From Candidatus Mediterraneibacter intestinipullorum (lineage in GTDB: Bacteria; Bacillota; Clostridia; Lachnospirales; Lachnospiraceae), in the NCBI GenBank assembly GCA_019118665.1, contig DWYM01000019.1, forward strand, positions 1 to 64,000: a DNA stretch of 64,000 nucleotides, given 5' to 3'. The notes beneath the pieces are model-generated. The model saw nothing but the letters and a program-made list of their open reading frames with translations, made no database searches and was not told the origin of the DNA. Shown here piece after piece: positions 1 to 64,000 of this stretch. Both the position numbers and the translations under genes were made by a program. Numbering within the stretch: the stretch's first letter is position 1; every line of letters begins with the position of its first letter.

Positions 1-1322
1 AGAGAGCGGATCTCGAAGATGCGGTATATAAGACAAAGAAGGAAAAATATAAGGCGGTCGTGGAAGAAGTGAAGAGGGCTCACGCCACGGGACAGCCTGT
101 GCTTGTCGGTACGATCACGATCGAGGTTTCAGAGCTCTTAAGCGGCATGCTGAAAAAGGAAGGCATCAAACACAACGTGCTGAACGCGAAATACCATGAG
201 CAGGAAGCAGCCATCGTTGCTGACGCCGGACTTCACGGCGCGGTCACGATCGCGACAAACATGGCGGGACGTGGTACGGATATCAAGCTGGACGATGACG
301 CCAGGGCGGCAGGAGGACTGAAGATCATCGGTACAGAGCGCCATGAGTCCAGACGTATCGACAATCAGCTCCGCGGGCGTTCCGGACGTCAGGGAGATCC
401 GGGGGAATCCCGCTTCTATATTTCGCTTGAGGACGACCTGCTCAGACTGTTCGGCTCCGAGCGCCTGATGGGAGTGTTTAATGCCCTTGGAGTCGGCGAT
501 GGGGAGCAGATCGAGCATAAGATGCTTTCCAACGCGATCGAGACCGCGCAGAAGAAACTGGAGATCAACAACTTCGGAATCCGCAAGAACCTCCTGGAGT
601 ATGACCAGGTCATGAATGAGCAGAGGGAGATCATTTACGGAGAGAGACGCCGTGTGCTTGACGGTGAGAGTATGCGTGATACGATCTACAACATGATCAC
701 AGAGTATGTGGAAAATACCACGGACCGTTTCGCTTCGCCGGAGGCAGATGCGGAAGGGTGGGATATCAAAGGTCTGGACGTGAATCTCCACAGTGTGATC
801 CCCATGATGGAACTCCCATCCGCTGAGGAGTGCCAGGATATGCGTCAGAAAGAGCTGAAGCATCTTTTAAAAGAGCGCGCTGTGAAAGCGTATGAGGCGA
901 AAGAGGCAGAGTTCCCGGAGGCAGAACAGATCCGTGAGATCGAGCGAGTCGTCCTTTTAAAGGTCATTGACGCAAGGTGGATGGATCACATCGATGATAT
1001 GGATCAGCTCCGCCAGGGCATCGGTCTCCAGGCTTACGGACAGAGAGATCCGCTGGTAGAGTACAAGATGACAGGATATAACATGTTCGGAGAGATGACG
1101 GACATGATCGCGGAGACAACAATCCGTACCCTGTTCAATATCCGTGTTGAGCAGAAGGTAGAGAGAGAGGAAGTCGCGAAGGTGACCGGCACGAACAAGG
1201 ATGATACTTCAGTGCGCGCGCCGAAGAAACGTGAGGATAAGAAAGTCTATCCGAATGACCCATGCCCATGCGGAAGCGGAAAGAAGTACAAACAGTGCTG
1301 CGGCAGGAAGAAGATCGGGTAA
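1..1322 (+). CDS. secA: Protein translocase subunit SecA, C-terminal part (5' end outside window)
   Basis: SecA is the cytoplasmic ATPase motor that drives preproteins through SecYEG. Only the C-terminal half is in the window; the frame is open from base 3 and the ATG at 60 in the ORF track is internal. Visible are the second motor domain (MAGRGTDIKL, then the arginine finger region QLRGRSGRQGDPG), the helical scaffold and wing, and the C-terminal zinc-binding tail CPCGSGKKYKQCCG, which in this family contacts SecB or ribosomes. The stop is at 1320-1322, 36 bp before prfB, an arrangement common in Firmicutes. The product is clear; only the true start is unknown. Confidence 0.97.
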   Translation, partial: RADLEDAVYKTKKEKYKAVVEEVKRAHATGQPVLVGTITIEVSELLSGMLKKEGIKHNVLNAKYHEQEAAIVADAGLHGAVTIATNMAGRGTDIKLDDDARAAGGLKIIGTERHESRRIDNQLRGRSGRQGDPGESRFYISLEDDLLRLFGSERLMGVFNALGVGDGEQIEHKMLSNAIETAQKKLEINNFGIRKNLLEYDQVMNEQREIIYGERRRVLDGESMRDTIYNMITEYVENTTDRFASPEADAEGWDIKGLDVNLHSVIPMMELPSAEECQDMRQKELKHLLKERAVKAYEAKEAEFPEAEQIREIERVVLLKVIDARWMDHIDDMDQLRQGIGLQAYGQRDPLVEYKMTGYNMFGEMTDMIAETTIRTLFNIRVEQKVEREEVAKVTGTNKDDTSVRAPKKREDKKVYPNDPCPCGSGKKYKQCCGRKKIG

Positions 1323-1358
1323 AAACAAAATTAAAAATAAATGAAAGAGGTGAATAAG

Positions 1359-2478
1359 GTGGTTTTATTAGATGAATTGAAGTCAAGACTGACAGCCTAT
1401 GAAGAGCCGCTGAAAGATCTGAGGGATTCACTTTGACCTGGCGTCAAAGAAATTAAGAGTGGAAGAACTCCAGAAACGCCTGGAGGAGCCCGGGTTCTGG
1501 GACGACCCGGAAACATCCCAGCAGGTGATGAAGGAATTAAAAGGGCTTCAGGACTCGGTCAAAGAGATAGAGAAGCTGTATTCTGATCATGAAGATATGC
1601 TCCTTCTCATTGAGATGAGCGAGGAAGAAGCAGATGAGGATACCGTACAGGAAATCGAAGAGGGACTGAATGTTTTCGAGGAGAAATTTGAAGAGCTTCG
1701 CATCAGCACTCTGCTGACCGGACCCTATGACAGGGACAATGCGATCGTGACGCTCCACGCCGGGGCAGGAGGCACAGAATCCTGTGACTGGGCAGGTATG
1801 CTGTACCGCATGTACACCCGGTGGGCTGAGAAAAAGGGCTATGATGTGGAAGTCCTTGACTATCTGGAAGGAGATGTCGCAGGCATCAAGGGTGTGACTT
1901 TTGAAGTAAAGGGAGAGAATGCCTATGGGTATCTGCGGTCGGAAAAGGGAGTACACCGCCTTGTCCGCATCTCGCCTTTTAACGCGGCAGGCAAACGCCA
2001 GACATCGTTTGCATCCTGCGATGTGATACCGGATATCGAGGAAGATATTGATATCGAGATCAATGATGACGATCTGAAGATCGACACATATCGTTCCAGT
2101 GGAGCGGGCGGACAGCATATCAACAAGACTTCGTCCGCAGTGCGCATCACCCATCTCCCGACAGGGATCGTGGTACAGTGTCAGAATGAGCGTTCACAGC
2201 ACATGAACAAGGATAAGGCAATGCAGATGTTAAAGTCCAAGCTGTATCTGATGAAACAGCAGGAACAGGCTGAAAAAATGTCTGATATCCGCGGTGAAGT
2301 GCGGGATATCAATTTTGGCAGTCAGATCCGGTCCTATGTGATGCAGCCTTATACACTGGTAAAAGACCACAGGACAAATGCAGAGGTAAGCAATGTAAAC
2401 GGAGTCATGGATGGAAATATCGATCCGTTTATCAACGCGTATCTGAGCGCAAACACACAGCAGGCGCCCGAGCAGTAA
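1359..2478 (+). CDS. prfB: Peptide chain release factor 2 (RF2), made by programmed +1 frameshift
   Basis: RF2 ends translation at UGA and UAA. The ORF track gives only the long second frame from 1459. The gene starts upstream: GTG at 1359, six bases after a GAGGTG ribosome-binding site, opens a 25-codon frame ending CTT TGA C (1431-1437). A +1 slip there joins GAC at 1435 to the main frame and gives 372 residues, the usual RF2 length. The main frame carries the stop-codon-reading SPF tripeptide (RISPFNAAGKR) and the catalytic GGQ (SSGAGGQHINK). The frameshift is autoregulatory in this family: when RF2 is scarce the ribosome pauses at UGA and slips. The gene sits between secA and hom. Confidence 0.95.
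1425..1437 (+). promoter_or_regulatory. prfB: prfB programmed +1 frameshift site
   Basis: The bases GAT TCA CTT TGA C form the classic RF2 slip site: a CUU codon followed by UGA and C. An AGGGA stretch at 1422-1426 lies just upstream and can act as the internal Shine-Dalgarno stimulator, as AGGGGG does in E. coli. Reading before the site gives LRDSL and after the +1 slip gives DLASKK, a junction typical of RF2 proteins. Confidence 0.93.
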
Positions 2479-2531
2479 GCCGGGAGCCTGTTTCGGCTAC
2501 TATCAAACAAAGAACAGAAAGGAAGAGAGCA

Positions 2532-3749
2532 ATGGTAAATATAGCAGTAATGGGATATGGTACAGTAGGATCAGGAGTGGTGGAAGTGATCAACACCAAC
2601 GTCGACATCATCAACCAGCGGGCAGGGGATGAGATCAATATAAAATATGTGCTCGATCTCAGGGATTTTCCCGGAGATCCGGTCCAGGAAAAGATCGTTC
2701 ACGACGTAGATGAGATCATCAATGACCCGGAGATCCGGATCGTGGTCGAGGTTATGGGAGGGATCGAGCCCGCATACACTTTTGTGAAAAAGTGTCTGGA
2801 AGCCGGCAAGAGTGTTGTCACATCCAATAAAGCCCTCGTTGCGAAACATGGGGCAGAGCTGCTTTCCATTGCAAGAGAAAGAGAGCTGAACTTCCTTTTT
2901 GAGGCGAGCGTGGGCGGCGGGATTCCTATCATCCGTGCCCTGAATTCCAGTCTGACAGCCGACAGGATCGAGGAGATCACAGGTATCCTGAACGGAACGA
3001 CAAATTATATGCTCACCAAGATGTTCTATGAAGGCGCCGACTATGACGAGGTGCTCAAAGAGGCGCAGGACAATGGTTACGCGGAACGCAATCCGGAGGC
3101 TGATGTGGAAGGATATGACGCATGCCGGAAGATCGCCATCCTCTCTTCCCTGATTTCCGGCCAGCAGGTGGATTTTGAAGATATCTATACGGAGGGGATC
3201 ACCAGGATCACTAAGGAGGATATGCTGTATGCCAAAAAGATGGGCATGGCCATCAAGCTGCTGGCATCCAGCAAACGTCACGGTGACCACCTTCACGCCA
3301 TCGTAGCTCCGGCTCTTCTGCGCAAGGGGCATCCGCTCTGCAGTGTGGACGGTGTGTTCAACGCGGTGTTTGTCCACGGAAATGTACTGGGGGACGCAAT
3401 GTTCTACGGAAGCGGCGCGGGCAAGCTTCCCACAGCAAGCGCGGTCGTTGCGGATGTTGTGGACGCGGCAAAGCATCTCCACAGAAATATCATGACCATG
3501 TGGAAGAGCGAGAAGCTGGAACTTCTTCCGATCGAAGATACGGTCAGGACCTTCCTTGTCCGTATGTCCGGTGACGCGGACGCGCGCCGCGGGGAAGTGG
3601 AAAAACTGTTCGGTGATGTACAGATCATCCAGGTGGACGGCCTTGACGGTGAATTCGGCTTTGTGACCCCGGAGATGACAGAGGGCGAATATGCTCGGAA
3701 AGCGGCGGAGGCAGAGGGAATCCTGCACATGATCCGCATTGAGGAATAG
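2532..3749 (+). CDS. hom: Homoserine dehydrogenase
   Basis: Homoserine dehydrogenase reduces aspartate semialdehyde to homoserine with NAD(P)H, the branch point to threonine and methionine. The 405-residue protein opens with a Rossmann nucleotide site (GYGTVGSG, residues 8-15). The substrate and catalytic region follows (TSNKALVAKHG, then GILNGTTNYMLTKM and AYGERNPEADVEG-like YAERNPEADVEG). The C-terminal 70 or so residues read as an ACT regulatory domain (FLVRMSGDADARRG), the usual site of threonine feedback. The start ATG at 2532 follows AAAGGAAGAG. The gene is followed after 76 bp by the apgM-like gene, which probably takes its product to the next step. Confidence 0.95.
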   Translation: MVNIAVMGYGTVGSGVVEVINTNVDIINQRAGDEINIKYVLDLRDFPGDPVQEKIVHDVDEIINDPEIRIVVEVMGGIEPAYTFVKKCLEAGKSVVTSNKALVAKHGAELLSIARERELNFLFEASVGGGIPIIRALNSSLTADRIEEITGILNGTTNYMLTKMFYEGADYDEVLKEAQDNGYAERNPEADVEGYDACRKIAILSSLISGQQVDFEDIYTEGITRITKEDMLYAKKMGMAIKLLASSKRHGDHLHAIVAPALLRKGHPLCSVDGVFNAVFVHGNVLGDAMFYGSGAGKLPTASAVVADVVDAAKHLHRNIMTMWKSEKLELLPIEDTVRTFLVRMSGDADARRGEVEKLFGDVQIIQVDGLDGEFGFVTPEMTEGEYARKAAEAEGILHMIRIEE

Positions 3750-3825
3750 ATCAAACACAGGCCGCAGAGGATGGCGGCAATGGATCCAGCAGGCAGGACG
3801 TACTGACAGGGAGGGTGTACTGAAA

Positions 3826-5028
3826 ATGAAATATATCGTGATCTTGTGCGATGGGATGGCGGATGAACCGCTGGAAGGGTTAGGCGGCAAAACTCCGCTG
3901 GAAGCTGCACAGACAAAAAATATGGACCGTCTGGCTGAAAAAGCAGAGATCGGAATGGTATGCACTGTGCCGGAGGACATGGCTCCGGGAAGCGACACGG
4001 CGAACCTGTCAGTGATCGGTTATGATCCGAAAAAATATTATTCCGGGCGTTCTCCCCTGGAGGCTCTGAGCATCGGGGCGGAAATGGACGAGAAGGACGT
4101 GTCCTTCCGCTGCAACCTTGTCACTTTGACAGAGGAGCAGGACAGATATGAAGACCGGGTGATCCTGGATCACAGCTCGGGGGAAATTTCCACAAAGGAG
4201 GCTGCCGATCTGCTGGAAGCGCTCAGAGAAGGCCTGAAGCGGGAAGGGTATACTTTCTACGCGGGCACCAGTTACCGGCATCTTCTCATCCAGAAAGAGG
4301 GAAAAGTGGTCGATCTGACCGCGCCTCATGATATCCTTACAAAACGGATCGGGGAATATCTGCCGGAAGACCCGGTGCTCCGCGATATGGTGGTCAGAAG
4401 CTACGATATCTTAAAAGATCATCCCATCAACGTGCGGCGCCGAAAAGAAGGTAAGAATCCAGCCAATTCCGCCTGGTTCTGGGGAGCGGGCACGCGCCCG
4501 GCGCTGACTTCCTTTGAAGAGAAAAACGGTGTGAAGGGCGCCATGATCTCAGCGGTCGATCTGCTGAAAGGGATCGCAGTGGGAGCCGGGATGCACAATG
4601 TCATTGTGGAGGGCGCGAACGGCGGACTTCACACGAATTATGCGGGTAAGGCGCATGCCGCAGTAAAAGCCCTGACAGAAGACGGCTATGATTTTGTGTA
4701 TGTACATATTGAAGCTGCCGATGAAATGGGACATCAGGGAAGCGCAGAGGATAAGATAAGGGCCATTGAATACATCGATGATCAGGTGATCGGACCAGTG
4801 GCGGAGGCGCTCCGGGCAGCGGGAGCTGATTTCAGGATGCTGATCCTGCCGGACCATCCCACTCCTGTAAGAGTGCGCACCCACACAGCCGATCCTGTAC
4901 CGTATCTGCTGTATGACAGTACAAGGCCAGCGGAAGGATGCAGCACATACTGCGAAAAAACAGGACAGGAGAGTGGGAGGCTCCTGGAAGAAGGATATCG
5001 GCTTATAGATTACCTTCTGGAAAAATAA
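3826..5028 (+). CDS. ApgM-family phosphotransferase, probable alternative homoserine kinase
   Basis: This is a 400-residue member of the alkaline phosphatase-like superfamily, in the cofactor-independent phosphoglycerate mutase (ApgM) branch. It shows the metal and nucleophile motifs of the fold: CDGMADEPL near the N-terminus, PGSDTANLSVIGYDP with the catalytic Ser, HIEAADEMGHQG, and LPDHPTPVRVRTHT. The start is ATG 3826, nine bases after GGGAGGGTG; the ORF-track start at 3739 overlaps hom and lacks support. Position straight after hom matters. A subgroup of this family has been proposed as the homoserine kinase of species without ThrB (model name recalled: proposed homoserine kinase). I infer that role here; phosphoglycerate mutase is the alternative. 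Confidence 0.85.
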   Translation: MKYIVILCDGMADEPLEGLGGKTPLEAAQTKNMDRLAEKAEIGMVCTVPEDMAPGSDTANLSVIGYDPKKYYSGRSPLEALSIGAEMDEKDVSFRCNLVTLTEEQDRYEDRVILDHSSGEISTKEAADLLEALREGLKREGYTFYAGTSYRHLLIQKEGKVVDLTAPHDILTKRIGEYLPEDPVLRDMVVRSYDILKDHPINVRRRKEGKNPANSAWFWGAGTRPALTSFEEKNGVKGAMISAVDLLKGIAVGAGMHNVIVEGANGGLHTNYAGKAHAAVKALTEDGYDFVYVHIEAADEMGHQGSAEDKIRAIEYIDDQVIGPVAEALRAAGADFRMLILPDHPTPVRVRTHTADPVPYLLYDSTRPAEGCSTYCEKTGQESGRLLEEGYRLIDYLLEK

Positions 5029-5511
5029 ATCTGAATTTATTTCAGGAACTGCCTGCACATCAAGCGCCCGAAAACCGCCGGTTATTTCAGGACATATTCG
5101 CGGCGGGCGGAAATGTGGCTCAGGTTCCGGTTCCACAATTTGGGAAAGACATAAAAGGAATGGAGTGCGGCTAATCCTTTAAGTCTTTCCATCAAATTGC
5201 TCCAAGTCACCGCCGCCACATCCCCGTCCGCTGCGAAAGACACTTGAAATAGGGCGGTTTTCTAAGTTCCTCCGAATTTGACGAGAGATCTCCGACTTGA
5301 GCAAAACCAGAAAACAGCGGAGCACCTTTTCGAACGTCTTTCAGCGCGGGGGTATGGCTGGCTGAGGTGACTTCGGATTTTTTAGTTTTACTTTCCTCGT
5401 GGAGCGGAGCTGAAGCCAGCCATACCCCCGCGCTGAATACGTCTTAGATATTACGTTCCGAGGATTTCGGACGCTTTGATTAAGTCAAAGATCTCCGGCA
5501 AATACAGATTC
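5027..5511. repeat. Long imperfect inverted-repeat element, copy 1
   Basis: The whole gap between the convergent apgM-like gene and azlD is filled by a non-coding element that recurs at 22067-22513. The left end reads AAATCTGAATTT (5027-5038, starting inside the apgM stop codon). The right end is its near inverse AAATACAGATT (5500-5510), and azlD's own stop codon begins at 5510. Inside, the arms pair over more than 100 bp: for example the stretch with GAAATGTGGC near 5110 faces CGCCACATCCCC near 5215. Blocks shared exactly with copy 2 include GGGAAAGACATAAAAGGAAT (5142-5161) and CTCCAAGTCACCGCCGCCAC. There is no ORF of its own and no transposase. It could be a MITE-like element or a two-way terminator. 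Confidence 0.8.
5340..5437. repeat. Perfect 24-bp inverted repeat nested in element copy 1
   Basis: Arms 5340-5363 (TTCAGCGCGGGGGTATGGCT...) and 5414-5437 are exact reverse complements over 24 bp, separated by 50 bp that include TTTTTTAGTTTTACTTT. Copy 2 of the element lacks this hairpin but has a different one at its centre. It looks like a second palindromic unit inserted within the first. Confidence 0.85.
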
Positions 5512-5836
5512 AGAACACGAACTGCACCAGCAGCATGTAGCATATCGTCCCTCCTGCGATCGACAGCAGCATCTGACGTTTCCACAGATGGAGGACAATG
5601 ACAAGCACAATGGCGATCAGTTCGGGGACGCCGCGGCTGCCTGTGAAAAGGCTTACGTTTTTCAGGCAGTAGATGATAAGAAGTCCAAAGACTGCCGGGG
5701 GAAGGGCTTTTCCCAGGTACTGGATATATTTTGGCGTCGGCCTGCCTGCCGGAAATATGAGGAAGGGCAGGAAACGGGTCAGCATGGTGGCCAGGACCAC
5801 CATCGCAACGGTTATGATCTGCTGGGTCAGCGTCAT
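5510..5836 (-). CDS. azlD: AzlD family branched-chain amino acid exporter subunit
   Basis: AzlD is the small membrane subunit that works with AzlC to export branched-chain amino acids and their analogues. The 108-residue protein is almost all hydrophobic, with about four membrane spans ([20 protein letters not shown] near the start, then [26 protein letters not shown] and the C-terminal span). The motif [10 protein letters not shown] is typical. Its ATG at 5836 overlaps the azlC stop codon as ATGA, so the two were one operon. Because azlC upstream is broken, AzlD may be without a partner. Its stop codon overlaps the terminus of the repeat element. Confidence 0.9.
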
Positions 5837-6651
5837 GACTGCTCACCACCTTTCCCGGTTTTTTTGCCATCGTTTGATATGTGCCCTGTATCCGCGTGGG
5901 ATGCTTTGCTTCCGGGCAGCGCCGGGCCGGATGCCGGACCTTTGATCCGCTTTTCGAGAGGAGATCTGATCATGGTGAGAACGGCCGGGATCACCAGCAT
6001 TGACGGTATGATGAAATTATCTGCTCCGAACGCGGTCAGGCAGAGCAGGGAGAGGGCAAGACCGAGAAGAGAACTCACATGGTTTTTCTCCGTCAGCCAC
6101 AGTTCAAGGAAGATCACCACAAACATGGCGGTCATCACAAAATCCAGCCCCTCCGTGTCAAAATGGATCAGAGAGCCGAAGATACCGCCCAGGGTGGAGC
6201 CTGAAAACCAGTAAAAGTGGTTCAGCATGGTCACAAAGAACATAAACCAGCCCTTATCAACGTCCCTGGGGATGCTGGCAGTGTAGTTGATGGAGAAGCT
6301 CTCGTCACACATGCCGTAGATAAGGTAAAAAGACCGTCATCCGTAGCCCCGGTATTTTTCCAGCATGGAGATGCCGTAGAACAGATGCCGGGCATTGATC
6401 ATGAGGGCCATGGCAAATGCCTGCAAGGGATTGAACGCCCCAAGCAGGAGATTCACGGTTACAAATTCTATGCTCCCTGCAAAGATCGTGATGCTCATGA
6501 GCATAGGGTAAATAAAAGAAAATCCCGACACATTCATATAAATGCCATATGTGAGTCCCAGAAACCAGAAGCCGGCAAAAATGGGGAGCGTGTGGGGAAA
6601 GGCCGCGCGAAAAGCGCGGAGTATCTCTCTTCGTCTTTCAATCTCTGCAAT
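5833..6651 (-). pseudogene. azlC: AzlC family branched-chain amino acid exporter, broken by in-frame TGA
   Basis: AzlC is the large subunit of the AzlCD exporter. Two same-frame ORFs (6337-6951 and 5833-6312, minus strand) together read as a full AzlC: FRAAFPHTLPIFAGFWFLGL at the start, ARHLFYGISMLEKYRGYG, then a single TGA at 6337-6339, then RSFYLIYGMCDESFSIN and FVTMLNHFYWFSGSTLGGI. No frameshift is needed, only one stop codon in place of a residue. The gene also seems to have lost its start: homology begins at about AEIERRRE (6648), where an ATG would be expected but ATT stands (6649-6651). Beyond that the strand belongs to the amylase. Read-through is possible but unlikely; I call it a pseudogene. 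Confidence 0.82.
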
Positions 6652-7944
6652 GGTGAGCCGGAGAAGAATGGGCCGGATGTCCTGCCCTGGCAGACAGGCC
6701 CGGTGACAAATAAGGAAAAATATGGGGGAGATCTGGAAGGGATCTGCAGCAGGCTTTCCTATCTTGCAGAGCTTGGGATCACAGGGATTTATCTCACGCC
6801 CATCATGGAGGCGGAGACGAACCATAAATATGACACCACAGACTATACGAAGATCGATCCTTCTTTTGGTGATGAGGCTGCCATGAAAAGGCTTGTGTCC
6901 GAGGCGCATGAGAAGGGGATCCGGGTGATGGTGGACGCTGTGTTCAATCACTGCGGAAGGAAGTTCGCACCCTGGCTGGATGTGCAGGAAAAGGGGCGGG
7001 ATTCAGAATATGCGGACTGGTTTATGGTACAGGACTGGTCCGATATCAGCAAGCATGAAAATACGAGAGACGGAAGGTTCTATTCATTTGCTTTTTCAGA
7101 CCGGATGCCAAAGCTGAATACAAATAATGAAGATGTGATCCGCTATTTCATCGGGGTGTGCGAAGGATGGATCCGGAAGTATGACATTGACGGTATCCGT
7201 TTTGACGTAGGAAATGAGGTGTCCCACCGGTTCCTAAAGAAAATGAGGGAGCGGTTAAAGCGTCTTGCTCCGGACATCTATCTTCTGGGCGAGATCTGGC
7301 ATGACGCGAGCCAGTGGCTGGCGGGAGATGAGTATGACTCTGTCATGAACTATCCGCTCATGAGCGGCATTCATGATTATTTTCTGGATGGCTCTGTGGA
7401 TAAAAATGAATTTGAATATATGGTGAACCGCTGCTATACAATGTATATGCAGCAGAACAACAATGTACTTTTTAATCTGCTGGATTCCCATGACACAGAG
7501 CGGTTGATGAACCGTTTCCATGACCTGGATATTTTTTATCAGCAGCTTGCTGTCCTCTTCACCCTGCCGGGAAGCACCTGTATTTATTATGGTACGGAGA
7601 TCGCCATGGAAGGCGGATTTGACCCCGACTGCCGTCGCTGTATGCCATGGAGTGAGATCGAGGCGGGAAAGTACCGGGAACGGATCAGGCAGATGCAGTC
7701 CCTGATCCATATGCGCAAGTCAGAGGAGGCGTGCCGGAGCCTGCATTTCTATTTCCCGAACACAATTGAGAACAGGCGGTGCATAGAATATATCAAGCTG
7801 GACTCCTCAGGCAGGAAGATGGAGGTCCTGGTGAACTGTTCTGACGAAGACGTGCAGGCCGGGACGAGAGGGGAGATCCTGTTTGAGCGGAATTTCGCAG
7901 ATGGGGTCCTGAAGCCAAAAGGGACGCTGATCCGAAAGATATGA
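6646..7944 (+). pseudogene. GH13 alpha-amylase (neopullulanase/maltogenic amylase type), 5' end missing
   Basis: This is a cytoplasmic-type GH13 enzyme acting on maltodextrins. Recognisable sequence starts at CNGEPEKNGPDVLPW and runs through GGDLEGICSRLSYLAELGIT, the nucleophile region GIRFDVGNEV, the acid/base region LLGEIWHD and the third acid in LLDSHDTERL. The family normally has an N-terminal starch-binding module and a first barrel strand (a YQIFPERF-like motif) before this point. Both are absent. The long ORF from 6217 upstream of 6646 is antisense azlC sequence. No start codon with a ribosome-binding site lies near the junction. The stop overlaps the possible upstream start (7941) of the next glucosidase gene. 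The catalytic acids are intact, so the loss is recent or reflects an assembly join. Confidence 0.75.
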
Positions 7945-7970
7945 TAACAGAGAGAAATGAGGACGAAAGT

Positions 7971-9644
7971 ATGACAGAGAAAAAGGAAAAGTGGTGGAAA
8001 AACGCGGTCATTTATCAGATCTATCCGAAGAGCTTTCAGGACTCGGATGGGGATGGGTTCGGCGATATCCGCGGTATCATCCAGAGGCTGGATCATCTGG
8101 AGGACCTGGGGATAGACGCGGTGTGGATTTCCCCTATGTACTGTTCCCCGCAGAATGACAATGGGTATGATATTTCCGATTACCAGGATATCGATCCCAT
8201 GTTCGGGACGCTTGCGGATATGGATGAATTGATCGCGGAAGCCGGAAAGAGGAATATCCGTATCATTATGGATCTGGTGCTCAATCACACTTCTGACGAA
8301 CACCGCTGGTTTCTGGAGGCAAAAAAAAGCAGGGACAATCCTTATCACGACTATTATGTATGGCGGGACGGCGAAGAGGGATCATACCCCAATGACATGA
8401 AAGCGGTCTTCGGCGGCCCGGCATGGGAATGGGTACCGGAAGTGAAACAGTATTATTTCCATCAATTCGCCCCGGAACAGCCGGACCTGAACTGGGAGAA
8501 CCCGAAGGTGCGGCGTGAGATCTATGATATGATCCTCTGGTGGATGGAGCGCGGAGCAGGAGGTTTCCGTCTGGATGTGATCGACCAGATTGCCAAAGAG
8601 CCGGATCAGGGCATCACGAACAACGGCCCCAGACTTCATGAATTTCTGAGGGAGTTGAGCCGAGAGACCTTCCAGAAAGGAGATCTGATCACTGTGGGGG
8701 AGGCCTGGGGAGCCACGCCTGAGATCGCGAGGAAATACAGCAATCCAGATGGCAGTGAATTCTCCATGGTATTCCAGTTTGAGCACATCGGGCTGGATCA
8801 GCAGCAGGGAAAGGAAAAATGGGATCTTGCGCCTCTTTCCCTGGTAAAACTGAAAGCATGTCTCGCAAAATGGCAGAATGAACTGTATCAAAATGGGTGG
8901 AACAGCCTGTTCTGGGACAATCATGACCTGCCCCGCATCGTGTCCCGCTGGGGCGATGACAGAAGATACCGCGCGGAATCCGCGAAGATGCTGGCAGCCG
9001 TGCTCCATGGGATGCAGGGCACCCCTTACATCTATCAGGGAGAAGAACTGGGCATGACAAATGTGGTGTTCCCGGACATCAGTGATTACCGGGATGTGGA
9101 GACCACCAATATGTATTATGAGAGACTGGAAGCGGGCTATGAGCGTGAGGACGTGATGCGGTCCATCTATGCCAAGAGCAGGGACAACGCCCGCACGCCC
9201 ATGCAGTGGAGCGGGGGAAAGAATGCCGGGTTTACAACAGGTACGCCGTGGATCTCTGTCAATCCCAATTATACGCAGATCAACGCAGAAGCAGAGAAGG
9301 AAAATCCCGATTCCGTATACCATTTCTATAAGAAGCTGGTGCATTTGCGAAAGGAATACCCGGTCTTCGCGGACGGAGAGTTCCGGCTCCTCCTGCCAGA
9401 GGACGAGAACATCTTTGCCTATACCCGGACAGATAAAGAGAGCCAGATGCTCGTATGCGCGAACTTTACCGGGAAGACAGTGAAGCATCCTCTGTCGGAT
9501 GAGTGGAAAGATGCAAAGATGCTGATCCATAATTACGCGGGAGAGATGGGAGAGGAGCTCAAGCCGTATGAGGCTGCGCTTCTGCTTAAAAGCCGGGCTG
9601 GTGATGACATCTGTGATATTATAGAAGGGAACAGGACATACTAA
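7971..9644 (+). CDS. GH13_31 alpha-glucosidase, likely oligo-1,6-glucosidase
   Basis: The enzyme removes terminal glucose from isomalto- or malto-oligosaccharides in the cytoplasm. It is about 557 residues, full length for the family. It shows the N-terminal barrel motif (VIYQIYPKSFQDSDGDGFGD), the conserved calcium-site-like DSDGDG, nucleophile region GFRLDVI, acid/base VGEAWG, and third acid in FWDNHDLPR. The Val right after the nucleophile Asp is the residue associated with alpha-1,6 preference in this subfamily, where alpha-1,4 enzymes carry Ala or Thr. I chose ATG 7971, seven bases after TGAGGA; ATG 7941, which overlaps the stop of the truncated amylase, is the alternative. The adjacent amylase suggests a former maltodextrin operon. 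Confidence 0.9.
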   Translation: MTEKKEKWWKNAVIYQIYPKSFQDSDGDGFGDIRGIIQRLDHLEDLGIDAVWISPMYCSPQNDNGYDISDYQDIDPMFGTLADMDELIAEAGKRNIRIIMDLVLNHTSDEHRWFLEAKKSRDNPYHDYYVWRDGEEGSYPNDMKAVFGGPAWEWVPEVKQYYFHQFAPEQPDLNWENPKVRREIYDMILWWMERGAGGFRLDVIDQIAKEPDQGITNNGPRLHEFLRELSRETFQKGDLITVGEAWGATPEIARKYSNPDGSEFSMVFQFEHIGLDQQQGKEKWDLAPLSLVKLKACLAKWQNELYQNGWNSLFWDNHDLPRIVSRWGDDRRYRAESAKMLAAVLHGMQGTPYIYQGEELGMTNVVFPDISDYRDVETTNMYYERLEAGYEREDVMRSIYAKSRDNARTPMQWSGGKNAGFTTGTPWISVNPNYTQINAEAEKENPDSVYHFYKKLVHLRKEYPVFADGEFRLLLPEDENIFAYTRTDKESQMLVCANFTGKTVKHPLSDEWKDAKMLIHNYAGEMGEELKPYEAALLLKSRAGDDICDIIEGNRTY

Positions 9645-9672
9645 GACAAGTCTGTCTTTCAGGAGGGATCGC

Positions 9673-10218
9673 ATGAAGAAGATATTGTTTTTGATCATTG
9701 ATATGCAGAATGGATTTGTCAACGAGCATACGGAAGGGCTTGATAAGAAAATATTGGATTTCCAGGAGCAGGTCCGGGATAAGGTACTCACTGCCGGAAC
9801 CCGGTATGTCAATCATGAGCATACGGCGTGCTATGTGTTCGAAGGATGGAAATCCTGCATGAAAGGGACGGAGGAAGCAGAGGTCATCCCATCCCTCCTC
9901 CCTGTCATGGCCAGGGTGTTTGACAAAGACAAATACAGCTGCTGGAATGATGACATGAGGAAATTTATCCGGGAGCACGGAATCGAAAAGGTCTATTTTG
10001 CCGGAGTAAATACAGGATGCTGTGTGCTGCACAGCGTTCTTGACTGCTATAACGATCTGGTGGACTGTGCGGTCATAGAAAATCTCTGCGGCTCCACTTC
10101 CGGGAAGAGAGAGCATGAGGCGGCGCTGGACGTCCTGCGGAGCTGCATCACGGAAAGCCGGGTAATTTCATTAGAGCGGGCAGTGGAAGAGCTTAGGACA
10201 GGCGGCGTAAGAGCTTAG
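9673..10218 (+). CDS. Isochorismatase-family cysteine hydrolase
   Basis: The 181-residue protein has the Asp-Lys-Cys triad of this superfamily: IIDMQNGF (Asp near residue 10), DKDKYS (Lys near residue 80) and GVNTGCCVLHS (Cys near residue 117). The family includes nicotinamidases and many amidohydrolases of unknown substrate; nothing in the sequence fixes the substrate. ATG 9673 follows AGGAGGGATCGC. The last codons lie inside a 22-bp tandem duplication, so the C-terminal residues and stop are recent. It is 28 bp from the glucosidase and may be co-transcribed with it. A strong promoter and the thrS T-box follow. Confidence 0.85.
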   Translation: MKKILFLIIDMQNGFVNEHTEGLDKKILDFQEQVRDKVLTAGTRYVNHEHTACYVFEGWKSCMKGTEEAEVIPSLLPVMARVFDKDKYSCWNDDMRKFIREHGIEKVYFAGVNTGCCVLHSVLDCYNDLVDCAVIENLCGSTSGKREHEAALDVLRSCITESRVISLERAVEELRTGGVRA

Positions 10219-10229
10219 GACAGGCGGCG
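10189..10229. repeat. 22-bp tandem duplication at the end of the isochorismatase gene
   Basis: The 19-mer GAGCTTAGGACAGGCGGCG occurs at 10189-10207 and again at 10211-10229, period 22. The first copy is read as codons and the second supplies the TAG stop (10216-10218) in another frame. Confidence 0.85.
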
Positions 10230-10242
10230 CGAGAAATCTGTC

Positions 10243-10272
10243 TTGACACACCCCTCTTTGCTGATGTAGAAT
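10243..10272 (+). promoter_or_regulatory. Promoter of the thrS T-box transcript
   Basis: TTGACA (10243-10248), an 18-bp spacer and TAGAAT (10267-10272) form a near-consensus sigma-A promoter just before the T-box stem I. Confidence 0.8.
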
Positions 10273-10279
10273 AAGCGAT

Positions 10280-10565
10280 GTAAGAAAAAGCGTTGATGAG
10301 GACAGTAGGCTGCGCGGTCACCTCAGAGAGAAGCCCATATGGTGGGAGGGCTTTGGTGTTCCGGCTGACTGAAGACCACCTCGGAGCGGCCTTAATACGG
10401 CACGGTGATTCCGTTATCATCACATGAATTGAGCAGGTTTTCCATGGAAAACAAGCAGGGTGGAACCGCGGGAGGAGCATCCCGTCCCTGCAGGGAGTGT
10501 TTCCGTGCGGACATAGATTCAGAGAGTAAGAGGCATTCCGGAAGGGATGTCTTTTCTGTTTTCTG
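10280..10565 (+). ncRNA. T-box leader, threonine specific
   Basis: A T-box riboswitch senses uncharged tRNA and allows thrS transcription when threonine-tRNA is short of amino acid. Stem I begins near 10285 with the conserved GAGGACAGTAG region. The distal loop holds TGGTGGGAG-type sequence. The specifier position GAAGACCACC (10371-10380) reads ACC, a threonine codon matching tRNA-Thr(GGU). The hallmark T-box sequence GGGTGGAACCGCGGG lies at 10458-10472. A terminator hairpin follows at 10528-10564 (AAGAGGCATTCC against GGGATGTCTTTT with a T-rich tail). The stretch between the isochorismatase gene and thrS is fully explained by promoter plus leader. Confidence 0.93.
10528..10564 (+). terminator. 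T-box regulated terminator
   Basis: The stem AGAGGCATTCC/GGGATGTCTTT is followed by TTCTGTTTTCTG. It lies 55 bp after the T-box sequence and 46 bp before the thrS start, as expected for the attenuator arm of the leader. Confidence 0.75.
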
Positions 10566-10610
10566 TATAAGCGCCGGACAGACGATTGCAAGGAAAGGAA
10601 GGAAAAGAAT

Positions 10611-12536
10611 ATGAAGATCACACTGAAAGACGGATCGAGCAAAGAGTATCAGCAGCCCATGAGCGTGTATGACATCGCTCTGGATATCAGCGAGGGGCTG
10701 GCAAGGATGGCGACAGCCGGAGAGGTGGACGGCAGGGTCGTGGACTTAAGGACTGTCATTGACCGGGACTGCGAGCTGAGCATCCTGACATTTAACGATG
10801 AAAAAGGGAAAGGCTCATTCCGCCACACAGCGTCTCATATCATGGCACAGGCGGTCAAGCGCCTGTATCCGGAGACAAAACTGGCGATCGGACCGTCCGT
10901 TGCGGACGGATTCTACTATGACGTGGATCGGGAGACTCCGTTTGTCGCGGAAGATCTGGAGAAGATCGAGGCGGAGATGAAAAAGATCGTCAAAGAGAAT
11001 CTCGAGATCAAACAGTTTACCATGCCGAGAAATGAGGCGATCGAGTACTTTAAGGAGAAAAATGAGGATTATAAGGTGGAACTGATCCAGGATCTTCCGG
11101 AGGATGAGACGATCAGCTTCTATTCACAGGGCGAGTTTACGGACCTGTGCGCGGGACCTCATCTGATGACTACAAAGCCGGTGAAGGCCCTTAAGCTGAC
11201 CAGCCTTGCAGGTGCATACTGGAGAGGTGATGAGCACAATAAGATGCTCCAGAGGATCTACGGCACCGCGTTCCCGAAGAAGGCGGAACTGGAAGAGTAC
11301 CTGACGATGATCGAGGAGGCCAGGAAGCGCGATCACAGGAAGCTCGGAAGAGAGCTTGGACTGTTCATGATGCGCGAGGAGGGACCCGGATTCCCATTCT
11401 TCCTTCCCAACGGCATGGTGCTTAAGAATACGCTTCTTGATTACTGGAGAGAGATCCACCGAAGGGCCGGGTATGTGGAGATCAATACGCCGATCATGCT
11501 GAGCCGCCATCTGTGGGAGACGTCCGGCCACTGGGATCACTACAAAGAGAACATGTATACCACAGTCATTGACGAAGAGGATTTTGCCATCAAGCCGATG
11601 AACTGTCCGGGCGGTATCCTTGTATACGAGTCAGAGCCGCGCTCCTACCGTGACCTTCCCATCCGCATGGGAGAGCTGGGACTGGTGCACCGCCATGAGA
11701 AGTCCGGACAGCTTCACGGCCTGATGCGCGTGCGCTGCTTTACGCAGGATGACGCCCACATCTTTATGATGCCGGAGCAGATCAAAGAGGAGATCAAAGG
11801 CGTTGTGAAACTGATCGATGAAGTTTACAGCCTTTTCGGGTTCAAGTATCATGTGGAGCTTTCCACACGTCCTGAGGACAGCATGGGAAGCGACGAAGAC
11901 TGGAATATGGCCACGGACGCTCTCAGGAGCGCTCTTGAGGACATCGGGCTCTCTTATGTGGTAAATGAAGGAGACGGCGCGTTCTACGGACCGAAGATCG
12001 ACTTCCATCTGGAGGATTCTATCGGAAGGACATGGCAGTGCGGTACGATACAGCTTGACTTCCAGCTTCCGCTGCGGTTCAACCTTGAGTATACAGGAGC
12101 AGACGGAGAGAAGCACAGACCGATCATGATCCACAGGGTGGTATTCGGGTCTATCGAGCGTTTCATCGGGATCCTGATCGAGCACTTTGCGGGCGGATTC
12201 CCGACATGGCTTGCCCCGGTGCAGGTAGAGGTGCTTCCGATCTCTGACAAGCACATGGAGTATGGCATGAAGGTGCTTAACGTCCTGAAGGACGCAGGCA
12301 TCCGCGCTGAGATCGACACCCGCGCGGAGAAGATCGGGTACAAGATCAGAGAGGCGCAGGTGAAGAAGATCCCATATATGCTCGTTGTGGGAGCAAAGGA
12401 AGAAGAGGAGGATAAGGTCTCTGTGAGAAGCAGATTCGCAGGGGATGAAGGACAGCGCGGGCTGGATGAGTTCGTGGCGGATATCAAAGAAGAGATCGCC
12501 GGAAAGGTCAGCAGGAAGCTCGAAAAAGAGGACTGA
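10611..12536 (+). CDS. thrS: Threonyl-tRNA synthetase
   Basis: ThrS charges tRNA-Thr with threonine. The 641-residue protein has the normal layout: TGS domain (residues 1-60), the editing domain with HTASHIMAQA near residue 73, the class II catalytic core (motif 2 around FRNE-like MGELGLVHRHEKSGQLHGL, motif 3 in MIHRVVFGSIERFIG), and the C-terminal anticodon-binding domain. The start ATG 10611 follows AAGGAAGGAAAAGAAT. It is a single-gene T-box unit and converges on aroA with only 20 bp between stops. Confidence 0.97.
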   Translation: MKITLKDGSSKEYQQPMSVYDIALDISEGLARMATAGEVDGRVVDLRTVIDRDCELSILTFNDEKGKGSFRHTASHIMAQAVKRLYPETKLAIGPSVADGFYYDVDRETPFVAEDLEKIEAEMKKIVKENLEIKQFTMPRNEAIEYFKEKNEDYKVELIQDLPEDETISFYSQGEFTDLCAGPHLMTTKPVKALKLTSLAGAYWRGDEHNKMLQRIYGTAFPKKAELEEYLTMIEEARKRDHRKLGRELGLFMMREEGPGFPFFLPNGMVLKNTLLDYWREIHRRAGYVEINTPIMLSRHLWETSGHWDHYKENMYTTVIDEEDFAIKPMNCPGGILVYESEPRSYRDLPIRMGELGLVHRHEKSGQLHGLMRVRCFTQDDAHIFMMPEQIKEEIKGVVKLIDEVYSLFGFKYHVELSTRPEDSMGSDEDWNMATDALRSALEDIGLSYVVNEGDGAFYGPKIDFHLEDSIGRTWQCGTIQLDFQLPLRFNLEYTGADGEKHRPIMIHRVVFGSIERFIGILIEHFAGGFPTWLAPVQVEVLPISDKHMEYGMKVLNVLKDAGIRAEIDTRAEKIGYKIREAQVKKIPYMLVVGAKEEEEDKVSVRSRFAGDEGQRGLDEFVADIKEEIAGKVSRKLEKED

Positions 12537-12556
12537 CTGATCCGGCGGGTCCGGAC

Positions 12557-13846
12557 TTACAGCAGCTGCTCAAAGGTGTCGTAAAAGGTCGGATATGACA
12601 CATCCACACATTTACTGTCCAGTATTTTTGTCTTGCCCTCAGCGACAAGCGCGGCGATACTGAAAGCCATAGCGATACGGTGGTCAAGAAGTGTGTGGAT
12701 GGACGCGCCTTTCAGGCTCCCGCCGTTGACGATCATACCGTCTGGGGTGGGAGTGGCATTGCAGCCCATTGCTTTTAAATTGTCTGTGACGGTCTCGATG
12801 CGGTCTGTCTCTTTGACTTTCAGCTCTGCCGCGTCTTTGATGACGGTCCTTCCCTCTGCCACGGCGGCCATGACAGCGATCACCGGGATCTCGTCGATAA
12901 GCGTGGGAATGATATCCCCCTCAATGGTGATGCCGTGGAGCCTGCTTGTCTTTACGAGGATGTCTGCGAGCTTTTCGCCGCCCTCAGTGCGCTCGTTGAG
13001 CAGGGTGATATCTCCGCCCATATCTTCGCATACCTTCAGGATGCCGGCGCGGGTCGGATTGATCCCCACATTCTCGATGAGGATCTCAGAATCAGGTACG
13101 ATCAGCCCGGCGGCGATAAAGTAGGCGGCGGATGAAATATCGCCCGGAACTGTGATCTTTTGTCCGTACAGTTCTCTGCATGGACGGATGCTGGCGGTTG
13201 CCTTTGTACTGTCAAGGGCATGGATCGTACGGATATCTGCTCCGAATTCCCTGAGCATCAGCTCGGTGTGGTTACGGGAGAGAGAAGGTTCTGTGACAGA
13301 AGTCTCGCCTTCCGCATATAATCCGGCGAGCAGGAGACATGATTTTACCTGGGCAGAGGCCACAGGAGAATCATAGTGGATGCCTCGCAGGCTGCCCGGA
13401 GCGATGAGAAGCGGCGCGCATCCGTTTCCGGGGATGCTGGTGATATGTGCTCCCATCTGTGTGAGCGGTTCTATGATCCTCTTCATGGGGCGGGAATTCA
13501 GGGATTCGTCTCCTGAGAGTCTGGATCCAAAGGACTGTCCCGCAAGGATGCCGGAAAGAAGGCGGGTAGTAGTGCCGCTGTTGCCCACATCCAGTATATC
13601 ATTTGGAGCGGACAGTCCGTGGAGCCCTCTGCCATGGACGATGACAGCGGAATTTTTTTCTTCTATATCGATCCCCAGCGCGCGGAAGCACCGGATAGTG
13701 GCAAGGCAGTCCGCGCCCTGGAGAAAATTGCGGATTTCTGTGGTCCCATCCGCGATAGAACCGAACATAATACATCTGTGTGAAATTGATTTATCTCCCG
13801 GGACGGAAATTCTTCCCTTCAGCCCGGTCAAACTGCATAATTCCAT
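12557..13846 (-). CDS. aroA: 3-phosphoshikimate 1-carboxyvinyltransferase (EPSP synthase)
   Basis: AroA joins PEP and shikimate-3-phosphate in the sixth step of the shikimate pathway. The 429-residue length is standard. Motifs: GDKSISHRCIMFGSIADG near the N-terminus, the LDVGNSGTTTRLLSG loop that binds the substrates, RPMKRIIEPL, and the C-terminal KVKETDRIETV and DHRIAMAF. The gene lies 27 bp downstream of tyrA on the same strand, so aromatic-pathway steps are co-transcribed. The active site GNSGTTTR with Gly-Thr-Thr-Arg differs slightly from the common GNAGTAMR pattern, which marks the class II-like Firmicute enzymes. Confidence 0.96.
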   Translation of the reverse strand: MELCSLTGLKGRISVPGDKSISHRCIMFGSIADGTTEIRNFLQGADCLATIRCFRALGIDIEEKNSAVIVHGRGLHGLSAPNDILDVGNSGTTTRLLSGILAGQSFGSRLSGDESLNSRPMKRIIEPLTQMGAHITSIPGNGCAPLLIAPGSLRGIHYDSPVASAQVKSCLLLAGLYAEGETSVTEPSLSRNHTELMLREFGADIRTIHALDSTKATASIRPCRELYGQKITVPGDISSAAYFIAAGLIVPDSEILIENVGINPTRAGILKVCEDMGGDITLLNERTEGGEKLADILVKTSRLHGITIEGDIIPTLIDEIPVIAVMAAVAEGRTVIKDAAELKVKETDRIETVTDNLKAMGCNATPTPDGMIVNGGSLKGASIHTLLDHRIAMAFSIAALVAEGKTKILDSKCVDVSYPTFYDTFEQLL

Positions 13847-13873
13847 TTGTATATCCTCTTTCTGTGGTCTTTT

Positions 13874-14971
13874 CTACGTCTCATATACGATATAACGGTA
13901 TTTCTGGAGCAGCTCCGCGGCTTTCGCCGAAGAGCCCTCATCATAAAATTCGATCCGAAGGACTCCTTCTTCAAATTCCCTGTTATGGATGATGCCGATA
14001 TTCTTGATATTGATATTGTTGCTTGCCAGGATCGTGGCGATCGTGGCGATCCCTCCGGCTTCGTCGATGATGTCGCAGTAGACGGCGAACTGTTTCTTGA
14101 TCGGACCGGCGGAGCTGTTAGGCATGGAATCCCTGTAATCCCTGGATGATTCAAAAAGGGAATAGAGAGCGTTTTCATCGCCCGAGTCAACGGCTTTTTT
14201 TGTCTGTTCAAGGGTTTTGATATATTCTCCGAGGATCCGGGAGATATTGCTGCCGTTTTTCAGACAGATCTGCTGCCACATGATGGGAGAGGAAGAGGCT
14301 ATCCTCGTGATATCTTTGAATCCTCCCGCGGCAAGAGCTTTCATCAGTTCATCCTTGGTGTCCGTGTCGCGCACAAAGTTGACCAGGGAGGAAGCGATGA
14401 TATGGGGGAGATGGCTGATCGTTCCCATTATAAGGTCATGCTCTTTGTAGTCCAGTATGACCGGGATGGCTTTCAGAGAAGAAACAAAATTGCGGTAAGA
14501 CTCGACTTTTTCTCCGGAAACCTTGGCGGAAGGCGTCAGGATATAATAGGAGTTCTCGACCAGGTGCGCTTTGGAATTGATAAAGCCGCTTTTTTCTGAT
14601 CCCGCCATGGGGTGTCCCCCGATAAAACATTCCTCCAGGCCGAGCGCGATGACTTCCTCGTGGATAGAAGTCTTTACGCTCCCAACATCTGTGAGGATGC
14701 AGTTGTCTCCTATAAGCTCCTTCAGCTGTGAGAGATAAGCGGTATTGCATGAAACAGGAGCGCATAGGAAAATATAGCTGCATCCCCTGAAATTGTCATC
14801 AATAGATGAGCATGCGGTGTCAATGATCCCCTCCTGCACGGCAAGGGCGAGAGTCTCCCGGCTTTTGTCGTATGCGATGAGTTCATGGTCCGGATAGTAT
14901 TTTCGGATCGCTTTGGCGATAGAACCGCCGATCAGTCCCAGTCCGATAAAACCTGATTTTGATGCTGCCAT
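13874..14971 (-). CDS. tyrA: Prephenate dehydrogenase with C-terminal ACT domain
   Basis: TyrA oxidises and decarboxylates prephenate to 4-hydroxyphenylpyruvate, the committed step to tyrosine. The 365-residue protein begins with the Rossmann motif GFIGLGLIGGSIAKA. The catalytic and substrate region holds DVGSVK and FIGGHPMAGSEKSG, and the helical domain has SHLPHIIA. From about residue 295 an ACT domain (DEAGGIATIATILASNNINI) is seen, the usual seat of tyrosine feedback. The start ATG 14971 is 92 bp from a fitting minus-strand promoter. It precedes aroA in an operon. Confidence 0.95.
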   Translation of the reverse strand: MAASKSGFIGLGLIGGSIAKAIRKYYPDHELIAYDKSRETLALAVQEGIIDTACSSIDDNFRGCSYIFLCAPVSCNTAYLSQLKELIGDNCILTDVGSVKTSIHEEVIALGLEECFIGGHPMAGSEKSGFINSKAHLVENSYYILTPSAKVSGEKVESYRNFVSSLKAIPVILDYKEHDLIMGTISHLPHIIASSLVNFVRDTDTKDELMKALAAGGFKDITRIASSSPIMWQQICLKNGSNISRILGEYIKTLEQTKKAVDSGDENALYSLFESSRDYRDSMPNSSAGPIKKQFAVYCDIIDEAGGIATIATILASNNINIKNIGIIHNREFEEGVLRIEFYDEGSSAKAAELLQKYRYIVYET

Positions 14972-15062
14972 ATATAAGCCGTCCTTTCTGATTTATTACA
15001 GTTTGCAAGTCTTTTTTTGAAGTGCGTCTGTACGGAAATTATTTCTGCATTAACACAGAGAC

Positions 15063-15091
15063 ATTTTAGCACGTTGCATTATAAAAGTAAA
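15063..15091 (-). promoter_or_regulatory. Promoter of tyrA-aroA
   Basis: Read on the minus strand, TTTACT (15091-15086), a 17-bp spacer and TAAAAT (15068-15063) fit a sigma-A promoter. The 328-bp gap 14972-15299 holds this promoter and the divergent one for the EF-G paralogue; I see no other element in it. Confidence 0.65.
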
Positions 15092-15200
15092 CGGCAGAAT
15101 GCCTTTTCCTGAATTGTCAGACAGGACAGGCTGTTTCCATGGGGCTGTTTTTTGACGGTTAGGGGATTCATAAGGAGTATGTGAAAATTACATAAAATAG

Positions 15201-15229
15201 TTGAAATTTGTGAGAAATTTTAGTACAAT
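15201..15229 (+). promoter_or_regulatory. Promoter of the EF-G paralogue
   Basis: TTGAAA (15201-15206), exactly 17 bp, then TACAAT (15224-15229). The ATG follows about 70 bp downstream. Confidence 0.75.
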
Positions 15230-15299
15230 ATACCCATGATAAGCATGAGATGATATTATTGGATCGTGCATATTAACTACATATCAAGGAGGCAGCAGC

Positions 15300-17375
15300 A
15301 TGAAGGTTTACAGAACGGACGAAATCAGGAACGTGGTATTGCTTGGACATGGAGGGAGCGGAAAGACAAGTCTTGTGGAGGCAATGCTGTATGTATCGGG
15401 CGCCACGAACCGCATGGGCAAAGTCACAGAATCCAGCACAGTCAGTGATTTTGATAAAGAGGAGCAGAAACGTGGATTTTCTATCAGCACAAGCCTGATC
15501 CCGATCGAGTGGGAGAAAGCGAAGATCAATATCCTCGACACTCCCGGATATTTTGATTTTGTAGGCGAGGTGGAAGAGGCAGTGAGCGCGGCAGACGCGG
15601 CAGTCATCGTCGTGTCCGGAAAAGCAGGCGTGCAGGTCGGGACCGAGAAGGCGTGGGAGCTGTGCGACAAGTATAATCTTCCGCGGATGGTCTATGTGAC
15701 GGAGATGGATGTGGATGATGCAAGTTTCCGACAGGTTGTGGAGGATCTGACAGGGAGATACGGAAAAAAGATCGCACCCCATTTCCAGCCTATCCGCGAG
15801 AATGAGAAGCTGGTCGGATATATCAACGTTATTAAGAATGCAGGGCGCAGATATACAGGGATTGGCCAGAGAGAAGAGTGCGAGATCCCGGATTACTGCA
15901 AACCGAACCTCCAGCTCCTGAGAGATTCCCTTATGGAAGCTGTGGCCGAGACAAGTGAAGAGTTTATGGAGCGCTATTTCAACGGAGAGGAATTCTCCAT
16001 CGAAGAGATCAGGGCGGCCATGCGTACGGAAGTGATGGACGGCGATATCGTTCCGGTCGCAATGGGCTCCAACGTCCAGGCGCAGGGTGTTGCGAATCTT
16101 CTGTCAGATATCGTGAGATTTTTCCCGAGCCCGGACAAGAGGACCTGCGCGGGCATCAACCGCAGGACGAACGACATCTTTGAAGCGAATTATGATTTCT
16201 CCAAGGCTAAGACAGCTTATGTGTTCAAGACGATGGTAGATCCGTTTATTGGAAAGTATTCCTTTGTAAAGGTGTGCTCTGGCGTGCTGAAAGGAGACGA
16301 CATCCTTTTTAACGCAGACACAGAAGCGGAAGAGAAACCGGGCAAGCTGTACACGATGTGCGGCAACAAGCCTTCGGAAGTGACCGAGCTGTTCGCGGGA
16401 GATATCGGCGCTATCGCGAAGCTCACAAACACACGCACAGGAGACACTCTCTCAACAAAGATAACACCGGTATCCTATGCGAAGACAGATTACTCTGTGC
16501 CGTACACCTATATGAGATACCGTGTGAAGAACAAAGGGGATGAGGATAAGGTATCACAGGCGCTGGCGAGGATGACAGCGGAGGATGTTACCCTGAAAGC
16601 GGTAAATGACAGTGAGAACCGCCAGACGCTGCTCTACGGAATGGGAGACCAGCATCTGGAGATCGCGGCGAGCAAGCTGGCTGCGAGATATAAGGTCGAG
16701 ATCATCCTGGAGACTCCGAAGGTGGCGTTCCGCGAGACGATCCGGAAGAATTCAGATGTGGATATGAAATACAAGAAACAGACCGGAGGGCATGGTCAGT
16801 ACGGCCATGTCAAGATGAAATTCGAGCCGTCCCACGATCTGGACACACCGTTTATCTTTGAGGAATGTGTAGTCGGAGGAGCGGTTCCGAAGAACTATTT
16901 CCCGGCAGTTGAAAAGGGGCTTCAGGAATCTGTGGCGAAAGGACCTCTTGCCGGCTATCCGGTAGTCGGAGTGAAAGCGATCCTCTACGATGGCTCTTAT
17001 CATCCGGTGGACTCTTCAGAAATGGCGTTCAAGACGGCGACCAGCCAGGCGTTTAAGAAAGGGTTCATGGAGGCGTCGCCTGTCCTGCTCGAACCGATCG
17101 CTTCCATAAAGGTCACTGTTCCGGATGATTTTACCGGGGATGTGATGGGCGACTTGAATAAACGGCGTGGAAGAGTGCTCGGAATGACCCCGATCGGCGG
17201 AGGGAAACAGGTGATCGAGGCGGATATCCCGATGACAGGCCTGTTCGGTTACTGCACAGTGCTCCGTTCCATGACAGGGGGCCGGGGAACTTATGAATAT
17301 GAGTTCGCAAGATATGAGCAGGCTCCGTCTGATGTGCAGGAGAAAGAGATCGCTGCGCGTGCCGCGGAAGAATAA
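15300..17375 (+). CDS. Elongation factor G-like translational GTPase (EF-G paralogue)
   Basis: This 691-residue protein has the full five-domain EF-G length, but its motifs mark it as a paralogue of the housekeeping fusA. The P-loop is GHGGSGKTSL rather than AHIDAGKT. Switch II is DTPGYFDFVGEV. The guanine-specificity motif, normally NKMD, reads TEMD (YVTEMDVDD), so both the Asn and Lys are replaced. Domain IV keeps GGHGQYGHVK. The start ATG follows AAGGAGGCAGCAGC and the gene is a single unit between its own promoter and a strong terminator. Paralogues of this group occur widely in Firmicutes with no settled role; ribosome rescue or recycling are possibilities. Confidence 0.9.
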   Translation: MKVYRTDEIRNVVLLGHGGSGKTSLVEAMLYVSGATNRMGKVTESSTVSDFDKEEQKRGFSISTSLIPIEWEKAKINILDTPGYFDFVGEVEEAVSAADAAVIVVSGKAGVQVGTEKAWELCDKYNLPRMVYVTEMDVDDASFRQVVEDLTGRYGKKIAPHFQPIRENEKLVGYINVIKNAGRRYTGIGQREECEIPDYCKPNLQLLRDSLMEAVAETSEEFMERYFNGEEFSIEEIRAAMRTEVMDGDIVPVAMGSNVQAQGVANLLSDIVRFFPSPDKRTCAGINRRTNDIFEANYDFSKAKTAYVFKTMVDPFIGKYSFVKVCSGVLKGDDILFNADTEAEEKPGKLYTMCGNKPSEVTELFAGDIGAIAKLTNTRTGDTLSTKITPVSYAKTDYSVPYTYMRYRVKNKGDEDKVSQALARMTAEDVTLKAVNDSENRQTLLYGMGDQHLEIAASKLAARYKVEIILETPKVAFRETIRKNSDVDMKYKKQTGGHGQYGHVKMKFEPSHDLDTPFIFEECVVGGAVPKNYFPAVEKGLQESVAKGPLAGYPVVGVKAILYDGSYHPVDSSEMAFKTATSQAFKKGFMEASPVLLEPIASIKVTVPDDFTGDVMGDLNKRRGRVLGMTPIGGGKQVIEADIPMTGLFGYCTVLRSMTGGRGTYEYEFARYEQAPSDVQEKEIAARAAEE

Positions 17376-17448
17376 CTGAGAAGAATAGCCGATAAGATAA
17401 AAATCTGCAACAGGAATGAGCGGCGGCGGACAACCGCCGGCTGAGGAG

Positions 17449-17495
17449 GGAAGCCCCGGGAGGATGCGTTTCAGCATCTTCCCGGGGTTTCCTGG
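17449..17495 (+). terminator. Rho-independent terminator after the EF-G paralogue
   Basis: A long GC-rich stem, AAGCCCCGGGAGGATGC against GCATCTTCCCGGGGTTT, with loop GTTTCA, lies 75 bp after the stop. A smaller CGGCGGCGG/CCGCCG hairpin precedes it at 17421-17439. Confidence 0.85.
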
Positions 17496-17510
17496 CTTTT
17501 GCCGCAGTCC

Positions 17511-17539
17511 TTGTATTCCATGAATAAAAATGCTATAAT
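17511..17539 (+). promoter_or_regulatory. Promoter of the 17.6-kb membrane protein gene
   Basis: TTGTAT (17511-17516), 17 bp, TATAAT (17534-17539). Confidence 0.65.
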
Positions 17540-17634
17540 TGCCCTATTATTTTAAGAGACAGCAGGTATCCCGCACACCGGAATGACCTCAGCGCTGGAT
17601 GGGGGCAGACAGAATGCGGGGAAAGGGGAAAAGA

Positions 17635-19254
17635 ATGAAAAGGATAAAGATGAAATTACTGATCGCATTGCTGATCATAGCCGCACTGGGCATCTATTAC
17701 TATGTGGCGCTCCCGCCGCTCAATATCCATTCCAATGAATTTTGGGTATTTCTGATCGTGCTGGGCATCCTGGCGGTGCTCGCGTTTGTAAAAAAGAGGA
17801 ACCTGAGCAGATATGAGCTGAAGGGATCAAAGGGGCTGAAGGCTATCCTGGGGATCGTCGGCCTGATCGTGGTCGTGTATCTGGCAGGGTCGCTCTTGTC
17901 ATCGCCCATTATAAATGCGAAGAAATACCAGCAGTTGATGACCGTGGAGACCGGCGAATTCGCGAAAGATATCGAGGAGCTGTCCTTTGACCAGATACCG
18001 CTTCTCGATAAAGACTCCGCGGAGCTGCTGGGCGACAGGAAGATGGGCAGCATGGTCGACATGGTGTCGCAGTTCGAGGTGGATGAGCTGTATTCACAGA
18101 TCAATTTCCAGGACCGTCCGGTGCGTGTGTCTCCGCTGAAATATGCCAGCCTGATCAAGTGGTTTACGAATCAGGGGGAAGGCATTCCCGCGTATATCAA
18201 GATCGATATGGCCACGCAGAATACGGAGCTCGTCAAGCTGGACGAAGGGATGAAATATACGACAAGCGATCATTTTAACCGGAACATCTACCGTCACCTG
18301 CGGTTTAGATATCCGATCTACATTTTTAATAATCTGAGCTTTGAGATTGACGAGGAAGGAGTCCCTTACTGGATCTGTCCTGTGAAGCAGTTCAACATCG
18401 GTCTGTTCGGCGGTGAAACGATCGGGCGTGTCGTGCTCTGCAACGCCATTACCGGAGAGACGGAGGATTATGCGATCGAGGACGCGCCTCAGTGGATCGA
18501 CAGGGCGTACTCCGCGGACCTGCTCGTGGAGCTGTACGACTATCACGGCACTTTGAAGCATGGATTTCTCAACAGTGTCCTGGGACAGAAAGACTGTCTG
18601 CGCACAACAGACGGATATAACTATCTTGCCATCAATGACGATGTGTGGGTCTACACAGGCGTCACGTCGATCACAGGGGACCAGTCTAACGTCGGATTTG
18701 TGCTGATGAACCAGAGGACGATGGAAACAAGGTTTTATGAGGTGGAAGGAGCGACAGAAGCATCGGCTATGTCATCCGCGGAAGGACAGGTGCAGAACCT
18801 TCACTACACGGCTACATTTCCGCTGCTCCTGAATATTTCCGGCGAACCGACGTATTTTATCGCTTTAAAGGACGACGCAGGACTGGTGAAGAAATACGCC
18901 ATGGTAAACGTTCAGAAATACCAGATCGTGGCGATCGGGGATACAGTGAGTGAATGCGAGGAGAACTATACGACGCTGATGTATGAGAATGGGATCAAGC
19001 AGACGCCTGAGGACACAAGGGATGTAAAGAGCCTGACCGCGAGGATCACAAAGATCGCCCAGGGCGTTGTGGACGGAAACTCCCATTATTATATCATGCT
19101 GGAGGGCTCGGATGGGATCTTCGACATACCGGTCGTGGATTTTATCGATATTATCCGATATAACGTTGGAGATGAGGTCACTGTCGAATATAAGGAGGGA
19201 GACCGGAGCAATACAGTGCTGTCCCTGAACGGAGCCGGGAAAGCATCGGAATGA
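17635..19254 (+). CDS. Uncharacterised membrane-anchored protein
   Basis: I do not recognise a named family with certainty. The protein (539 residues from ATG 17635) begins with three hydrophobic spans: LLIALLIIAALGIYYYVAL, FWVFLIVLGILAVLAFV and AILGIVGLIVVVYLAGSLL. The remaining 440 residues are soluble and probably outside the cell. They are rich in beta-strand-like stretches with repeats of aromatic and acidic residues, and end in a small domain (residues 460-530, SLTARITKIAQGVVDGNSHYY onwards) that resembles an OB-like fold. I chose ATG 17635, after GGGGAAAAGA; ATG 17599 would add 12 basic residues. The gene is monocistronic, between its own promoter and a two-way terminator. Function unknown. 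Confidence 0.75.
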   Translation: MKRIKMKLLIALLIIAALGIYYYVALPPLNIHSNEFWVFLIVLGILAVLAFVKKRNLSRYELKGSKGLKAILGIVGLIVVVYLAGSLLSSPIINAKKYQQLMTVETGEFAKDIEELSFDQIPLLDKDSAELLGDRKMGSMVDMVSQFEVDELYSQINFQDRPVRVSPLKYASLIKWFTNQGEGIPAYIKIDMATQNTELVKLDEGMKYTTSDHFNRNIYRHLRFRYPIYIFNNLSFEIDEEGVPYWICPVKQFNIGLFGGETIGRVVLCNAITGETEDYAIEDAPQWIDRAYSADLLVELYDYHGTLKHGFLNSVLGQKDCLRTTDGYNYLAINDDVWVYTGVTSITGDQSNVGFVLMNQRTMETRFYEVEGATEASAMSSAEGQVQNLHYTATFPLLLNISGEPTYFIALKDDAGLVKKYAMVNVQKYQIVAIGDTVSECEENYTTLMYENGIKQTPEDTRDVKSLTARITKIAQGVVDGNSHYYIMLEGSDGIFDIPVVDFIDIIRYNVGDEVTVEYKEGDRSNTVLSLNGAGKASE

Positions 19255-19310
19255 TGACCTGATCCCCATGATAATTGTTCCGAAAGCGCTCCGAAAGACA
19301 TAAGAAAAAG

Positions 19311-19360
19311 AGAGAGCCGCAGGATCATCGAAACGAATGATCCTGCGGGCTCTCTTTTTA
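19311..19360. terminator. Bidirectional terminator between convergent genes
   Basis: The near-perfect stem AGAGAGCCGCAGGATCAT/ATGATCCTGCGGGCTCTCT with loop CGAAACGA is followed by TTTTTAT. It is preceded by an A-rich run (AAGAAAAAG), so it can serve both the membrane protein gene and the minus-strand P-loop gene. Confidence 0.9.
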
Positions 19361-19398
19361 TGTGCAAGCCTATCTGTACAAGGTTTATTTTCCCCGGG

Positions 19399-19821
19399 TC
19401 AGCATATGATATTGCAGTCATGGGAATCTATGCCGGGAATATCTTTTTTCTCCGCGCTTACGCTGAGATAGAAATCTATGTTGTTTTCAATAGAGATCCT
19501 GTTCAGTTTCTGAAGGAAAGCCGAGAGGCTTTCAAGAGTGATATTTGCCTGTTTTAATACGCTGTCGATAAAGATGGCTTCGATGTCATGATTGCCGGCT
19601 GCCATGCCGTAAAGAAAACCTACGAATTCTTCAAGAGTAAGGATATCTGGATAATCTGCCATACGGATCACACGGATATTGAAATCCACTGTGCATGTAT
19701 CCTTAGGGCTTTTTTTGATTAATACTACATTTCCGTTGGATGTCTTGACCTTATCGTTTGCAAGGTCGATCATTTTCTGTGTTTTTCCGCTGCCTCTTGG
19801 GCCTGTCACTAAATTTACCAT
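19399..19821 (-). CDS. Small P-loop NTPase-like protein
   Basis: The 140-residue protein opens with a Walker A motif, LVTGPRGSGKTQKMIDLAN (residues 4-22), and carries an aliphatic strand ending in Asp (IEAIFIDSVLK) that fits Walker B. It lacks the signature regions of ABC, AAA or RecA proteins and is too short for a full motor. I chose ATG 19821, seven bases from an AAGGAGAG site; the ORF-track start at 19863 adds an unsupported extension. Its own promoter lies upstream. Function unknown; the size and P-loop suggest a nucleotide-dependent switch or a remnant of a larger ATPase. Confidence 0.7.
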   Translation of the reverse strand: MVNLVTGPRGSGKTQKMIDLANDKVKTSNGNVVLIKKSPKDTCTVDFNIRVIRMADYPDILTLEEFVGFLYGMAAGNHDIEAIFIDSVLKQANITLESLSAFLQKLNRISIENNIDFYLSVSAEKKDIPGIDSHDCNIIC

Positions 19822-19883
19822 GGCGAATCTCTCCTTTATGTAAGTATTGTTTGAGACTTTCACCTCTCAAATATGTTAAACCC

Positions 19884-19912
19884 ATTATACACCATATTTA
19901 TGTGTGGAACAA
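19884..19912 (-). promoter_or_regulatory. Promoter of the small P-loop gene
   Basis: On the minus strand TTGTTC (19912-19907), 17 bp, TATAAT (19889-19884). Confidence 0.6.
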
Positions 19913-20020
19913 CTAAAAAAATGATAAAAAATTAAAAATTTTTGAGCAATCTGCCCATAACAACCGTGGGACAGAGAAATACTGTATCTGAATAATGATT
20001 TTTAAACGAAAGGAAGTTAA

Positions 20021-20097
20021 TGAGAAATGTTCTCAAAAACCCTATTGAAAAGAATTGGCGGATATGGTACTATTTTAGCAATTGAAAATAATTCTCA
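20021..20097 (+). promoter_or_regulatory. Promoter with two flanking Fur-like boxes, DUF3793-flavodoxin operon
   Basis: TTGAAA (20045-20050), 17 bp, TACTAT (20068-20073) form the promoter. Just downstream TGAAAATAATTCTCA (20083-20097) matches the Fur consensus TGATAATNATTATCA at 12 of 14 defined bases. Upstream TGAGAAATGTTCTCA (20021-20035), a perfect 6-3-6 palindrome, matches at 10 of 14. Two boxes around a core promoter fit repression by a Fur-family protein under metal-replete conditions. Because the promoter lies at 20045-20073, translation must start downstream, at ATG 20114. Confidence 0.65.
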
Positions 20098-20113
20098 AAA
20101 ACCTGGAGGAATC

Positions 20114-20701
20114 ATGCCGGCAGAAGTATTGTCATATTTTCTGAAAAACAATGACCGCAGGATAAGGCTTGGATTTCAGATCGTCCTGCAGTGTGCGCCA
20201 TTTTTAAAGGGGCTGAAAGTGTCCTGTGTCATATCAGTTGACGCCGCGCTCTATGGCGGGCTCGCTGAGCTGTTTGAGAATATGGACGTCTCATATCACA
20301 GGCTGTCCTGTTCGGATGGGAAATGCCTTGTCCTTTTTTACCGTCCCGAGGAGCTGGACAGATACCTGAAGCAGCCCGGAGTGAATGAACTGATCCGGGA
20401 GTATGGATACACGGATATGAGCGTGGACAGAATACTGAAACGCCTGTCCGAACGGATCGGGGATTTTTCCCGGAGAGGGATGGGATTTCCTCATGAGATC
20501 GGAGTTTTTCTCGGATATCCTCTGGATGATGTGAAAGGCTTTATCAAGAACGAAGGAAAAAAATATCTGATGATCGGATACTGGAAAGTATACAGCGATC
20601 TTGCGGGAGCGAGGATGGTCTTCAAGGAATACGACCGGGCAAAAGACTGCGCGGTCAATGAATTCCTGACCGGAAAAAGTATCCGGGAAATTGCTATGTG
20701 A
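20114..20701 (+). CDS. DUF3793 family protein
   Basis: The 195-residue protein matches DUF3793 as I know it: an N-terminal CAPFLKGLKVSCVI segment and the C-terminal signature GMGFPHEIGVFLGYPLDDVKGFI followed by a YWKVYSD stretch. It is a soluble protein with no known activity, often found next to flavodoxin or iron-transport genes in Clostridia. The start is ATG 20114, preceded by GGAGGA at 20105-20110. The ORF-track start 20027 lies upstream of the transcription start and is rejected. The flavodoxin gene follows after 22 bp. Fur-like boxes at the promoter suggest a role under iron shortage. Confidence 0.85.
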   Translation: MPAEVLSYFLKNNDRRIRLGFQIVLQCAPFLKGLKVSCVISVDAALYGGLAELFENMDVSYHRLSCSDGKCLVLFYRPEELDRYLKQPGVNELIREYGYTDMSVDRILKRLSERIGDFSRRGMGFPHEIGVFLGYPLDDVKGFIKNEGKKYLMIGYWKVYSDLAGARMVFKEYDRAKDCAVNEFLTGKSIREIAM

Positions 20702-20723
20702 CCATAGAATGGAGGAGAAGAAG

Positions 20724-21155
20724 ATGAGCATATCAGTAGTATATTGGAGTGGAACAGGGAATACTCAGGCTATGGCGGAGGCCGTGGCGGAAGGCATAAA
20801 GGAGACAGGCGCGGACGCGAATTTGATCGAAGTGGGAAACGCGGACGCGGCGGCGCTGGCATCTGAGGACGCGTTTGCGCTGGGCTGCCCATCCATGGGA
20901 GCGGAACAGCTCGAAGAATCGGAAATGGAGCCTTTTCTGGAGGAGCTTGAGCCTCTTGTCAGCGGAAAAAAGATCCTGCTGTTCGGGTCCTACGGATGGG
21001 GCGATGGAGAGTGGATGCGCGACTGGGCGGACCGTATGAAAAACGCGGGAGCCGTGCTTGTGCGAGAAGAAGGTGTGATCGCGAACGAGACGCCGGATGA
21101 CGACGCTCTTTCAGAGTGCCGGGGAGCCGGGAAGGATCTGGCAGCAGGCGCCTGA
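20724..21155 (+). CDS. Flavodoxin
   Basis: Flavodoxins are small FMN electron carriers that replace ferredoxin when iron is scarce. The 143-residue protein has the phosphate-binding loop YWSGTGNTQAMA (residues 7-18) and the later flavin-contact loops GCPSMGAEQ and FGSYGWGDGEWM. The start is ATG 20724 after GGAGGAGAAG. It is second in the operon with DUF3793, behind two Fur-like boxes, which supports iron-starvation control. Confidence 0.93.
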   Translation: MSISVVYWSGTGNTQAMAEAVAEGIKETGADANLIEVGNADAAALASEDAFALGCPSMGAEQLEESEMEPFLEELEPLVSGKKILLFGSYGWGDGEWMRDWADRMKNAGAVLVREEGVIANETPDDDALSECRGAGKDLAAGA

Positions 21156-21199
21156 GACGCGAAACTGTTCCGAAAAAATGTTCAGGAACAGCATAACTA

Positions 21200-21251
21200 T
21201 TGACAAATTCTCTCCGGGATGCATATGATAGGATATCGATAAAAATTATCA
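21200..21251 (+). promoter_or_regulatory. Promoter and Fur-like box of the ZIP transporter gene
   Basis: TTGACA (21200-21205), 18 bp, TATGAT (21224-21229). At and after the start point CGATAAAAATTATCA (21237-21251) matches the Fur consensus at 12 of 14 defined bases, placed where a repressor would block transcription. Confidence 0.65.
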
Positions 21252-21281
21252 CGACTTTGAATACAGCAACGGAGGGAAAAC

Positions 21282-22064
21282 ATGAATCAGAACACAATGA
21301 TAGGGATTCTCATACCATTTGCCGGGACTGTACTGGGCTCGGCAATGGTATTTTTTATGAAAAAAGAAATGAACAGGGGACTGGAAAAGCTGCTGCTCGG
21401 GTTTGCTTCCGGCGTGATGATGGCGGCGTCAGTCTGGTCTCTTCTGATACCTGCCATTGATATGGCGGAGCAGGAGGGCGGGATCTCCTGGCTGCCCCCG
21501 GCGGCGGGCTTCCTTCTCGGGATGGGCTTCCTCCTCCTGCTGGATACGCTGACCCCGCATTTACATTACACCGAAGACAAACCCGAAGGCGTTTCCGCGC
21601 ATTTAAAAAAAACAACGATGCTTGTCCTTGCGGTGACCCTTCACAATATCCCCGAGGGAATGGCTGTGGGCGTGACCTTTGCCGGAGTTCTCGCCGATAA
21701 TACGACGATGACCCTGGCAGGGGCGTTTGCCCTGTCCATTGGAATCGCGATCCAGAATTTCCCGGAGGGCGCGATCATTTCCATGCCGCTGAAAAGCCAG
21801 GGGCTGACAAAGAAAAGAGCCTTTGCGTATGGAGCGCTGTCCGGCATCGTGGAACCGATCGCGGCGCTTGTCACCATATTCCTGACAGCGCTTGTGGTGC
21901 CCCTGCTCCCATATCTGCTCTCCTTTGCGGCAGGAGCAATGATCTATGTGGTGGTGGAAGAACTGATCCCCGAGGCACAGGCAGGAGAGCATACGAATAT
22001 CAGTACCGTGGGCGTGGCCGTTGGCTTTGTGCTCATGATGATACTGGATGTTGCCTTAGGGTAG
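21282..22064 (+). CDS. ZIP family divalent metal transporter
   Basis: ZIP proteins bring zinc, iron or manganese into the cytoplasm. The 260-residue protein has about eight membrane spans and a short loop between spans III and IV. The metal-binding signatures are in spans IV and V: HNIPEGMAVGVTFAG (near residue 120) and FPEGAIISMPL (near residue 160), plus EELIPEAQ further on. The start ATG follows GGAGGGAAAAC. The gene is a single unit with its own promoter and Fur-like box, so I favour iron as a substrate, though zinc (Zur) or manganese cannot be excluded. Confidence 0.92.
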   Translation: MNQNTMIGILIPFAGTVLGSAMVFFMKKEMNRGLEKLLLGFASGVMMAASVWSLLIPAIDMAEQEGGISWLPPAAGFLLGMGFLLLLDTLTPHLHYTEDKPEGVSAHLKKTTMLVLAVTLHNIPEGMAVGVTFAGVLADNTTMTLAGAFALSIGIAIQNFPEGAIISMPLKSQGLTKKRAFAYGALSGIVEPIAALVTIFLTALVVPLLPYLLSFAAGAMIYVVVEELIPEAQAGEHTNISTVGVAVGFVLMMILDVALG

Positions 22065-22066
22065 GA

Positions 22067-22513
22067 AAATCTGAATTTGTCTGTCGAACTGCCTATACTT
22101 AAAACATCCGAAAACCGCTAGTTTTTTAAGACGTATTCGCGGCGGGTGGGGATGTGGCTCTGGCTCCGGTTCCGTAATCTGGGAAAGACATAAAAGGAAT
22201 GGAATGTAGCTAAAAACAATTTCAAAGCGGACGATTCGCTAACGCTCAGGCATCCGCTTTGAAATTAACGCCACATCCCATTCCTTTAAGACTTTCCGGC
22301 AGATTACTCCAAGTCACCGCCGCCACATCCCCACCCGCCGCGAAAAGCTCTTGAAATGGTCAGCGGTTTTCTGAACTCACCAGATCAGCAGTTCCCAGAA
22401 GAAAATTCAGGATTCTCAAAGTAAAACGCACGCGCTGAATATGTCTTCGACATATTGCTCCGGTGTTTTCGGACACTATGCTTAGGCAAAAGTTCCCCGG
22501 CAAATTCAGATTT
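22067..22513. repeat. Long imperfect inverted-repeat element, copy 2
   Basis: This fills the gap between the convergent ZIP and DUF4097 genes. The termini AAATCTGAATTT (22067-22078) and AAATTCAGATTT (22502-22513) are perfect inverted repeats; the right one overlaps the DUF4097 stop codon. The inner arms (about 22139-22210 and 22270-22342, GGCGGGTGGGGATGTGGC facing GCCACATCCCCACCCGCC) are strongly complementary. The centre holds another hairpin, AATTTCAAAGCGGA/TCCGCTTTGAAATT (about 22218-22266), absent from copy 1. Overall similarity to copy 1 (5027-5511) is about three quarters in the shared blocks by eye. No coding capacity. Confidence 0.82.
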
Positions 22514-23522
22514 ACTTCTTGTGGATTTGGATATCTCCGGATTCTGCGGTAAACCGGATCTTTTTATTTCCTCCTGCATCTGCGGTATAGGACATCTCGC
22601 TCCCATCGCGTGAGATAAGCCTTCCCGGTGCATCGCCGGAGAAAGAGATTTCCCCATATTCCGTCAAAAGATCGAAGGAATAACTCTCGATATCATCTCC
22701 GAAAACGAAAGTAGTATCTCCATATTCGTTCACTCCGGTGATCGTCTCAAGACCGCTGGCCTCCAGATAGAGGCCGCCGGACTCAACGGTCAGGTCTGCC
22801 GAGCGGACAGTGGTGTTTTCCAGAGTGGAATCACCGTAATTGTTCGTGAGGAGAAGCGTGTCTGTCACAGTATCCTCAGCCTCGATGTTTCCGGAATCCG
22901 TCTCGATCTTCGCTTCAGTGAAGCGGCAGGCTCTCATGGCCAGATTGCCGTAATCCAGATAGATATCGGCAGCGCCGGCGGAGATGTTTTCCATATCCAG
23001 ATCCCCGGATTCCAGGTTCAGAGTGAGGGTGTCTGAGGAAATGCTGCCCATGCTGATATTTCCATAGTCATTATAAATATCAACGTCAGAGAAGGCTGTG
23101 TCCTTCGGAATATACAGGCGGATCACAGGGCCGGAGCTCCATGAGAGATCAGAGCCTGTAAGAAAGAAACCGGTGGCGATGACGCCGTTCTGTGTTAAGG
23201 TAAAGGTGTTGTCTGTAATGTTCCACTCGGGCTCGGCTCCGTTCCCTTTGAGCGTGTATTCCAGATAGCAGTACTCGTCATCTGACGGAACAAACTCAAT
23301 ATCCGCTTCGGATCCGATGTCGATCTTGATGCCGGAAAAGTCATCCAGCCTGGTTTTCTCCAGCCTGTAAGGCTCAGACCCGGAAGAGGAGGAGCGGATA
23401 CCGTCCCGGGTGATCTGGATGCCGAACCAGCCCCCTGCCGCAACGCCGGCCGCGGCTGCGAGGATACCGGCGCCCATGAAGCAGGCGGATATGATGAGGA
23501 TATTTCTAGTTGCTTTTTTCAT
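22512..23522 (-). CDS. DUF4097 family beta-strand repeat protein
   Basis: The 336-residue protein has an N-terminal membrane anchor (ILIISACFMGAGILAAAAGVAAG). A long beta-helix-like region follows, with repeated short strands such as YNDYGNISMGS, LYDYGN-like LDYGNLAMRA, NNYGDSTLENT and NEYGDTTFVFG. This D-Y-G-N/D repeat is typical of DUF4097 (putative adhesin) proteins. It overlaps the end of the DUF1700 gene by 17 bp, in a PadR-DUF1700-DUF4097 operon. The trio is common in Firmicutes and is thought to respond to envelope conditions; the role is not established. Confidence 0.88.
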   Translation of the reverse strand: MKKATRNILIISACFMGAGILAAAAGVAAGGWFGIQITRDGIRSSSSGSEPYRLEKTRLDDFSGIKIDIGSEADIEFVPSDDEYCYLEYTLKGNGAEPEWNITDNTFTLTQNGVIATGFFLTGSDLSWSSGPVIRLYIPKDTAFSDVDIYNDYGNISMGSISSDTLTLNLESGDLDMENISAGAADIYLDYGNLAMRACRFTEAKIETDSGNIEAEDTVTDTLLLTNNYGDSTLENTTVRSADLTVESGGLYLEASGLETITGVNEYGDTTFVFGDDIESYSFDLLTEYGEISFSGDAPGRLISRDGSEMSYTADAGGNKKIRFTAESGDIQIHKK

Positions 23523-24102
23523 TTCTGCGGCCTCCTTTTGTTATTTTTCCAAGAGAAACAGATGCTTTTCTTATGAACCCCTTGAACAGGAGAATGGCGC
23601 CGTACACAAAGAGGATGCCGGCTCCTGTTGAGAAGAGTCCCAGCCCGATATTGCACAGCCCATCTCCAAGGGAGCGGAATAACAGGATGATTCCGCCGAA
23701 AAGGGACAGGATCCCGGACGCCGCCACTGCGATGGCGGTGATCACAACGCAGAAAAGGGCGATTCCCACGCAGAGCAGAACGGCTCCGATGACAGCCAGT
23801 ATACAGATGGCGACGGGAAGCGTGACCGGAGCTGAGCACACGGCAAGGACTGCGATCCACAGAGTGGATAAGCCTCGTTTCATTGTCTTTGGCTTTTCTT
23901 TGATATTCTGGGCGGCAAGGTCCACAATGAGGGCTTTTGCCGCCTCATCCGGACTGCCCAGGTCCGAGATCGCCTGCTGTTCGTTTTCCGGTCCTGCCTC
24001 TGCAAAATATTCTTCAAAATACTCGACCGCCCGGTCGTAGTCTTCCTTTGGAAGACGGCGCAGATTGTGCGCCAGTTTTTTCATGTATTCCGTCTTAGTC
24101 AT
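23506..24102 (-). CDS. DUF1700 family membrane protein
   Basis: The 198-residue protein starts with the DUF1700 signature: MTKTEYMKKLAHNLRRLPKE, then YFEEYFAEAG and an ISDLGSPDEAAKALI segment. About three to four hydrophobic spans follow from residue 78. The N-terminal soluble helix bundle is often predicted to meet the PadR partner. It overlaps padR by 8 bp and the DUF4097 gene by 17 bp, so translation of the three is coupled. It is likely an envelope-linked regulator or sensor partner, by context only. Confidence 0.88.
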   Translation of the reverse strand: MTKTEYMKKLAHNLRRLPKEDYDRAVEYFEEYFAEAGPENEQQAISDLGSPDEAAKALIVDLAAQNIKEKPKTMKRGLSTLWIAVLAVCSAPVTLPVAICILAVIGAVLLCVGIALFCVVITAIAVAASGILSLFGGIILLFRSLGDGLCNIGLGLFSTGAGILFVYGAILLFKGFIRKASVSLGKITKGGRRNEKSN

Positions 24103-24415
24103 TTGAAACCCCTCCCTTTACAATGTCATCAATAATGAATTTGTAATCCTCCCATTCCTTCAGAAGCGCTGCCTGACGCTCTCTGCCTTCTGGAGTGATG
24201 CGGTAGTATTTTCTGTTGCGTCCCTGATACTGCTGATCGTAAGTTGCCACGAGATGATTTTCCTGAAGTCGTTTCAGGATCGGGTAGAGCGTGGAGTCCT
24301 TTGTGTTTGATGCCCGCTTGATGATCTGGCTGATCTGATAGCCATAGGCATCTGCCTCAGCGATGACAGACAGCACGAGGAAGTCCATCATAGGGGCATT
24401 GAGTGTGAACGCCAT
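24095..24415 (-). CDS. PadR family transcriptional regulator
   Basis: This is a 106-residue PadR-type repressor with a winged helix (LVLSVIAEADAYGYQISQIIK, then STLYPILKRLQENHLV and the wing with GRNRKYYRITPEGR) and a short C-terminal dimer helix. It is first of the minus-strand PadR-DUF1700-DUF4097 operon and probably controls it. The 5' region (24416-24500) is extremely AT-rich (TATATTATATTTTATATAATATATAAT) and contains near-palindromic TATA stretches that could hold both promoter and operator. Confidence 0.92.
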   Translation of the reverse strand: MAFTLNAPMMDFLVLSVIAEADAYGYQISQIIKRASNTKDSTLYPILKRLQENHLVATYDQQYQGRNRKYYRITPEGRERQAALLKEWEDYKFIIDDIVKGGVSND

Positions 24416-24503
24416 AACCTCAGTCCTTTCTATATCTATTTTTTTGATATATGTTTTATTTTTATATATTATATTTTATATAATATATAATGTCAATACC
24501 TAT

Positions 24504-25163
24504 TTGGCGATAATTATAGAGACTCAGACAGCCGGGACGCTGAAAGAGCATCTGGAAAAGTGGGATTATAAAGTGCGGTGCGCGAAAGATTTCCGCAATA
24601 TCACAGAAGAATTCGCAGGGTTTTCCCCGGAACTGGTGGTCATGGATATCCTTCTTCCTTTTTATAACGGATATCACTGGTGTACTGAGATCCGCAAAAT
24701 ATCAAAGGTCCCCATCCTGTTTCTCTCGTCGGCGGGAGATAACATGAATATCGTGATGGCGATGAACATGGGCGGTGATGATTTTATAGAAAAGCCCTTT
24801 GACCTGAACGTGCTGACAGCGAAGATACAGGCAATGCTCCGGCGCGCTTACTCCTTCCAGGGCAGGGTAAATCTGATCGAGCATGACGGAGTGATCCTGA
24901 ATCTGAACGACACCTGTGTCAGTTTTGAGGGAAAGAAGCTGGAGCTCACCAAAAATGATTTCCGCATCATGCAGGTGCTCATGGAAAACGCGGGGCGCAT
25001 CGTGAAGAGGGACGAGCTGATGCAGAGACTGTGGGAGAGCGATGAATTCATTGACGATAATACTCTGACCGTAAATGTGACCAGGCTCCGCCGGAAGCTG
25101 GAGGAGATCGGGATCAGGGATCTGATCAAGACAAAGAAAGGGAGCGGGTATCTGATCCAATGA
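24504..25163 (+). CDS. OmpR/BceR-type response regulator with abnormal N-terminus
   Basis: This is a receiver plus winged-helix DNA-binding protein. Receiver landmarks kept: phospho-acceptor Asp in VVMDILLPFYNGYHW, the Ser in FLSSAGD, and the Lys in IEKPFD. The output domain ends GSGYLIQ. The start of the receiver is wrong: relatives read ILIVEDD, but here it is AIIIETQTAG, so the acidic pair that holds magnesium is gone. No in-frame ATG with a ribosome-binding site lies near; the ORF-track ATG at 24363 sits inside divergent padR. I use TTG 24504 as a placeholder. The 5' end was probably altered when it met the AT-rich padR upstream region. The stop overlaps the kinase start as ATGA. Confidence 0.7.
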   Translation: MAIIIETQTAGTLKEHLEKWDYKVRCAKDFRNITEEFAGFSPELVVMDILLPFYNGYHWCTEIRKISKVPILFLSSAGDNMNIVMAMNMGGDDFIEKPFDLNVLTAKIQAMLRRAYSFQGRVNLIEHDGVILNLNDTCVSFEGKKLELTKNDFRIMQVLMENAGRIVKRDELMQRLWESDEFIDDNTLTVNVTRLRRKLEEIGIRDLIKTKKGSGYLIQ

Positions 25164-26170
25164 AACATATTATTTTTACCTACTTAAAAAAGAACCGGAA
25201 GCCAGCGGTCTTTTATCTCTTTTTCCTGACGCTTTTTTATCTTGTGCTGTATCTGTACGGTGTGCGTGCGGACGCGCTGTCCTATGCGGTGTTTTTATCC
25301 CTGGTCACTTTTCTTGTGCTTGGAGTCTGGGATCTGTGGCGTTATGTCGGAAAGGTGAAGTGCATGGATGAAGCCCTCCGGAACATGCCCTATGAGCTGG
25401 GAGAACTGCCGGCGCCTCAGGACGTCCCGGAGGAGAAATACCAGGAGGAGATCAGGATCCTGGGAGAGCGCATCGTCAGACTGGAAAACGACGCCCGCAT
25501 CAGCAGACAGGAGATGCTTGACTTCTACAGTCTGTGGGCGCACCAGATCAAGACGCCTCTTGCGGCGATGAACCTTCTGCTCCAGTCCGCGGAAGCCGGT
25601 GAGGGGGACCGGGGCATGGAGGCGATGCGCATGGAGCTTTTTAAGACAGAGCAGTATGTGGACATGGTGCTTTCCTATCTGCGGGCGGAGGATATGTCGT
25701 CTGACCTCCTCCTGAAAAAGTATTCCCTGGATGAGATCGTGCGGCAGGCAGTGCGCAAGTATTCCCGGATGTTCATCCTAAAAAAGATACGGCTGGAATA
25801 CAAGCCCTGCGCAAAGCAGGTGCTGACCGATGAGAAGTGGCTGCTGTTCGTGCTGGAGCAGCTTCTCTCGAATGCGCTGAAATACACAGAGACAGGAGCG
25901 ATCCGGATCCGTACGGAGCCCGGCAGTCCGGCCGTGCTATTGATCGAGGATACAGGGATCGGGATCCAGGCGGAGGATCTGCCCAGGGTGTTTGAGAAGG
26001 GCTTTACCGGGTATAACGGCAGGCAGGATAAGAAATCCACCGGCATCGGTCTGTACCTGTGCCGGATGATCTGCGATAAGCTGAACCACACCATAACGAT
26101 CGCGTCAGAGCCGGGCGGGGGGACTGTGGTACGGCTGGATCTTTCCAGGGAGGAGATGCTGCACGAATAA
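25160..26170 (+). CDS. BceS-type sensor histidine kinase
   Basis: This is an intramembrane-sensing kinase of the peptide-antibiotic resistance type: 336 residues with two N-terminal spans (VFYLFFLTLFYLVLYLYG and LSYAVFLSLVTFLVLGVW) and almost no extracellular loop. The H-box is LWAHQIKTPLAAMN (near residue 123). The ATPase has N-box LLSNALKYT, G1 IEDTGIGI and G2 STGIGLYLC. With so little external sequence, such kinases sense flux through the partner BceAB-like transporter, encoded next. It overlaps the response regulator by 4 bp. Confidence 0.9.
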   Translation: MKHIIFTYLKKNRKPAVFYLFFLTLFYLVLYLYGVRADALSYAVFLSLVTFLVLGVWDLWRYVGKVKCMDEALRNMPYELGELPAPQDVPEEKYQEEIRILGERIVRLENDARISRQEMLDFYSLWAHQIKTPLAAMNLLLQSAEAGEGDRGMEAMRMELFKTEQYVDMVLSYLRAEDMSSDLLLKKYSLDEIVRQAVRKYSRMFILKKIRLEYKPCAKQVLTDEKWLLFVLEQLLSNALKYTETGAIRIRTEPGSPAVLLIEDTGIGIQAEDLPRVFEKGFTGYNGRQDKKSTGIGLYLCRMICDKLNHTITIASEPGGGTVVRLDLSREEMLHE

Positions 26171-26228
26171 GGATGGATAAGGGTGTGGCGGAAAAATCCG
26201 TGAACGTATCAGAAAAAATCTGTTAACA

Positions 26229-26242
26229 TGACAGAAATGTAA
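26229..26242 (+). promoter_or_regulatory. Probable BceR-type operator
   Basis: TGACAGAAATGTAA fits the published BceR-family pattern TNACA-N4-TGTAA exactly. It lies in the 163-bp gap between the kinase gene and the ABC genes, 53 bp upstream of a TATAAT (26296-26301). Confidence 0.65.
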
Positions 26243-26260
26243 GGATAAGGGAGTGTTTGT

Positions 26261-26297
26261 AAGGCAGGCTTATGGAAGGCTGCCTTCTGTCTTTTTA
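26261..26297 (+). terminator. Hairpin with T-run between kinase and ABC genes
   Basis: AAGGCAGGCTT (26261-26271) and AAGGCTGCCTT (26276-26286) pair with one mismatch and are followed by CTGTCTTTTTA. It may end the regulator-kinase transcript; the TATAAT of the next promoter overlaps its T-run. Confidence 0.6.
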
Positions 26298-26333
26298 TAA
26301 TGGATGCATAAAAAGACAGGGAGGAGATAAAAG

Positions 26334-27101
26334 ATGTCGTTACTTGAAGTGAAAAACGTAAAGAAAATATATACCACCCGGTTCGGGGGCAGCCAGGTGC
26401 AGGCGCTCTCCGATGTGAATTTTTCGGTGGAACAGGGAGAATATGTGGCGATCATGGGGGAGAGCGGATCCGGAAAGACGACTTTGCTCAACATCCTTGC
26501 GGCCCTTGATAAACCATCGGGAGGAACGGTCCGGCTGAATGGGCGTGACCTGAGCCAGGTGAAGGAGAAAGAACTGGCGGCGTTCCGCCGGAAGAACCTG
26601 GGATTTGTATTCCAGGAGTTTAATCTGCTGGATACCTTTTCCATAGAGGATAATATCTATCTTCCCCTTGTGCTCGCAGGGGAGAAATACGAGCAGATGC
26701 GCTCCAAGCTGGAGGATATCGCCGGGAGGCTGGGGCTTGCGGAGCTCCTCTTGAAATATCCTTATGAGGTGTCGGGCGGCCAGAAACAGAGAGCCGCGGT
26801 GGCGAGGGCACTGATCACACGTCCCCAGCTCATTCTCGCGGATGAGCCCACCGGAGCTCTGGATTCCCATTCCTCCGACGAACTGATGAAGCTGTTTACC
26901 CGGATCAACCGGGAGGGGCAGACCATCCTCATGGTGACCCACAGCGTCAAGGCGGCGAGCAGCGCGGGAAGCGTGCTCTTTATCAGGGATGGGCAGGTGT
27001 ACCACCAGATTTACCGCGGAAATCTGACGGATGAGGAGATGTATCAGAAGATCGCGGCCACGCTGACCGTCCTTGCGACAGGAGGTGAGGCGCGTGAGTA
27101 G
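26334..27101 (+). CDS. BceA-type ABC transporter ATP-binding protein
   Basis: The 255-residue ATPase has Walker A GESGSGKTTLLNILAAL, the Q-loop in FVFQEFNLLDTFSIEDN, signature SGGQKQRAAVARAL, Walker B LILADEPTGALD and the H-loop in MVTHSVKAA. It powers the large FtsX-like permease that follows, with which it overlaps by 8 bp. In this family the complex removes peptide antibiotics (bacitracin, lantibiotics) from lipid targets. The start ATG 26334 follows GGGAGGAGATAAAAG. It is likely induced by the upstream two-component system through the box at 26229. Confidence 0.92.
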   Translation: MSLLEVKNVKKIYTTRFGGSQVQALSDVNFSVEQGEYVAIMGESGSGKTTLLNILAALDKPSGGTVRLNGRDLSQVKEKELAAFRRKNLGFVFQEFNLLDTFSIEDNIYLPLVLAGEKYEQMRSKLEDIAGRLGLAELLLKYPYEVSGGQKQRAAVARALITRPQLILADEPTGALDSHSSDELMKLFTRINREGQTILMVTHSVKAASSAGSVLFIRDGQVYHQIYRGNLTDEEMYQKIAATLTVLATGGEARE

Positions 27102-29088
27102 ATCGTTTTATCCAAGGCTTGCCTTCATGAACCTGAAGAAAAACCATAAGATCTATGTGCCCTACCTTCTGACATGTATTTTTACGGTCATGCTGTTCTA
27201 CGCGCTGGGCGCCATCGCAAAGAACAACGGGCTGGCGCAGATCCGAGGCGGCACGGCCCTGCCTGTAGTCATGGGATGGGTGACGGCGGTGGCGGGAGGA
27301 TTCGCGCTGATCTTTTTGTTCTACACGAACAGTTTTCTGATCAAACAGAGGAAAAAGGAGCTGGGACTGTATCAGGTGCTGGGCATGGACAAGAAAAATT
27401 TAAGCGTGATGATGCTCTGGGAGACGCTGATCACCGGGGCGGTCAGTCTGGGCGCGGGGCTTCTCCTCGGGCTTGCCCTGGGAAAGCTGATGTTTCTTGT
27501 CCTTCTCAAGATCATCCACTTTTCCGTGCCCCTTGATTTTGCCATAGAACCGGAAGCGCTTCTCCAGACAGTGAAGCTTTTTCTGGCAGTGTTCGCGCTG
27601 AACCTGGCTTATGATCTGTTTCAGGTGATGAGGGGCAGGCTCTCCGAGATGGTAGGGGCATCCCGCGCGGGCGAGAAAGAACCAAAAGGAAAATGGCTGA
27701 TCGCCCTGGCCGGGCTGGTCACTCTGGGCAGCGGATACTATATCGCTCAGACAGCGGATTCGCCGCTGACAGCGGTCAATGTCTTCTTCTTTGCTGTGAT
27801 CCTTGTGGTCATCGGGACATACATGCTCTTTATCTCCGGGAGCATCGTGCTGTTAAAGCTGCTGAAAAAGAATAAAAGATATTATTACAGGACAAAGCAT
27901 TTTACCGCGGTGTCTGGCATGCTGTACCGAATGAAACAGAATGCGGCGGGGCTTGCCAACATCTGTATCATGAGCACAGCGGTGATCGTAGTGCTCTCCA
28001 TGTGCGTGTGCCTGTATGCGGGGATCGAGGATTCTATGGATACCCAGTACCCAAGGGACGTGACAGTGCATCTTCCCGACGGCTCAGAAGAAGGCAGGGT
28101 TGAGACGGAGAAGCTGATCGCGGAGAACTCCGGGGAAATCGGGGTTACAGTGGAAAATCAGGTCGGATACCGCATGTTTCTCCTCCCATGCATGCTCCGG
28201 GAGGGGGAAGCGGTGTTCGGGAACGCCATGACCTTTCAGGATGAAGCAAGTTTTACAGAATATTATCGGAGCATGATCCTGATCCCGCTGGAAGACTACA
28301 ACCGGATACTGGGGTCAGAGGAGGTCCTTGCGCCCGGTGAAGCCCTGATCTACGCGCCGGAGGATGACTATGCTTACGATAGCCTCCTTCTTGGAGATGA
28401 GCCGTATCAGGTGAAAAAAGTCCTTGAAAATGTCCCTCTTGTCTCAGATGGGCTCATGTCCAATATGGTGAAAGCCGTCTATGTGATCCTCCCGGATGTG
28501 GGATCCGTGGAGGGACTGGCGGTAAAATATGGTTTCTCATCCGAGGAGTTGAATCATGTCAGCTATGTTTCCTGGTTTGACATGGAAGGGGAAGCGGAAG
28601 CATGCGAGACCATGGTGCGGACTCTCGAGGAACAGATAACAGCGGTCAGCCCTGACGCCTATGTGCAGTACAAAGAGGACAGCCGGGATTGGACTTACGC
28701 TATGAATGGCGGGGCGCTTTTCATCGGGATATTCGTGGGCGCGCTCTTTCTGCTCTCCACAGTGCTCCTCATCTATTACAAGCAGATTTCCGAGGGGTAT
28801 GATGACAGGGAGAACTATCAGATCATGCAGAAAGTAGGCATGGACAGAAGAGAAGTGCGCCGCGTTATACGGAGCCAGATCCTGGCGGTGTTTTTCCTGC
28901 CGCTCCTGGGCGCCTTCCTCCATGTGGCGTTCGCGTTCCGGGTCATGACCATGCTGCTGGAAGTTATGTTTGTGGCAAACGTACCTCTGTTCCTTCTGTG
29001 TACAGCCGGGGTGACGGCAGTGTTTACCGTGTTCTATGTGGCGGTGTATATGATCACGTCCAGGGAATATTACCGCATCGTGCGGTAA
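27094..29088 (+). CDS. BceB-type ABC transporter permease (FtsX domains)
   Basis: The 664-residue protein has about ten membrane spans in the BceB order: span 1 (YVPYLLTCIFTVMLFYALG), an FtsX block, and a large extracellular domain of about 200 residues after CVCLYAGIEDSMDTQYP (from about residue 310). A second FtsX block follows (GALFIGIFVGALFLLSTVLL onwards). The big external domain is where these transporters bind peptide or lipid II complexes. I chose GTG 27094, four bases after GGAGGTGAGG; the ORF-track ATG 27073 lies before that ribosome-binding site. A terminator follows. Confidence 0.9.
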   Translation: MSRSFYPRLAFMNLKKNHKIYVPYLLTCIFTVMLFYALGAIAKNNGLAQIRGGTALPVVMGWVTAVAGGFALIFLFYTNSFLIKQRKKELGLYQVLGMDKKNLSVMMLWETLITGAVSLGAGLLLGLALGKLMFLVLLKIIHFSVPLDFAIEPEALLQTVKLFLAVFALNLAYDLFQVMRGRLSEMVGASRAGEKEPKGKWLIALAGLVTLGSGYYIAQTADSPLTAVNVFFFAVILVVIGTYMLFISGSIVLLKLLKKNKRYYYRTKHFTAVSGMLYRMKQNAAGLANICIMSTAVIVVLSMCVCLYAGIEDSMDTQYPRDVTVHLPDGSEEGRVETEKLIAENSGEIGVTVENQVGYRMFLLPCMLREGEAVFGNAMTFQDEASFTEYYRSMILIPLEDYNRILGSEEVLAPGEALIYAPEDDYAYDSLLLGDEPYQVKKVLENVPLVSDGLMSNMVKAVYVILPDVGSVEGLAVKYGFSSEELNHVSYVSWFDMEGEAEACETMVRTLEEQITAVSPDAYVQYKEDSRDWTYAMNGGALFIGIFVGALFLLSTVLLIYYKQISEGYDDRENYQIMQKVGMDRREVRRVIRSQILAVFFLPLLGAFLHVAFAFRVMTMLLEVMFVANVPLFLLCTAGVTAVFTVFYVAVYMITSREYYRIVR

Positions 29089-29117
29089 AAATGCCCTGTA
29101 AAATATGGATTGAGGAG

Positions 29118-29166
29118 GAAGCCCGCGGAATTTTTGACAGAGTCATGATCCGCGGGCTTCATTTCT
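29118..29166 (+). terminator. Terminator after the BceAB-type genes
   Basis: GAAGCCCGCGGA (29118-29129) pairs with TCCGCGGGCTTC (29149-29160), followed by ATTTCT. Confidence 0.75.
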
Positions 29167-29176
29167 GCCGTAAGCC

Positions 29177-29205
29177 TTGTTAGAAAGACATGCGTGTGAT
29201 ACACT
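29177..29205 (+). promoter_or_regulatory. Possible promoter of the moxR operon
   Basis: TTGTTA (29177-29182), 17 bp, TACACT (29200-29205) with a TGTGA just before the -10. Moderate match. Confidence 0.45.
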
Positions 29206-29318
29206 GGCATTGGGATCTGCCGTGTTGCTGTCAGCAGCCGGGGGTCCTGCACAGACAGAACAGATATCAGACGATCATAGAGATTCAGGGCAGTGTTTAT
29301 CTGCCGGGGAGTATGCCA

Positions 29319-30266
29319 ATGAATGAGAATATGTACAGCGCGCAGCGAGTGATCAGTGAAGTGGAGAAAGCAGTGGTGGGGAAGCGGGACGTCCTGACAA
29401 AGATCATGACCGCGATACTTGCGGGCGGGCATATCCTGATAGAGGATATCCCGGGAACAGGGAAGACGACCATGGCGCTGGCGTTTTCCAGAACAATGGG
29501 GCTGAAGGTAAAAAGGGTCCAGTTTACTCCGGACGTGCTTCCGGCTGATCTGACCGGATTTACTCTTTATCAGAAGGAAACAGGCAAATTCGTCTATCAG
29601 CCGGGCGCGGCGATCTGCAATCTGCTGCTGGCGGACGAGATCAACCGGACGTCTCCGAAGACGCAGTCAGCGCTCCTGGAGGTGATGGAGGAACAGCAGG
29701 TGACCGTGGATGGGGTCACGCACAGGACCGGAGAGCCGTTTATCGTCATCGCCACAGAGAACCCGGCAGGATCAGCAGGAACCCAGCTTCTCCCGGAATC
29801 CCAGCTGGACCGGTTTATGATCTGTGTCAGCATGGGGTATCCTACCGTGGAGGAAGAGATGGAGATATTAAAACGAGACCAGAAAAAAGGCAGGATCAGT
29901 GAGGAGACGGAACCGGTCCTTGACGCGGCGCAGCTTCTTGCCATGCGCTCGGAGGTGTCAGGGATATTTGTGCACAAACGCATTTACCGGTATATCGCGG
30001 AGCTGGCAAAGGCGACCAGGGAAAATGAGTGGACGGAGCTGGGACTCAGTCCAAGAGGAACTGTGGCGCTGACGGCAATGGCAAAGGCATGTGCCTGGAT
30101 GAAGGGGCGGGAGTATGTGATCCCCGCGGATGTACAGGAGGTATTCCCATGCGTGGCGGGTCACAGGATCTTTCTGAATATGAAGGCAAGGGTAGGGCAT
30201 ATCCGGGTGGATGAGCTGATCCGGCAGGCGCTGGAGAATGTCCCCGCCCCGGCGCTTAGAGGGTAA
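29319..30266 (+). CDS. MoxR family AAA+ ATPase
   Basis: MoxR proteins are hexameric AAA+ ATPases thought to act as chaperones for partner proteins. The 315-residue protein has Walker A EDIPGTGKTTMALAF (near residue 40), Walker B LLLADEINRTSPKTQ, sensor 1 IATENPAGSAGT, and the lid domain with LGLSPRGTVAL sensor 2. I chose ATG 29319, seven bases after GGGGAG; the ORF track starts 43 codons earlier in non-homologous sequence. It begins a MoxR-DUF58-transglutaminase-GNAT operon. The first three are a known conserved set. Confidence 0.93.
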   Translation: MNENMYSAQRVISEVEKAVVGKRDVLTKIMTAILAGGHILIEDIPGTGKTTMALAFSRTMGLKVKRVQFTPDVLPADLTGFTLYQKETGKFVYQPGAAICNLLLADEINRTSPKTQSALLEVMEEQQVTVDGVTHRTGEPFIVIATENPAGSAGTQLLPESQLDRFMICVSMGYPTVEEEMEILKRDQKKGRISEETEPVLDAAQLLAMRSEVSGIFVHKRIYRYIAELAKATRENEWTELGLSPRGTVALTAMAKACAWMKGREYVIPADVQEVFPCVAGHRIFLNMKARVGHIRVDELIRQALENVPAPALRG

Positions 30267-30271
30267 CGGTC

Positions 30272-31327
30272 ATGATAAAGAGGCTGGCGGGATATCTTGT
30301 GTTGCTGCTTGCGGCGGCATACTTGTATTTTATGTATAATGAAACAGTGATTTCGGGAATCCTTGTGTTCCTCACACTGTATCTGCCTGTGTCAGCGCTG
30401 TATCTGATCCTGATAAGGGGCAGGGTCGACGCAGACCTGGGACGAGTCCCGCCTATGGGCGAAGAGGGAAAAAAGATCCGTGCAGGGGCGGTTGTAAGAA
30501 ACAGATCCCACATGATGAACATCCATTATGAAGTGTTTCTCACATTGGGAAATACTCATGATAAAAAGCGGAAGAGGAGAAAGTATGCAGGGGCTGTCCC
30601 TGCAGGCGGTGAAGAGACTCTGTGGTGTGAATTTGAGACAGGGCGGTGCGGCAGTATCGAGGTGAGGCTTGACAGCATCAGGGTCTATGATTTTCTCGGC
30701 ATTTTTTTCCTGCGTAAGAAAGTGAAGAGGAGGGCGGCTGTCAAGATCCTGCCCCGGTTCAGCCTGATGTCCGTTGAGATCACAAGAAAGACAAGGGAGT
30801 TTCAGGCGGAAGCAGATGAGTATTCCGGAGAGAAAAGGGGAGACGATCCCTCGGAGATCTACCAGATAAGAGAATACCGGGTCATGGATTCTCTAAAGGA
30901 CATTCACTGGAAATTAAGCGCCAAAGAGGAAGAACTGATGGTAAAGGAGAGGGGATTTCCACTGGGGTGTACTGTCCTGATCTGGTTTGATGTAAGGGCG
31001 GGAAAGCTGTCTGCAGAAGGGTTTTCAAAGATGATCGAGAGGGCGGCGTCTCTGTCCGTCACCCTGGCAGCGGAGAAATGTATCCACATGGCGGCATGGT
31101 ATGAAGAGAAGAACGAGCAGATCGTGATGCAGAGGGTGAGGGATGAGGAAAGCGCCTGCAGTATGGTCTGGCGGCTTCTTGATCTGGAGCCTTGCAGGGA
31201 TATAAAAAAGAGAGACGCCTGCTACGAGAATACTTTCCGGGGCCGGGAGTTCAGCAGTATCGTAACAATAGACGGCGAGGGAAAGATCTGGAAAGACGGA
31301 GAGATGCCAGAACTGCTCCGGCTGTGA
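30272..31327 (+). CDS. DUF58 domain-containing protein
   Basis: The 351-residue protein has two N-terminal spans (LAGYLVLLLAAAYLYFMY and ILVFLTLYLPVSALYLIL) and the DUF58 core in the C-terminal half, with the signature DDPSEIYQIREYRVMDSLKDIHWK (quoted in parts: EIYQIREYR, DSLKDIHWKLSAK). DUF58 proteins are the usual partner of MoxR ATPases and contain a vWA-like domain. It lies 5 bp after moxR and 36 bp before the transglutaminase gene. The molecular role of the set is not known, though links to envelope stress exist in other bacteria. Confidence 0.9.
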   Translation: MIKRLAGYLVLLLAAAYLYFMYNETVISGILVFLTLYLPVSALYLILIRGRVDADLGRVPPMGEEGKKIRAGAVVRNRSHMMNIHYEVFLTLGNTHDKKRKRRKYAGAVPAGGEETLWCEFETGRCGSIEVRLDSIRVYDFLGIFFLRKKVKRRAAVKILPRFSLMSVEITRKTREFQAEADEYSGEKRGDDPSEIYQIREYRVMDSLKDIHWKLSAKEEELMVKERGFPLGCTVLIWFDVRAGKLSAEGFSKMIERAASLSVTLAAEKCIHMAAWYEEKNEQIVMQRVRDEESACSMVWRLLDLEPCRDIKKRDACYENTFRGREFSSIVTIDGEGKIWKDGEMPELLRL

Positions 31328-31363
31328 GACAGATGGGACGGATAAGGGGAAAGGGGTGATGGA

Positions 31364-33427
31364 ATGGGCAGAAAAAGAATGGGGATAAAAATATACCGGA
31401 AAACACCACGGGAAAAATCCGGGAGGAAAGAGCGTTTGTCCGAGGTGATCCTCTTTTTTGCTGCCGTCTCCTTCCTTGGGGCAGTGTGGTGGAATGCACT
31501 CCTCCCAGTGTTTTCCCCGGGAGCGGACGGCAGATGGCTGTATGGAAGTCTTGTCATTGTGACATTCGGGCTTACACTGCTTATATGCAGGGCTGGAGGC
31601 TGGACAGTGATCCCGGTCTTTCTGGCGTCGGGGATGTTTCTCTGGAGGAACAGGGAGTCAGTGGAAGCGCTGTTTTTCCAGGGCGGCAGCCTGGATACAG
31701 GACTCCCGGGAGTGGCGGCGGCTGTCCTGACGATCCCTGTGCTGGCACTGTGGATATTTGTCATCTGTTCCGGAAAAGGAAAGGTGGTTGCAGGCGCCGC
31801 GGCTGCTGCTCCGTTCATTGCGGCGGCATGCGCGGGTTATTTTCCTTCATTCAGGGATTCGTGGCTTCTTCTGTTTGGGGGCGTGATGTACTATGTTGCG
31901 GGTGCTCAGGGGAAAATGCCTTTTTTGAAGAAAATGACGGCCCTTCTTACAGCGGCGGGAAGCTTTGCTCTTCTGGCAGGGATTTCTGTTTTTGCAGGGA
32001 GATACCTGGATGTCGGACGAGAGGTGGAAGGCGGTTTCTACCAGACGACCCGAGAGACGCTTCGCACAGATCTGGTGGGAGGCATTGAGAGACTGATACA
32101 GAGTGAGACCGGAACGGACGGCAGTCCGGAGAGAACAGATGAAATGGAGGAGGAAACAGCCCAGGAGCAGCAGGAAGAAGCCGTAATGGCGGCGGAAGAG
32201 GAGATGGAGGGAACGGAAGCGCCAGGGGATGCCCTGGCAGGCACAGGGGGGAGCATGGACCGTCTGAAAGAGATCAGTTCCTTTGAGCCCGATCCCCTGG
32301 CGCAGTCCTCGGTGATTGCTGTGCAGGAAAGACCGCGCGATACTGTGTATGTGGCGCAGAGGACCGGAATTGCTTATACCGGGGGCGCATGGGAGGAAGG
32401 AGAGGTCCGGGAAGCGTTTCTTCCGGAAGAATATCTGGCATATCCTGAGGGACTGGATCAGCTTGAGGAGCTGTGCCGGGACTGGGAGATAAGTTCCGAA
32501 ACATCTGTGGGACGTCAGATCGACGAGGCTTTTGCAGCCCTGGCAGTCTATGATACAGAACCGGGTCCCACTCCCCCATCCGAGGATTTTGCGGAATATT
32601 TTCTGTTTGAAAACCATAGAGGGTTCTGCGTCCATTTTGCCACCGCGGCCGCGCTTCTTTACCGTATGTGCGGCTATCCGTCGGTATATGTGGAAGGGTA
32701 TGCGGTGCCGGCGTCCGCTTTTTATCAGGCGGAGGATGGATCCTGGCAGGCTCGTGTAGACGGAAGCATGGGGCATGCGTGGTGCCAGGTGTATGAAGAG
32801 GATGAGGGGATCTGGGTGAACCGGGAACATACTCCGGCGGCTTTGGGGAGCGGGGCAGAAGAGATGTCTGAGGCGGAGACGCGGACAGAGGCTGACTATG
32901 CGGCCAATATCATCCGGGGTTTGGGGATCGCGGCGGCAACTGTTATCCTGTTTCTGCTGCTGGCAGGAGCCTTTCTGCTCCAGGCGGCATTCAGGCGGAG
33001 AAAGCGCAGGGCAGGAATGGCCTATACTGCGGAAGGCAATGGGATCCCTGCAATGTACGATGTGATCCTGAGGACGGCAAAAGCCGCCGGGGGTCCAGGG
33101 AGAGACTCCGGGGACAGGCATGGGGCTGATCTTTCAGACGAGCTGGGTATTGAATGGCTGGAGTCTCTGAAAGAGGGTTCCCCGCAGGCTGGAGGGGAAG
33201 AATGGGACTGGCTTCATGAGCAGGTGATGCGCGCTCTTTTCTATCACCCGGATATGGGGAGGGAAGAATGGAAAAGGGCATACAGGCTGTGCCGGGGATT
33301 CTCAGACACCGTCAGAGCGCGGATGGGGGCGGGAAAACGGCTGCTCTTCCGGTATTTATACTGCCTTGATGTTTTTCCCCATGAAGATAAAAGAAGAAAA
33401 ACAGTAAAAAAGGAGAATGTTAAATGA
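31364..33427 (+). CDS. Transglutaminase-like domain membrane protein (TgpA type)
   Basis: The 687-residue protein has about six N-terminal membrane spans (residues 25-210), then an extracellular region and a transglutaminase/protease-like fold: catalytic Cys in HRGFCVHFATAAALLYRMCG, His in SMGHAWCQVYE, and an acidic residue in IWVNREHTP where relatives have Asp or Glu. One further span (AAATVILFLLLAGAFLL) and a cytoplasmic tail follow. An acidic linker (EEETAQEQQEEAVMAAEEEM) lies between the spans and the catalytic domain. It is third in the MoxR-DUF58 operon, its normal place. Probable substrate: envelope proteins; not shown. The start ATG follows AAAGGGGTGATGGA. Confidence 0.88.
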   Translation: MGRKRMGIKIYRKTPREKSGRKERLSEVILFFAAVSFLGAVWWNALLPVFSPGADGRWLYGSLVIVTFGLTLLICRAGGWTVIPVFLASGMFLWRNRESVEALFFQGGSLDTGLPGVAAAVLTIPVLALWIFVICSGKGKVVAGAAAAAPFIAAACAGYFPSFRDSWLLLFGGVMYYVAGAQGKMPFLKKMTALLTAAGSFALLAGISVFAGRYLDVGREVEGGFYQTTRETLRTDLVGGIERLIQSETGTDGSPERTDEMEEETAQEQQEEAVMAAEEEMEGTEAPGDALAGTGGSMDRLKEISSFEPDPLAQSSVIAVQERPRDTVYVAQRTGIAYTGGAWEEGEVREAFLPEEYLAYPEGLDQLEELCRDWEISSETSVGRQIDEAFAALAVYDTEPGPTPPSEDFAEYFLFENHRGFCVHFATAAALLYRMCGYPSVYVEGYAVPASAFYQAEDGSWQARVDGSMGHAWCQVYEEDEGIWVNREHTPAALGSGAEEMSEAETRTEADYAANIIRGLGIAAATVILFLLLAGAFLLQAAFRRRKRRAGMAYTAEGNGIPAMYDVILRTAKAAGGPGRDSGDRHGADLSDELGIEWLESLKEGSPQAGGEEWDWLHEQVMRALFYHPDMGREEWKRAYRLCRGFSDTVRARMGAGKRLLFRYLYCLDVFPHEDKRRKTVKKENVK

Positions 33428-33870
33428 TACGAAAATTTACAGAAACTGACAGGGATCTATATATTGCAATGGCGAGAGAATTTTATCACTCGGACGCGGT
33501 GCTCCATCAGATCCCCGAGGAATATTTTGAGAGAACAGCAGATGAGGCTCTGCGATCGGATGCCTACGCGGAGATCTTTCTGTTTGAATACGAGGGAGAA
33601 ATGGCGGGATACGGTCTGACCGCAAAGACGTTTTCTCAGGAAGCGGGAGGGTACGTCTGGTGGATCGAGGAAGTGTATATCCGTGAGAAATACCGGTCAA
33701 AAGGACTTGGAAGAAAGTTTTTCCAACACCTGGAAAAAGAGAAGGGCCCGGGTGTCACCCGGCTGAGGCTGGAGGTTGAGGCGGATAATAAGAGGGCTGT
33801 GTCCCTCTATGAAAGACTGGGCTATGAAGTGCTGGATTATGTACAGATGGTGAAAGACGACAAGAGATAA
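33424..33870 (+). CDS. GNAT family N-acetyltransferase
   Basis: The 148-residue protein has the acetyl-CoA loop in EVYIREKYRSKGLGRKFFQHLE (motif R/Q-x-x-G-x-G/A as RSKGLG) and the C-terminal VEADNKRAVSLYERLGYEV typical of the family. It resembles RimI-like acetyltransferases, but the target is unknown. Its ATG overlaps the transglutaminase stop (ATGA), so it is part of the moxR operon, which is less usual than the first three genes. Confidence 0.92.
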   Translation: MIRKFTETDRDLYIAMAREFYHSDAVLHQIPEEYFERTADEALRSDAYAEIFLFEYEGEMAGYGLTAKTFSQEAGGYVWWIEEVYIREKYRSKGLGRKFFQHLEKEKGPGVTRLRLEVEADNKRAVSLYERLGYEVLDYVQMVKDDKR

Positions 33871-33935
33871 GGCGTGACATGACGAAGAAACTGCATACTT
33901 GTATACGATTTGGGCCAAATTCTTATAATACACCA

Positions 33936-33965
33936 TTGCAAGATGCTGTCGAACAATGCTATAAT
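33936..33965 (+). promoter_or_regulatory. Promoter of the DUF5717-DUF5716-TPR operon
   Basis: TTGCAA (33936-33941), 18 bp, TATAAT (33960-33965). A second TATAAT at 33924-33929 with TTGTAT 19 bp upstream may be a tandem promoter. Confidence 0.6.
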
Positions 33966-34021
33966 TCAAAGTAGCGTACTTTTGCCCTGGGCAGGAGAAG
34001 AATTTTTAGTAGGTGACTGAT

Positions 34022-37000
34022 TTGAAGAATAAGATCAAGCGATTTGCCAAAGGGGATTTTCACATCCCACAGCCGGAGATCATCTTTCCTGAGACGCGGA
34101 TCATCATGCGCGTCGGCGAGGGAGAAAAATACAGGGGGAGCTTCTCGCTCCAGAACCAGGGGGAGGGGACCATACGAGGCCTTGTATATCCCTCCTCTTA
34201 TCGTGTTCAGTGTGACGAGCAGGGCTTTGACGGCAATCCGGTCAATATTTATTATACATATGACGGCAGCGGGCTTTTGCCCGGGCATGTGGAGCACGGC
34301 AAATTCACGATTGTCTGCAACGGCGGGGAATATGACGTGGCGTTTTCCGCGATCATTGAAAAGCCTTTTGTGATGACCAGCTACGGCAAGATCCAGAGCC
34401 TGGAAGATTTTAAAAAGCTTTCGTTCCGGGATGCTGCTGAGGCGGTGAAGCTGTTCCGCTCCAGGGATTTCTATGAGATCCTGAAATACGAGGACAGGCG
34501 GATCCAGGCGCTCTATGACAATATGCGCAAGTGGGAGCTGGATCAGCAGGCGCTGGAAGAATTTCTCGTGGGGTGCAAGCAGAAGGAGAAGATATTCCTG
34601 ACTCTGGAGGAAGAGAGCAGGGCGTTCATCTCTCTTTCGGAAGCCCGCAAGGAGACGTTCACAGTCAAGAAGAATACATGGGGCTATCTGGAGATCGACG
34701 TGCGGACGGAGGGAGATTTTCTCTCAGTGGAGCACACGCGGGTCACGACAGAAGAGTTTATCGGAAATTCTTACCGGCTGGAATATTTCCTGAATGTTGA
34801 AAGGCTTCACGAAGGAAGCAACTTCGGCAGGGTTATCATGGAGTCGCCCTACGAGACTCTGACCTATGAGATCGTGGTGGAAAAAGATGTAAAAAGAGAT
34901 GAGGAGCGGCGCGCCAATGACAGGGAGTTCGCCGGGATCATACGCAATTATCTGAAATATGAGGGCGGAAGGATGGAGCTTTCCGACTGGGTGGAAGAGG
35001 CGGTGAGACGGATCAGCCATTTAAGGGACATGGATCCGAAAAATGAATTTTACCTGCTTTTCCATGCCCACATCTGCCTCATCGGAGGCAGGCCGGAAGA
35101 GGCGAAATGGCTCCTTGAATCCTATAATTATAACAGGTTTGCCATAGGAAAGGATGTGGAGCTGAGCTCGTATTATCTTTACCTGACGACACTGTTGTCC
35201 AGCGACACCATCGGACAGCGGAAGGTGGCGGAGGAGCTTTCGAGAACATTCATGAAGCATCCGGACAGCTGGAAGGTCCTGTGCATGCTGGTAGAGGTGG
35301 ATTCGGAGTATAAGATTTACAGCGAGAGGCTGCGCGCCCTGGAAAAGCAGTTTTACGAGGAAAAATCCCACAGTATCTGGTTCTATCTCCAGGCTTTCAG
35401 GTGTTTCCGGGACAAGAGTTCCTCCCTGAAGAAACTGGGAGAGTTCGAAGTGCGCGTCCTGCTCTTTGCGGTGAAACATAAGCTGATGACCAGAGAGCTG
35501 GCGCTTTACACGGCGAACCTTGCCAGCCAGATGAAAGTATTTGACAGACATCTCTATGATGTTCTTGTGCTTTCCTATAAAATATATCAGGAGGCTATGA
35601 TCCTTACATCTATCTGCACTCTGCTGATCAAGGGCAACTGTATGGACAGGAAATATTTTAAGTGGTATCAGAAGGCAGTGGAGGCAGAGCTTAAGATCGC
35701 GCAGCTCTACGAGTATTATATGGCGTCCGTTGTCCCGGGGCAGTTCCACAAGGCGCTGCCAAGGTCCGTGTACCTGTATTTTATGCACGGAAATTCACTG
35801 GACTACCATAAATGCGCGTTCCTGTATGCCAACCTGATCACCTATGAAGATGAGGCGAGCGAGATCTATGCTCATTACAGAGATGAGATGGAAGCGTTTG
35901 CCTGGAATCAGCTTGACCGCAGAAATGTGGATGAGCAGCTTCGTATCATATACAAGCGCTTTGTCGTAGAATCCGCGATGAATCCGGAACGAGTCAGAGC
36001 GCTGTATGATGTGTGCCATGCGTATTGGATCACGACAAAAGTTCCGGATATGAAGTATATCCATGTGATCGCGGAGGATGGGACGATCACCCAGAAGGTG
36101 CCCTACACGGAGAGCGGCGCCCGCGTGTTCCTGTATGCCAAGACCGACCGTCTCGTGTGGGAGGCAAAGGATGGCAGGCATTACACGGATTCCATCCCAT
36201 ATGAAAGCAAACGGCTCTTCTACGAGCTGCGCTACATGGATATGTGCAGAAAATATATCAATGGGCTGCGCAGAAACAGAGAGGAAGAGGAATCACAGGA
36301 ACTGACGCCGGATGTGGTGCGTGAAAAAGGCCTGGAGAACTATACGGAGGAAGAGCTGCTGGGGCTTTGCAGCAGGACAATCAGGGAAAACAACTATGAA
36401 AATGATGACTTCCTCACTTATGTGTGTTTTGAGCTGTTCAAAAAGCAGCAGTATGACAAAGTGATCCTGACCTATCTTGCCAACTATTACTGCGGGGCCA
36501 CCCCGGATATGAAGGTGCTCTGGAGGGAGGCGAGGGATTATGAGGTACATACCCACAAACTTGCGGAGCGGATCCTCACGCAGATGCTTTTCTCGGAGGA
36601 GCTCTTCCAGGAGGCGCAGATTTTTGAACAGTATTATGCGGAAGGCGCTTATTTCCGCCTGCAGCAGGCATATCTCTCCTATGTGTCCAGGGAGTATGTA
36701 GTTGAGGAGAGGAAGATCGGCCGCAGCGTGATCGACATCATCTGCCGCGAATATGAGAAAGGCGAGGATACTATCGACATCTGCAAGATCGCCGTACTCA
36801 AGTATTATTCCGGCAGGGAGTACAATGCGCAGACGCGCAGGACACTGAAGAAATTCCTTCAGGAGCTGTGCGCGAAGCAGATTTATTTTCCATTCTTCCT
36901 TTCTTATGAGAAGGACTGGCTGATCGAGCAGCAGCTCTGGGATAAAACACTGATCGAGTACAAGGGCCAGAAGGGCAGCAGGGTCATGCTCTATTATCAG

Positions 37001-37315
37001 CTCCAGAAAGGCGGAGAGGAGCCGGCGGACTACTCCACAGAGATCCTGACTCCCATGTACGAGAATCTCTATGTGAAGAAATTCGTGCTCTTTGCCAATG
37101 AAAAGCTGAAATATTATTTTAAAGAGACCATTGACGGAAATTCCTACCGCAGCGATAAAGAGACATGTGTAAGAGAGACAGAGCCCGGCGAACAGGGCAG
37201 ATACGGAAGGCTGAATGATATCCTCACGGAGTCCGGAGCCAAGCAGCGCAGGAAGAAGATGCAGGAATACGCGCTGGAGGATGCGGCGGCAGTCCATATG
37301 TTCACACAGGAATAA
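34022..37315 (+). CDS. DUF5717 family protein (very large, beta plus helical repeats)
   Basis: This is a 1097-residue protein without signal peptide or membrane spans, so cytoplasmic. Two beta-sandwich-like modules are visible: residues about 10-115 (IIFPETRIIMRVGEGEKY, SFSLQNQGEGTIRGLVY) and about 210-300 (FTVKKNTWGYLEIDVRTEG, TRVTTEEFIGNSYRLEYFL). The rest to about residue 1060 is helical and reads as degenerate TPR-like repeats. I assign DUF5717 from memory of Lachnospiraceae proteins. I chose TTG 34022, six bases after AGGTG; GTG 34013 would sit within that ribosome-binding site. It heads an operon with a pseudo-Hsp70 (15 bp on) and a TPR protein. The role is unknown; scaffold or co-chaperone is an inference. 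Confidence 0.82.
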   Translation: MKNKIKRFAKGDFHIPQPEIIFPETRIIMRVGEGEKYRGSFSLQNQGEGTIRGLVYPSSYRVQCDEQGFDGNPVNIYYTYDGSGLLPGHVEHGKFTIVCNGGEYDVAFSAIIEKPFVMTSYGKIQSLEDFKKLSFRDAAEAVKLFRSRDFYEILKYEDRRIQALYDNMRKWELDQQALEEFLVGCKQKEKIFLTLEEESRAFISLSEARKETFTVKKNTWGYLEIDVRTEGDFLSVEHTRVTTEEFIGNSYRLEYFLNVERLHEGSNFGRVIMESPYETLTYEIVVEKDVKRDEERRANDREFAGIIRNYLKYEGGRMELSDWVEEAVRRISHLRDMDPKNEFYLLFHAHICLIGGRPEEAKWLLESYNYNRFAIGKDVELSSYYLYLTTLLSSDTIGQRKVAEELSRTFMKHPDSWKVLCMLVEVDSEYKIYSERLRALEKQFYEEKSHSIWFYLQAFRCFRDKSSSLKKLGEFEVRVLLFAVKHKLMTRELALYTANLASQMKVFDRHLYDVLVLSYKIYQEAMILTSICTLLIKGNCMDRKYFKWYQKAVEAELKIAQLYEYYMASVVPGQFHKALPRSVYLYFMHGNSLDYHKCAFLYANLITYEDEASEIYAHYRDEMEAFAWNQLDRRNVDEQLRIIYKRFVVESAMNPERVRALYDVCHAYWITTKVPDMKYIHVIAEDGTITQKVPYTESGARVFLYAKTDRLVWEAKDGRHYTDSIPYESKRLFYELRYMDMCRKYINGLRRNREEEESQELTPDVVREKGLENYTEEELLGLCSRTIRENNYENDDFLTYVCFELFKKQQYDKVILTYLANYYCGATPDMKVLWREARDYEVHTHKLAERILTQMLFSEELFQEAQIFEQYYAEGAYFRLQQAYLSYVSREYVVEERKIGRSVIDIICREYEKGEDTIDICKIAVLKYYSGREYNAQTRRTLKKFLQELCAKQIYFPFFLSYEKDWLIEQQLWDKTLIEYKGQKGSRVMLYYQLQKGGEEPADYSTEILTPMYENLYVKKFVLFANEKLKYYFKETIDGNSYRSDKETCVRETEPGEQGRYGRLNDILTESGAKQRRKKMQEYALEDAAAVHMFTQE

Positions 37316-37330
37316 GGAGGGTGTCTTTCC

Positions 37331-38614
37331 ATGGGACAAGGCAGTATCATCGGTTATGAAATAAATGAGAAGACATGCCAGATCAGTTTTTACAACGATC
37401 AGGAACTGGAGCCGGACACGCTTGAGGTGGATTCGGACAACTATCAGATCCCTCTGATCATCGGGAAACTTCGGGATACATGGGCATACGGCAAGGAGGC
37501 AAAGCGTCTTGTCACCATAAAGGAAGGTTTTACGGTCACAAGGCTTTTGAGCAAGAGCCTTGCCGGGGACAGGATCGAATTCGGGGAAGAAACATACGAC
37601 GCGGTATGGCTTCTCTCCCAGTTCATCCAGATGTCTCTTCAGTCTTTCCCCGAAATCGAAGGGATCGTGTTTACCGTGCCGGCGCTGACAGAGGAACTGG
37701 CGCAGATGCTGAGGGGGATCGCCGTGCGCATGAATATTGACAAGCGGCATATCTTTATCCAGGATTACAAAGAAAGCTTCTGCAATTATCTGTTCTATCA
37801 GCCAAAGGAGCTGTGGCAGTACGACGCGGCGCTCTTCTGCTGCGACCGGAATGAGATCCGGGCTTATATGCTCCGGCGTCTCCGCCCGGGCCTGGGCGGC
37901 GGCAGGACCACTTTTGTGACAGTGGACGAGGTGGCCAGCGCCCATATGAAGGAACTGGCGGCAGTTTATCCGGTGCTGAATGAGGACAAGGCGAAAGAGG
38001 CGGATGCCATGTTCTGCAGGTTTATTGAGAGTGTGTTTGACAAGCGGATCGTATCTTCGGTATTTCTTACAGGAGAAGGCTTCGAGAATAACTGGTATCC
38101 AAAAGCGCTGAGAGTGCTCTGCAACGGACGGCGCGCCTTTATCGGGAACAACCTGTACAGCAAGGGCGCATGCTACACAGCTTACCGGAAGCTTTTCATG
38201 CACATCGAGAATCCGGTCTATCTGTCAGAGGACAAGCTGACAGACCAGATTACAGTGAATATGAGAGTGGATGGTCAGGAAATGTGGTATCCCATCGTTT
38301 CGTGGGGCGCTCACTGGTATGAGTCCAACAACCAGTGGGAAGTCCTTATGGAAGATGTAAAGGACATTGAATTCCACATCGAATCCCTGATCCAGGGGAA
38401 TGTGAGGACTGAGAAGATTTCTCTTGAAAAATTCCCCAGGCGCGCGGAGTACTCCATGCGTCTCCAGATCGAGACGCTGTTCCTGGATGAAAAGACATGT
38501 AAGATCACTGTGCGGGATGCGGGATTTGGCGATTTCTTCCCGCCCACGGATTTCCACGCGGAAAAGATCATACATTTAGGAGGCAATGATGGGAAATTTA
38601 ATTCTTTGTCATGA
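37331..38614 (+). CDS. DUF5716 family protein, Hsp70/actin-fold with degenerate nucleotide motifs
   Basis: This 427-residue protein follows the Hsp70 ATPase order but lacks its key residues. The phosphate-1 position reads IIGYEINEKTCQISFYND where Hsp70 has GIDLGTTNSCVAV. The GIVFTVPALTEE stretch aligns with the Hsp70 VITVPAYF. IFIQDYKESFCNYLF matches the INEPTAAALAY region. Phosphate-2, normally DLGGGT, is CCDRNEIRAYML. The adenosine site GGSTRIP is TGEGFENNWYP, followed by KGACYTAYR in place of AYGAA. A C-terminal beta region (residues 300-420) could match a substrate-binding domain. It starts 15 bp after DUF5717 following AAGGAGGGTGTC and overlaps the TPR gene. Confidence 0.8.
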   Translation: MGQGSIIGYEINEKTCQISFYNDQELEPDTLEVDSDNYQIPLIIGKLRDTWAYGKEAKRLVTIKEGFTVTRLLSKSLAGDRIEFGEETYDAVWLLSQFIQMSLQSFPEIEGIVFTVPALTEELAQMLRGIAVRMNIDKRHIFIQDYKESFCNYLFYQPKELWQYDAALFCCDRNEIRAYMLRRLRPGLGGGRTTFVTVDEVASAHMKELAAVYPVLNEDKAKEADAMFCRFIESVFDKRIVSSVFLTGEGFENNWYPKALRVLCNGRRAFIGNNLYSKGACYTAYRKLFMHIENPVYLSEDKLTDQITVNMRVDGQEMWYPIVSWGAHWYESNNQWEVLMEDVKDIEFHIESLIQGNVRTEKISLEKFPRRAEYSMRLQIETLFLDEKTCKITVRDAGFGDFFPPTDFHAEKIIHLGGNDGKFNSLS

Positions 38615-39356
38615 CAGACACGCGGCACATCCTTACGAGGTCACCAGGATACACAGCAGGATCTTCACCATCGAGGAGCTTTGCTATTATCTGTGTAATA
38701 ATCTCTATCTCATCGACTACACGATCATGAACGAACAGCTCTGTGACTGGCTTGACGAAGAGCTGGGCATGGAGAGCCTGGCGTCAGACCTCAGGGACGT
38801 GCTCCGGCTGAGGGGGTCCGTGGAGAAGTTCGTCCTGACGATCCTGAAAGCTTCGCGCATATACAGGGAGCCGGAGATGATACGCATCCAGAATGTGCTG
38901 GAGCATCTGAAGAACCAGAAGGATATCGAGCGTCAGAAATTCAAGGGGGACAACCTGTTGGAGAGCGGGGAGCTGGAGGAGGCGATCCTCGTGTACCAGT
39001 CTATCCTGAACCAGGAGAGAGATGAGACCGTGGACGATAAGTTTTACGGCCGGATCTACGCGGGACTGGGAGCGGCATACGGAAGGCTCTTTCTGTATCA
39101 GGAGGCGGCGCGCATGTATGACAGGGCTTATCAGATGTGCGGGGATAAGACGCTCCTCAAACCGTATCTGTACGCATCGTACAAATATATGTCCCTGGAG
39201 GAATATCACATCCTAATCACAAAGAATGAAGAATACATGGAGATCAACGCGCAGATGCGTCAGGAGCTGGACGAGCTCCGGAAGAGCCTGCCCGCGGAGA
39301 CCGATCTCTCTGTTATAGAAAAGTGGAAGCGGCAGCACCGCAGGAGCCATACTTAG
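38589..39356 (+). CDS. TPR repeat protein of the DUF5717/DUF5716 operon
   Basis: The 255-residue cytoplasmic protein has an N-terminal region (residues 1-110) that I do not recognise. Two or so tetratricopeptide repeats follow: GDNLLESGELEEAILVYQSIL and RIYAGLGAAYGRLFLYQEAARMYDRAY. It ends in a charged coiled-coil-like tail (MRQELDELRKSL). TPRs bind peptide tails or chaperones. I chose ATG 38589, five bases after TTAGGAGGC; the ATG one codon earlier crowds the ribosome-binding site. The 26-bp overlap with DUF5716 couples their translation. It is the last gene of the trio, before a new promoter. Confidence 0.82.
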   Translation: MGNLILCHDRHAAHPYEVTRIHSRIFTIEELCYYLCNNLYLIDYTIMNEQLCDWLDEELGMESLASDLRDVLRLRGSVEKFVLTILKASRIYREPEMIRIQNVLEHLKNQKDIERQKFKGDNLLESGELEEAILVYQSILNQERDETVDDKFYGRIYAGLGAAYGRLFLYQEAARMYDRAYQMCGDKTLLKPYLYASYKYMSLEEYHILITKNEEYMEINAQMRQELDELRKSLPAETDLSVIEKWKRQHRRSHT

Positions 39357-39401
39357 AGACGCAGATGGCACAGGACGCGGGAACAGACCCTGAACAAGGG
39401 T

Positions 39402-39430
39402 TTGACACGCCGTGGTCTGTATGGTAGAAT
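39402..39430 (+). promoter_or_regulatory. Promoter of the amino acid ABC transporter operon
   Basis: TTGACA (39402-39407), exactly 17 bp, TAGAAT (39425-39430): a strong sigma-A match, about 80 bp before the start codon. Confidence 0.8.
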
Positions 39431-39511
39431 ACAACGGTAACTTTACTGTGATACAGTGACACATTGGTAGAGAAAAAAAGTGAGGCTGGATTTCCGGCGA
39501 TGGAGGGAATT

Positions 39512-40327
39512 ATGAAAAGAAGAGTATTAAGTATGTTACTTTGTGCAGGTATCGTTGTTACCATGCTTGCGGGATGCGGTTCAAAAGGAAATGCCGGTTC
39601 CGGTGGGGATGCCGCTGAGACGAGCGATATGGATTATGTAAAAGAGAAAGGTACTCTGGTCGTGGGCATCACGAATTTTGAACCCATGGATTACAAGGAC
39701 TCCAGCGGCGAGTGGGTCGGATTCGACGCGGATCTTGCGAGAGAATTTGCGGAGAGTCTTGGCGTTGAGGTGGAGTTTGTCGAGATCGACTGGGAAAATA
39801 AGATCCTGGAGCTGGATGGCAAGACGATCGACTGTGTGTGGAACGGCATGACCCTCACTCCGGAGGTGACCAGCGCCATGGACTGTACGGACGCTTATCT
39901 TGAGAACGCCCAGGTCGTTGTGGTCCCCTCCGATGTGGCTGACCAGTATCAGGATGAGGACAGCCTGGCGGATTTAAGCTTTGCCGCTGAGGCGGGAAGC
40001 GCAGGCGAGGAGGAGCTTGAGGCAAGGGAGCTGAACGTTACCCCGGTGACAGCACAGGCGGATGCCCTCATGGAAGTGGCGGCAGGGACTTCAGACGCGG
40101 CAGTGATCGACCTGCTCATGGCAGCGGCGATGATCGGAGAGGGAACAAGCTATTCTGACCTTACATATACGGTACACCTGAACAGCGAGGAGTACGGCGT
40201 GGGATTCAGGAAAGGTTCGGATCTGAAAGCAGAGTTGAATGATTTCTTTGCCAAAGCCTATGAAGACGGAAGCATCCGGGAGCTGGCGGAGAAATACGGA
40301 GTACAGGCTGCGCTGATCGAACAGTAA
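39512..40327 (+). CDS. Amino acid ABC transporter substrate-binding lipoprotein
   Basis: This is a polar amino acid binding protein (family 3) anchored outside the membrane. The 271-residue protein starts with a lipoprotein signal peptide ending MLAGCGSKG (Cys lipidation site near residue 24). The mature part has VVGITNFEPMDYKDSSGEWVGFDADLA and WNGMTLTPEVTSAMD, characteristic of the family. I chose ATG 39512, after GGAGGG; the ORF-track start adds 16 unsupported residues. It is followed by the permease and ATPase genes. The substrate cannot be read from sequence; the neighbouring purF makes glutamine a reasonable guess. Confidence 0.92.
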   Translation: MKRRVLSMLLCAGIVVTMLAGCGSKGNAGSGGDAAETSDMDYVKEKGTLVVGITNFEPMDYKDSSGEWVGFDADLAREFAESLGVEVEFVEIDWENKILELDGKTIDCVWNGMTLTPEVTSAMDCTDAYLENAQVVVVPSDVADQYQDEDSLADLSFAAEAGSAGEEELEARELNVTPVTAQADALMEVAAGTSDAAVIDLLMAAAMIGEGTSYSDLTYTVHLNSEEYGVGFRKGSDLKAELNDFFAKAYEDGSIRELAEKYGVQAALIEQ

Positions 40328-40360
40328 CAGTAAAAATAAATTTACAGACGGAGATATGTC

Positions 40361-41041
40361 ATGGAATTTTCAGAGCAATTTCCAATCGTTGTGCAGGCGC
40401 TGAACGTGGGATTCCTGCAGACCTTAAAGCTGTTTTTTGTGACGCTGCTGGGGGCGATCCCCCTGGGGCTGATCATTTCCTTTGGGTCTATGTCCCGATT
40501 TAAGCCCTTAAGTTTCATTACAAAGATCATCGTATGGATCATCAGGGGAACACCTCTGATGATCCAGCTTTTGATCGTCTATTTCATGCCCGGCCTGATG
40601 GGCAACAATATATGGGGAGGCGGTGAGAACGGACGTTTTCTCGCGGCTTCGGTTGCCTTTATCTTTAATTACGCCTGCTATTTTTCGGAGATCTACCGGG
40701 GCGGCATCCAGGGAGTTCCGGCAGGACAGGAGGAGGCAGGGCTTGTGCTCGGCATGACAAAGAGGCAGATCTTTTTAAAGGTGAAACTCCTTCAGATGAC
40801 CAAGAGGATCGTGCCTCCCATGTCCAATGAGATCATCACACTGGTAAAAGACACTTCTCTTTCCCGCATTATCGCGCTTCAGGAGGTTATCTGGGCAGGA
40901 CAGTCCTTCATGAAGGGAAACATGGGGATCGCAGGCGTGATCTGGCCGCTGTTCTTTACGGCAGTGTACTATCTGATCTTTAATGGGATCCTGACAGTCC
41001 TCCTGGGACGTCTTGAGAAAAAACTGGAATATTTTAGATAG
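40361..41041 (+). CDS. Amino acid ABC transporter permease
   Basis: The 226-residue permease of the His/Glu/Gln/Arg/opine class has a leading span (FLQTLKLFFVTLLGAIPLGLIIS), further spans and the EAA loop (GQEEAGLVLGMTKRQIFLKV) where the ATPase docks. As a single permease gene it would form a homodimer. It lies 33 bp after the binding protein and 12 bp before the ATPase gene. Confidence 0.92.
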   Translation: MEFSEQFPIVVQALNVGFLQTLKLFFVTLLGAIPLGLIISFGSMSRFKPLSFITKIIVWIIRGTPLMIQLLIVYFMPGLMGNNIWGGGENGRFLAASVAFIFNYACYFSEIYRGGIQGVPAGQEEAGLVLGMTKRQIFLKVKLLQMTKRIVPPMSNEIITLVKDTSLSRIIALQEVIWAGQSFMKGNMGIAGVIWPLFFTAVYYLIFNGILTVLLGRLEKKLEYFR

Positions 41042-41053
41042 GAGGCGGAACAT

Positions 41054-41839
41054 ATGGCCATATTGGAAGTACAGCATGTAAGTAAGAGCTTTGGGAACAC
41101 GAAAGTGCTGAAAGATATCAGTTTTTCCCTGGAAAAGGGAAAAGTATTGTCCCTCATCGGTTCGTCCGGAAGCGGGAAGACAACGCTGCTCCGCTGTCTG
41201 AATTTTCTTGAAAGGCCGGACGGAGGCGTGATCCGCGTGAACGGTGAGACGCTGTTCGACGCGAATGATCCGGCGACGATGCAGGAGGGGGAGATCAGAA
41301 GAAAGCGGCTTCACTTCGGCCTGGTGTTCCAGTCTTTTAACCTCTTTCCACAGTATACGGCGCTTCAGAACGTACTGCTGGCGAAGGAGCTCCTGGCAAA
41401 GGAGAAGCCGGATTATAAATCAAAGAAAAAGGAAATCCATGCGCAGATCGAGGCGGAAGCAAAGACCCTTCTGGATCAGATGGGGCTGTCAGACCGGATG
41501 GAAAATTATCCCCACCAGCTTTCCGGCGGACAGTGCCAGAGGGTGGCGATCGCCAGGGCGCTGGCGCTGAAACCGGATATCCTCTGTTTTGATGAACCGA
41601 CTTCAGCGCTCGATCCGGAGCTTACCGGGGAAGTGCTGAAGGTGATCAAAGGGCTGGCGGATCAGGAGACAACGATGATCATTGTCACGCATGAGATGGC
41701 GTTTGCCCGGGGTGTATCCAGCCAGGTGATCTTTATGGACGGCGGACGCATCATGGAACAGGGCACTCCTGAGGAAGTGTTCGAGCATCCGCGGGAAGAA
41801 CGCACAAGGCAATTTTTATCAAGATTTACGAATCAATAA
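41054..41839 (+). CDS. Amino acid ABC transporter ATP-binding protein (GlnQ type)
   Basis: The 261-residue ATPase has Walker A GSSGSGKTTLLRCLNFLE, the Q-loop in GLVFQSFNLFPQYTAL, signature LSGGQCQRVAIARAL, Walker B ILCFDEPTSALDPEL and the switch His in IVTHEMAFARGV. Between the Q-loop and signature it carries a lysine-rich insert (KPDYKSKKKEIHAQIEAEAK) slightly longer than usual. It energises import with the two genes before it. Its stop is only 13 bp from purF, so some read-through transcription into purF is likely. Confidence 0.93.
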   Translation: MAILEVQHVSKSFGNTKVLKDISFSLEKGKVLSLIGSSGSGKTTLLRCLNFLERPDGGVIRVNGETLFDANDPATMQEGEIRRKRLHFGLVFQSFNLFPQYTALQNVLLAKELLAKEKPDYKSKKKEIHAQIEAEAKTLLDQMGLSDRMENYPHQLSGGQCQRVAIARALALKPDILCFDEPTSALDPELTGEVLKVIKGLADQETTMIIVTHEMAFARGVSSQVIFMDGGRIMEQGTPEEVFEHPREERTRQFLSRFTNQ

Positions 41840-41852
41840 GGAGCAGGATTTC

Positions 41853-43280
41853 ATGACAGGATTTGATAATATTACCACAGGAATCGGCGAGGAATGTGGG
41901 GTTTTTGGAGCCTATGACCTGGATGGACGCGACGTTGCCGCGTCCATCTATTATGGGCTTTTTGCATTGCAGCACAGAGGACAGGAGAGCTGCGGCATCG
42001 CGGTGACAGACACCTCCGGGCAGAGAAAGGTATTGTCCAGAAAAGGTCTCGGGCATGTAAACGATGTGTTCGACGAGGAAGAGCTGGAGAAGTTGAAGGG
42101 CAATCTGGGAGTCGGACATGTCCGCTATTCCACGGCGGGAGGGACGAGAGTAGAGAACGCCCAGCCCCTTGTCATCAACTATGTGAAGGGCACTCTGGCC
42201 ATCGCCCATAACGGTAATCTGGTCAACGCGGTGGAACTGAGACGTGAGCTGGAGTACACAGGAGCGATCTTTCAGACAACGATCGACTCGGAAGTGATCG
42301 CGTATCATGTGGCGAGAGAGCGGCTGAATGCCAGGACTGCGGAAGAAGCGGTAAAAAATGCCATGAAGAAGATCAAAGGAGCCTACGCCCTCGTGGTCAG
42401 CAGCCCGCGCAAGATGATCGGGGCCAGAGATCCGTTCGGGCTCAAACCCCTGTGTATCGGAAAGCGGGATAACGCTTATTTCCTGGCTTCCGAGAGCTGC
42501 GCTGTCGCGGCTGTGGACGCGGAATTTGTAAGGGACGTGCGGCCGGGGGAGATCGTGACGATCACAAAAGAAGGCATTGCTTCCGACATGAGCATGGCAG
42601 TCCCGGAAGAGCGGCAGGCAAGATGTATCTTTGAGTATATCTACTTTGCCCGGACAGACAGCACGATTGATGGCGTGAATGTCTATCACTCCCGCATTCT
42701 TGCCGGGAAGGCTCTGGCAGAGTCCTATCCGGTGGAGGCGGATCTGGTAGTGGGCGTGCCCGATTCCGGCCTGGTTGCCGCGAAGGGCTACTCTGAGCAG
42801 TCGGGAATCCCATACGGCATGGCATTTCACAAGAACAGTTATGTGGGCAGGACCTTTATCAAGCCAAAACAGAGCGAGCGGGAATCCAGCGTTAAGATCA
42901 AGTTGAATGTGATCCCGGAGGTGGTGAAAGGGAAGCGGATCGTCATGGTGGATGACTCTATCGTTCGGGGAACAACCTGCGCGAATATCATTAAAATGCT
43001 GAAAAACGCGGGCGCGGAGGAAGTGCATGTGCGTATCAGTTCACCGCCGTTCCTTCATCCGTGCTATTTTGGGACGGACGTACCATCGAATGAACAGCTC
43101 ATTGCCCATTCCCACACACCGGAAGAGATCCGGCAGATGATCGGCGCGGATTCCCTGGGGTATATGGAAGTGTCAAAACTAAAGGAAATGGTGGGAGAGC
43201 TGAAATACTGTGACGCATGTTTTACCGGAAATTATCCCATGGAGGTTCCGGGGCGGGATATCAGCCACGCATTCGAATAG
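41853..43280 (+). CDS. purF: Amidophosphoribosyltransferase
   Basis: PurF makes phosphoribosylamine from PRPP and glutamine, the first step of purine synthesis. The 475-residue protein has a 14-residue leader before the N-terminal nucleophile Cys (GEECGVFGAYD); the leader is cleaved in the Bacillus-type enzyme. The glutaminase region shows HRGQESCGIAV and the PRPP loop is IVMVDDSIVRGTTC. The C-terminal cysteines (YCDACFTGNYP) fit the [4Fe-4S] type. The ATG follows AAGGAGCAGGATTTC. It lies 13 bp after the amino acid ABC genes, with purB 162 bp on. Confidence 0.96.
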   Translation: MTGFDNITTGIGEECGVFGAYDLDGRDVAASIYYGLFALQHRGQESCGIAVTDTSGQRKVLSRKGLGHVNDVFDEEELEKLKGNLGVGHVRYSTAGGTRVENAQPLVINYVKGTLAIAHNGNLVNAVELRRELEYTGAIFQTTIDSEVIAYHVARERLNARTAEEAVKNAMKKIKGAYALVVSSPRKMIGARDPFGLKPLCIGKRDNAYFLASESCAVAAVDAEFVRDVRPGEIVTITKEGIASDMSMAVPEERQARCIFEYIYFARTDSTIDGVNVYHSRILAGKALAESYPVEADLVVGVPDSGLVAAKGYSEQSGIPYGMAFHKNSYVGRTFIKPKQSERESSVKIKLNVIPEVVKGKRIVMVDDSIVRGTTCANIIKMLKNAGAEEVHVRISSPPFLHPCYFGTDVPSNEQLIAHSHTPEEIRQMIGADSLGYMEVSKLKEMVGELKYCDACFTGNYPMEVPGRDISHAFE

Positions 43281-43442
43281 GAGACTTTTTGGACAATAAA
43301 GTGTTGCCGTATGAAGGCTCTGATGTTACTATAATAGTCGGAAAGATCCCTGTTTTCCATAGGAAAGCTTCCAGGATGGAGAGCGTGTCCGCATGGGAAT
43401 GGGATCAGCATACAAGTATACAGGATAAAGGAGATCAGTAAT

Positions 43443-44876
43443 ATGTCAAATGACCGTTATGTTAGCCCTCTTTCCGAGCGTTACGCGAGCAGAGAGATGC
43501 AGTACATTTTCTCTCCGGACAAGAAATTCCGCACATGGAGGAGACTCTGGATCGCGCTTGCGGAGACAGAGAAAGAGCTGGGACTCAATATCACAGACGA
43601 GCAGATCGAGGAACTCAAAAGCCATGCGGATGATATCAATTACGATGTGGCCAGGGAGAGGGAAAAAATCGTACGCCATGACGTGATGTCGCATGTCTAT
43701 GCTTATGGCGTGCAGTGCCCGAAGGCAAAGGGGATCATCCATCTCGGCGCCACGTCCTGTTATGTGGGGGATAACACGGACATTATCATTATGTCTGAGG
43801 CTCTGAAGCTGGTGAGAAAAAAGCTGATCAATGTGATCGCTGAGCTGGCTAAATTCGCGGAGGAGCAAAAAAGCCAGCCCACCCTAGCGTTTACACATTT
43901 CCAGCCGGCGCAGCCCACGACTGTCGGCAAGAGGGCGACTCTGTGGATGCAGGAATTTGAAATGGATCTGGAGGATCTGGATCATGTGCTCGGCAGCCTG
44001 AAGCTTCTGGGTTCAAAGGGGACCACAGGCACACAGGCCAGCTTTCTGGAACTCTTTGACGGAGATCAGGAGAAAATCGACAGGATCGATCCCATGATCG
44101 CGGAAAAGATGGGATTTAAAGCCTGTTATCCGGTATCCGGACAGACATATTCCAGAAAAGTGGATACAAGGGTGTTGAATGTCCTTGCAGGCATCGCGGC
44201 AAGCGCCCACAAATTTTCCAATGACATCCGGCTGCTCCAGCACTTAAAGGAGATCGAGGAGCCATTTGAAAAGACGCAGATCGGGTCCTCAGCCATGGCG
44301 TATAAGCGGAATCCCATGCGCAGCGAGAGGATCGCGTCCCTGTCCCGCTATGTGATGATCGATGCGCTGAATCCCGCGGTCACATCGGCTGCACAGTGGT
44401 TTGAGAGGACGCTGGATGATTCCGCAAACAAGCGTCTGAGTGTTCCGGAAGGATTCCTTGCTATTGATGGGATTCTTGACCTGTGCCTGAACGTGGTGGA
44501 TGGGCTTGTAGTCTACCCAAAAGTGATCGAAAAGCGGCTCATGTCTGAGCTTCCGTTCATGGCGACAGAGAATATCATGATGGACGCGGTGAAAGCAGGC
44601 GGAGACAGGCAGGAACTTCACGAGAGGATCCGCGAGCTTTCCATGGAGGCGGGAAAGAATGTGAAGGAAAAAGGGCTGGATAATAATCTGCTCGAACTGA
44701 TCGCGGCGGACCCGGCGTTCAACTTAAGTATTGAAGATCTGCAAGAAACGATGGATTCTGCAAAATATGTAGGACGGGCAAAGGAACAGGTGGAGGCATA
44801 TCTGAAAAATGTCATCTGTCCTCTTCTGAAAGAGAATGAGGGAGAGCTGGGCATGAAAGCAGAGATCAATGTCTGA
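43443..44876 (+). CDS. purB: Adenylosuccinate lyase
   Basis: PurB splits fumarate from SAICAR and from adenylosuccinate in purine synthesis. The 477-residue protein of the fumarase/aspartase superfamily shows the signature GSSAMAYKRNPMRSER (near residue 280), the His-containing IIHLGATSCYVGDN, and TLAFTHFQPAQPTT. The start ATG follows AAAGGAGATCAGTA. The 162-bp gap after purF contains a TATAAT at 43330-43335 without a good -35 box, so separate expression is possible. A terminator follows the gene. Confidence 0.96.
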   Translation: MSNDRYVSPLSERYASREMQYIFSPDKKFRTWRRLWIALAETEKELGLNITDEQIEELKSHADDINYDVAREREKIVRHDVMSHVYAYGVQCPKAKGIIHLGATSCYVGDNTDIIIMSEALKLVRKKLINVIAELAKFAEEQKSQPTLAFTHFQPAQPTTVGKRATLWMQEFEMDLEDLDHVLGSLKLLGSKGTTGTQASFLELFDGDQEKIDRIDPMIAEKMGFKACYPVSGQTYSRKVDTRVLNVLAGIAASAHKFSNDIRLLQHLKEIEEPFEKTQIGSSAMAYKRNPMRSERIASLSRYVMIDALNPAVTSAAQWFERTLDDSANKRLSVPEGFLAIDGILDLCLNVVDGLVVYPKVIEKRLMSELPFMATENIMMDAVKAGGDRQELHERIRELSMEAGKNVKEKGLDNNLLELIAADPAFNLSIEDLQETMDSAKYVGRAKEQVEAYLKNVICPLLKENEGELGMKAEINV

Positions 44877-44906
44877 GAGAAACAGAGGATCGTAACAAAA
44901 AATTGC

Positions 44907-44943
44907 AAAGGAATGTTGCAGGGGATTGCGGCATTCCTTTTTC
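44907..44943 (+). terminator. Terminator after purB
   Basis: AAAGGAATG (44907-44915) pairs with CATTCCTTT (44932-44940), followed by TTCTCT. Confidence 0.75.
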
Positions 44944-45021
44944 TCTGATACCTTATCCTGGAAAAGCAGATGGAAGATATTGCCATCAGTTGTTGTGGTG
45001 TAGAAAGGGAAGGGAATCAAA

Positions 45022-45987
45022 ATGGAGTGGTGTGGGAAACTTTATGGGGAGTGGAGATCAGCAGAAAATCTCCACAGGATGGAGCGGACTGTGCTTGTCC
45101 TCATTGTTTTTCTGATGCTGGCAGGCTGGGTCTGGGACACAGGGGCGGCGATACCTGGCACGGATGGAGGATACGCAGATCGTCTGTCAAGAAGGGGGTT
45201 CGGAATGGAACCTGTTTCTGATGACCCCGGGATACTGGCAGTGATGGCAGTCACCGGATGCAGTCCGGTCCCACTGAAGGGCATGGACATGTCCCGGGAT
45301 ATCGCGGAGCAGGAGAGATTGACTCAAGAGACTGCGCCACTCATAACGCCTGCGGGACTGACAGCCGGGGCGGATACCTTTCCCGCTGAGCCAAAGTACC
45401 CTGAGGAGACGGCGCCACCCATAAGCATTCCTGCGGAAGAACACCCGGCAGAGACTGTACCGCCCGCGGACGCTCCGGCGGAGGAGGCGCCGGCTGAGAC
45501 AGTACCGTCGTCAGTGGATGGGGTTTTTGTAAATGAGTATGGGATGATCTGCGGGATCCAAGATCCGGCAGTTGTTTCGGACGGTTATCTGGTCCTGCCA
45601 TCTGAAGGCTGCACAGGGATCGCGGCGGGAGCGTTTGCTGATGTTCCGGTCATCATCGCAGAGATCTATATCCCTGCCAATATCGTTCATATAGAGGAGG
45701 GCGCTTTCGCCGGGCTTGGCTATCTGGAGTGGCTGGAAGCAGAAGCTTCAGAAAGTTATTATACAGAGGACGGTGTGCTTTTCTCGGAGAATGGGACCTG
45801 CATACTTGGCTTTCCATCCGCAAGGACCGGGAGTTATAAAGTTCCTGACAGAGTTACCAGGTTTGCGGAAGGTGCGTTTGGCGAGGCAAAGATCGAGGTC
45901 ATAGACGCAGTCGGCTGTTCCCTGGAAGCCACAGGCAGCCTTCCCTCATCCATCCTTCTGCTCCGGGCGGAGGATCTGAAGGGTTGA
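45022..45987 (+). CDS. Cell-surface protein with BspA-type leucine-rich repeats
   Basis: The 321-residue protein has an N-terminal hydrophobic segment (TVLVLIVFLMLAGWVWDTG, residues 25-43) after a basic stretch, so it is exported or anchored. A low-complexity Pro-Glu-Thr-Ala region follows (residues 112-165; repeats of PAEE and PAETVPP). Then come LRR_5/BspA-like repeats: CTGIAAGAFADVPVIIAEIYIP, VHIEEGAFAGLGYLEWLEAE, and VPDRVTRFAEGAFGEAK. Such repeats mediate surface contacts in gut Firmicutes. No sorting signal is seen at the C-terminus. The ATG follows AGGGAAGGGAATCAAA. Ligand unknown. Confidence 0.75.
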   Translation: MEWCGKLYGEWRSAENLHRMERTVLVLIVFLMLAGWVWDTGAAIPGTDGGYADRLSRRGFGMEPVSDDPGILAVMAVTGCSPVPLKGMDMSRDIAEQERLTQETAPLITPAGLTAGADTFPAEPKYPEETAPPISIPAEEHPAETVPPADAPAEEAPAETVPSSVDGVFVNEYGMICGIQDPAVVSDGYLVLPSEGCTGIAAGAFADVPVIIAEIYIPANIVHIEEGAFAGLGYLEWLEAEASESYYTEDGVLFSENGTCILGFPSARTGSYKVPDRVTRFAEGAFGEAKIEVIDAVGCSLEATGSLPSSILLLRAEDLKG

Positions 45988-46025
45988 TATACAGAGAGCA
46001 GGGATGAAGTGACAGGAGTTGTTTG

Positions 46026-46054
46026 TTGAAGAATCCTCCGATATGTTTTATAAT
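46026..46054 (+). promoter_or_regulatory. Promoter of the sirtuin-like gene
   Basis: TTGAAG (46026-46031), 17 bp, TATAAT (46049-46054). Confidence 0.65.
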
Positions 46055-46110
46055 ACCGTATATAGGAACATTGCCTGCTGAAGGAAAGGCGGCAGAAAGG
46101 AGGGGACTTT

Positions 46111-46851
46111 ATGAGAGAAAATAATATACTCCAGATATTAAGAGAGGGCAGGTACACAGTCGTTTTAAGCGGTATCGGTCTCATGGCGGAAAGCGGGTAT
46201 CCGCTTTTAAGGGATGGAGCGGAGTCCTATGAGATCGAAGATAAGTACGGCTATTCTTATGAAGAGATATTCAGCAGCGGATTTTACTCCGCCAGGAAAG
46301 AACTGTTCTTTCGCTTTTATAAAGAAGTCATCCTTAAGGCAGTGGAGATCCCGCCGGGGAAAGGGTTTCACATGCTGAAGAAGCTTCAGGACTGCGGACT
46401 TGTGGATTCGATCATTACCCGCCGCATCGCCGGACTGGAGGACAGGGCCGGATGCGGGAACGTAGTGAATATGAAGGGCACGGTTTTTGACAATGTGTGT
46501 CCGTCCTGCGGAAAACATTATCCTGTGGAATATATCAGGGAATCGAAAAATGTTCCCCTTTGTGAAAAATGTCTTGTCGCGCTCCGCCCTCAGGTGTGCC
46601 TGTTCGGGGAGATGATCGACAACGGCATTATGACAAAAGCAGCGGGAGAAGTGGAAAAAGCGGATGCGCTCCTTGTGCTCGGAGCCAGCCTGAATTCTCC
46701 GCTGTGCAGTCAGCTGCTGCAGTATTATACGGGCACGGAGCTGATCCTTGTGACAGGATCGGAGCACTATACAGACCAGAGAGCAGACTTTGTCGTGTAT
46801 GGGAGATGCGATGAATTTCTTGAGAGACTGGCTGACGAGTGCGGAAAATAA
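46111..46851 (+). CDS. Sir2-like protein with degenerate active site
   Basis: The 246-residue protein keeps the sirtuin frame. The zinc knuckle CPSCGKHY...CEKCLVALRP is intact, as are PQVCLFGEMID and ALLVLGASLNS. The catalytic motifs do not match: GAGxS is GIGLM (LSGIGLMAESGYP), the TQNID loop is TRRIAGLEDRAG (Asn and Asp lost), and the HG pair that carries the catalytic His is KG (VVNMKGTVF). Lachnospiraceae relatives I recall keep the His. NAD-dependent deacylation is therefore unlikely; binding of NAD, ADP-ribose or a protein partner is the alternative. It has its own promoter and lies 27 bp before gltX. Confidence 0.85.
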   Translation: MRENNILQILREGRYTVVLSGIGLMAESGYPLLRDGAESYEIEDKYGYSYEEIFSSGFYSARKELFFRFYKEVILKAVEIPPGKGFHMLKKLQDCGLVDSIITRRIAGLEDRAGCGNVVNMKGTVFDNVCPSCGKHYPVEYIRESKNVPLCEKCLVALRPQVCLFGEMIDNGIMTKAAGEVEKADALLVLGASLNSPLCSQLLQYYTGTELILVTGSEHYTDQRADFVVYGRCDEFLERLADECGK

Positions 46852-46878
46852 AATACAGACCATGATTGGAGAAAAAAG

Positions 46879-48336
46879 ATGAGCAACAGAGTGAGAACAA
46901 GATTTGCACCTAGCCCGACAGGGCGGATGCACGTTGGAAATCTGCGTACAGCGCTTTATGCGTACCTGATCGCGAAACACGAAGGCGGGGATTTCATTCT
47001 TCGTGTGGAGGATACGGATCAGGAGCGTTTTGTGGAAGGCGCGCTGGATATCATATACAGGACGCTGGAAAAGACCGGGCTTAAGCATGATGAAGGACCG
47101 GACAAAGACGGTGGATACGGACCGTATGTGCAGAGCGAAAGGCAGGCGTCCGGACTGTATCTGAAGTATGCGAAACAGCTAGTGGAACAGGGAGACGCAT
47201 ATTACTGTTTCTGCGACAAGGAGCGTCTGGAATCATTAAAGACCTCTGTGTCTGACGATGGTACGGATATCGTTGTGTATGATAAACACTGTCTGGGCCT
47301 GAGCAGAGAAGAGATTGAGGAGAACCTGGCGGCGGGAAAGCCGTGGGTCATCCGCCTGAATGTCCCCCGGGAAGGTGAGACCACGTTCCACGATGAGATC
47401 TATGGGGATATCACAGTTCCGAACAATGAGCTGGACGATATGATCCTGATCAAATCGGATGGATTCCCCACCTATAATTTCGCCAATGTCATTGACGATC
47501 ATCTGATGGGCATCACGCATGTGGTGAGGGGAAATGAGTATCTGTCATCCGTGCCGAAGTACAACAGGCTCTATGAGGCGTTCGGATGGGAGATCCCGGT
47601 GTATGTTCACTGTCCGCTCATCACGGATGAGAACCATAAGAAGCTGAGCAAGCGGTGCGGGCACTCCTCCTATGAGGATCTGATCGATCAGGGGTTTGTG
47701 TCTGAGGCAGTAGTCAATTATGTGGCTCTCCTGGGCTGGTGTCCGGCGGATAACAGGGAGATCTTTACCCTGGAAGAGCTGGTGGAGACCTTTGACTACC
47801 GGCACATGAGCAAGTCCCCGGCTGTTTTTGACACTGTGAAGCTGAAATGGATGAATGGAGAATATTTGAAAGCAATGGATCTTGAACGGTTCTATGAACT
47901 TGCAGAGCCGTATATCCGCAGGACGGTCACAAAGGACTTTGACCTTAAGAGGATTGCCGCCCTGGTCAAGACAAGGATCGAGATCCTGCCGGATATCTGC
48001 GAGCAGATCGATTTCTTTGAGAAAGTTCCGGAATATGACAATGAGCTTTACACACACAAGAAGATGAAGACGGATCCGGAGAAAGGTCTTGCCCTCCTCC
48101 GGGAAGTGATCCCCCTTCTTGAGGAGCAGCAGGATTATTCCAATGACGCTCTCTTTGAGATGCTCAAAGGATTTGCGGAGGAGAAGGGATACAAGATCGG
48201 CTATGTGATGTGGCCGCTGAGGACCGCGGTCTCGGGCAAGCAGAATACGCCGGGCGGCGCGACAGAGCTGATAGAAGTATTGGGAAAAGAAGAGTCCCTG
48301 AACAGGATCAGAAAAGGGATCGAAAAGCTTAGTTAG
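46879..48336 (+). CDS. gltX: Glutamyl-tRNA synthetase
   Basis: GltX charges tRNA-Glu (and often tRNA-Gln in Firmicutes) with glutamate. The 485-residue class I synthetase has the HIGH-type motif [20 protein letters not shown] and the KMSKS-type motif [12 protein letters not shown], and lacks the eukaryotic-type extension. The C-terminal half is the anticodon-binding alpha-helical cage. The start ATG follows GGAGAAAAAAG. It has no T-box leader and is likely transcribed with the sirtuin-like gene and the helicase downstream (11 bp). Confidence 0.96.
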
Positions 48337-48347
48337 AGAGGAGACAG

Positions 48348-50177
48348 ATGGGATTTAGCCAAGCACAGAAAAAGGCTGTCACACATGGGGCCGGTCCCTG
48401 TCAGGTACTGGCGGGGCCGGGTTCCGGGAAGACGCTTACTATTGTTAACAGGATCAGGTATCTGATCGAAGAATGCCATGTAAGACCAGAAGAAATTCTG
48501 GTCGTTACTTTTACCCGCTTTGCCGCGGCAGAGATGAAAGAACGGCTGTCCGGTCTGCTGGGGAAGAAAAATATTCCGGTCACGGCAGGCACGTTCCATG
48601 GGATTTATTACGGTATCCTGAAATGGGCGTACAGGTTCGGGCCGGAAAATATTCTGTCAGAGGAGGAAAAATATCAGCTCCTGCGCCTGATCATAGGCCG
48701 TCAGGAGCTGGACCCTTCTGATGAAGAAGCTTTCCTCAGGGATATTGCGGAAGAGATCGGAAAAGTAAAAAACAGCCGGATCGACATCCGGGAATTCGCG
48801 TCGTCAAAATGCAGCGCCGGGACTTTCCGCGATATATACAGAGAGTATGAAAAAGAGCGCAAATCTCTGCGTAAGATTGATTTTGACGATATGCTCGTGG
48901 TCTGCTATGAGCTCTTTGCCACCAGGCCGGATGTGCTGGCGCAGTGGCAGAAAAGATTCCGTTATATCCTGGTGGACGAATTTCAGGACATCAACCGTGT
49001 ACAGTACGATGTGCTGCGGATGCTGGCTCTCCCGGAGAACAATCTTTTTGTGGTGGGCGATGACGATCAGGCGATCTACGGATTCCGGGGCGCTGACCCG
49101 GAGATCATGTTCCGGTTTGGAAAAGATTATCCGGGAGCAGAGCAGATCCTCCTTGACGTTAACTACCGGTCCACCTCAAATATCGTCACCAATTCTCTGA
49201 AGGTGATCGGCAATAATGAGAAGCGGTTTGACAAGAAGATCCAGGCTGTGAGGGACAAGGGTGAGTTCTTACATATACAGGAGCTGAAAGACCCCAACGA
49301 GGAGGCACATTATGTGGCGGATGAGATCGTGAAGCGAATGGATAGGGGAGTGCCCGCGGAAGATATGGCGGTGCTTTTTCGGATCCACACAGACGCGCGT
49401 CCGGTGGCGGAGGAGCTGATCAGGAGAAAGCTGCCCTTTCAGATGAGAGAGCATCTGCCCAATCTCTATGACCATTTTATCGCGAAAGATATCCAGGCAT
49501 ATTTCCGCCTTGCCACAGGAGCGGTCAGCCGGGGAGACATGCTGCGGGTCATGAACCGCCCGAAACGTTATATCGGGAGGGACAGTCTCGCCGAAGGAGC
49601 GTCCTTTGAGGAGATCAGGAAGTTCTACTGTGACAAAGACTGGATGTTGGACCGGATCGATCAGTTTGAGTGGGATGTAAAAATGCTTTCCAGGATGGCG
49701 CCCTATGCGGCGGTCCGGTATATCAGAAAACGGATCGGATATGACGATTTTCTGAAAGATCATGCCTTTGCAAACAGGATCGAGCGCGCAGACCTCAATG
49801 AAGTGCTCGCAGAGATCGCGGAAGCGGCCCGGCCGTATGCCACAGTTAAGGAATGGTTCTGCCATATAGAAGAATACACAGAGGCTCTCAGGAGGAATGA
49901 GAGGCGGAAGGATCTTTCAGGGGAAGGGGTGCGGCTGATGACCCTTCACGCGGCAAAAGGGCTGGAGTTCGATACGGTATTCCTGATCGGTGCCAACGAG
50001 GGGAGGATGCCATATAAAAAGGCAGTGACTGAGAAGGAGGAGGAAGAAGAGAGGCGGCTCTTTTATGTGGGGATGACCCGGGCGGAAAATGTGCTCCGGA
50101 TCTGTTATGTAAAAGAAAAAAACGGAAAAGAGGCAGATCCTTCCCGTTTTGTGGATGAGCTTCTGGAAGAGAGATAA
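48348..50177 (+). CDS. UvrD/PcrA-like superfamily 1 DNA helicase
   Basis: This is a 3'-5' helicase of the UvrD/Rep/PcrA group. Motif Q and motif I: LAGPGSGKTLTIVNRIRYL; motif II: YILVDEFQDINRVQYDVL; motif III: VVGDDDQAIYGFRGADPEI; motif V: LMTLHAAKGLEFDTVFLIG; motif VI: RRLFYVGMTRAEN. At 609 residues it is shorter than PcrA or UvrD (about 720-750), mainly for want of a C-terminal tail. It lies 11 bp after gltX and ends 5 bp from the convergent DUF1292 gene. A role in repair or fork restart is expected from the family. Confidence 0.92.
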   Translation: MGFSQAQKKAVTHGAGPCQVLAGPGSGKTLTIVNRIRYLIEECHVRPEEILVVTFTRFAAAEMKERLSGLLGKKNIPVTAGTFHGIYYGILKWAYRFGPENILSEEEKYQLLRLIIGRQELDPSDEEAFLRDIAEEIGKVKNSRIDIREFASSKCSAGTFRDIYREYEKERKSLRKIDFDDMLVVCYELFATRPDVLAQWQKRFRYILVDEFQDINRVQYDVLRMLALPENNLFVVGDDDQAIYGFRGADPEIMFRFGKDYPGAEQILLDVNYRSTSNIVTNSLKVIGNNEKRFDKKIQAVRDKGEFLHIQELKDPNEEAHYVADEIVKRMDRGVPAEDMAVLFRIHTDARPVAEELIRRKLPFQMREHLPNLYDHFIAKDIQAYFRLATGAVSRGDMLRVMNRPKRYIGRDSLAEGASFEEIRKFYCDKDWMLDRIDQFEWDVKMLSRMAPYAAVRYIRKRIGYDDFLKDHAFANRIERADLNEVLAEIAEAARPYATVKEWFCHIEEYTEALRRNERRKDLSGEGVRLMTLHAAKGLEFDTVFLIGANEGRMPYKKAVTEKEEEEERRLFYVGMTRAENVLRICYVKEKNGKEADPSRFVDELLEER

Positions 50178-50182
50178 CCGGA

Positions 50183-50488
50183 TCACTCGATGTCATTCAG
50201 ATCTATATCGCTGAAATCCTGTTCCTCCATCCATTCGCTGAAAGCTTCAGATACACGCTCAAACTCCTCGTCATCGAGGATGTTCTCGAGATCCGGTTCT
50301 TTATCTTCGCCTTTGTCGATAAACCGGTAGAGATATACCTGGCCGTCATCATTGTCCCCATTTTCATCAAGGGGAAGCAGGGCAATATATTCTCTGCCGC
50401 CGGTCTCAAAAATGGTGAGAACAGCGCACTCCAGCTCTTCGTCATTTTCAAGTGTCAGTGTTACAGTGAGTGATTCGTTTTCATTCAT
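50183..50488 (-). CDS. DUF1292 family protein
   Basis: The 101-residue acidic protein has the DUF1292 core: VTLTLENDEELECAVLTIFE, then GREYIALLPLDE and VYLYRFI. It ends in a run of acidic residues. Members of this family (YrzB-like) are small soluble proteins of unknown role, widely kept in Firmicutes. I chose ATG 50488, eight bases from AAGGAGAAA; the ORF-track start at 50638 adds 50 residues without homology. It converges with the helicase gene. Confidence 0.88.
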   Translation of the reverse strand: MNENESLTVTLTLENDEELECAVLTIFETGGREYIALLPLDENGDNDDGQVYLYRFIDKGEDKEPDLENILDDEEFERVSEAFSEWMEEQDFSDIDLNDIE

Positions 50489-50618
50489 ATGTGTTTCTCC
50501 TTCTGTCTGTAATGCGTGATATGCAGAAAGCCCTTCCTCTTCTACAGGGAAGGCTGCCGCAGCAGTATCGTACCATGATGGTATCAGAAAGAAATCAAAA
50601 AAGCAAGGGATATGATTA

Positions 50619-50646
50619 TTGACATTCCCCTGAAACACGATAGAAT
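50619..50646 (+). promoter_or_regulatory. Promoter of the sugar-binding lipoprotein gene
   Basis: TTGACA (50619-50624), 16 bp, TAGAAT (50641-50646), 44 bp before the start codon. Confidence 0.7.
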
Positions 50647-50689
50647 GAAAGAGTGGAAGACAACAAGAGCAGGACAGAGAGGAAAGCAG

Positions 50690-51685
50690 ATGAAGAAAAA
50701 AGGGATCGGCATCATACTAATGGCCGTGTTTGCCGTGATTTTGATATCAGGATGCAAGAGGGATGTGGGCACGCCGGAGGACAATGCCGTCGTGGAAGAG
50801 ACGGAGGAAGAGACGGAAGATCAGACGAAGGACTGGATGTTCGGGTATAGCTGTCCGGATCTTTCCGATCCTTTTTATCAGGTGCTGAAAGATTCTGTCG
50901 GCATGGCGCTGGAGAATCAGGGGAACCCCATGATGGTGCGGGATGCACAGAAGGATGCGGACGTGCAGGCGTCACAGATACAGGAGATGATAAACGAGGA
51001 CGTGGATCTGGTGTTTCTGTGCCCTGTTGATCCGGAGCAGATCACAGCGTCTCTGGAAGCTCTGAAGGAAGCAGGCATCCCGGTCATCAATCTGGGCGTC
51101 CGCGTGGAGGAGACTGGCCTGACAGACGCATTTATCGGTTCGGATGACGAGAATGCGGGCAAAGTCTGCGCTCAGGATCTGACAGAAAAAAGGCCTGCCG
51201 GCGGAAAGCTGGTGCTCGTGGAGAGTCCTGCAGATGCCGCGGTCAATGTGAGGATCACGGGATTTGAGGAGGCGATCAGCAACAAAGGATTTGAAGTTGT
51301 CAGGAGGATCGATGCAGAAAAGACGGAGACCGGGATCCAGGCAGAGATAAAAAGCGTCCTGAGCGAGGAGGAACTGATCGACGCTATTATGTGCGGGGAT
51401 GACCAGATGGCGCTCCAGGTGCTCCAGGCGCTTGATGACGTTGGGAGGAATGATATCCTTGTATATTGCGTGGGCGGCTCCCCGGAGGTGAAGGCCGTGC
51501 TGGCGGCTTCGGAAAGCCCGATGGCAGGCATCGGGGCACAGTCGCCCATCAATATGGGAAAAACAGCCGCGAAGACAGCGGCAGCCCTTCTCGACGGAGG
51601 GGCGTACGAAAATGAGATCAGCGTGGAAACCTTCTTTATCAGCAGAGAAAATCTTGATATGTATGGAACAGACGGCTGGCAGTAG
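50690..51685 (+). CDS. Orphan sugar-binding-type ABC lipoprotein (periplasmic-binding family 4)
   Basis: The 331-residue protein begins with a lipoprotein signal (ILMAVFAVILISGCKRD, Cys near residue 22), an acidic linker (VEETEEETEDQTKD) and a ribose/galactose-binding-protein fold: FGYSCPDLSDPFYQVLKDS, then MINEDVDLVFLCPVDPEQI, AGIPVINLGVRVE and DAIMCGDDQMALQVLQAL. No permease or ATPase gene adjoins it, so it is an orphan receptor, or feeds a transporter encoded elsewhere. I chose ATG 50690, after AGGAAAGCAG. It is followed after 14 bp by the debranching-like protein gene, suggesting a carbohydrate link. Confidence 0.87.
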   Translation: MKKKGIGIILMAVFAVILISGCKRDVGTPEDNAVVEETEEETEDQTKDWMFGYSCPDLSDPFYQVLKDSVGMALENQGNPMMVRDAQKDADVQASQIQEMINEDVDLVFLCPVDPEQITASLEALKEAGIPVINLGVRVEETGLTDAFIGSDDENAGKVCAQDLTEKRPAGGKLVLVESPADAAVNVRITGFEEAISNKGFEVVRRIDAEKTETGIQAEIKSVLSEEELIDAIMCGDDQMALQVLQALDDVGRNDILVYCVGGSPEVKAVLAASESPMAGIGAQSPINMGKTAAKTAAALLDGGAYENEISVETFFISRENLDMYGTDGWQ

Positions 51686-51699
51686 GAAAGGAACAGACT

Positions 51700-53445
51700 A
51701 TGAAGAAGACGACAGGAAGACCACAGCCGTTTGGAGCGGCGGTAGAGAAGGACAGAGTGAATTTTTCCGTGCAGGTGCCTTCGGGAAGATCCTGCGGACT
51801 CCTCCTGTACAGAAAAGGGAAGGAGATTCCGGCAGCCCGCTTTGACATGCCGGAGGAAGAAGGGATAGGCGAAGTGCGTTTCCTTGCGGTGGAGGGGATA
51901 GAAGCTGATAAGTACGAATATAACTTCGAGATAGACGGAAAGGTATGTGTCGATCCGTATGTCAGGGAGATCACCGGAAAGAAGGTATTCGGGCTGCAAC
52001 GCGACCTGTCTGTCCATCAGATCCGGGGAAAGCTGATATCGCCGGAATATGACTGGGAAGACGACAGAAGACTGCACCTGCGATGGGACGAGGTGACAGC
52101 ATACAGTCTCCATGTGCGCGGTTTTACAAAACACAGCTCTTCAAAGGCCAGACATAAGGGCACTTACCTGGGCGTGATCGAGAAGATCCCATATCTGAAA
52201 GAGCTTGGGATCAACCAGATCCAGTGTATGCCGGTTTACGAATTTGAAGAGTGCCAAAAAGGAAAGATCAATTACTGGGGGTACGGCCCGGCTTATTATT
52301 TTGCGCCCAAAGAGGCATATGCCGCGGGGAGTTCCGCAGTAAGGGAGCTTAAGGACATGGTAAGGGCATGTCACCGGGAAGGCATTGAGGTAGTCCTGGA
52401 GATGCCGTTTGCAGAGGGGATCCCTGTACAGACAGTGCTGGAGTGCCTGCGTTTCTACATGCTGGAATACCATATAGACGGCTTTGTGGTGAATCCGTAC
52501 ACTGTTCCCTGGGAAATCCTGCAGGGGGACCCCTTTTTAAAAGATATCAAGCTGATACGGAAGGATGACGCTTTCCAGAATATCATGCGGCGTTTTCTCA
52601 AAGGGGATGAAAATATGATAAGGGATGTGAGCTGGGCGCTCAGACACCATTCGGCTGCCGATGGAAAATGCAATTATATCACTGCACAGACCGGGTTTAC
52701 GCTGTGGGATCTCGTCTCTTATGACTGTAAGCATAATGAGGAGAACGGCGAGAATAATACGGACGGTCCGGATTATAATTACAGCTGGAACTGCGGGGTT
52801 GAAGGTCCCAGCCGAAAGAGGGCGGTGACAGCTCTCAGAAAGGCTCAGGTGCGAAATGCCTTCTTCCTGCTTCTCACAGCCCAGGGTACGCCATGCATCC
52901 TGGCCGGGGATGAGTTTTATAATTCACAGAAGGGCAATAATAATGTATACTGCCAGGATAATGAGACCGGGTGGGTGGACTGGAGCAGGCTCAAGACAGA
53001 CGACACACTCTTTACATTTGTAAAGGAGCTGATCGCTTTTCGAAGAAAGCATCCCTGTCTGCACCGTGAGGAAGAACTCAGAGGGATGGACCGGACCGCG
53101 TGCGGCGTGCCGGATGTGTCCTACCATGGGGAAAGCGCGTGGCAGGTAAAGGACGAGGTGTCCAGCCGTCAGCTCGGAGTCCTTTATTCAGCGGCAGGAC
53201 CTGAGGATCAGGAGTGTTTTATCGCCTATAACATGCACTGGATCCCGCATGCGTTTGCCCTTCCGTCTCCGGGAAAGGGAAGGGGCTGGAAGCTCGCCGC
53301 AGACACGCGGGACGGAATCCTAGAGAGTCCGGTATCCCCGGAGGATCAGAAAAGCATCGAGCTGAGGGAACGGAGCATTACCATCCTGACCGGCACAGAG
53401 ATGCAGGAGAAGACAGACAAGGGAAAAGGGCGGAAAAGAACATGA
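51700..53445 (+). CDS. GH13 debranching/isoamylase-like protein lacking all three catalytic acids
   Basis: The 581-residue protein follows the glycogen-debranching (isoamylase-type) GH13 plan: an N-terminal CBM48-like domain (QPFGAAVEKDRVNFSVQVPSG), then YSLHVRGFTKHSS, YLKELGINQIQCMPVYEF and NYWGYGPAYYFAPKEAYA, and later FTLWDLVSYDCKHNEENG and LAGDEFYNSQKGNNNVYCQD. At each catalytic position the acid is missing. Nucleophile region DGFRFD reads DGFVVNPYT, acid/base region LIAEAWD reads KLIRKDDAF, and the third (CHDG) reads TAQTGFT. Both neighbours in the debranching family have these residues. It probably binds glycan without cutting it. It overlaps DUF5662 by 4 bp and follows the sugar-binding lipoprotein. 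Confidence 0.85.
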   Translation: MKKTTGRPQPFGAAVEKDRVNFSVQVPSGRSCGLLLYRKGKEIPAARFDMPEEEGIGEVRFLAVEGIEADKYEYNFEIDGKVCVDPYVREITGKKVFGLQRDLSVHQIRGKLISPEYDWEDDRRLHLRWDEVTAYSLHVRGFTKHSSSKARHKGTYLGVIEKIPYLKELGINQIQCMPVYEFEECQKGKINYWGYGPAYYFAPKEAYAAGSSAVRELKDMVRACHREGIEVVLEMPFAEGIPVQTVLECLRFYMLEYHIDGFVVNPYTVPWEILQGDPFLKDIKLIRKDDAFQNIMRRFLKGDENMIRDVSWALRHHSAADGKCNYITAQTGFTLWDLVSYDCKHNEENGENNTDGPDYNYSWNCGVEGPSRKRAVTALRKAQVRNAFFLLLTAQGTPCILAGDEFYNSQKGNNNVYCQDNETGWVDWSRLKTDDTLFTFVKELIAFRRKHPCLHREEELRGMDRTACGVPDVSYHGESAWQVKDEVSSRQLGVLYSAAGPEDQECFIAYNMHWIPHAFALPSPGKGRGWKLAADTRDGILESPVSPEDQKSIELRERSITILTGTEMQEKTDKGKGRKRT

Positions 53446-53978
53446 AGGCGCTGAAGCATTTCGGGACGATCACAAAGCATAAGATCCTTGTCATGAAGGA
53501 GTGTTTTCGCGTGGGGCTCTACCGGCAGGGACTGCTCCATGACCTGTCCAAGTACAGCTGGACAGAATTCAGAGTGGGCTGTAAATATTATCAGGGCAAC
53601 CGGAGCCCCAACAACGCGGAGCGTGAAGACAAAGGCTTTTCCTCCGCATGGCTGCACCACAAGGGGAGGAACAAGCACCATTATGAGTACTGGATCGACT
53701 ATGGGCTGGATGGAAGCCCGGAACTCACAGGGATGAAGATGCCGGTCCGGTATGTGGTGGAGATGTTTCTTGACCGGATCGCGGCCAGTAAAGTATATAA
53801 AGGGGATCTATACAAAGATTCGAATCCCCTGGAATACTATCTGAACGGAAAAGCGGGAGATCTGATGCACCCGGAATCAAGAGAACTTCTGGAGAAGCTG
53901 CTCCGTATGCTGGCGGAACAGGGGGAAGAGAAGACATACCGGTACATCAGGAGAGAGGTGCTCAAAAAACGGAGATGA
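53442..53978 (+). CDS. DUF5662 family protein
   Basis: The 178-residue protein has the DUF5662 pattern: HKILVMKECFRVGLYRQGLLHDLSKYSWTEF near the N-terminus, AWLHHKGRNKHHYEYWIDY in the middle, and a KMPVRYVVEMFLDRIAASK helix. The HD-like pair LHDLSKY and HHKGRNKHH suggest a metal-binding helical bundle related to HD hydrolases, though the function is not known. Its ATG overlaps the stop of the debranching-like gene. It converges on luxS with 2 bp between stops. Confidence 0.85.
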   Translation: MKALKHFGTITKHKILVMKECFRVGLYRQGLLHDLSKYSWTEFRVGCKYYQGNRSPNNAEREDKGFSSAWLHHKGRNKHHYEYWIDYGLDGSPELTGMKMPVRYVVEMFLDRIAASKVYKGDLYKDSNPLEYYLNGKAGDLMHPESRELLEKLLRMLAEQGEEKTYRYIRREVLKKRR

Positions 53979-53980
53979 TC

Positions 53981-54460
53981 TTATTCCGGATAAGAGAGCT
54001 GGGTGTCCTGGATGTCATCCAGCACGTCTTCTATGAATTTTTTTGCAAGATATCTTGCCATGGGGAGATTCATGTCCAGATAATTGCCGCAGTCGCGAGC
54101 AGACGCTCCGGGGATCTCTCCTTCATAGGAAGCGATGAAAGAAAACATTTCCCTCATCAGAGGGACAATGTCAGAGGAAGCATAGTCGCCTGCGAGCAGA
54201 AGGTAAAAGCCTGTGCGGCATCCCATGGGACCGAAATAGAGCACCCAGTCCCTGTACGCTCCGTGGTTACGGAGAAAGGTTGCTCCCAGATGCTCGATCG
54301 TATGGACTTCCGCGGTATTCATGACCGGTTCGTCATTGGGGCTTGTCATACGGATGTCAAAAGTTGTGATGACCGCGCTGCTGACCGTGTCCTTTCTTGA
54401 GACATATATGCCCGGCACGAGCCGGATATGGTCAATGGTAAAGCTTGTGATCTTATTCAT
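53981..54460 (-). CDS. luxS: S-ribosylhomocysteine lyase (LuxS)
   Basis: LuxS cleaves S-ribosylhomocysteine to homocysteine and DPD, the precursor of autoinducer-2. The 159-residue protein has the zinc site HTIEHLGATFLRN (HxxEH) and the Cys in GPMGCRTGFYLLL. The N-terminus FTIDHIRLVPGIYVSRKDT is typical. I chose ATG 54460; the ORF-track start adds 22 residues that lie in the promoter region. It is divergent from the phosphatase gene and has its own promoter. It also recycles the methyl-cycle product to homocysteine for methionine synthesis. Confidence 0.95.
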   Translation of the reverse strand: MNKITSFTIDHIRLVPGIYVSRKDTVSSAVITTFDIRMTSPNDEPVMNTAEVHTIEHLGATFLRNHGAYRDWVLYFGPMGCRTGFYLLLAGDYASSDIVPLMREMFSFIASYEGEIPGASARDCGNYLDMNLPMARYLAKKFIEDVLDDIQDTQLSYPE

Positions 54461-54497
54461 GTCTGTATCATTCCTTTCTTTTGGAAATACCGGTTCC

Positions 54498-54526
54498 ATT
54501 ATAGCCTTCAGCGGGAAAAAAGACAA
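54498..54526 (-). promoter_or_regulatory. Promoter of luxS
   Basis: On the minus strand TTGTCT (54526-54521), 17 bp, TATAAT (54503-54498). Confidence 0.65.
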
Positions 54527-54546
54527 GATTCAAAGGAGAGAATACT

Positions 54547-55191
54547 ATGAGATTATATATTGTCCGCCATGGAGAGACGGACTGGAACAGAGAGCGCAGG
54601 GTACAGGGGCACACGGATATCCCTCTCAACGACTTTGGGAGACATCTTGCAAAAGAGACGGCGGAGGGGATGAAGGGTCTTTGTATCGACATGGGATATA
54701 CGAGCCCGCTCGCAAGGGCAAGGGAGACGGCACAGATCATTCTGGGGGACCGCGGGGCGCCCCTTTATGATGATGAACGGCTCAGGGAGCTGTGCTTCGG
54801 GAGTTATGAAGGACTGTGCTGCAGCGGAGGAAACCGGGAGCCGGGGAGTGATGAGTTCAACCGTTTTTTTACAGATACAAAGAATTACATTCCCCCGGAA
54901 GGCGCTGAGACGATCCGACAGCTTTATGACCGTACAGGGGATTTCCTGCAAGAGATGTGTGAAAGAGAGGAGCTTCAGGACAAGAACATTCTCGTGTCCA
55001 CCCATGGAGTTTCGATGGCAGCGCTGCTAAACAGAATCAAGGGAAACCTGTCCGTGGCAGATTTCTGGCGGGATGAGGTGCCGCCGAACTGCGCGGTTAC
55101 TGAAGTGGCGGTGCGGGACGGAAAGCCAGAGATCATAAGAGAGGGTGTTATCTACTATAAAGAAAAGGTCAGTAAATGGAAGGCAGTGTAG
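54547..55191 (+). CDS. Histidine phosphatase family protein
   Basis: The 214-residue protein is of the branch-1 histidine phosphatase (phosphoglycerate mutase-like) superfamily. The phospho-acceptor motif VRHGETDWNRERRVQGHTD is at residues 5-23, the second Arg at YTSPLARARETA, and the second His in LVSTHGVSMAALL. Substrates in this family range from sugar phosphates to alpha-ribazole phosphate and cannot be told here. The ATG follows AAAGGAGAGAATACT. It is monocistronic, with the csoR promoter 25 bp beyond its stop. Confidence 0.9.
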   Translation: MRLYIVRHGETDWNRERRVQGHTDIPLNDFGRHLAKETAEGMKGLCIDMGYTSPLARARETAQIILGDRGAPLYDDERLRELCFGSYEGLCCSGGNREPGSDEFNRFFTDTKNYIPPEGAETIRQLYDRTGDFLQEMCEREELQDKNILVSTHGVSMAALLNRIKGNLSVADFWRDEVPPNCAVTEVAVRDGKPEIIREGVIYYKEKVSKWKAV

Positions 55192-55215
55192 CGTACTGCC
55201 TTTTTAATTTTTTTC

Positions 55216-55277
55216 TTGCATTATACCCCAATAGGGTATATAATGTGTTCAGCGGGGAAATACCCCGCGGGGGTTTA
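55216..55277 (+). promoter_or_regulatory. csoR-copA promoter with two CsoR operators
   Basis: TTGCAT (55216-55221), 17 bp, TATAAT (55239-55244). The spacer is filled by the palindrome ATACCCCAATAGGGTAT (55223-55239). A second palindrome ATACCCCGCGGGGGT lies just after the -10 (55260-55274). CsoR boxes carry G/C tracts bounded by TA like these, so the repressor would cover the core promoter and the start site until copper(I) binds. Confidence 0.8.
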
Positions 55278-55369
55278 TTGCCGGGTGGATGAGTAAGATT
55301 TATCAGTCTTATCCTTTGCAAAAGGGCTGTCCGGCGAAGGTTTCAGCAGGAGAAGGAGGCCGTGAGATC

Positions 55370-55684
55370 ATGGAAGAGGGATATAAGACCTGCCCCGGAT
55401 GCCAGCATAAGACAAAGGAGCGTCCGGACAAAGAGAAAAAGAACATGATAAACCGTCTGAGCCGCATTGAGGGACAGGTGAGAGGGATAAAGAAGATGGT
55501 AGAGAGCGACGCATACTGCCCGGATATCCTGATCCAGGTGTCAGCGGTCAATGCCGCTCTTAACAGCTTTAATAAAGTGCTTCTCGGAGAGCATATCCGC
55601 ACCTGTGTGACAGAGGATATCCGGGAGGGAAAGGAAGAGACGATAGACGAACTGGTCCTTGTCCTTCAGAAGTTGATGAAATAA
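55370..55684 (+). CDS. csoR: CsoR family copper-sensing transcriptional repressor
   Basis: CsoR is an all-helical tetrameric repressor released from DNA by copper(I). The 104-residue protein (from ATG 55370, after AAGGAGGCCGTG) has MINRLSRIEGQVRGIKKMV and the copper ligands Cys in AYCPDILIQ, His in LGEHIRTC and Cys in IRTC, the C-H-C pattern of the family. The N-terminal CPGCQHKTKER adds a second Cys pair not present in all members. It lies 31 bp before copA, which it presumably controls through the two operators upstream. Confidence 0.93.
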   Translation: MEEGYKTCPGCQHKTKERPDKEKKNMINRLSRIEGQVRGIKKMVESDAYCPDILIQVSAVNAALNSFNKVLLGEHIRTCVTEDIREGKEETIDELVLVLQKLMK

Positions 55685-55715
55685 ATGAAAAAAGACAGAG
55701 CAAAGGAGTGATGTT

Positions 55716-58250
55716 ATGGAACAATATAATGTGACGGGCATGAGCTGCGCGGCGTGCAGCGCCCGGGTGGAGAAAGCAGTCTCCAAAGTGCCGGGAGTGA
55801 CTTCCTGTTCGGTGAGCCTGCTGACAAATTCCATGGGAGTTGAGGGAACGGCGGCTCCCGAAGAGATCATGGCTGCCGTGGAGGAAGCCGGATATGGAGC
55901 GGCCCGGAAGACTGCGCAGGCAGAAGGAGGCAGCAGAGCTTCCTCGTCTTCCGCGTCAGCGGTGGAGGATTCTCTGAAAGACAGGGAGACGCCGAAAATG
56001 AAGAAACGGCTGATCGCTTCCCTGTGCTTTCTTTTCCCTCTGATGTATTTTTCAATGGGGCATATGATGTGGAACTGGCCCGCTCCCGCTTTCCTTGAAG
56101 GAAACCATGTGGCGATGGGGCTGATCCAGCTCCTGCTTACGACCGCGGTCATGGTGGTCAACCAGAAATTTTTTATCAGCGGTTTTAAAGGCCTGATCCA
56201 CCGGGCCCCCAATATGGATACGCTTGTGGCGCTTGGAGCAGGCGCTTCTTACGGATACAGCTTGTACGCGCTCTTTGCCATGACTGACGCGCAGATGCGC
56301 GGGGATATGGCGGGCGCCATGTCCTATATGCATGAATTTTATTTTGAATCCGCCGCGATGATCCTCACACTGATCACACTGGGAAAGATGCTGGAGGCGC
56401 GGTCCAAAGGGCGGACCACGGACGCCTTAAAGAGCCTGATGAAGCTGGCGCCGAAGACGGCGGCCGTAGTAAGAGACGGCGGGGAAGAGACAGTCTCCAT
56501 CGACCAGGTGAGAAAGGGTGATATCTTTGTCGTAAGGCCGGGGGAAAACATCCCTGTGGATGGGATCATCCTGGAGGGGCACAGCGCGGTAAATGAATCC
56601 GCGCTCACAGGAGAGAGTATTCCTGTGGACAAGGCGGCAGGTGATGCAGTGTCGGCCGCAACTTTAAACCAGTCCGGATTCCTGCGCTGTGAGGCGTCGC
56701 GGGTGGGCGAGGACACTACGCTCTCCCAGATCATCCAGATGGTGAGCGACGCGGCGGCCACCAAGGCGCCCATTGCAAAGGTGGCAGACCGGGTATCCGG
56801 CGTGTTTGTCCCGGCAGTCATCGCCATTGCCCTTGCTACGATCCTTGTATGGCTGATCACCGGACAGACGGTCGGGTTCGCTCTGGCAAAAGGGATCTCC
56901 GTCCTTGTCATCAGTTGTCCCTGTGCCCTGGGGCTGGCGACTCCGGTGGCGATCATGGTGGGCAATGGGATAGGCGCAAAGAACGGTATTATGTTCAAGA
57001 CAGCGGTGTCCCTGGAGGAAACCGGAAAGACCCAGATCGTTGCCCTGGATAAGACAGGTACGATCACCAGCGGAGAGCCGAAGGTGACAGATATCCTCCC
57101 CGCGGATGGCGTGACGGAGGCAGAGCTGCTGGCCCATGCCTATGCTCTTGAGAAGAAGAGCGAACATCCGCTTGCCCGCGCGGTCATTGTAAGGGCAGAA
57201 GCGGAAAAAGTCGATGGATCTCTGGAAACAGATGATTTCCATGCAGTTCCGGGTAACGGGCTGACAGGAACGCTGGATGGAGCGGGCCTGGCGGGCGGAA
57301 ATCTGGCGTTCATCGGCAAAAAGGCCGTGATCCCGGACGAAGTGAGAAAAAAGTCAGAGCAGCTTTCCGAAGAGGGGAAGACACCCCTGTTCTTCAGCAG
57401 GGACGGTAAGTTCATCGGCATTATTGCCGTGGCGGATGTGATCAAGGAGGACAGCCCGGGAGCTGTGAAGGAACTCCAGAATATGGGGATCCGTGTTGTC
57501 ATGCTTACCGGCGACAATGAACGGACGGCAAAAGCCATCGGCGCTCAGGCCGGTGTGGACGAGGTTATAGCCGGAGTGCTCCCGGACGGCAAGGAAAGCG
57601 TGATCCGCGCCCTGAAGAAAAAGGGCAAGGTGGCAATGGTCGGCGATGGCATCAATGATGCCCCCGCGCTGACTAGGGCGGACATGGGGATCGCCATCGG
57701 AGCGGGAACGGACATCGCCATTGACGCGGCAGACGTGGTGCTCATGAAAAGCCGTTTGAGCGATGTGCCAGCAGCCATCCGCCTCAGCCGCGCCACACTG
57801 CGCAACATCCACGAGAATCTGTTCTGGGCGTTTTTCTATAACGTGATCGGTATTCCGCTGGCGGCAGGCGTCTGGCTTCCGCTCTTTGGATGGCAGTTAA
57901 ATCCCATGTTCGGGGCAGCGGCAATGAGCCTGTCCAGTGTCTGCGTGGTCAGCAACGCGCTGAGGCTTAACTGGTTTAAGCTGTATGACGCCGGCAGAGA
58001 CAAAAAAATAAAAGTAAAAAAGAAAGAGGAGGAAACAACAATGACAAAAACAATGAAGATCGAGGGTATGATGTGCGGACACTGTGAGGCGAGGGTGAAA
58101 AAGAGCCTGGAAGCTCTGGCAGAAGTGGATGCGGCAGAGGTGAGCCATGAGGCAGGGACGGCCGTTGTCACACTGAACACAGAGGTGGGCGATGATACCC
58201 TGAAAAAAGCAGTGGAAGACCAGGACTACAAGGTGCTGGACATCCAGTAA
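55716..58250 (+). CDS. copA: Copper-exporting P1B-type ATPase with fused C-terminal CopZ domain
   Basis: CopA pumps copper(I) out of the cell. The 844-residue protein has an N-terminal metal-binding domain ([15 protein letters not shown]), eight membrane spans, TGES in the actuator ([11 protein letters not shown]), the transmembrane [11 protein letters not shown] site, phosphorylation motif [11 protein letters not shown] motif SEHPLARA and [10 protein letters not shown]. After the last span a Lys-rich linker leads in frame to a second HMA domain ([16 protein letters not shown], residues 785-844). Normally such a domain is a separate CopZ chaperone. See the CopZ feature for its own start and the A7 run at 58002. 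Controlled by CsoR. Confidence 0.95.
58041..58250 (+). CDS. copZ: Possible free CopZ copper chaperone from an internal start in copA
   Basis: ATG 58041 lies in the copA frame, eight bases after a strong GAGGAGGA site, and would yield a 69-residue protein with the metal motif MMCGHC and the full ferredoxin-like HMA fold. The ribosome-binding site looks left over from a once separate gene, or still used. CopZ hands copper(I) to CopA. Overlap of the two products from one frame is inferred from the sequence; expression is not shown. Confidence 0.6.
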
Positions 58251-58272
58251 CAGTTATGCGGATTTTTTGATG

Positions 58273-58310
58273 CCGCAGCCGGTGCAGGTATGATCCTGTA
58301 CCGGCTGCAG
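58273..58310 (+). terminator. Hairpin after copA
   Basis: CCGCAGCCGGTGCAGG (58273-58288) pairs with CCTGTACCGGCTGCAG (58295-58310) at 14 of 16 positions. There is no T-run, so it may stabilise the transcript end more than terminate it. The 293-bp gap to the BMP gene also holds the promoter and short terminator listed next. Confidence 0.5.
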
Positions 58311-58404
58311 CACGTTGTATGAAGAAGAAATCAGGAGATTTTATACATGGAAGAAAGCCTGCCCGCAAAGACAGAATAAAGCCTAGACGCGGTGACAAAA
58401 TATA

Positions 58405-58433
58405 TTGACTTATAGAAAGGCAGAGGGTAAAAT
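58405..58433 (+). promoter_or_regulatory. Promoter of the BMP nucleoside transporter operon
   Basis: TTGACT (58405-58410), 17 bp, TAAAAT (58428-58433). Confidence 0.75.
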
Positions 58434-58445
58434 GTATACGAAAAG

Positions 58446-58485
58446 GCTATCCGTAAACACAGATGATCTGGATAGCGTTTTTTAT
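58446..58485 (+). terminator. Terminator-like hairpin right after the BMP promoter
   Basis: GCTATCC (58446-58452) and GGATAGC (58470-58476) pair around a 17-base loop and are followed by GTTTTTTATC. It begins only about 10 bases after the expected transcription start, so it would act as an attenuator or give a very short RNA. Confidence 0.75.
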
Positions 58486-58543
58486 CATTAGAGGCAGATT
58501 CCGGGAAGGTTTTCCCGGAGAACGACAAGAAGGAGGAAAAACA

Positions 58544-59716
58544 ATGAAAAAGAAGATTGTCAGCGTATTTTTGTGCGCAGCTATGGCAGTCACTCTGATC
58601 GCAGGGTGCGGAGCTCCGGCTGCGGAGACTGGCGGAAATGATGACGGAGGTTCTTCCACAGCGACTTTGGAAGGGATCCCGAAGGACGAGATCAAGGTGG
58701 GATTTGTCCACATTTCAGACCCCAGCGACATGGGATACACATACAATCACGATCTGGGAACACAGGAGATGCAGAAGGCGCTCGGGTTAAGTGATGACCA
58801 GATCATCAATAAATACAATGTGGCAGAAGACGCATCATGTGATACGGCGTTAAGAGAGCTGGTTGACGCGGGCTGCAACATCATTTTTGCGACGAGCTTC
58901 GGTTTCGAAGATTATGTGGTGGAAGTGGCGAGGGAATACCCGGAAGTCCAGTTCTGCCATGCAACAGGGTATCAGGCAAAAGATGCGGGGCTTGACAATC
59001 TTCACAATTATTTTGCTTCGATCTATGAGGGACGTTACCTTGCCGGGATCGCGGCAGGTCTCAAGACAGAGTCCAACAAGCTCGGTTATGTTGCCGCATT
59101 TCCGTTTGCCGAGGTCATCAGCGGATACACCGCGTTCTATCTGGGAGCGAAGAGCGTAAACCCGGATGTGACCATGGAGATCATGTACACCAATTCCTGG
59201 AATGACCCCACGGTTGAGTCTCAGGTGGCAAAGGCGCTGATCGACCGCGGATGCGATGTGATCTCACAGCACTCCGACTCTACGGCTCCTGCCACAACGG
59301 CAGAGGACAACGGCGTATGGCAGGTTGGATACAACAATGATATGATCGAGGCTGCTCCGAACGCGTCTCTTATCTCTCCGCGTATTGACTGGGGCATCTA
59401 TGTGACGGAGGCCGTGCAGGCGATGATCGACGGTGAGGAAATCCCGGTTGACTGGTGCAAAGGTCTCGCGGACGGCGCGGTCTATCTGTCACCTCTGAAT
59501 GAGAATATTGCGGCAGAGGGCACCCAGGAAGCCATTGACGAGGCTGCGGAGAAGATCAGATCCGGTGAGCTCCATGTGTTTGCAGGTCCTCTCAAAGGCG
59601 TGAGCCCGGACGGAGAAGAGTATGAAGTGGCAGAAGGCGAATACTATCACGAGCAGGAGGAGGCTTCCGCGCCGTCCTGGCTGTATATCGTTGATGGATG
59701 CACCGTAGTCGAGTAG
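58544..59716 (+). CDS. BMP family ABC transporter substrate-binding lipoprotein
   Basis: This is a PnrA/BmpA-like binding protein, anchored outside the cell, that takes up purine nucleosides in characterised members. The 390-residue protein has a lipoprotein signal ending TLIAGCGAP (Cys near residue 22) and the BMP core: VGFVHISDPSDMGYTYNHD, ELVDAGCNIIFATSFGFEDY, YLAGIAAGLKTESNKLGYV and VISQHSDSTAP. I chose ATG 58544 after AAGGAGGAAAAACA. It is followed, after a terminator-like hairpin, by the ATPase and two permease genes. The uptake system would serve purine salvage. Confidence 0.93.
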   Translation: MKKKIVSVFLCAAMAVTLIAGCGAPAAETGGNDDGGSSTATLEGIPKDEIKVGFVHISDPSDMGYTYNHDLGTQEMQKALGLSDDQIINKYNVAEDASCDTALRELVDAGCNIIFATSFGFEDYVVEVAREYPEVQFCHATGYQAKDAGLDNLHNYFASIYEGRYLAGIAAGLKTESNKLGYVAAFPFAEVISGYTAFYLGAKSVNPDVTMEIMYTNSWNDPTVESQVAKALIDRGCDVISQHSDSTAPATTAEDNGVWQVGYNNDMIEAAPNASLISPRIDWGIYVTEAVQAMIDGEEIPVDWCKGLADGAVYLSPLNENIAAEGTQEAIDEAAEKIRSGELHVFAGPLKGVSPDGEEYEVAEGEYYHEQEEASAPSWLYIVDGCTVVE

Positions 59717-59754
59717 TTGAATAAAGACCGGACAAGACCGGGAAAATATATGAC

Positions 59755-59781
59755 AGAGCCGTCTTCGGACGGCTTTGTTCA
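59755..59781 (+). terminator. Hairpin between BMP gene and ATPase gene
   Basis: AGAGCCGTC-TTCG-GACGGCTTT, with the stable TTCG loop, followed by GTTC. It would reduce transcription into the transporter genes and give the binding protein a higher dose, as is common in ABC operons. Confidence 0.75.
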
Positions 59782-59819
59782 TATCAGGCACACAGAAGAA
59801 AAAGAAGGAGGATGAGAGC

Positions 59820-61391
59820 TTGAGCGGGGCAGCAGAATATGCGGTAAAGATGCATCATGTGACAAAGACCTTTGGAAAGGTGACTGCCAATAAGGATGTC
59901 AATCTTGAACTGAGAAAAGGAGAAATCATTGCGCTTCTGGGGGAGAATGGGAGCGGAAAGACAACCCTGATGAACATGTTGTCAGGGATTTATTTTCCGG
60001 ATCATGGCGAGATCTATGTAAAGGGAGAGGAAGTGACGATACGTTCTCCAAAAGATTCCTTTGCGCTCGGGATCGGCATGATCCATCAGCATTTTAAGCT
60101 GGTGGACGTCCTGACCGCGGCGGAGAATATCATGCTGGGGATGGAAGGAAAGGCAACGGTAAACCGCAGGGAGATCAACAAAAAAGTGCGGGAGCTGGCA
60201 GAGAAATACGGATTTGACCTGGAGCCCTCCAAAAAAATCTACAATATGTCAGTGTCGGAAAAGCAGACAGTAGAGATCTTAAAAGTACTCTACAAGGGTG
60301 CGGATATCCTGATACTGGATGAGCCTACGGCAGTTCTGACCCCCCAGGAGACAGACCGTCTTTTCGCGGTGCTGAGAAACATGAAAAAGGATGGGAAGTC
60401 GATTATCATCATCACCCACAAGCTGAACGAAGTGCTCGCGATCTCCGACCGGGTGGCGATCCTGCGCAAGGGCGAATACATCGGCGTGGTCAACACACAG
60501 GAGACCGATCAGACACAGCTCACAGAGATGATGGTCGGCCGTCCGATCAGCCTGGAGATTGAAAGGCCGGAGACAGTGCGGGGAGAAAAGCGTCTTCAGG
60601 TGATCGACCTGACCTGCCTAAACGGAGACGGCGTCAAAGCGCTGGACAACGTATCTTTTGAGGCTTACGGCGGAGAGATCCTTGGGATCGCAGGCATTGC
60701 GGGAAGCGGTCAGAAGGAGCTGTGCGAGATCATTGCCGGTCTGTATCCATCCATCGGCGGGTCAGTGCTCTACTCCGGGAACCATGAAGGAGTACCGGTA
60801 CAGGAGCGCATCCTTGGTCTGAAACCGGATGAGATCGTCAGAAAAGGGATTTCCATGGCTTTTGTCCCGGAAGACAGGCTCGGCATGGGACTTGTGGCAG
60901 GGATGGACATGACCGACAATGTGATGCTCCGGAGTTATAAGTCGAACAAGGGGATTTTTGTGGATCGCAAAAATCCGAGAGAGCTGGCAGAAAAACTGAT
61001 CGATGAACTGGAGATCGTGACCCCGGGAGTGGACACGCCGGTGGGAAGACTTTCAGGCGGAAATGTGCAGAAGGTGCTTCTGGGGAGGGAAATCGCCTGT
61101 CATCCGTCCGTGCTGATCGTGGCATATCCGGTGCGGGGACTGGATATCAATTCTTCCTATCGGATTTATGACCTGCTCAATGAGCAGAAGAAAAAAGGTG
61201 TCGCAGTCATTTTCATCGGAGAGGACCTGGATGTGCTGATGCAGCTTTCCGACCGCATCATGGTCATGTGCGGGGGGAAGGTGAGCGGCATTGTGGATCC
61301 GAAGAAAGTGACGAAAGAGGATATCGGACTTATGATGATCCACGCGGGAGACCCGAAGTCCGGCAGCGGGAATGAGGAGGTAACGGCATGA
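59820..61391 (+). CDS. Nucleoside ABC transporter ATP-binding protein, two-domain
   Basis: The 523-residue protein (from TTG 59820, eight bases after AAGGAGG; the ATG at 59812 stops after three codons) has two ABC cassettes like RbsA. The first is complete: GENGSGKTTLMNML, the Q-loop in MIHQHFKLVDVLT, signature MSVSEKQTVEILK and Walker B ILILDEPTAVL. The second is degenerate, as usual: GIAGSGQKEL in Walker A and LSGGNVQKVLLGREI with LIVAYPVRGLD. It energises nucleoside import with the two permeases that follow, overlapping the first by 4 bp. Confidence 0.93.
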   Translation: MSGAAEYAVKMHHVTKTFGKVTANKDVNLELRKGEIIALLGENGSGKTTLMNMLSGIYFPDHGEIYVKGEEVTIRSPKDSFALGIGMIHQHFKLVDVLTAAENIMLGMEGKATVNRREINKKVRELAEKYGFDLEPSKKIYNMSVSEKQTVEILKVLYKGADILILDEPTAVLTPQETDRLFAVLRNMKKDGKSIIIITHKLNEVLAISDRVAILRKGEYIGVVNTQETDQTQLTEMMVGRPISLEIERPETVRGEKRLQVIDLTCLNGDGVKALDNVSFEAYGGEILGIAGIAGSGQKELCEIIAGLYPSIGGSVLYSGNHEGVPVQERILGLKPDEIVRKGISMAFVPEDRLGMGLVAGMDMTDNVMLRSYKSNKGIFVDRKNPRELAEKLIDELEIVTPGVDTPVGRLSGGNVQKVLLGREIACHPSVLIVAYPVRGLDINSSYRIYDLLNEQKKKGVAVIFIGEDLDVLMQLSDRIMVMCGGKVSGIVDPKKVTKEDIGLMMIHAGDPKSGSGNEEVTA

Positions 61392-62485
61392 GCGCACATT
61401 CAACACAGGCAAAAGAACCATTTTTGAGGATGGTCAGGAGGGATGCGATCTCCAGCCGGAAATCATGGGGGATCCGGGCGGCGGCGTTTCTCCTCTCACT
61501 GGTGACCGGAGGGATCGTTATCCTTCTGCTGGGGCATAATCCCATTTCTGTATATCTTTCCATGGTAAAAGGGGCGTGGGGATCTCAGACAGTGATCTAT
61601 GAGACGATAAAGATCGCGGTTCCCCTCTTGATCACTGCTATCGGAATTTCCTTTGCGTTTAAGATGAAGTTCTGGAATATCGGAGGAGAGGGGCAGATTC
61701 TCATAGGGGCAGTGGCGGCCGGGGCATTCGGGCTCTTTACGGCTCACATCTTCCCGAAGCTTCCGCTTGTGCTCCTGATGATGTTCGCGGCGATCGTGGC
61801 GGGAGGCCTTTACGGACTTCTTCCCGCTGTGTGCAAGGCGAAATGGGGGACAAATGAGACGCTCTTTACACTGATGCTCAATTATATCGCGCTTGCCTTC
61901 ATCAAATACCTGATGAACGGACCGTGGAAGGATCCGGGCAGCAGTTATCCGAAGATCGCCATGCTCGTTCCGGGAGCCCGCCTTACAAAGGTGCTGGGCG
62001 TTCACTGGGGCTGGATACTGGCTCTTGTCCTGGTAGTGGCGTCCTATATTTATTTTAACAGGACAAAACAGGGGTATGAGATTTCTGTGGTGGGAGAGAG
62101 CAACAATACGGCAAGATACGCAGGGATCAACGTGGGAAAAGTATTCCGGAGGACCATGTTTCTGTCGGGCGCCCTGTGCGGGCTTGTGGGCATGCTCCAG
62201 TTTGCGGGTTCAGACTATACCATCACAGAGGGAACCGCGGGCGGAGTGGGATTTACCGCGATCACCGTGGCGTGGCTGGCAAAGATGAATCCTTTTGGAA
62301 TGCTCGTTGTATCCGTGTTCGTAGCTATGCTGGAGAGGGGATCCAATGCGATACAGACACAGTTCAAGATCCCTGCGTCAGCGGCGGATCTGCTCATTGG
62401 TATTATTTTGTTCTTCATGCTGGGCTGTGAGTTCTTTATCTCATACAAGCTGATCGGAAGAGGAAAGGAGGAACACCATGCTTAA
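61388..62485 (+). CDS. Nucleoside ABC transporter permease 1 (NupB/YufP type)
   Basis: The 365-residue membrane protein with about ten spans belongs to the branched-chain/BPD 2 permease family. Landmarks: FWNIGGEGQILIGAVAAGAFG, WGTNETLFTLMLNYIAL, and VVGESNNTARYAGINVGKVF. It overlaps the ATPase by 4 bp and the second permease by 8 bp. The pair of unlike permeases is the normal form of BMP-type nucleoside importers. Confidence 0.92.
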   Translation: MSAHSTQAKEPFLRMVRRDAISSRKSWGIRAAAFLLSLVTGGIVILLLGHNPISVYLSMVKGAWGSQTVIYETIKIAVPLLITAIGISFAFKMKFWNIGGEGQILIGAVAAGAFGLFTAHIFPKLPLVLLMMFAAIVAGGLYGLLPAVCKAKWGTNETLFTLMLNYIALAFIKYLMNGPWKDPGSSYPKIAMLVPGARLTKVLGVHWGWILALVLVVASYIYFNRTKQGYEISVVGESNNTARYAGINVGKVFRRTMFLSGALCGLVGMLQFAGSDYTITEGTAGGVGFTAITVAWLAKMNPFGMLVVSVFVAMLERGSNAIQTQFKIPASAADLLIGIILFFMLGCEFFISYKLIGRGKEEHHA

Positions 62486-63470
62486 TACATTGAACGGTCT
62501 TTTTATCGCGGCAGTGCTTGCGGGGACGCCGCTGCTGCTCGGCGCCCTGGGCGAGATCCTGACCGAGAAGTCCGGCAACTTAAACCTCGGCGTGGAAGGC
62601 ATGATGTTTATGGGCGCCATCACCGGCCTTGCCGGTTCCTATTACTATGAGCAGGCAGTGATCAGTACCGGAGGGAGCCCGAACGGAGTCATTTCCTCGG
62701 CGATCGCTCTTCTGACCTCCTTCCTGGCGGGAGCAGGCGGGGCGCTCATATACAGTTTCCTGACGATCACGCTGCGGGCGAACCAGAACGTGACAGGCCT
62801 TACTCTGACGATCTTCGGGACCGGCTTCGGCAATTTCTTCGGAGAGTATGTAGGGCAGAAGGCAGGAGGGTATGTGGCAGTTACAGAGACCACGAAGAAA
62901 GCATTCTCCAGCCTGCATATCCCGGTCCTGTCAGATATTCCTGTGATCGGGCCTCTTCTGTTCCAGTACAACTGGCTGGTATATTTCGCCATTATCGCGG
63001 CTGTTGCCATGGCATGGTTTTTCAATCGTTCCCGGGTGGGACTGAACCTGCGCGCGGTGGGAGAAGATCCTGCGACAGCAGACGCGGCGGGAATTAATAT
63101 CACGCTTTATAAATACATGGCGACGGTCATCGGCGGTGGTATCTGCGGCATCGGCGGAATGTACATGAGCATGGTGACCACCTCCGGCGTGTGGGTACAC
63201 AACTGCGTCAGCGGCTATGGATGGCTTGCAGTGGCGCTCGTTATCTTCGCGACCTGGAGTCCGGCCCGGGGCATGCTCGTGGCTCTGATCTTCGGTGGAC
63301 TTACGATCATGCGCATGTATGTAAATATTCCCGGTCTCCCGGCTCAGATCTATGACATGTTCCCATATATCGCCACGATCCTCGTGCTCGTCATCACAAG
63401 CATGAGACAGAGCAGGGAACATGCGCAGCCAAAGAGCTGCGGACTCAATTACTTCCGGGAGGAGAGATAA
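62478..63470 (+). CDS. Nucleoside ABC transporter permease 2 (NupC/YufQ type)
   Basis: The 330-residue protein of the same family has ALGEILTEKSGNLNLGVEGM, a long stretch of spans, RAVGEDPATADAAGINITLYK, and GGGICGIGGMYMSMVTTSGV. It would form a heterodimer with permease 1. The start ATG lies within the end of the previous gene, after AGGAAAGGAGGAACACC. Last gene of the operon. Confidence 0.93.
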   Translation: MLNTLNGLFIAAVLAGTPLLLGALGEILTEKSGNLNLGVEGMMFMGAITGLAGSYYYEQAVISTGGSPNGVISSAIALLTSFLAGAGGALIYSFLTITLRANQNVTGLTLTIFGTGFGNFFGEYVGQKAGGYVAVTETTKKAFSSLHIPVLSDIPVIGPLLFQYNWLVYFAIIAAVAMAWFFNRSRVGLNLRAVGEDPATADAAGINITLYKYMATVIGGGICGIGGMYMSMVTTSGVWVHNCVSGYGWLAVALVIFATWSPARGMLVALIFGGLTIMRMYVNIPGLPAQIYDMFPYIATILVLVITSMRQSREHAQPKSCGLNYFREER

Positions 63471-63544
63471 GAACTCAAGAAACAGATGTATCTTTGGAAA
63501 AAGAATGGTACAATAGAAGAAAAGAGAAAAGGGCGGGTGAGACT

Positions 63545-64000
63545 ATGAAACTTACTTTTATCGGAGCGGCCCACGAGGTTACCGGGAGCTGTCATTTCAT
63601 CCAGGCAGCCGGGAAAAACATCCTGATCGACTGCGGCATGGAACAGGGACCGGATCTGTACGAGAATCCGGGGCTTCCCATCCCGGAAAAAGACATTGAT
63701 TATGTATTCCTTACTCATGCGCATATTGACCATTCGGGTATGCTGCCGAAGCTGGCAAAGAATGGGTTCAAGGGGCAGATCTTCGCTACCTTTGCGACTG
63801 CGGATCTGTGCAATATCATGCTGCGGGACAGCGCGCACATCCAGGAATTTGAGGCAGAGTGGCGCAACCGTAAGGGCAGGAGAGCGGGGCAGCCGGAGTA
63901 TGAGCCTGTGTATGTGATGCAGGACGCGCTGGATGCCATCGAGCTGCTTGTTCCCTGTCAGTACAGCGAGAGGATCACGATCTGCGACGGCATCCAGATC
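63545..64000 (+). CDS. MBL-fold metallo-hydrolase, N-terminal part (runs off window)
   Basis: ATG 63545 opens a frame to the end of the window (152 codons), missed by the ORF track because it is partial. It reads MKLTFIGAAHEVTGSCHFI, with the metal motif FLTHAHIDHSGMLPKL (HxHxDH) near residue 60. The VTGSCH start and the later EFEAEWRNRKG stretch are typical of the beta-CASP branch (RNA-processing exonucleases, CPSF-like). The C-terminal beta-CASP domain is outside. RNA is the likely substrate by family. Confidence 0.88.
   Translation, partial: MKLTFIGAAHEVTGSCHFIQAAGKNILIDCGMEQGPDLYENPGLPIPEKDIDYVFLTHAHIDHSGMLPKLAKNGFKGQIFATFATADLCNIMLRDSAHIQEFEAEWRNRKGRRAGQPEYEPVYVMQDALDAIELLVPCQYSERITICDGIQI

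Follow-up and report, generated by a model that had tools for sequence, protein, structure and literature searches.

The question raised by this locus is what three adjacent, tightly coupled genes, two of them belonging to the Pfam DUF5717 and DUF5716 families and the third encoding a TPR protein, might do together, and from what they are derived. They lie in a 64,000 nt stretch of contig DWYM01000019.1 of Candidatus Mediterraneibacter intestinipullorum (the window), and an earlier note, made from the sequence alone, had read them as a chaperone platform. The three plus-strand ORFs specify proteins of 1097, 427 and 256 aa, which agrees with the size given in that note (1780 residues, with a first protein of 1097). 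It had also placed a promoter ahead of the unit, and an extended -10-like sequence (TTGCAA-18-TATAAT) is indeed found, as a consensus match, within the 151 nt gap between a GNAT gene and the DUF5717 gene. The TTG at 34022, chosen by the earlier reader, is preferred as the start codon over the longer GTG at 34013, because an AGGTGA motif ends 5 nt before it and the TTG is kept in 15/15 relatives among the matches listed. The DUF5717 and DUF5716 genes are spaced by 15 nt, while the DUF5716 and TPR genes overlap by 29 nt in the window and by 29 or 26 nt in all 72 named loci that carry the three genes, so the description of a single coupled unit holds. Hydrophobic segments were found in none of the three proteins, and a cytoplasmic location, as previously proposed, is therefore plausible. 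Coordinates are collected in Table 1.

Table 1. Features of the DUF5717-DUF5716-TPR operon (positions in the window; residue numbers are those of the respective protein)
Feature	Position	Strand	Basis
Promoter-like TTGCAA-N18-TATAAT, extended -10 (TG)	33936..33965	+	10/12 consensus positions, pattern only
Shine-Dalgarno-like AGGTGA	34011..34016	+	sequence; kept in relatives
DUF5717 scaffold, 1097 aa	34022..37315	+	PF18984 E=1e-214, PF18983 E=5e-101; dN/dS
DUF5717 beta-sandwich 1, residues 26-124, ASH/PapD-like	34097..34393	+	AF2; Foldseek
DUF5717 beta-sandwich 2, residues 193-288	34598..34885	+	AF2; Foldseek
DUF5717 alpha-solenoid part 1, residues 294-665	34901..36016	+	AF2; weak TPR/Ski3/IFT-type matches
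DUF5717 beta insert, residues 667-731	36020..36214	+	AF2
DUF5717 alpha-solenoid part 2, residues 736-969	36227..36928	+	AF2
DUF5717 C-terminal beta domain, residues 975-1050	36944..37171	+	AF2
DUF5716, putative pseudo-Hsp70, H2 orthologue, 427 aa	37331..38614	+	PF18980 6e-101, hhalign, Foldseek, tree
DUF5716 NBD remnant, ~residues 1-293, lobe II partly missing, catalytic residues lost	37331..38209	+	
DUF5716 SBD-beta-like domain, ~residues 306-416, no helical lid	38246..38578	+	
TPR protein, 256 aa, conserved N-terminal domain (~1-100) and TPR (~121-187)	38586..39356	+	

The first protein scores far above the Pfam cut-off of 25 bits for both of its families (715.5 bits for DUF5717_N, PF18984, and 338.3 bits for the C-terminal family, PF18983). 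Its AF2 model (pLDDT 84) displays the two beta-sandwiches and the long alpha-solenoid that had been predicted, but also two further beta domains (residues 667-731 and 975-1050) that had been missed. Foldseek matches for the first sandwich were HYDIN and other ASH/MSP domains.

A larger operon, flanked in conserved order by homologues of the DUF5717 and TPR genes, was found elsewhere in the same order, in at least nine further families. In 31 loci the genes occupy one strand in the fixed order DUF5717N-DUF5717C-Hsp70(H1)-GrpE-Hsp70(H2)-Hsp70(H3)-Hsp70/VWA(H4)-TPR. Pfam analysis of one ten-gene locus (L023) identified four Hsp70s and GrpE, and no J-domain protein was found in that operon. The L023 homologue of DUF5717 gives TPR matches, as does that of the TPR protein (2e-21); the window TPR protein matches TPR_12 at 8.5e-05, which is below the Pfam cut-off, and over its residues 11-182 shows homology (hhalign 96%) to the full operon's TPR protein of 393 aa. 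In many loci a coiled-coil protein with two TM segments (X) is encoded after the TPR gene, but X is absent from the window's genus. Genes for MoxR, DUF58 and transglutaminase are located upstream of the window operon; they were considered as part of it and rejected, given a differing architecture and the lack of MoxR in the L023 cluster by Pfam. A MoxR-vWA ternary system was likewise set aside, as the vWA domain of the full operon is fused to an Hsp70 and the L023 cluster has no MoxR.

By itself, DUF5716 is a clear member of DUF5716_C (PF18980, 337.7 bits against a cut-off of 34.7) and matched no Hsp70 in Pfam or in PDB sequence and profile searches; the link to Hsp70 therefore rests on H2 and on structure. 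The H2 protein of L023 matches both DUF5716_C (1.8e-25) and HSP70 (1.9e-16), and in the PDB set the DnaK match of H2 spans both NBD and SBD. The profile alignment of DUF5716 with H2 runs full-length, with hhalign probabilities of 99.7% to H2 and 98.0% to DnaK, H1 and H3. The AF2 model of DUF5716 is of moderate quality (pLDDT 71.8, pTM 0.70), and in Foldseek it matched DnaK with E=5.4e-16, the best 50 matches listed all being Hsp70s; its top structural neighbours included lid-deleted DnaK, Ssz1 in RAC (the third-best PDB match) and Hsp110/Sse1. The TM-score to whole Hsp70s is about 0.5, with a large rmsd, probably because the domains are shifted. Together, alignments and model support homology of DUF5716 to Hsp70 along the NBD and SBD-beta, with the Hsp70 order kept. 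The earlier note had the protein following that order step by step. This holds in outline, but the helical lid is absent, about 14 residues following the SBD-beta compared to 140 in DnaK, as is a stretch of about 100 residues in lobe II. Could the resemblance be a chance of fold, with the neighbouring Hsp70 genes of other families unrelated? The failure of window DUF5716 to retrieve any Hsp70 by direct sequence search would fit such a view, but the dual-family matches of H2, the full-length profile alignment, the uniformly Hsp70 structural matches and the conserved order of the flanking DUF5717 and TPR genes leave it an almost negligible probability.

The designation of DUF5716 as a pseudo-ATPase is supported by a table of catalytic motifs. 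Phosphate-1, K70, E171, DxGGGT and D201 are 86-100% kept in H1, H3, H4 and DnaK, but lost in H2 and DUF5716. In DUF5716 the phosphate-1 (DxGTT) columns are E, E and K, K70 is replaced by L and E171 by Y, the phosphate-2 (DxGGGT) columns read C/D/R/N/E, and D201 is R, the exact residues at these columns being dependent on the alignment. Judged by their motifs, H2 and DUF5716 lack the residues for ATP hydrolysis, whereas H1, H3 and H4 retain them in canonical form, and H2 is already a pseudo-Hsp70 within the full operon. A connection between loss of NBD lobe II and loss of GrpE was rejected, as H2 is equally short (412-433 aa) in three GrpE-bearing loci (L036, L037 and L055).

In a quick Hsp70 tree, whose branches are long among H2 and DUF5716, DUF5716 falls within the H2 part, beside the H2 of genome G027 (SH-aLRT 98), and H1, H3, H4 and DnaK form one clade each. 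Phylogeny thus derives DUF5716 from H2; the ancestral operon had four paralogues of the Hsp70 family, H2 among them. Gene content indicates that in Lachnospiraceae the active Hsp70s and GrpE of the operon were lost, while a fused DUF5717, the pseudo-Hsp70 and the TPR protein were kept. Outside this family, the operon of genome G039 (96% complete) has been cut to DUF5717N-DUF5717C-H2, and the only other HSP70-family matches in that genome are DnaK and two MreB-type proteins. This reduction is independent of that in Lachnospiraceae, and since both keep DUF5717 and the pseudo-Hsp70, that pair represents the retained core.

We consider it quite probable that the window operon is a core left by reduction of a dedicated machine of several lidless Hsp70s. 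DUF5716 would most likely be an Hsp70-fold module, free of ATP hydrolysis, on a DUF5717 scaffold, and act as an Hsp70 co-factor or a client-holding platform. The ASH-like sandwiches and TPR-type solenoid of DUF5717 could form the assembly platform that docks the pseudo-Hsp70, which may either hold client peptides in its lidless SBD-beta or modulate a real Hsp70 in the manner of Ssz1 or Hsp110, with clients or partner recruited by the TPR protein. In the full operon the partner ATPases would be H1, H3 and H4, with their own GrpE; in Lachnospiraceae, housekeeping DnaK may take this role, or the complex may run without ATP hydrolysis. Where the membrane proteins X or Y occur in the cluster, they may tether the complex to the membrane. 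We lean slightly towards an undescribed, possibly membrane-associated machine carried by one bacterial order. It would consist of four lidless Hsp70 paralogues, three of them ATPases and the fourth a pseudo-ATPase, together with a GrpE of its own, a TPR adaptor and an ASH/TPR scaffold, and would have been reduced at least twice to a core of scaffold and pseudo-Hsp70 that acts without ATPases of its own, as a bacterial counterpart to RAC and similar pseudo-Hsp70 complexes.

How widely the genes occur together bears on these proposals, and the earlier note had regarded a lack of co-conservation as refuting the system. Among 146 genomes of the order, 69 have both DUF5717_N and DUF5716_C, 6 have only the former and 2 only the latter (Fisher p=9e-32; 3e-27 excluding the window's own family), and three of the six 'DUF5717 only' genomes (L036, L037, L055) carry an H2 gene missed by Pfam. 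The system is present in every Lachnospiraceae genus sampled, including 15/15 family genomes in the order sample. The dN/dS values are 0.035 (DUF5717, median), 0.025 (DUF5716) and 0.046 (TPR), so that all three genes are under strong purifying selection. The operon neighbourhoods are similar, with a purF-purB neighbourhood in part of Lachnospiraceae. No relative was detected in the viral contigs searched.

This phyletic pattern largely refutes a chaperone platform specific to sporulation or motility, which might be suspected because the system is confined to a single order with many spore formers and motile anaerobes: Spo0A occurs in only 8 and flagellin in 12 of the 15 family genomes with the system, both are widespread in families that lack it (f2, f17 and f21), and we regard this reading as very improbable. 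It is also improbable that the operon serves in defence or cell death as a variant of the GAP1-N2-type HSP70/GrpE conflict systems, even though its parts bear a general similarity to GAP1-N2 neighbourhoods (PMC7159879). The ten-gene L023 locus is free of GTPase, GAP1 and effector domains by Pfam, PADLOC gave no match for DUF5716 or DUF5717 and only weak, domain-level matches for the Hsp70 and TPR homologues, and the family-wide presence, low dN/dS and similar neighbourhoods are the behaviour of core genes, unlike the patchy turnover of defence islands.

A weightier alternative, possible if doubtful, is that the pseudo-Hsp70 has given up chaperone function altogether and is a structural subunit of a cytoplasmic scaffold (membrane-tethered where X is present). 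Many actin/Hsp70-fold proteins are known to have been reused for assembly, DUF5716 has lost all catalytic motifs and part of lobe II, the sandwiches and solenoid of DUF5717 resemble axonemal, IFT and Ski scaffolds, the core has been retained though the active Hsp70s and GrpE are gone, and in many loci the gene after that for the TPR protein encodes X. Against this, DUF5716 retains an SBD-beta-like domain, and in at least nine families H2 holds a fixed place in an operon alongside GrpE and active Hsp70s, a sign that in those families it functions together with them.

In the open-access literature searched, nothing relevant to the system or its Pfam names was found beyond PMC7159879 and PMC11019930, the latter a general paper on DnaK duplication. 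A link of DUF5716/DUF5717 to Hsp70/GrpE operons is absent from the open-access papers searched, and the machine of four Hsp70s and GrpE is apparently undescribed. Lachnospiraceae is a dominant family of the human gut, and all genera sampled keep these 1780 residues under strong constraint. Their placement in Hsp70, along with the intact ancestral operon, makes the three uncharacterised proteins a chaperone system that can be tested, and provides a natural series with active Hsp70 at one end and pseudo-Hsp70 at the other, in which the independent reduction serves as an evolutionary replicate.

Among known families and systems, the window proteins are members of Pfam DUF5716/DUF5717 (PF18980, PF18983 and PF18984), for which Pfam gives no function. 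DUF5716 resembles lid-deleted DnaK/Hsp70 (PF00012) in the order of NBD and SBD-beta, the interdomain link and the C-terminal beta domain, but differs in the loss of D8, T11-T13, K70, E171, DxGGGT and D201, in a lobe II shorter by about 100 residues and in having no SBD-alpha lid. Yeast Ssz1, a component of RAC, is an Hsp70-fold protein with an SBD-beta, has neither lid nor hydrolysis and is the obligate partner of another protein; the likeness to DUF5716 is a structural match and a possible analogy in mode of action, but DUF5716 is bacterial, its operon has no known J-protein, and its genetic partners are DUF5717 and the TPR protein. To our knowledge, Hsp70 co-factors that, like Ssz1, are catalytically dead come mainly from eukaryotes. 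Hsp110/Sse1, an Hsp70-like nucleotide exchange factor that is also among the structural matches, may be comparable as an Hsp70 relative that serves real Hsp70s. Hsp110 is an ATP-binding protein with a lid and long insertions, whereas DUF5716 is a truncated one; in the full operon, nucleotide exchange is probably the task of GrpE. The nearest described gene neighbourhoods are those of firmicute and actinobacterial GAP1-N2 systems, with HSP70, GrpE, an FNIII-TPR/DnaJ fusion and a second HSP70 without the peptide-binding domain (Kaur et al. 2020, PMC7159879). In firmicutes these resemble the full operon in combining HSP70 and GrpE with another HSP70 of reduced form and with a beta-sandwich/TPR protein, but the full operon, as scanned in L023, has no GTPase, GAP1 or effector, carries four Hsp70s in fixed order, and is conserved family-wide.

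The three ORFs on which the earlier note had built a candidate undescribed pseudo-chaperone system proved to be real and correctly placed, matching in Pfam the N- and C-terminal DUF5717 models, DUF5716_C and, weakly, TPR. TTG at 34022 is the better start for DUF5717, since AGGTGA lies 5 nt upstream and the TTG is kept in the relatives compared. The tight coupling claimed for the genes holds, as DUF5716 and TPR overlap by 26 or 29 nt in 72/72 named three-gene loci, and the DUF5717-DUF5716 gap is about 15 nt in most of them. Median dN/dS against relatives is 0.025-0.046 for the three genes, with high dS (1.6-2.0); these NG86 ratios are approximate so near saturation, and indicate strong purifying selection. 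None of the proteins has membrane segments. Directly upstream are MoxR ATPase, DUF58 and transglutaminase genes, then a GNAT gene; the trio is a common bacterial arrangement and apparently a separate unit. A class I/II aminotransferase gene (PF00155) is nearby in 23 loci, often divergent and just upstream of DUF5717, and looks like conserved synteny without an evident functional link.

The nearest named loci place the window in Mediterraneibacter. DUF5716 occurs in the window's genome and in 23 of 24 sampled relatives of its genus, the exception being an assembly 75% complete. In 146 genomes drawn evenly from the order, DUF5717_N was found in 75, DUF5716_C in 71 and both in 69, including 15/15 genomes of the window's family (Lachnospiraceae). 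The two are thus co-conserved (Fisher p=9e-32, or 3e-27 without this family, in tests that ignore shared ancestry). Samples of the class (245 genomes) and phylum (300 genomes), which contain few genomes of the order, gave the same family only, plus one sub-threshold trace in the class sample, and the system is therefore essentially restricted to one order.

Outside the window's family, Pfam matches in this order fall within a much bigger gene cluster that includes four Hsp70 paralogues (H1-H4), as in locus L023. Profile classification of 57 fetched loci and the window found 31 loci, spread over nine families (f4, f5, f7, f11, f16, f19, f22, f23 and f24), with the complete order (DUF5717N/DUF5717C)-H1-GrpE-H2-H3-H4 on a single strand; the remainder were reduced, incomplete or cut by contig or fetch ends, and all classified genes kept to this order. 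The number of HSP70-family members per genome is consistent with this: cluster carriers have DnaK plus the cluster copies, and the window's family lacks the latter. H4 of G027 is broken into two frames, and a TAA lies within the H1 match of G147; decay, search artefact or assembly error are possible.

Positions of the genes and features discussed
Feature	Position	Strand	Description
DUF5717	window 34022-37315	+
DUF5716	window 37331-38614	+
TPR	window 38586-39356	+
Upstream genes	window 29190-33427		MoxR ATPase, DUF58, transglutaminase; followed by GNAT
Intact operon	L023:4676-13677		genome G030; 30 further loci, e.g. L050, L057, L064, L083
L023 gene 1			DUF5717N, 427 aa
L023 gene 2			DUF5717C, 907 aa
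L023 gene 3			H1, HSP70 E=1.8e-77
L023 gene 4			645 aa, C-terminal GrpE domain (1.4e-14)
L023 gene 5			H2, DUF5716_C 1.8e-25, HSP70 1.9e-16
L023 gene 6			H3, HSP70 2.5e-57
L023 gene 7			H4, HSP70 2.5e-95, VWA 1.3e-10
L023 genes 8, 9			TPR protein, then X
X	L069:2937-4130	-	others also found
X	L023:14938-16146
Y	L064:1183-2475		others also found
Y	L061:14145-15440	-
Y	L052:16328-17650	-
Aminotransferase	L088:2424-3539	-	PF00155
Second Hsp70	L046:1001-2683		contig C15, 560 aa, GIDLGTIN motif
Split H4	L021:6340-8384	-	G027
H1 with TAA	L054, C1:965894-967576		G147

DUF5716 is H2 of this larger operon. A maximum-likelihood tree (a quick search, with long branches) gathers each of H1, H3, H4 and DnaK into one supported group, and places DUF5716 as one group adjoining H2 of G027 (98% SH-aLRT) on the H2/DUF5716 side. 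With hhalign, the DUF5716 profile matches H2 over its full length (99.7%, E=4.7e-26) and DnaK/H1/H3 at 98.0% (E=1.5e-13), while H2 matches DnaK/H1/H3 at 100% (E=1e-58). The predicted Hsp70 fold was recovered, the AF2 model (pLDDT 71.8, pTM 0.70) matching DnaK with E=5.4e-16; lid-deleted DnaK ranks first, RAC/Ssz1 third, and Hsp110/Sse1 is in the fifty best rows. A step-by-step Hsp70 order had been read in the protein, and this largely stands, although the window protein is short of about 100 lobe II residues. Phosphate-1, K70, E171, DxGGGT and D201 are 86-100% conserved in H1, H3, H4 and DnaK. H2 already has a broken phosphate-2 (D-Y/F-G, then variable), and R occupies its D201 position; DUF5716 has lost nearly all catalytic motifs, as expected of the proposed pseudo-ATPase, and retains only the GxGFE and GA positions close to the adenosine motif. 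The helical lid is absent from the window protein and H1-H3, and is replaced by a VWA domain in H4. The window's genome also encodes a second Hsp70, which groups with DnaK in the tree, apart from H1-H4; no counterpart turned up in G001 or G018, both members of the window's genus.

For DUF5717, AF2 (pLDDT 84) reproduces the two beta-sandwiches and long helical solenoid described earlier, with a beta insert interrupting the solenoid and a beta domain at the C-terminus, but domain placement is uncertain at a pTM of 0.43. Both sandwiches look like domains of the ASH/MSP/PapD type (HYDIN, CEP192/SPD-2); among the weaker matches, of solenoid type, are IFT and Ski scaffolds. DUF5717N and DUF5717C are often separate genes in the ancestral form; the window's family, like several others, has them fused.

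Two membrane proteins accompany the operon in relatives. X, a protein of about 400 aa with two TM helices at its centre and a likely coiled coil, comes after TPR in the majority of genera within the window's family, and in several other families too. It is absent from the window's genus (0/16 genomes), and has relatives in genomes without DUF5717 (G025, G033). Y (375-440 aa, two or three TM segments, no convincing Pfam family) lies immediately upstream of DUF5717N in some ten loci from several families; none of the fetched loci showed it together with X. Both suggest membrane association in relatives.

In the window's family the fused DUF5717, the pseudo-Hsp70 and TPR remain, usually with X next. 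In G039, a 96% complete genome of another family, only DUF5717N-DUF5717C-H2 is left, and no active cluster Hsp70 was found anywhere in the genome. In two lineages, then, selection has kept the scaffold and the dead Hsp70, and this is the main argument for regarding them as the functional core. The retained set comprises a large scaffold, an Hsp70-fold module not expected to hydrolyze ATP and a TPR protein, and could form a platform whose pseudo-Hsp70 serves to hold clients or a partner Hsp70. The main rival is pure structural reuse of the Hsp70 fold; the client- or partner-holding platform is the best-supported reading. A search of open-access full text returned no paper treating DUF5716 or DUF5717 (one unrelated match), and the intact operon, which combines four paralogous Hsp70 genes (one VWA-fused) with a large GrpE-domain protein, appears to be undescribed. 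The nearest description is of GAP1-N2 systems with HSP70, GrpE and FNIII-TPR (PMC7159879), but their GTPase/GAP1 core is absent from the L023 operon. The system belongs with the Hsp70 kind, its newest part being the intact four-Hsp70 operon, and the putative platform would resemble Ssz1 or Hsp110 in kind.
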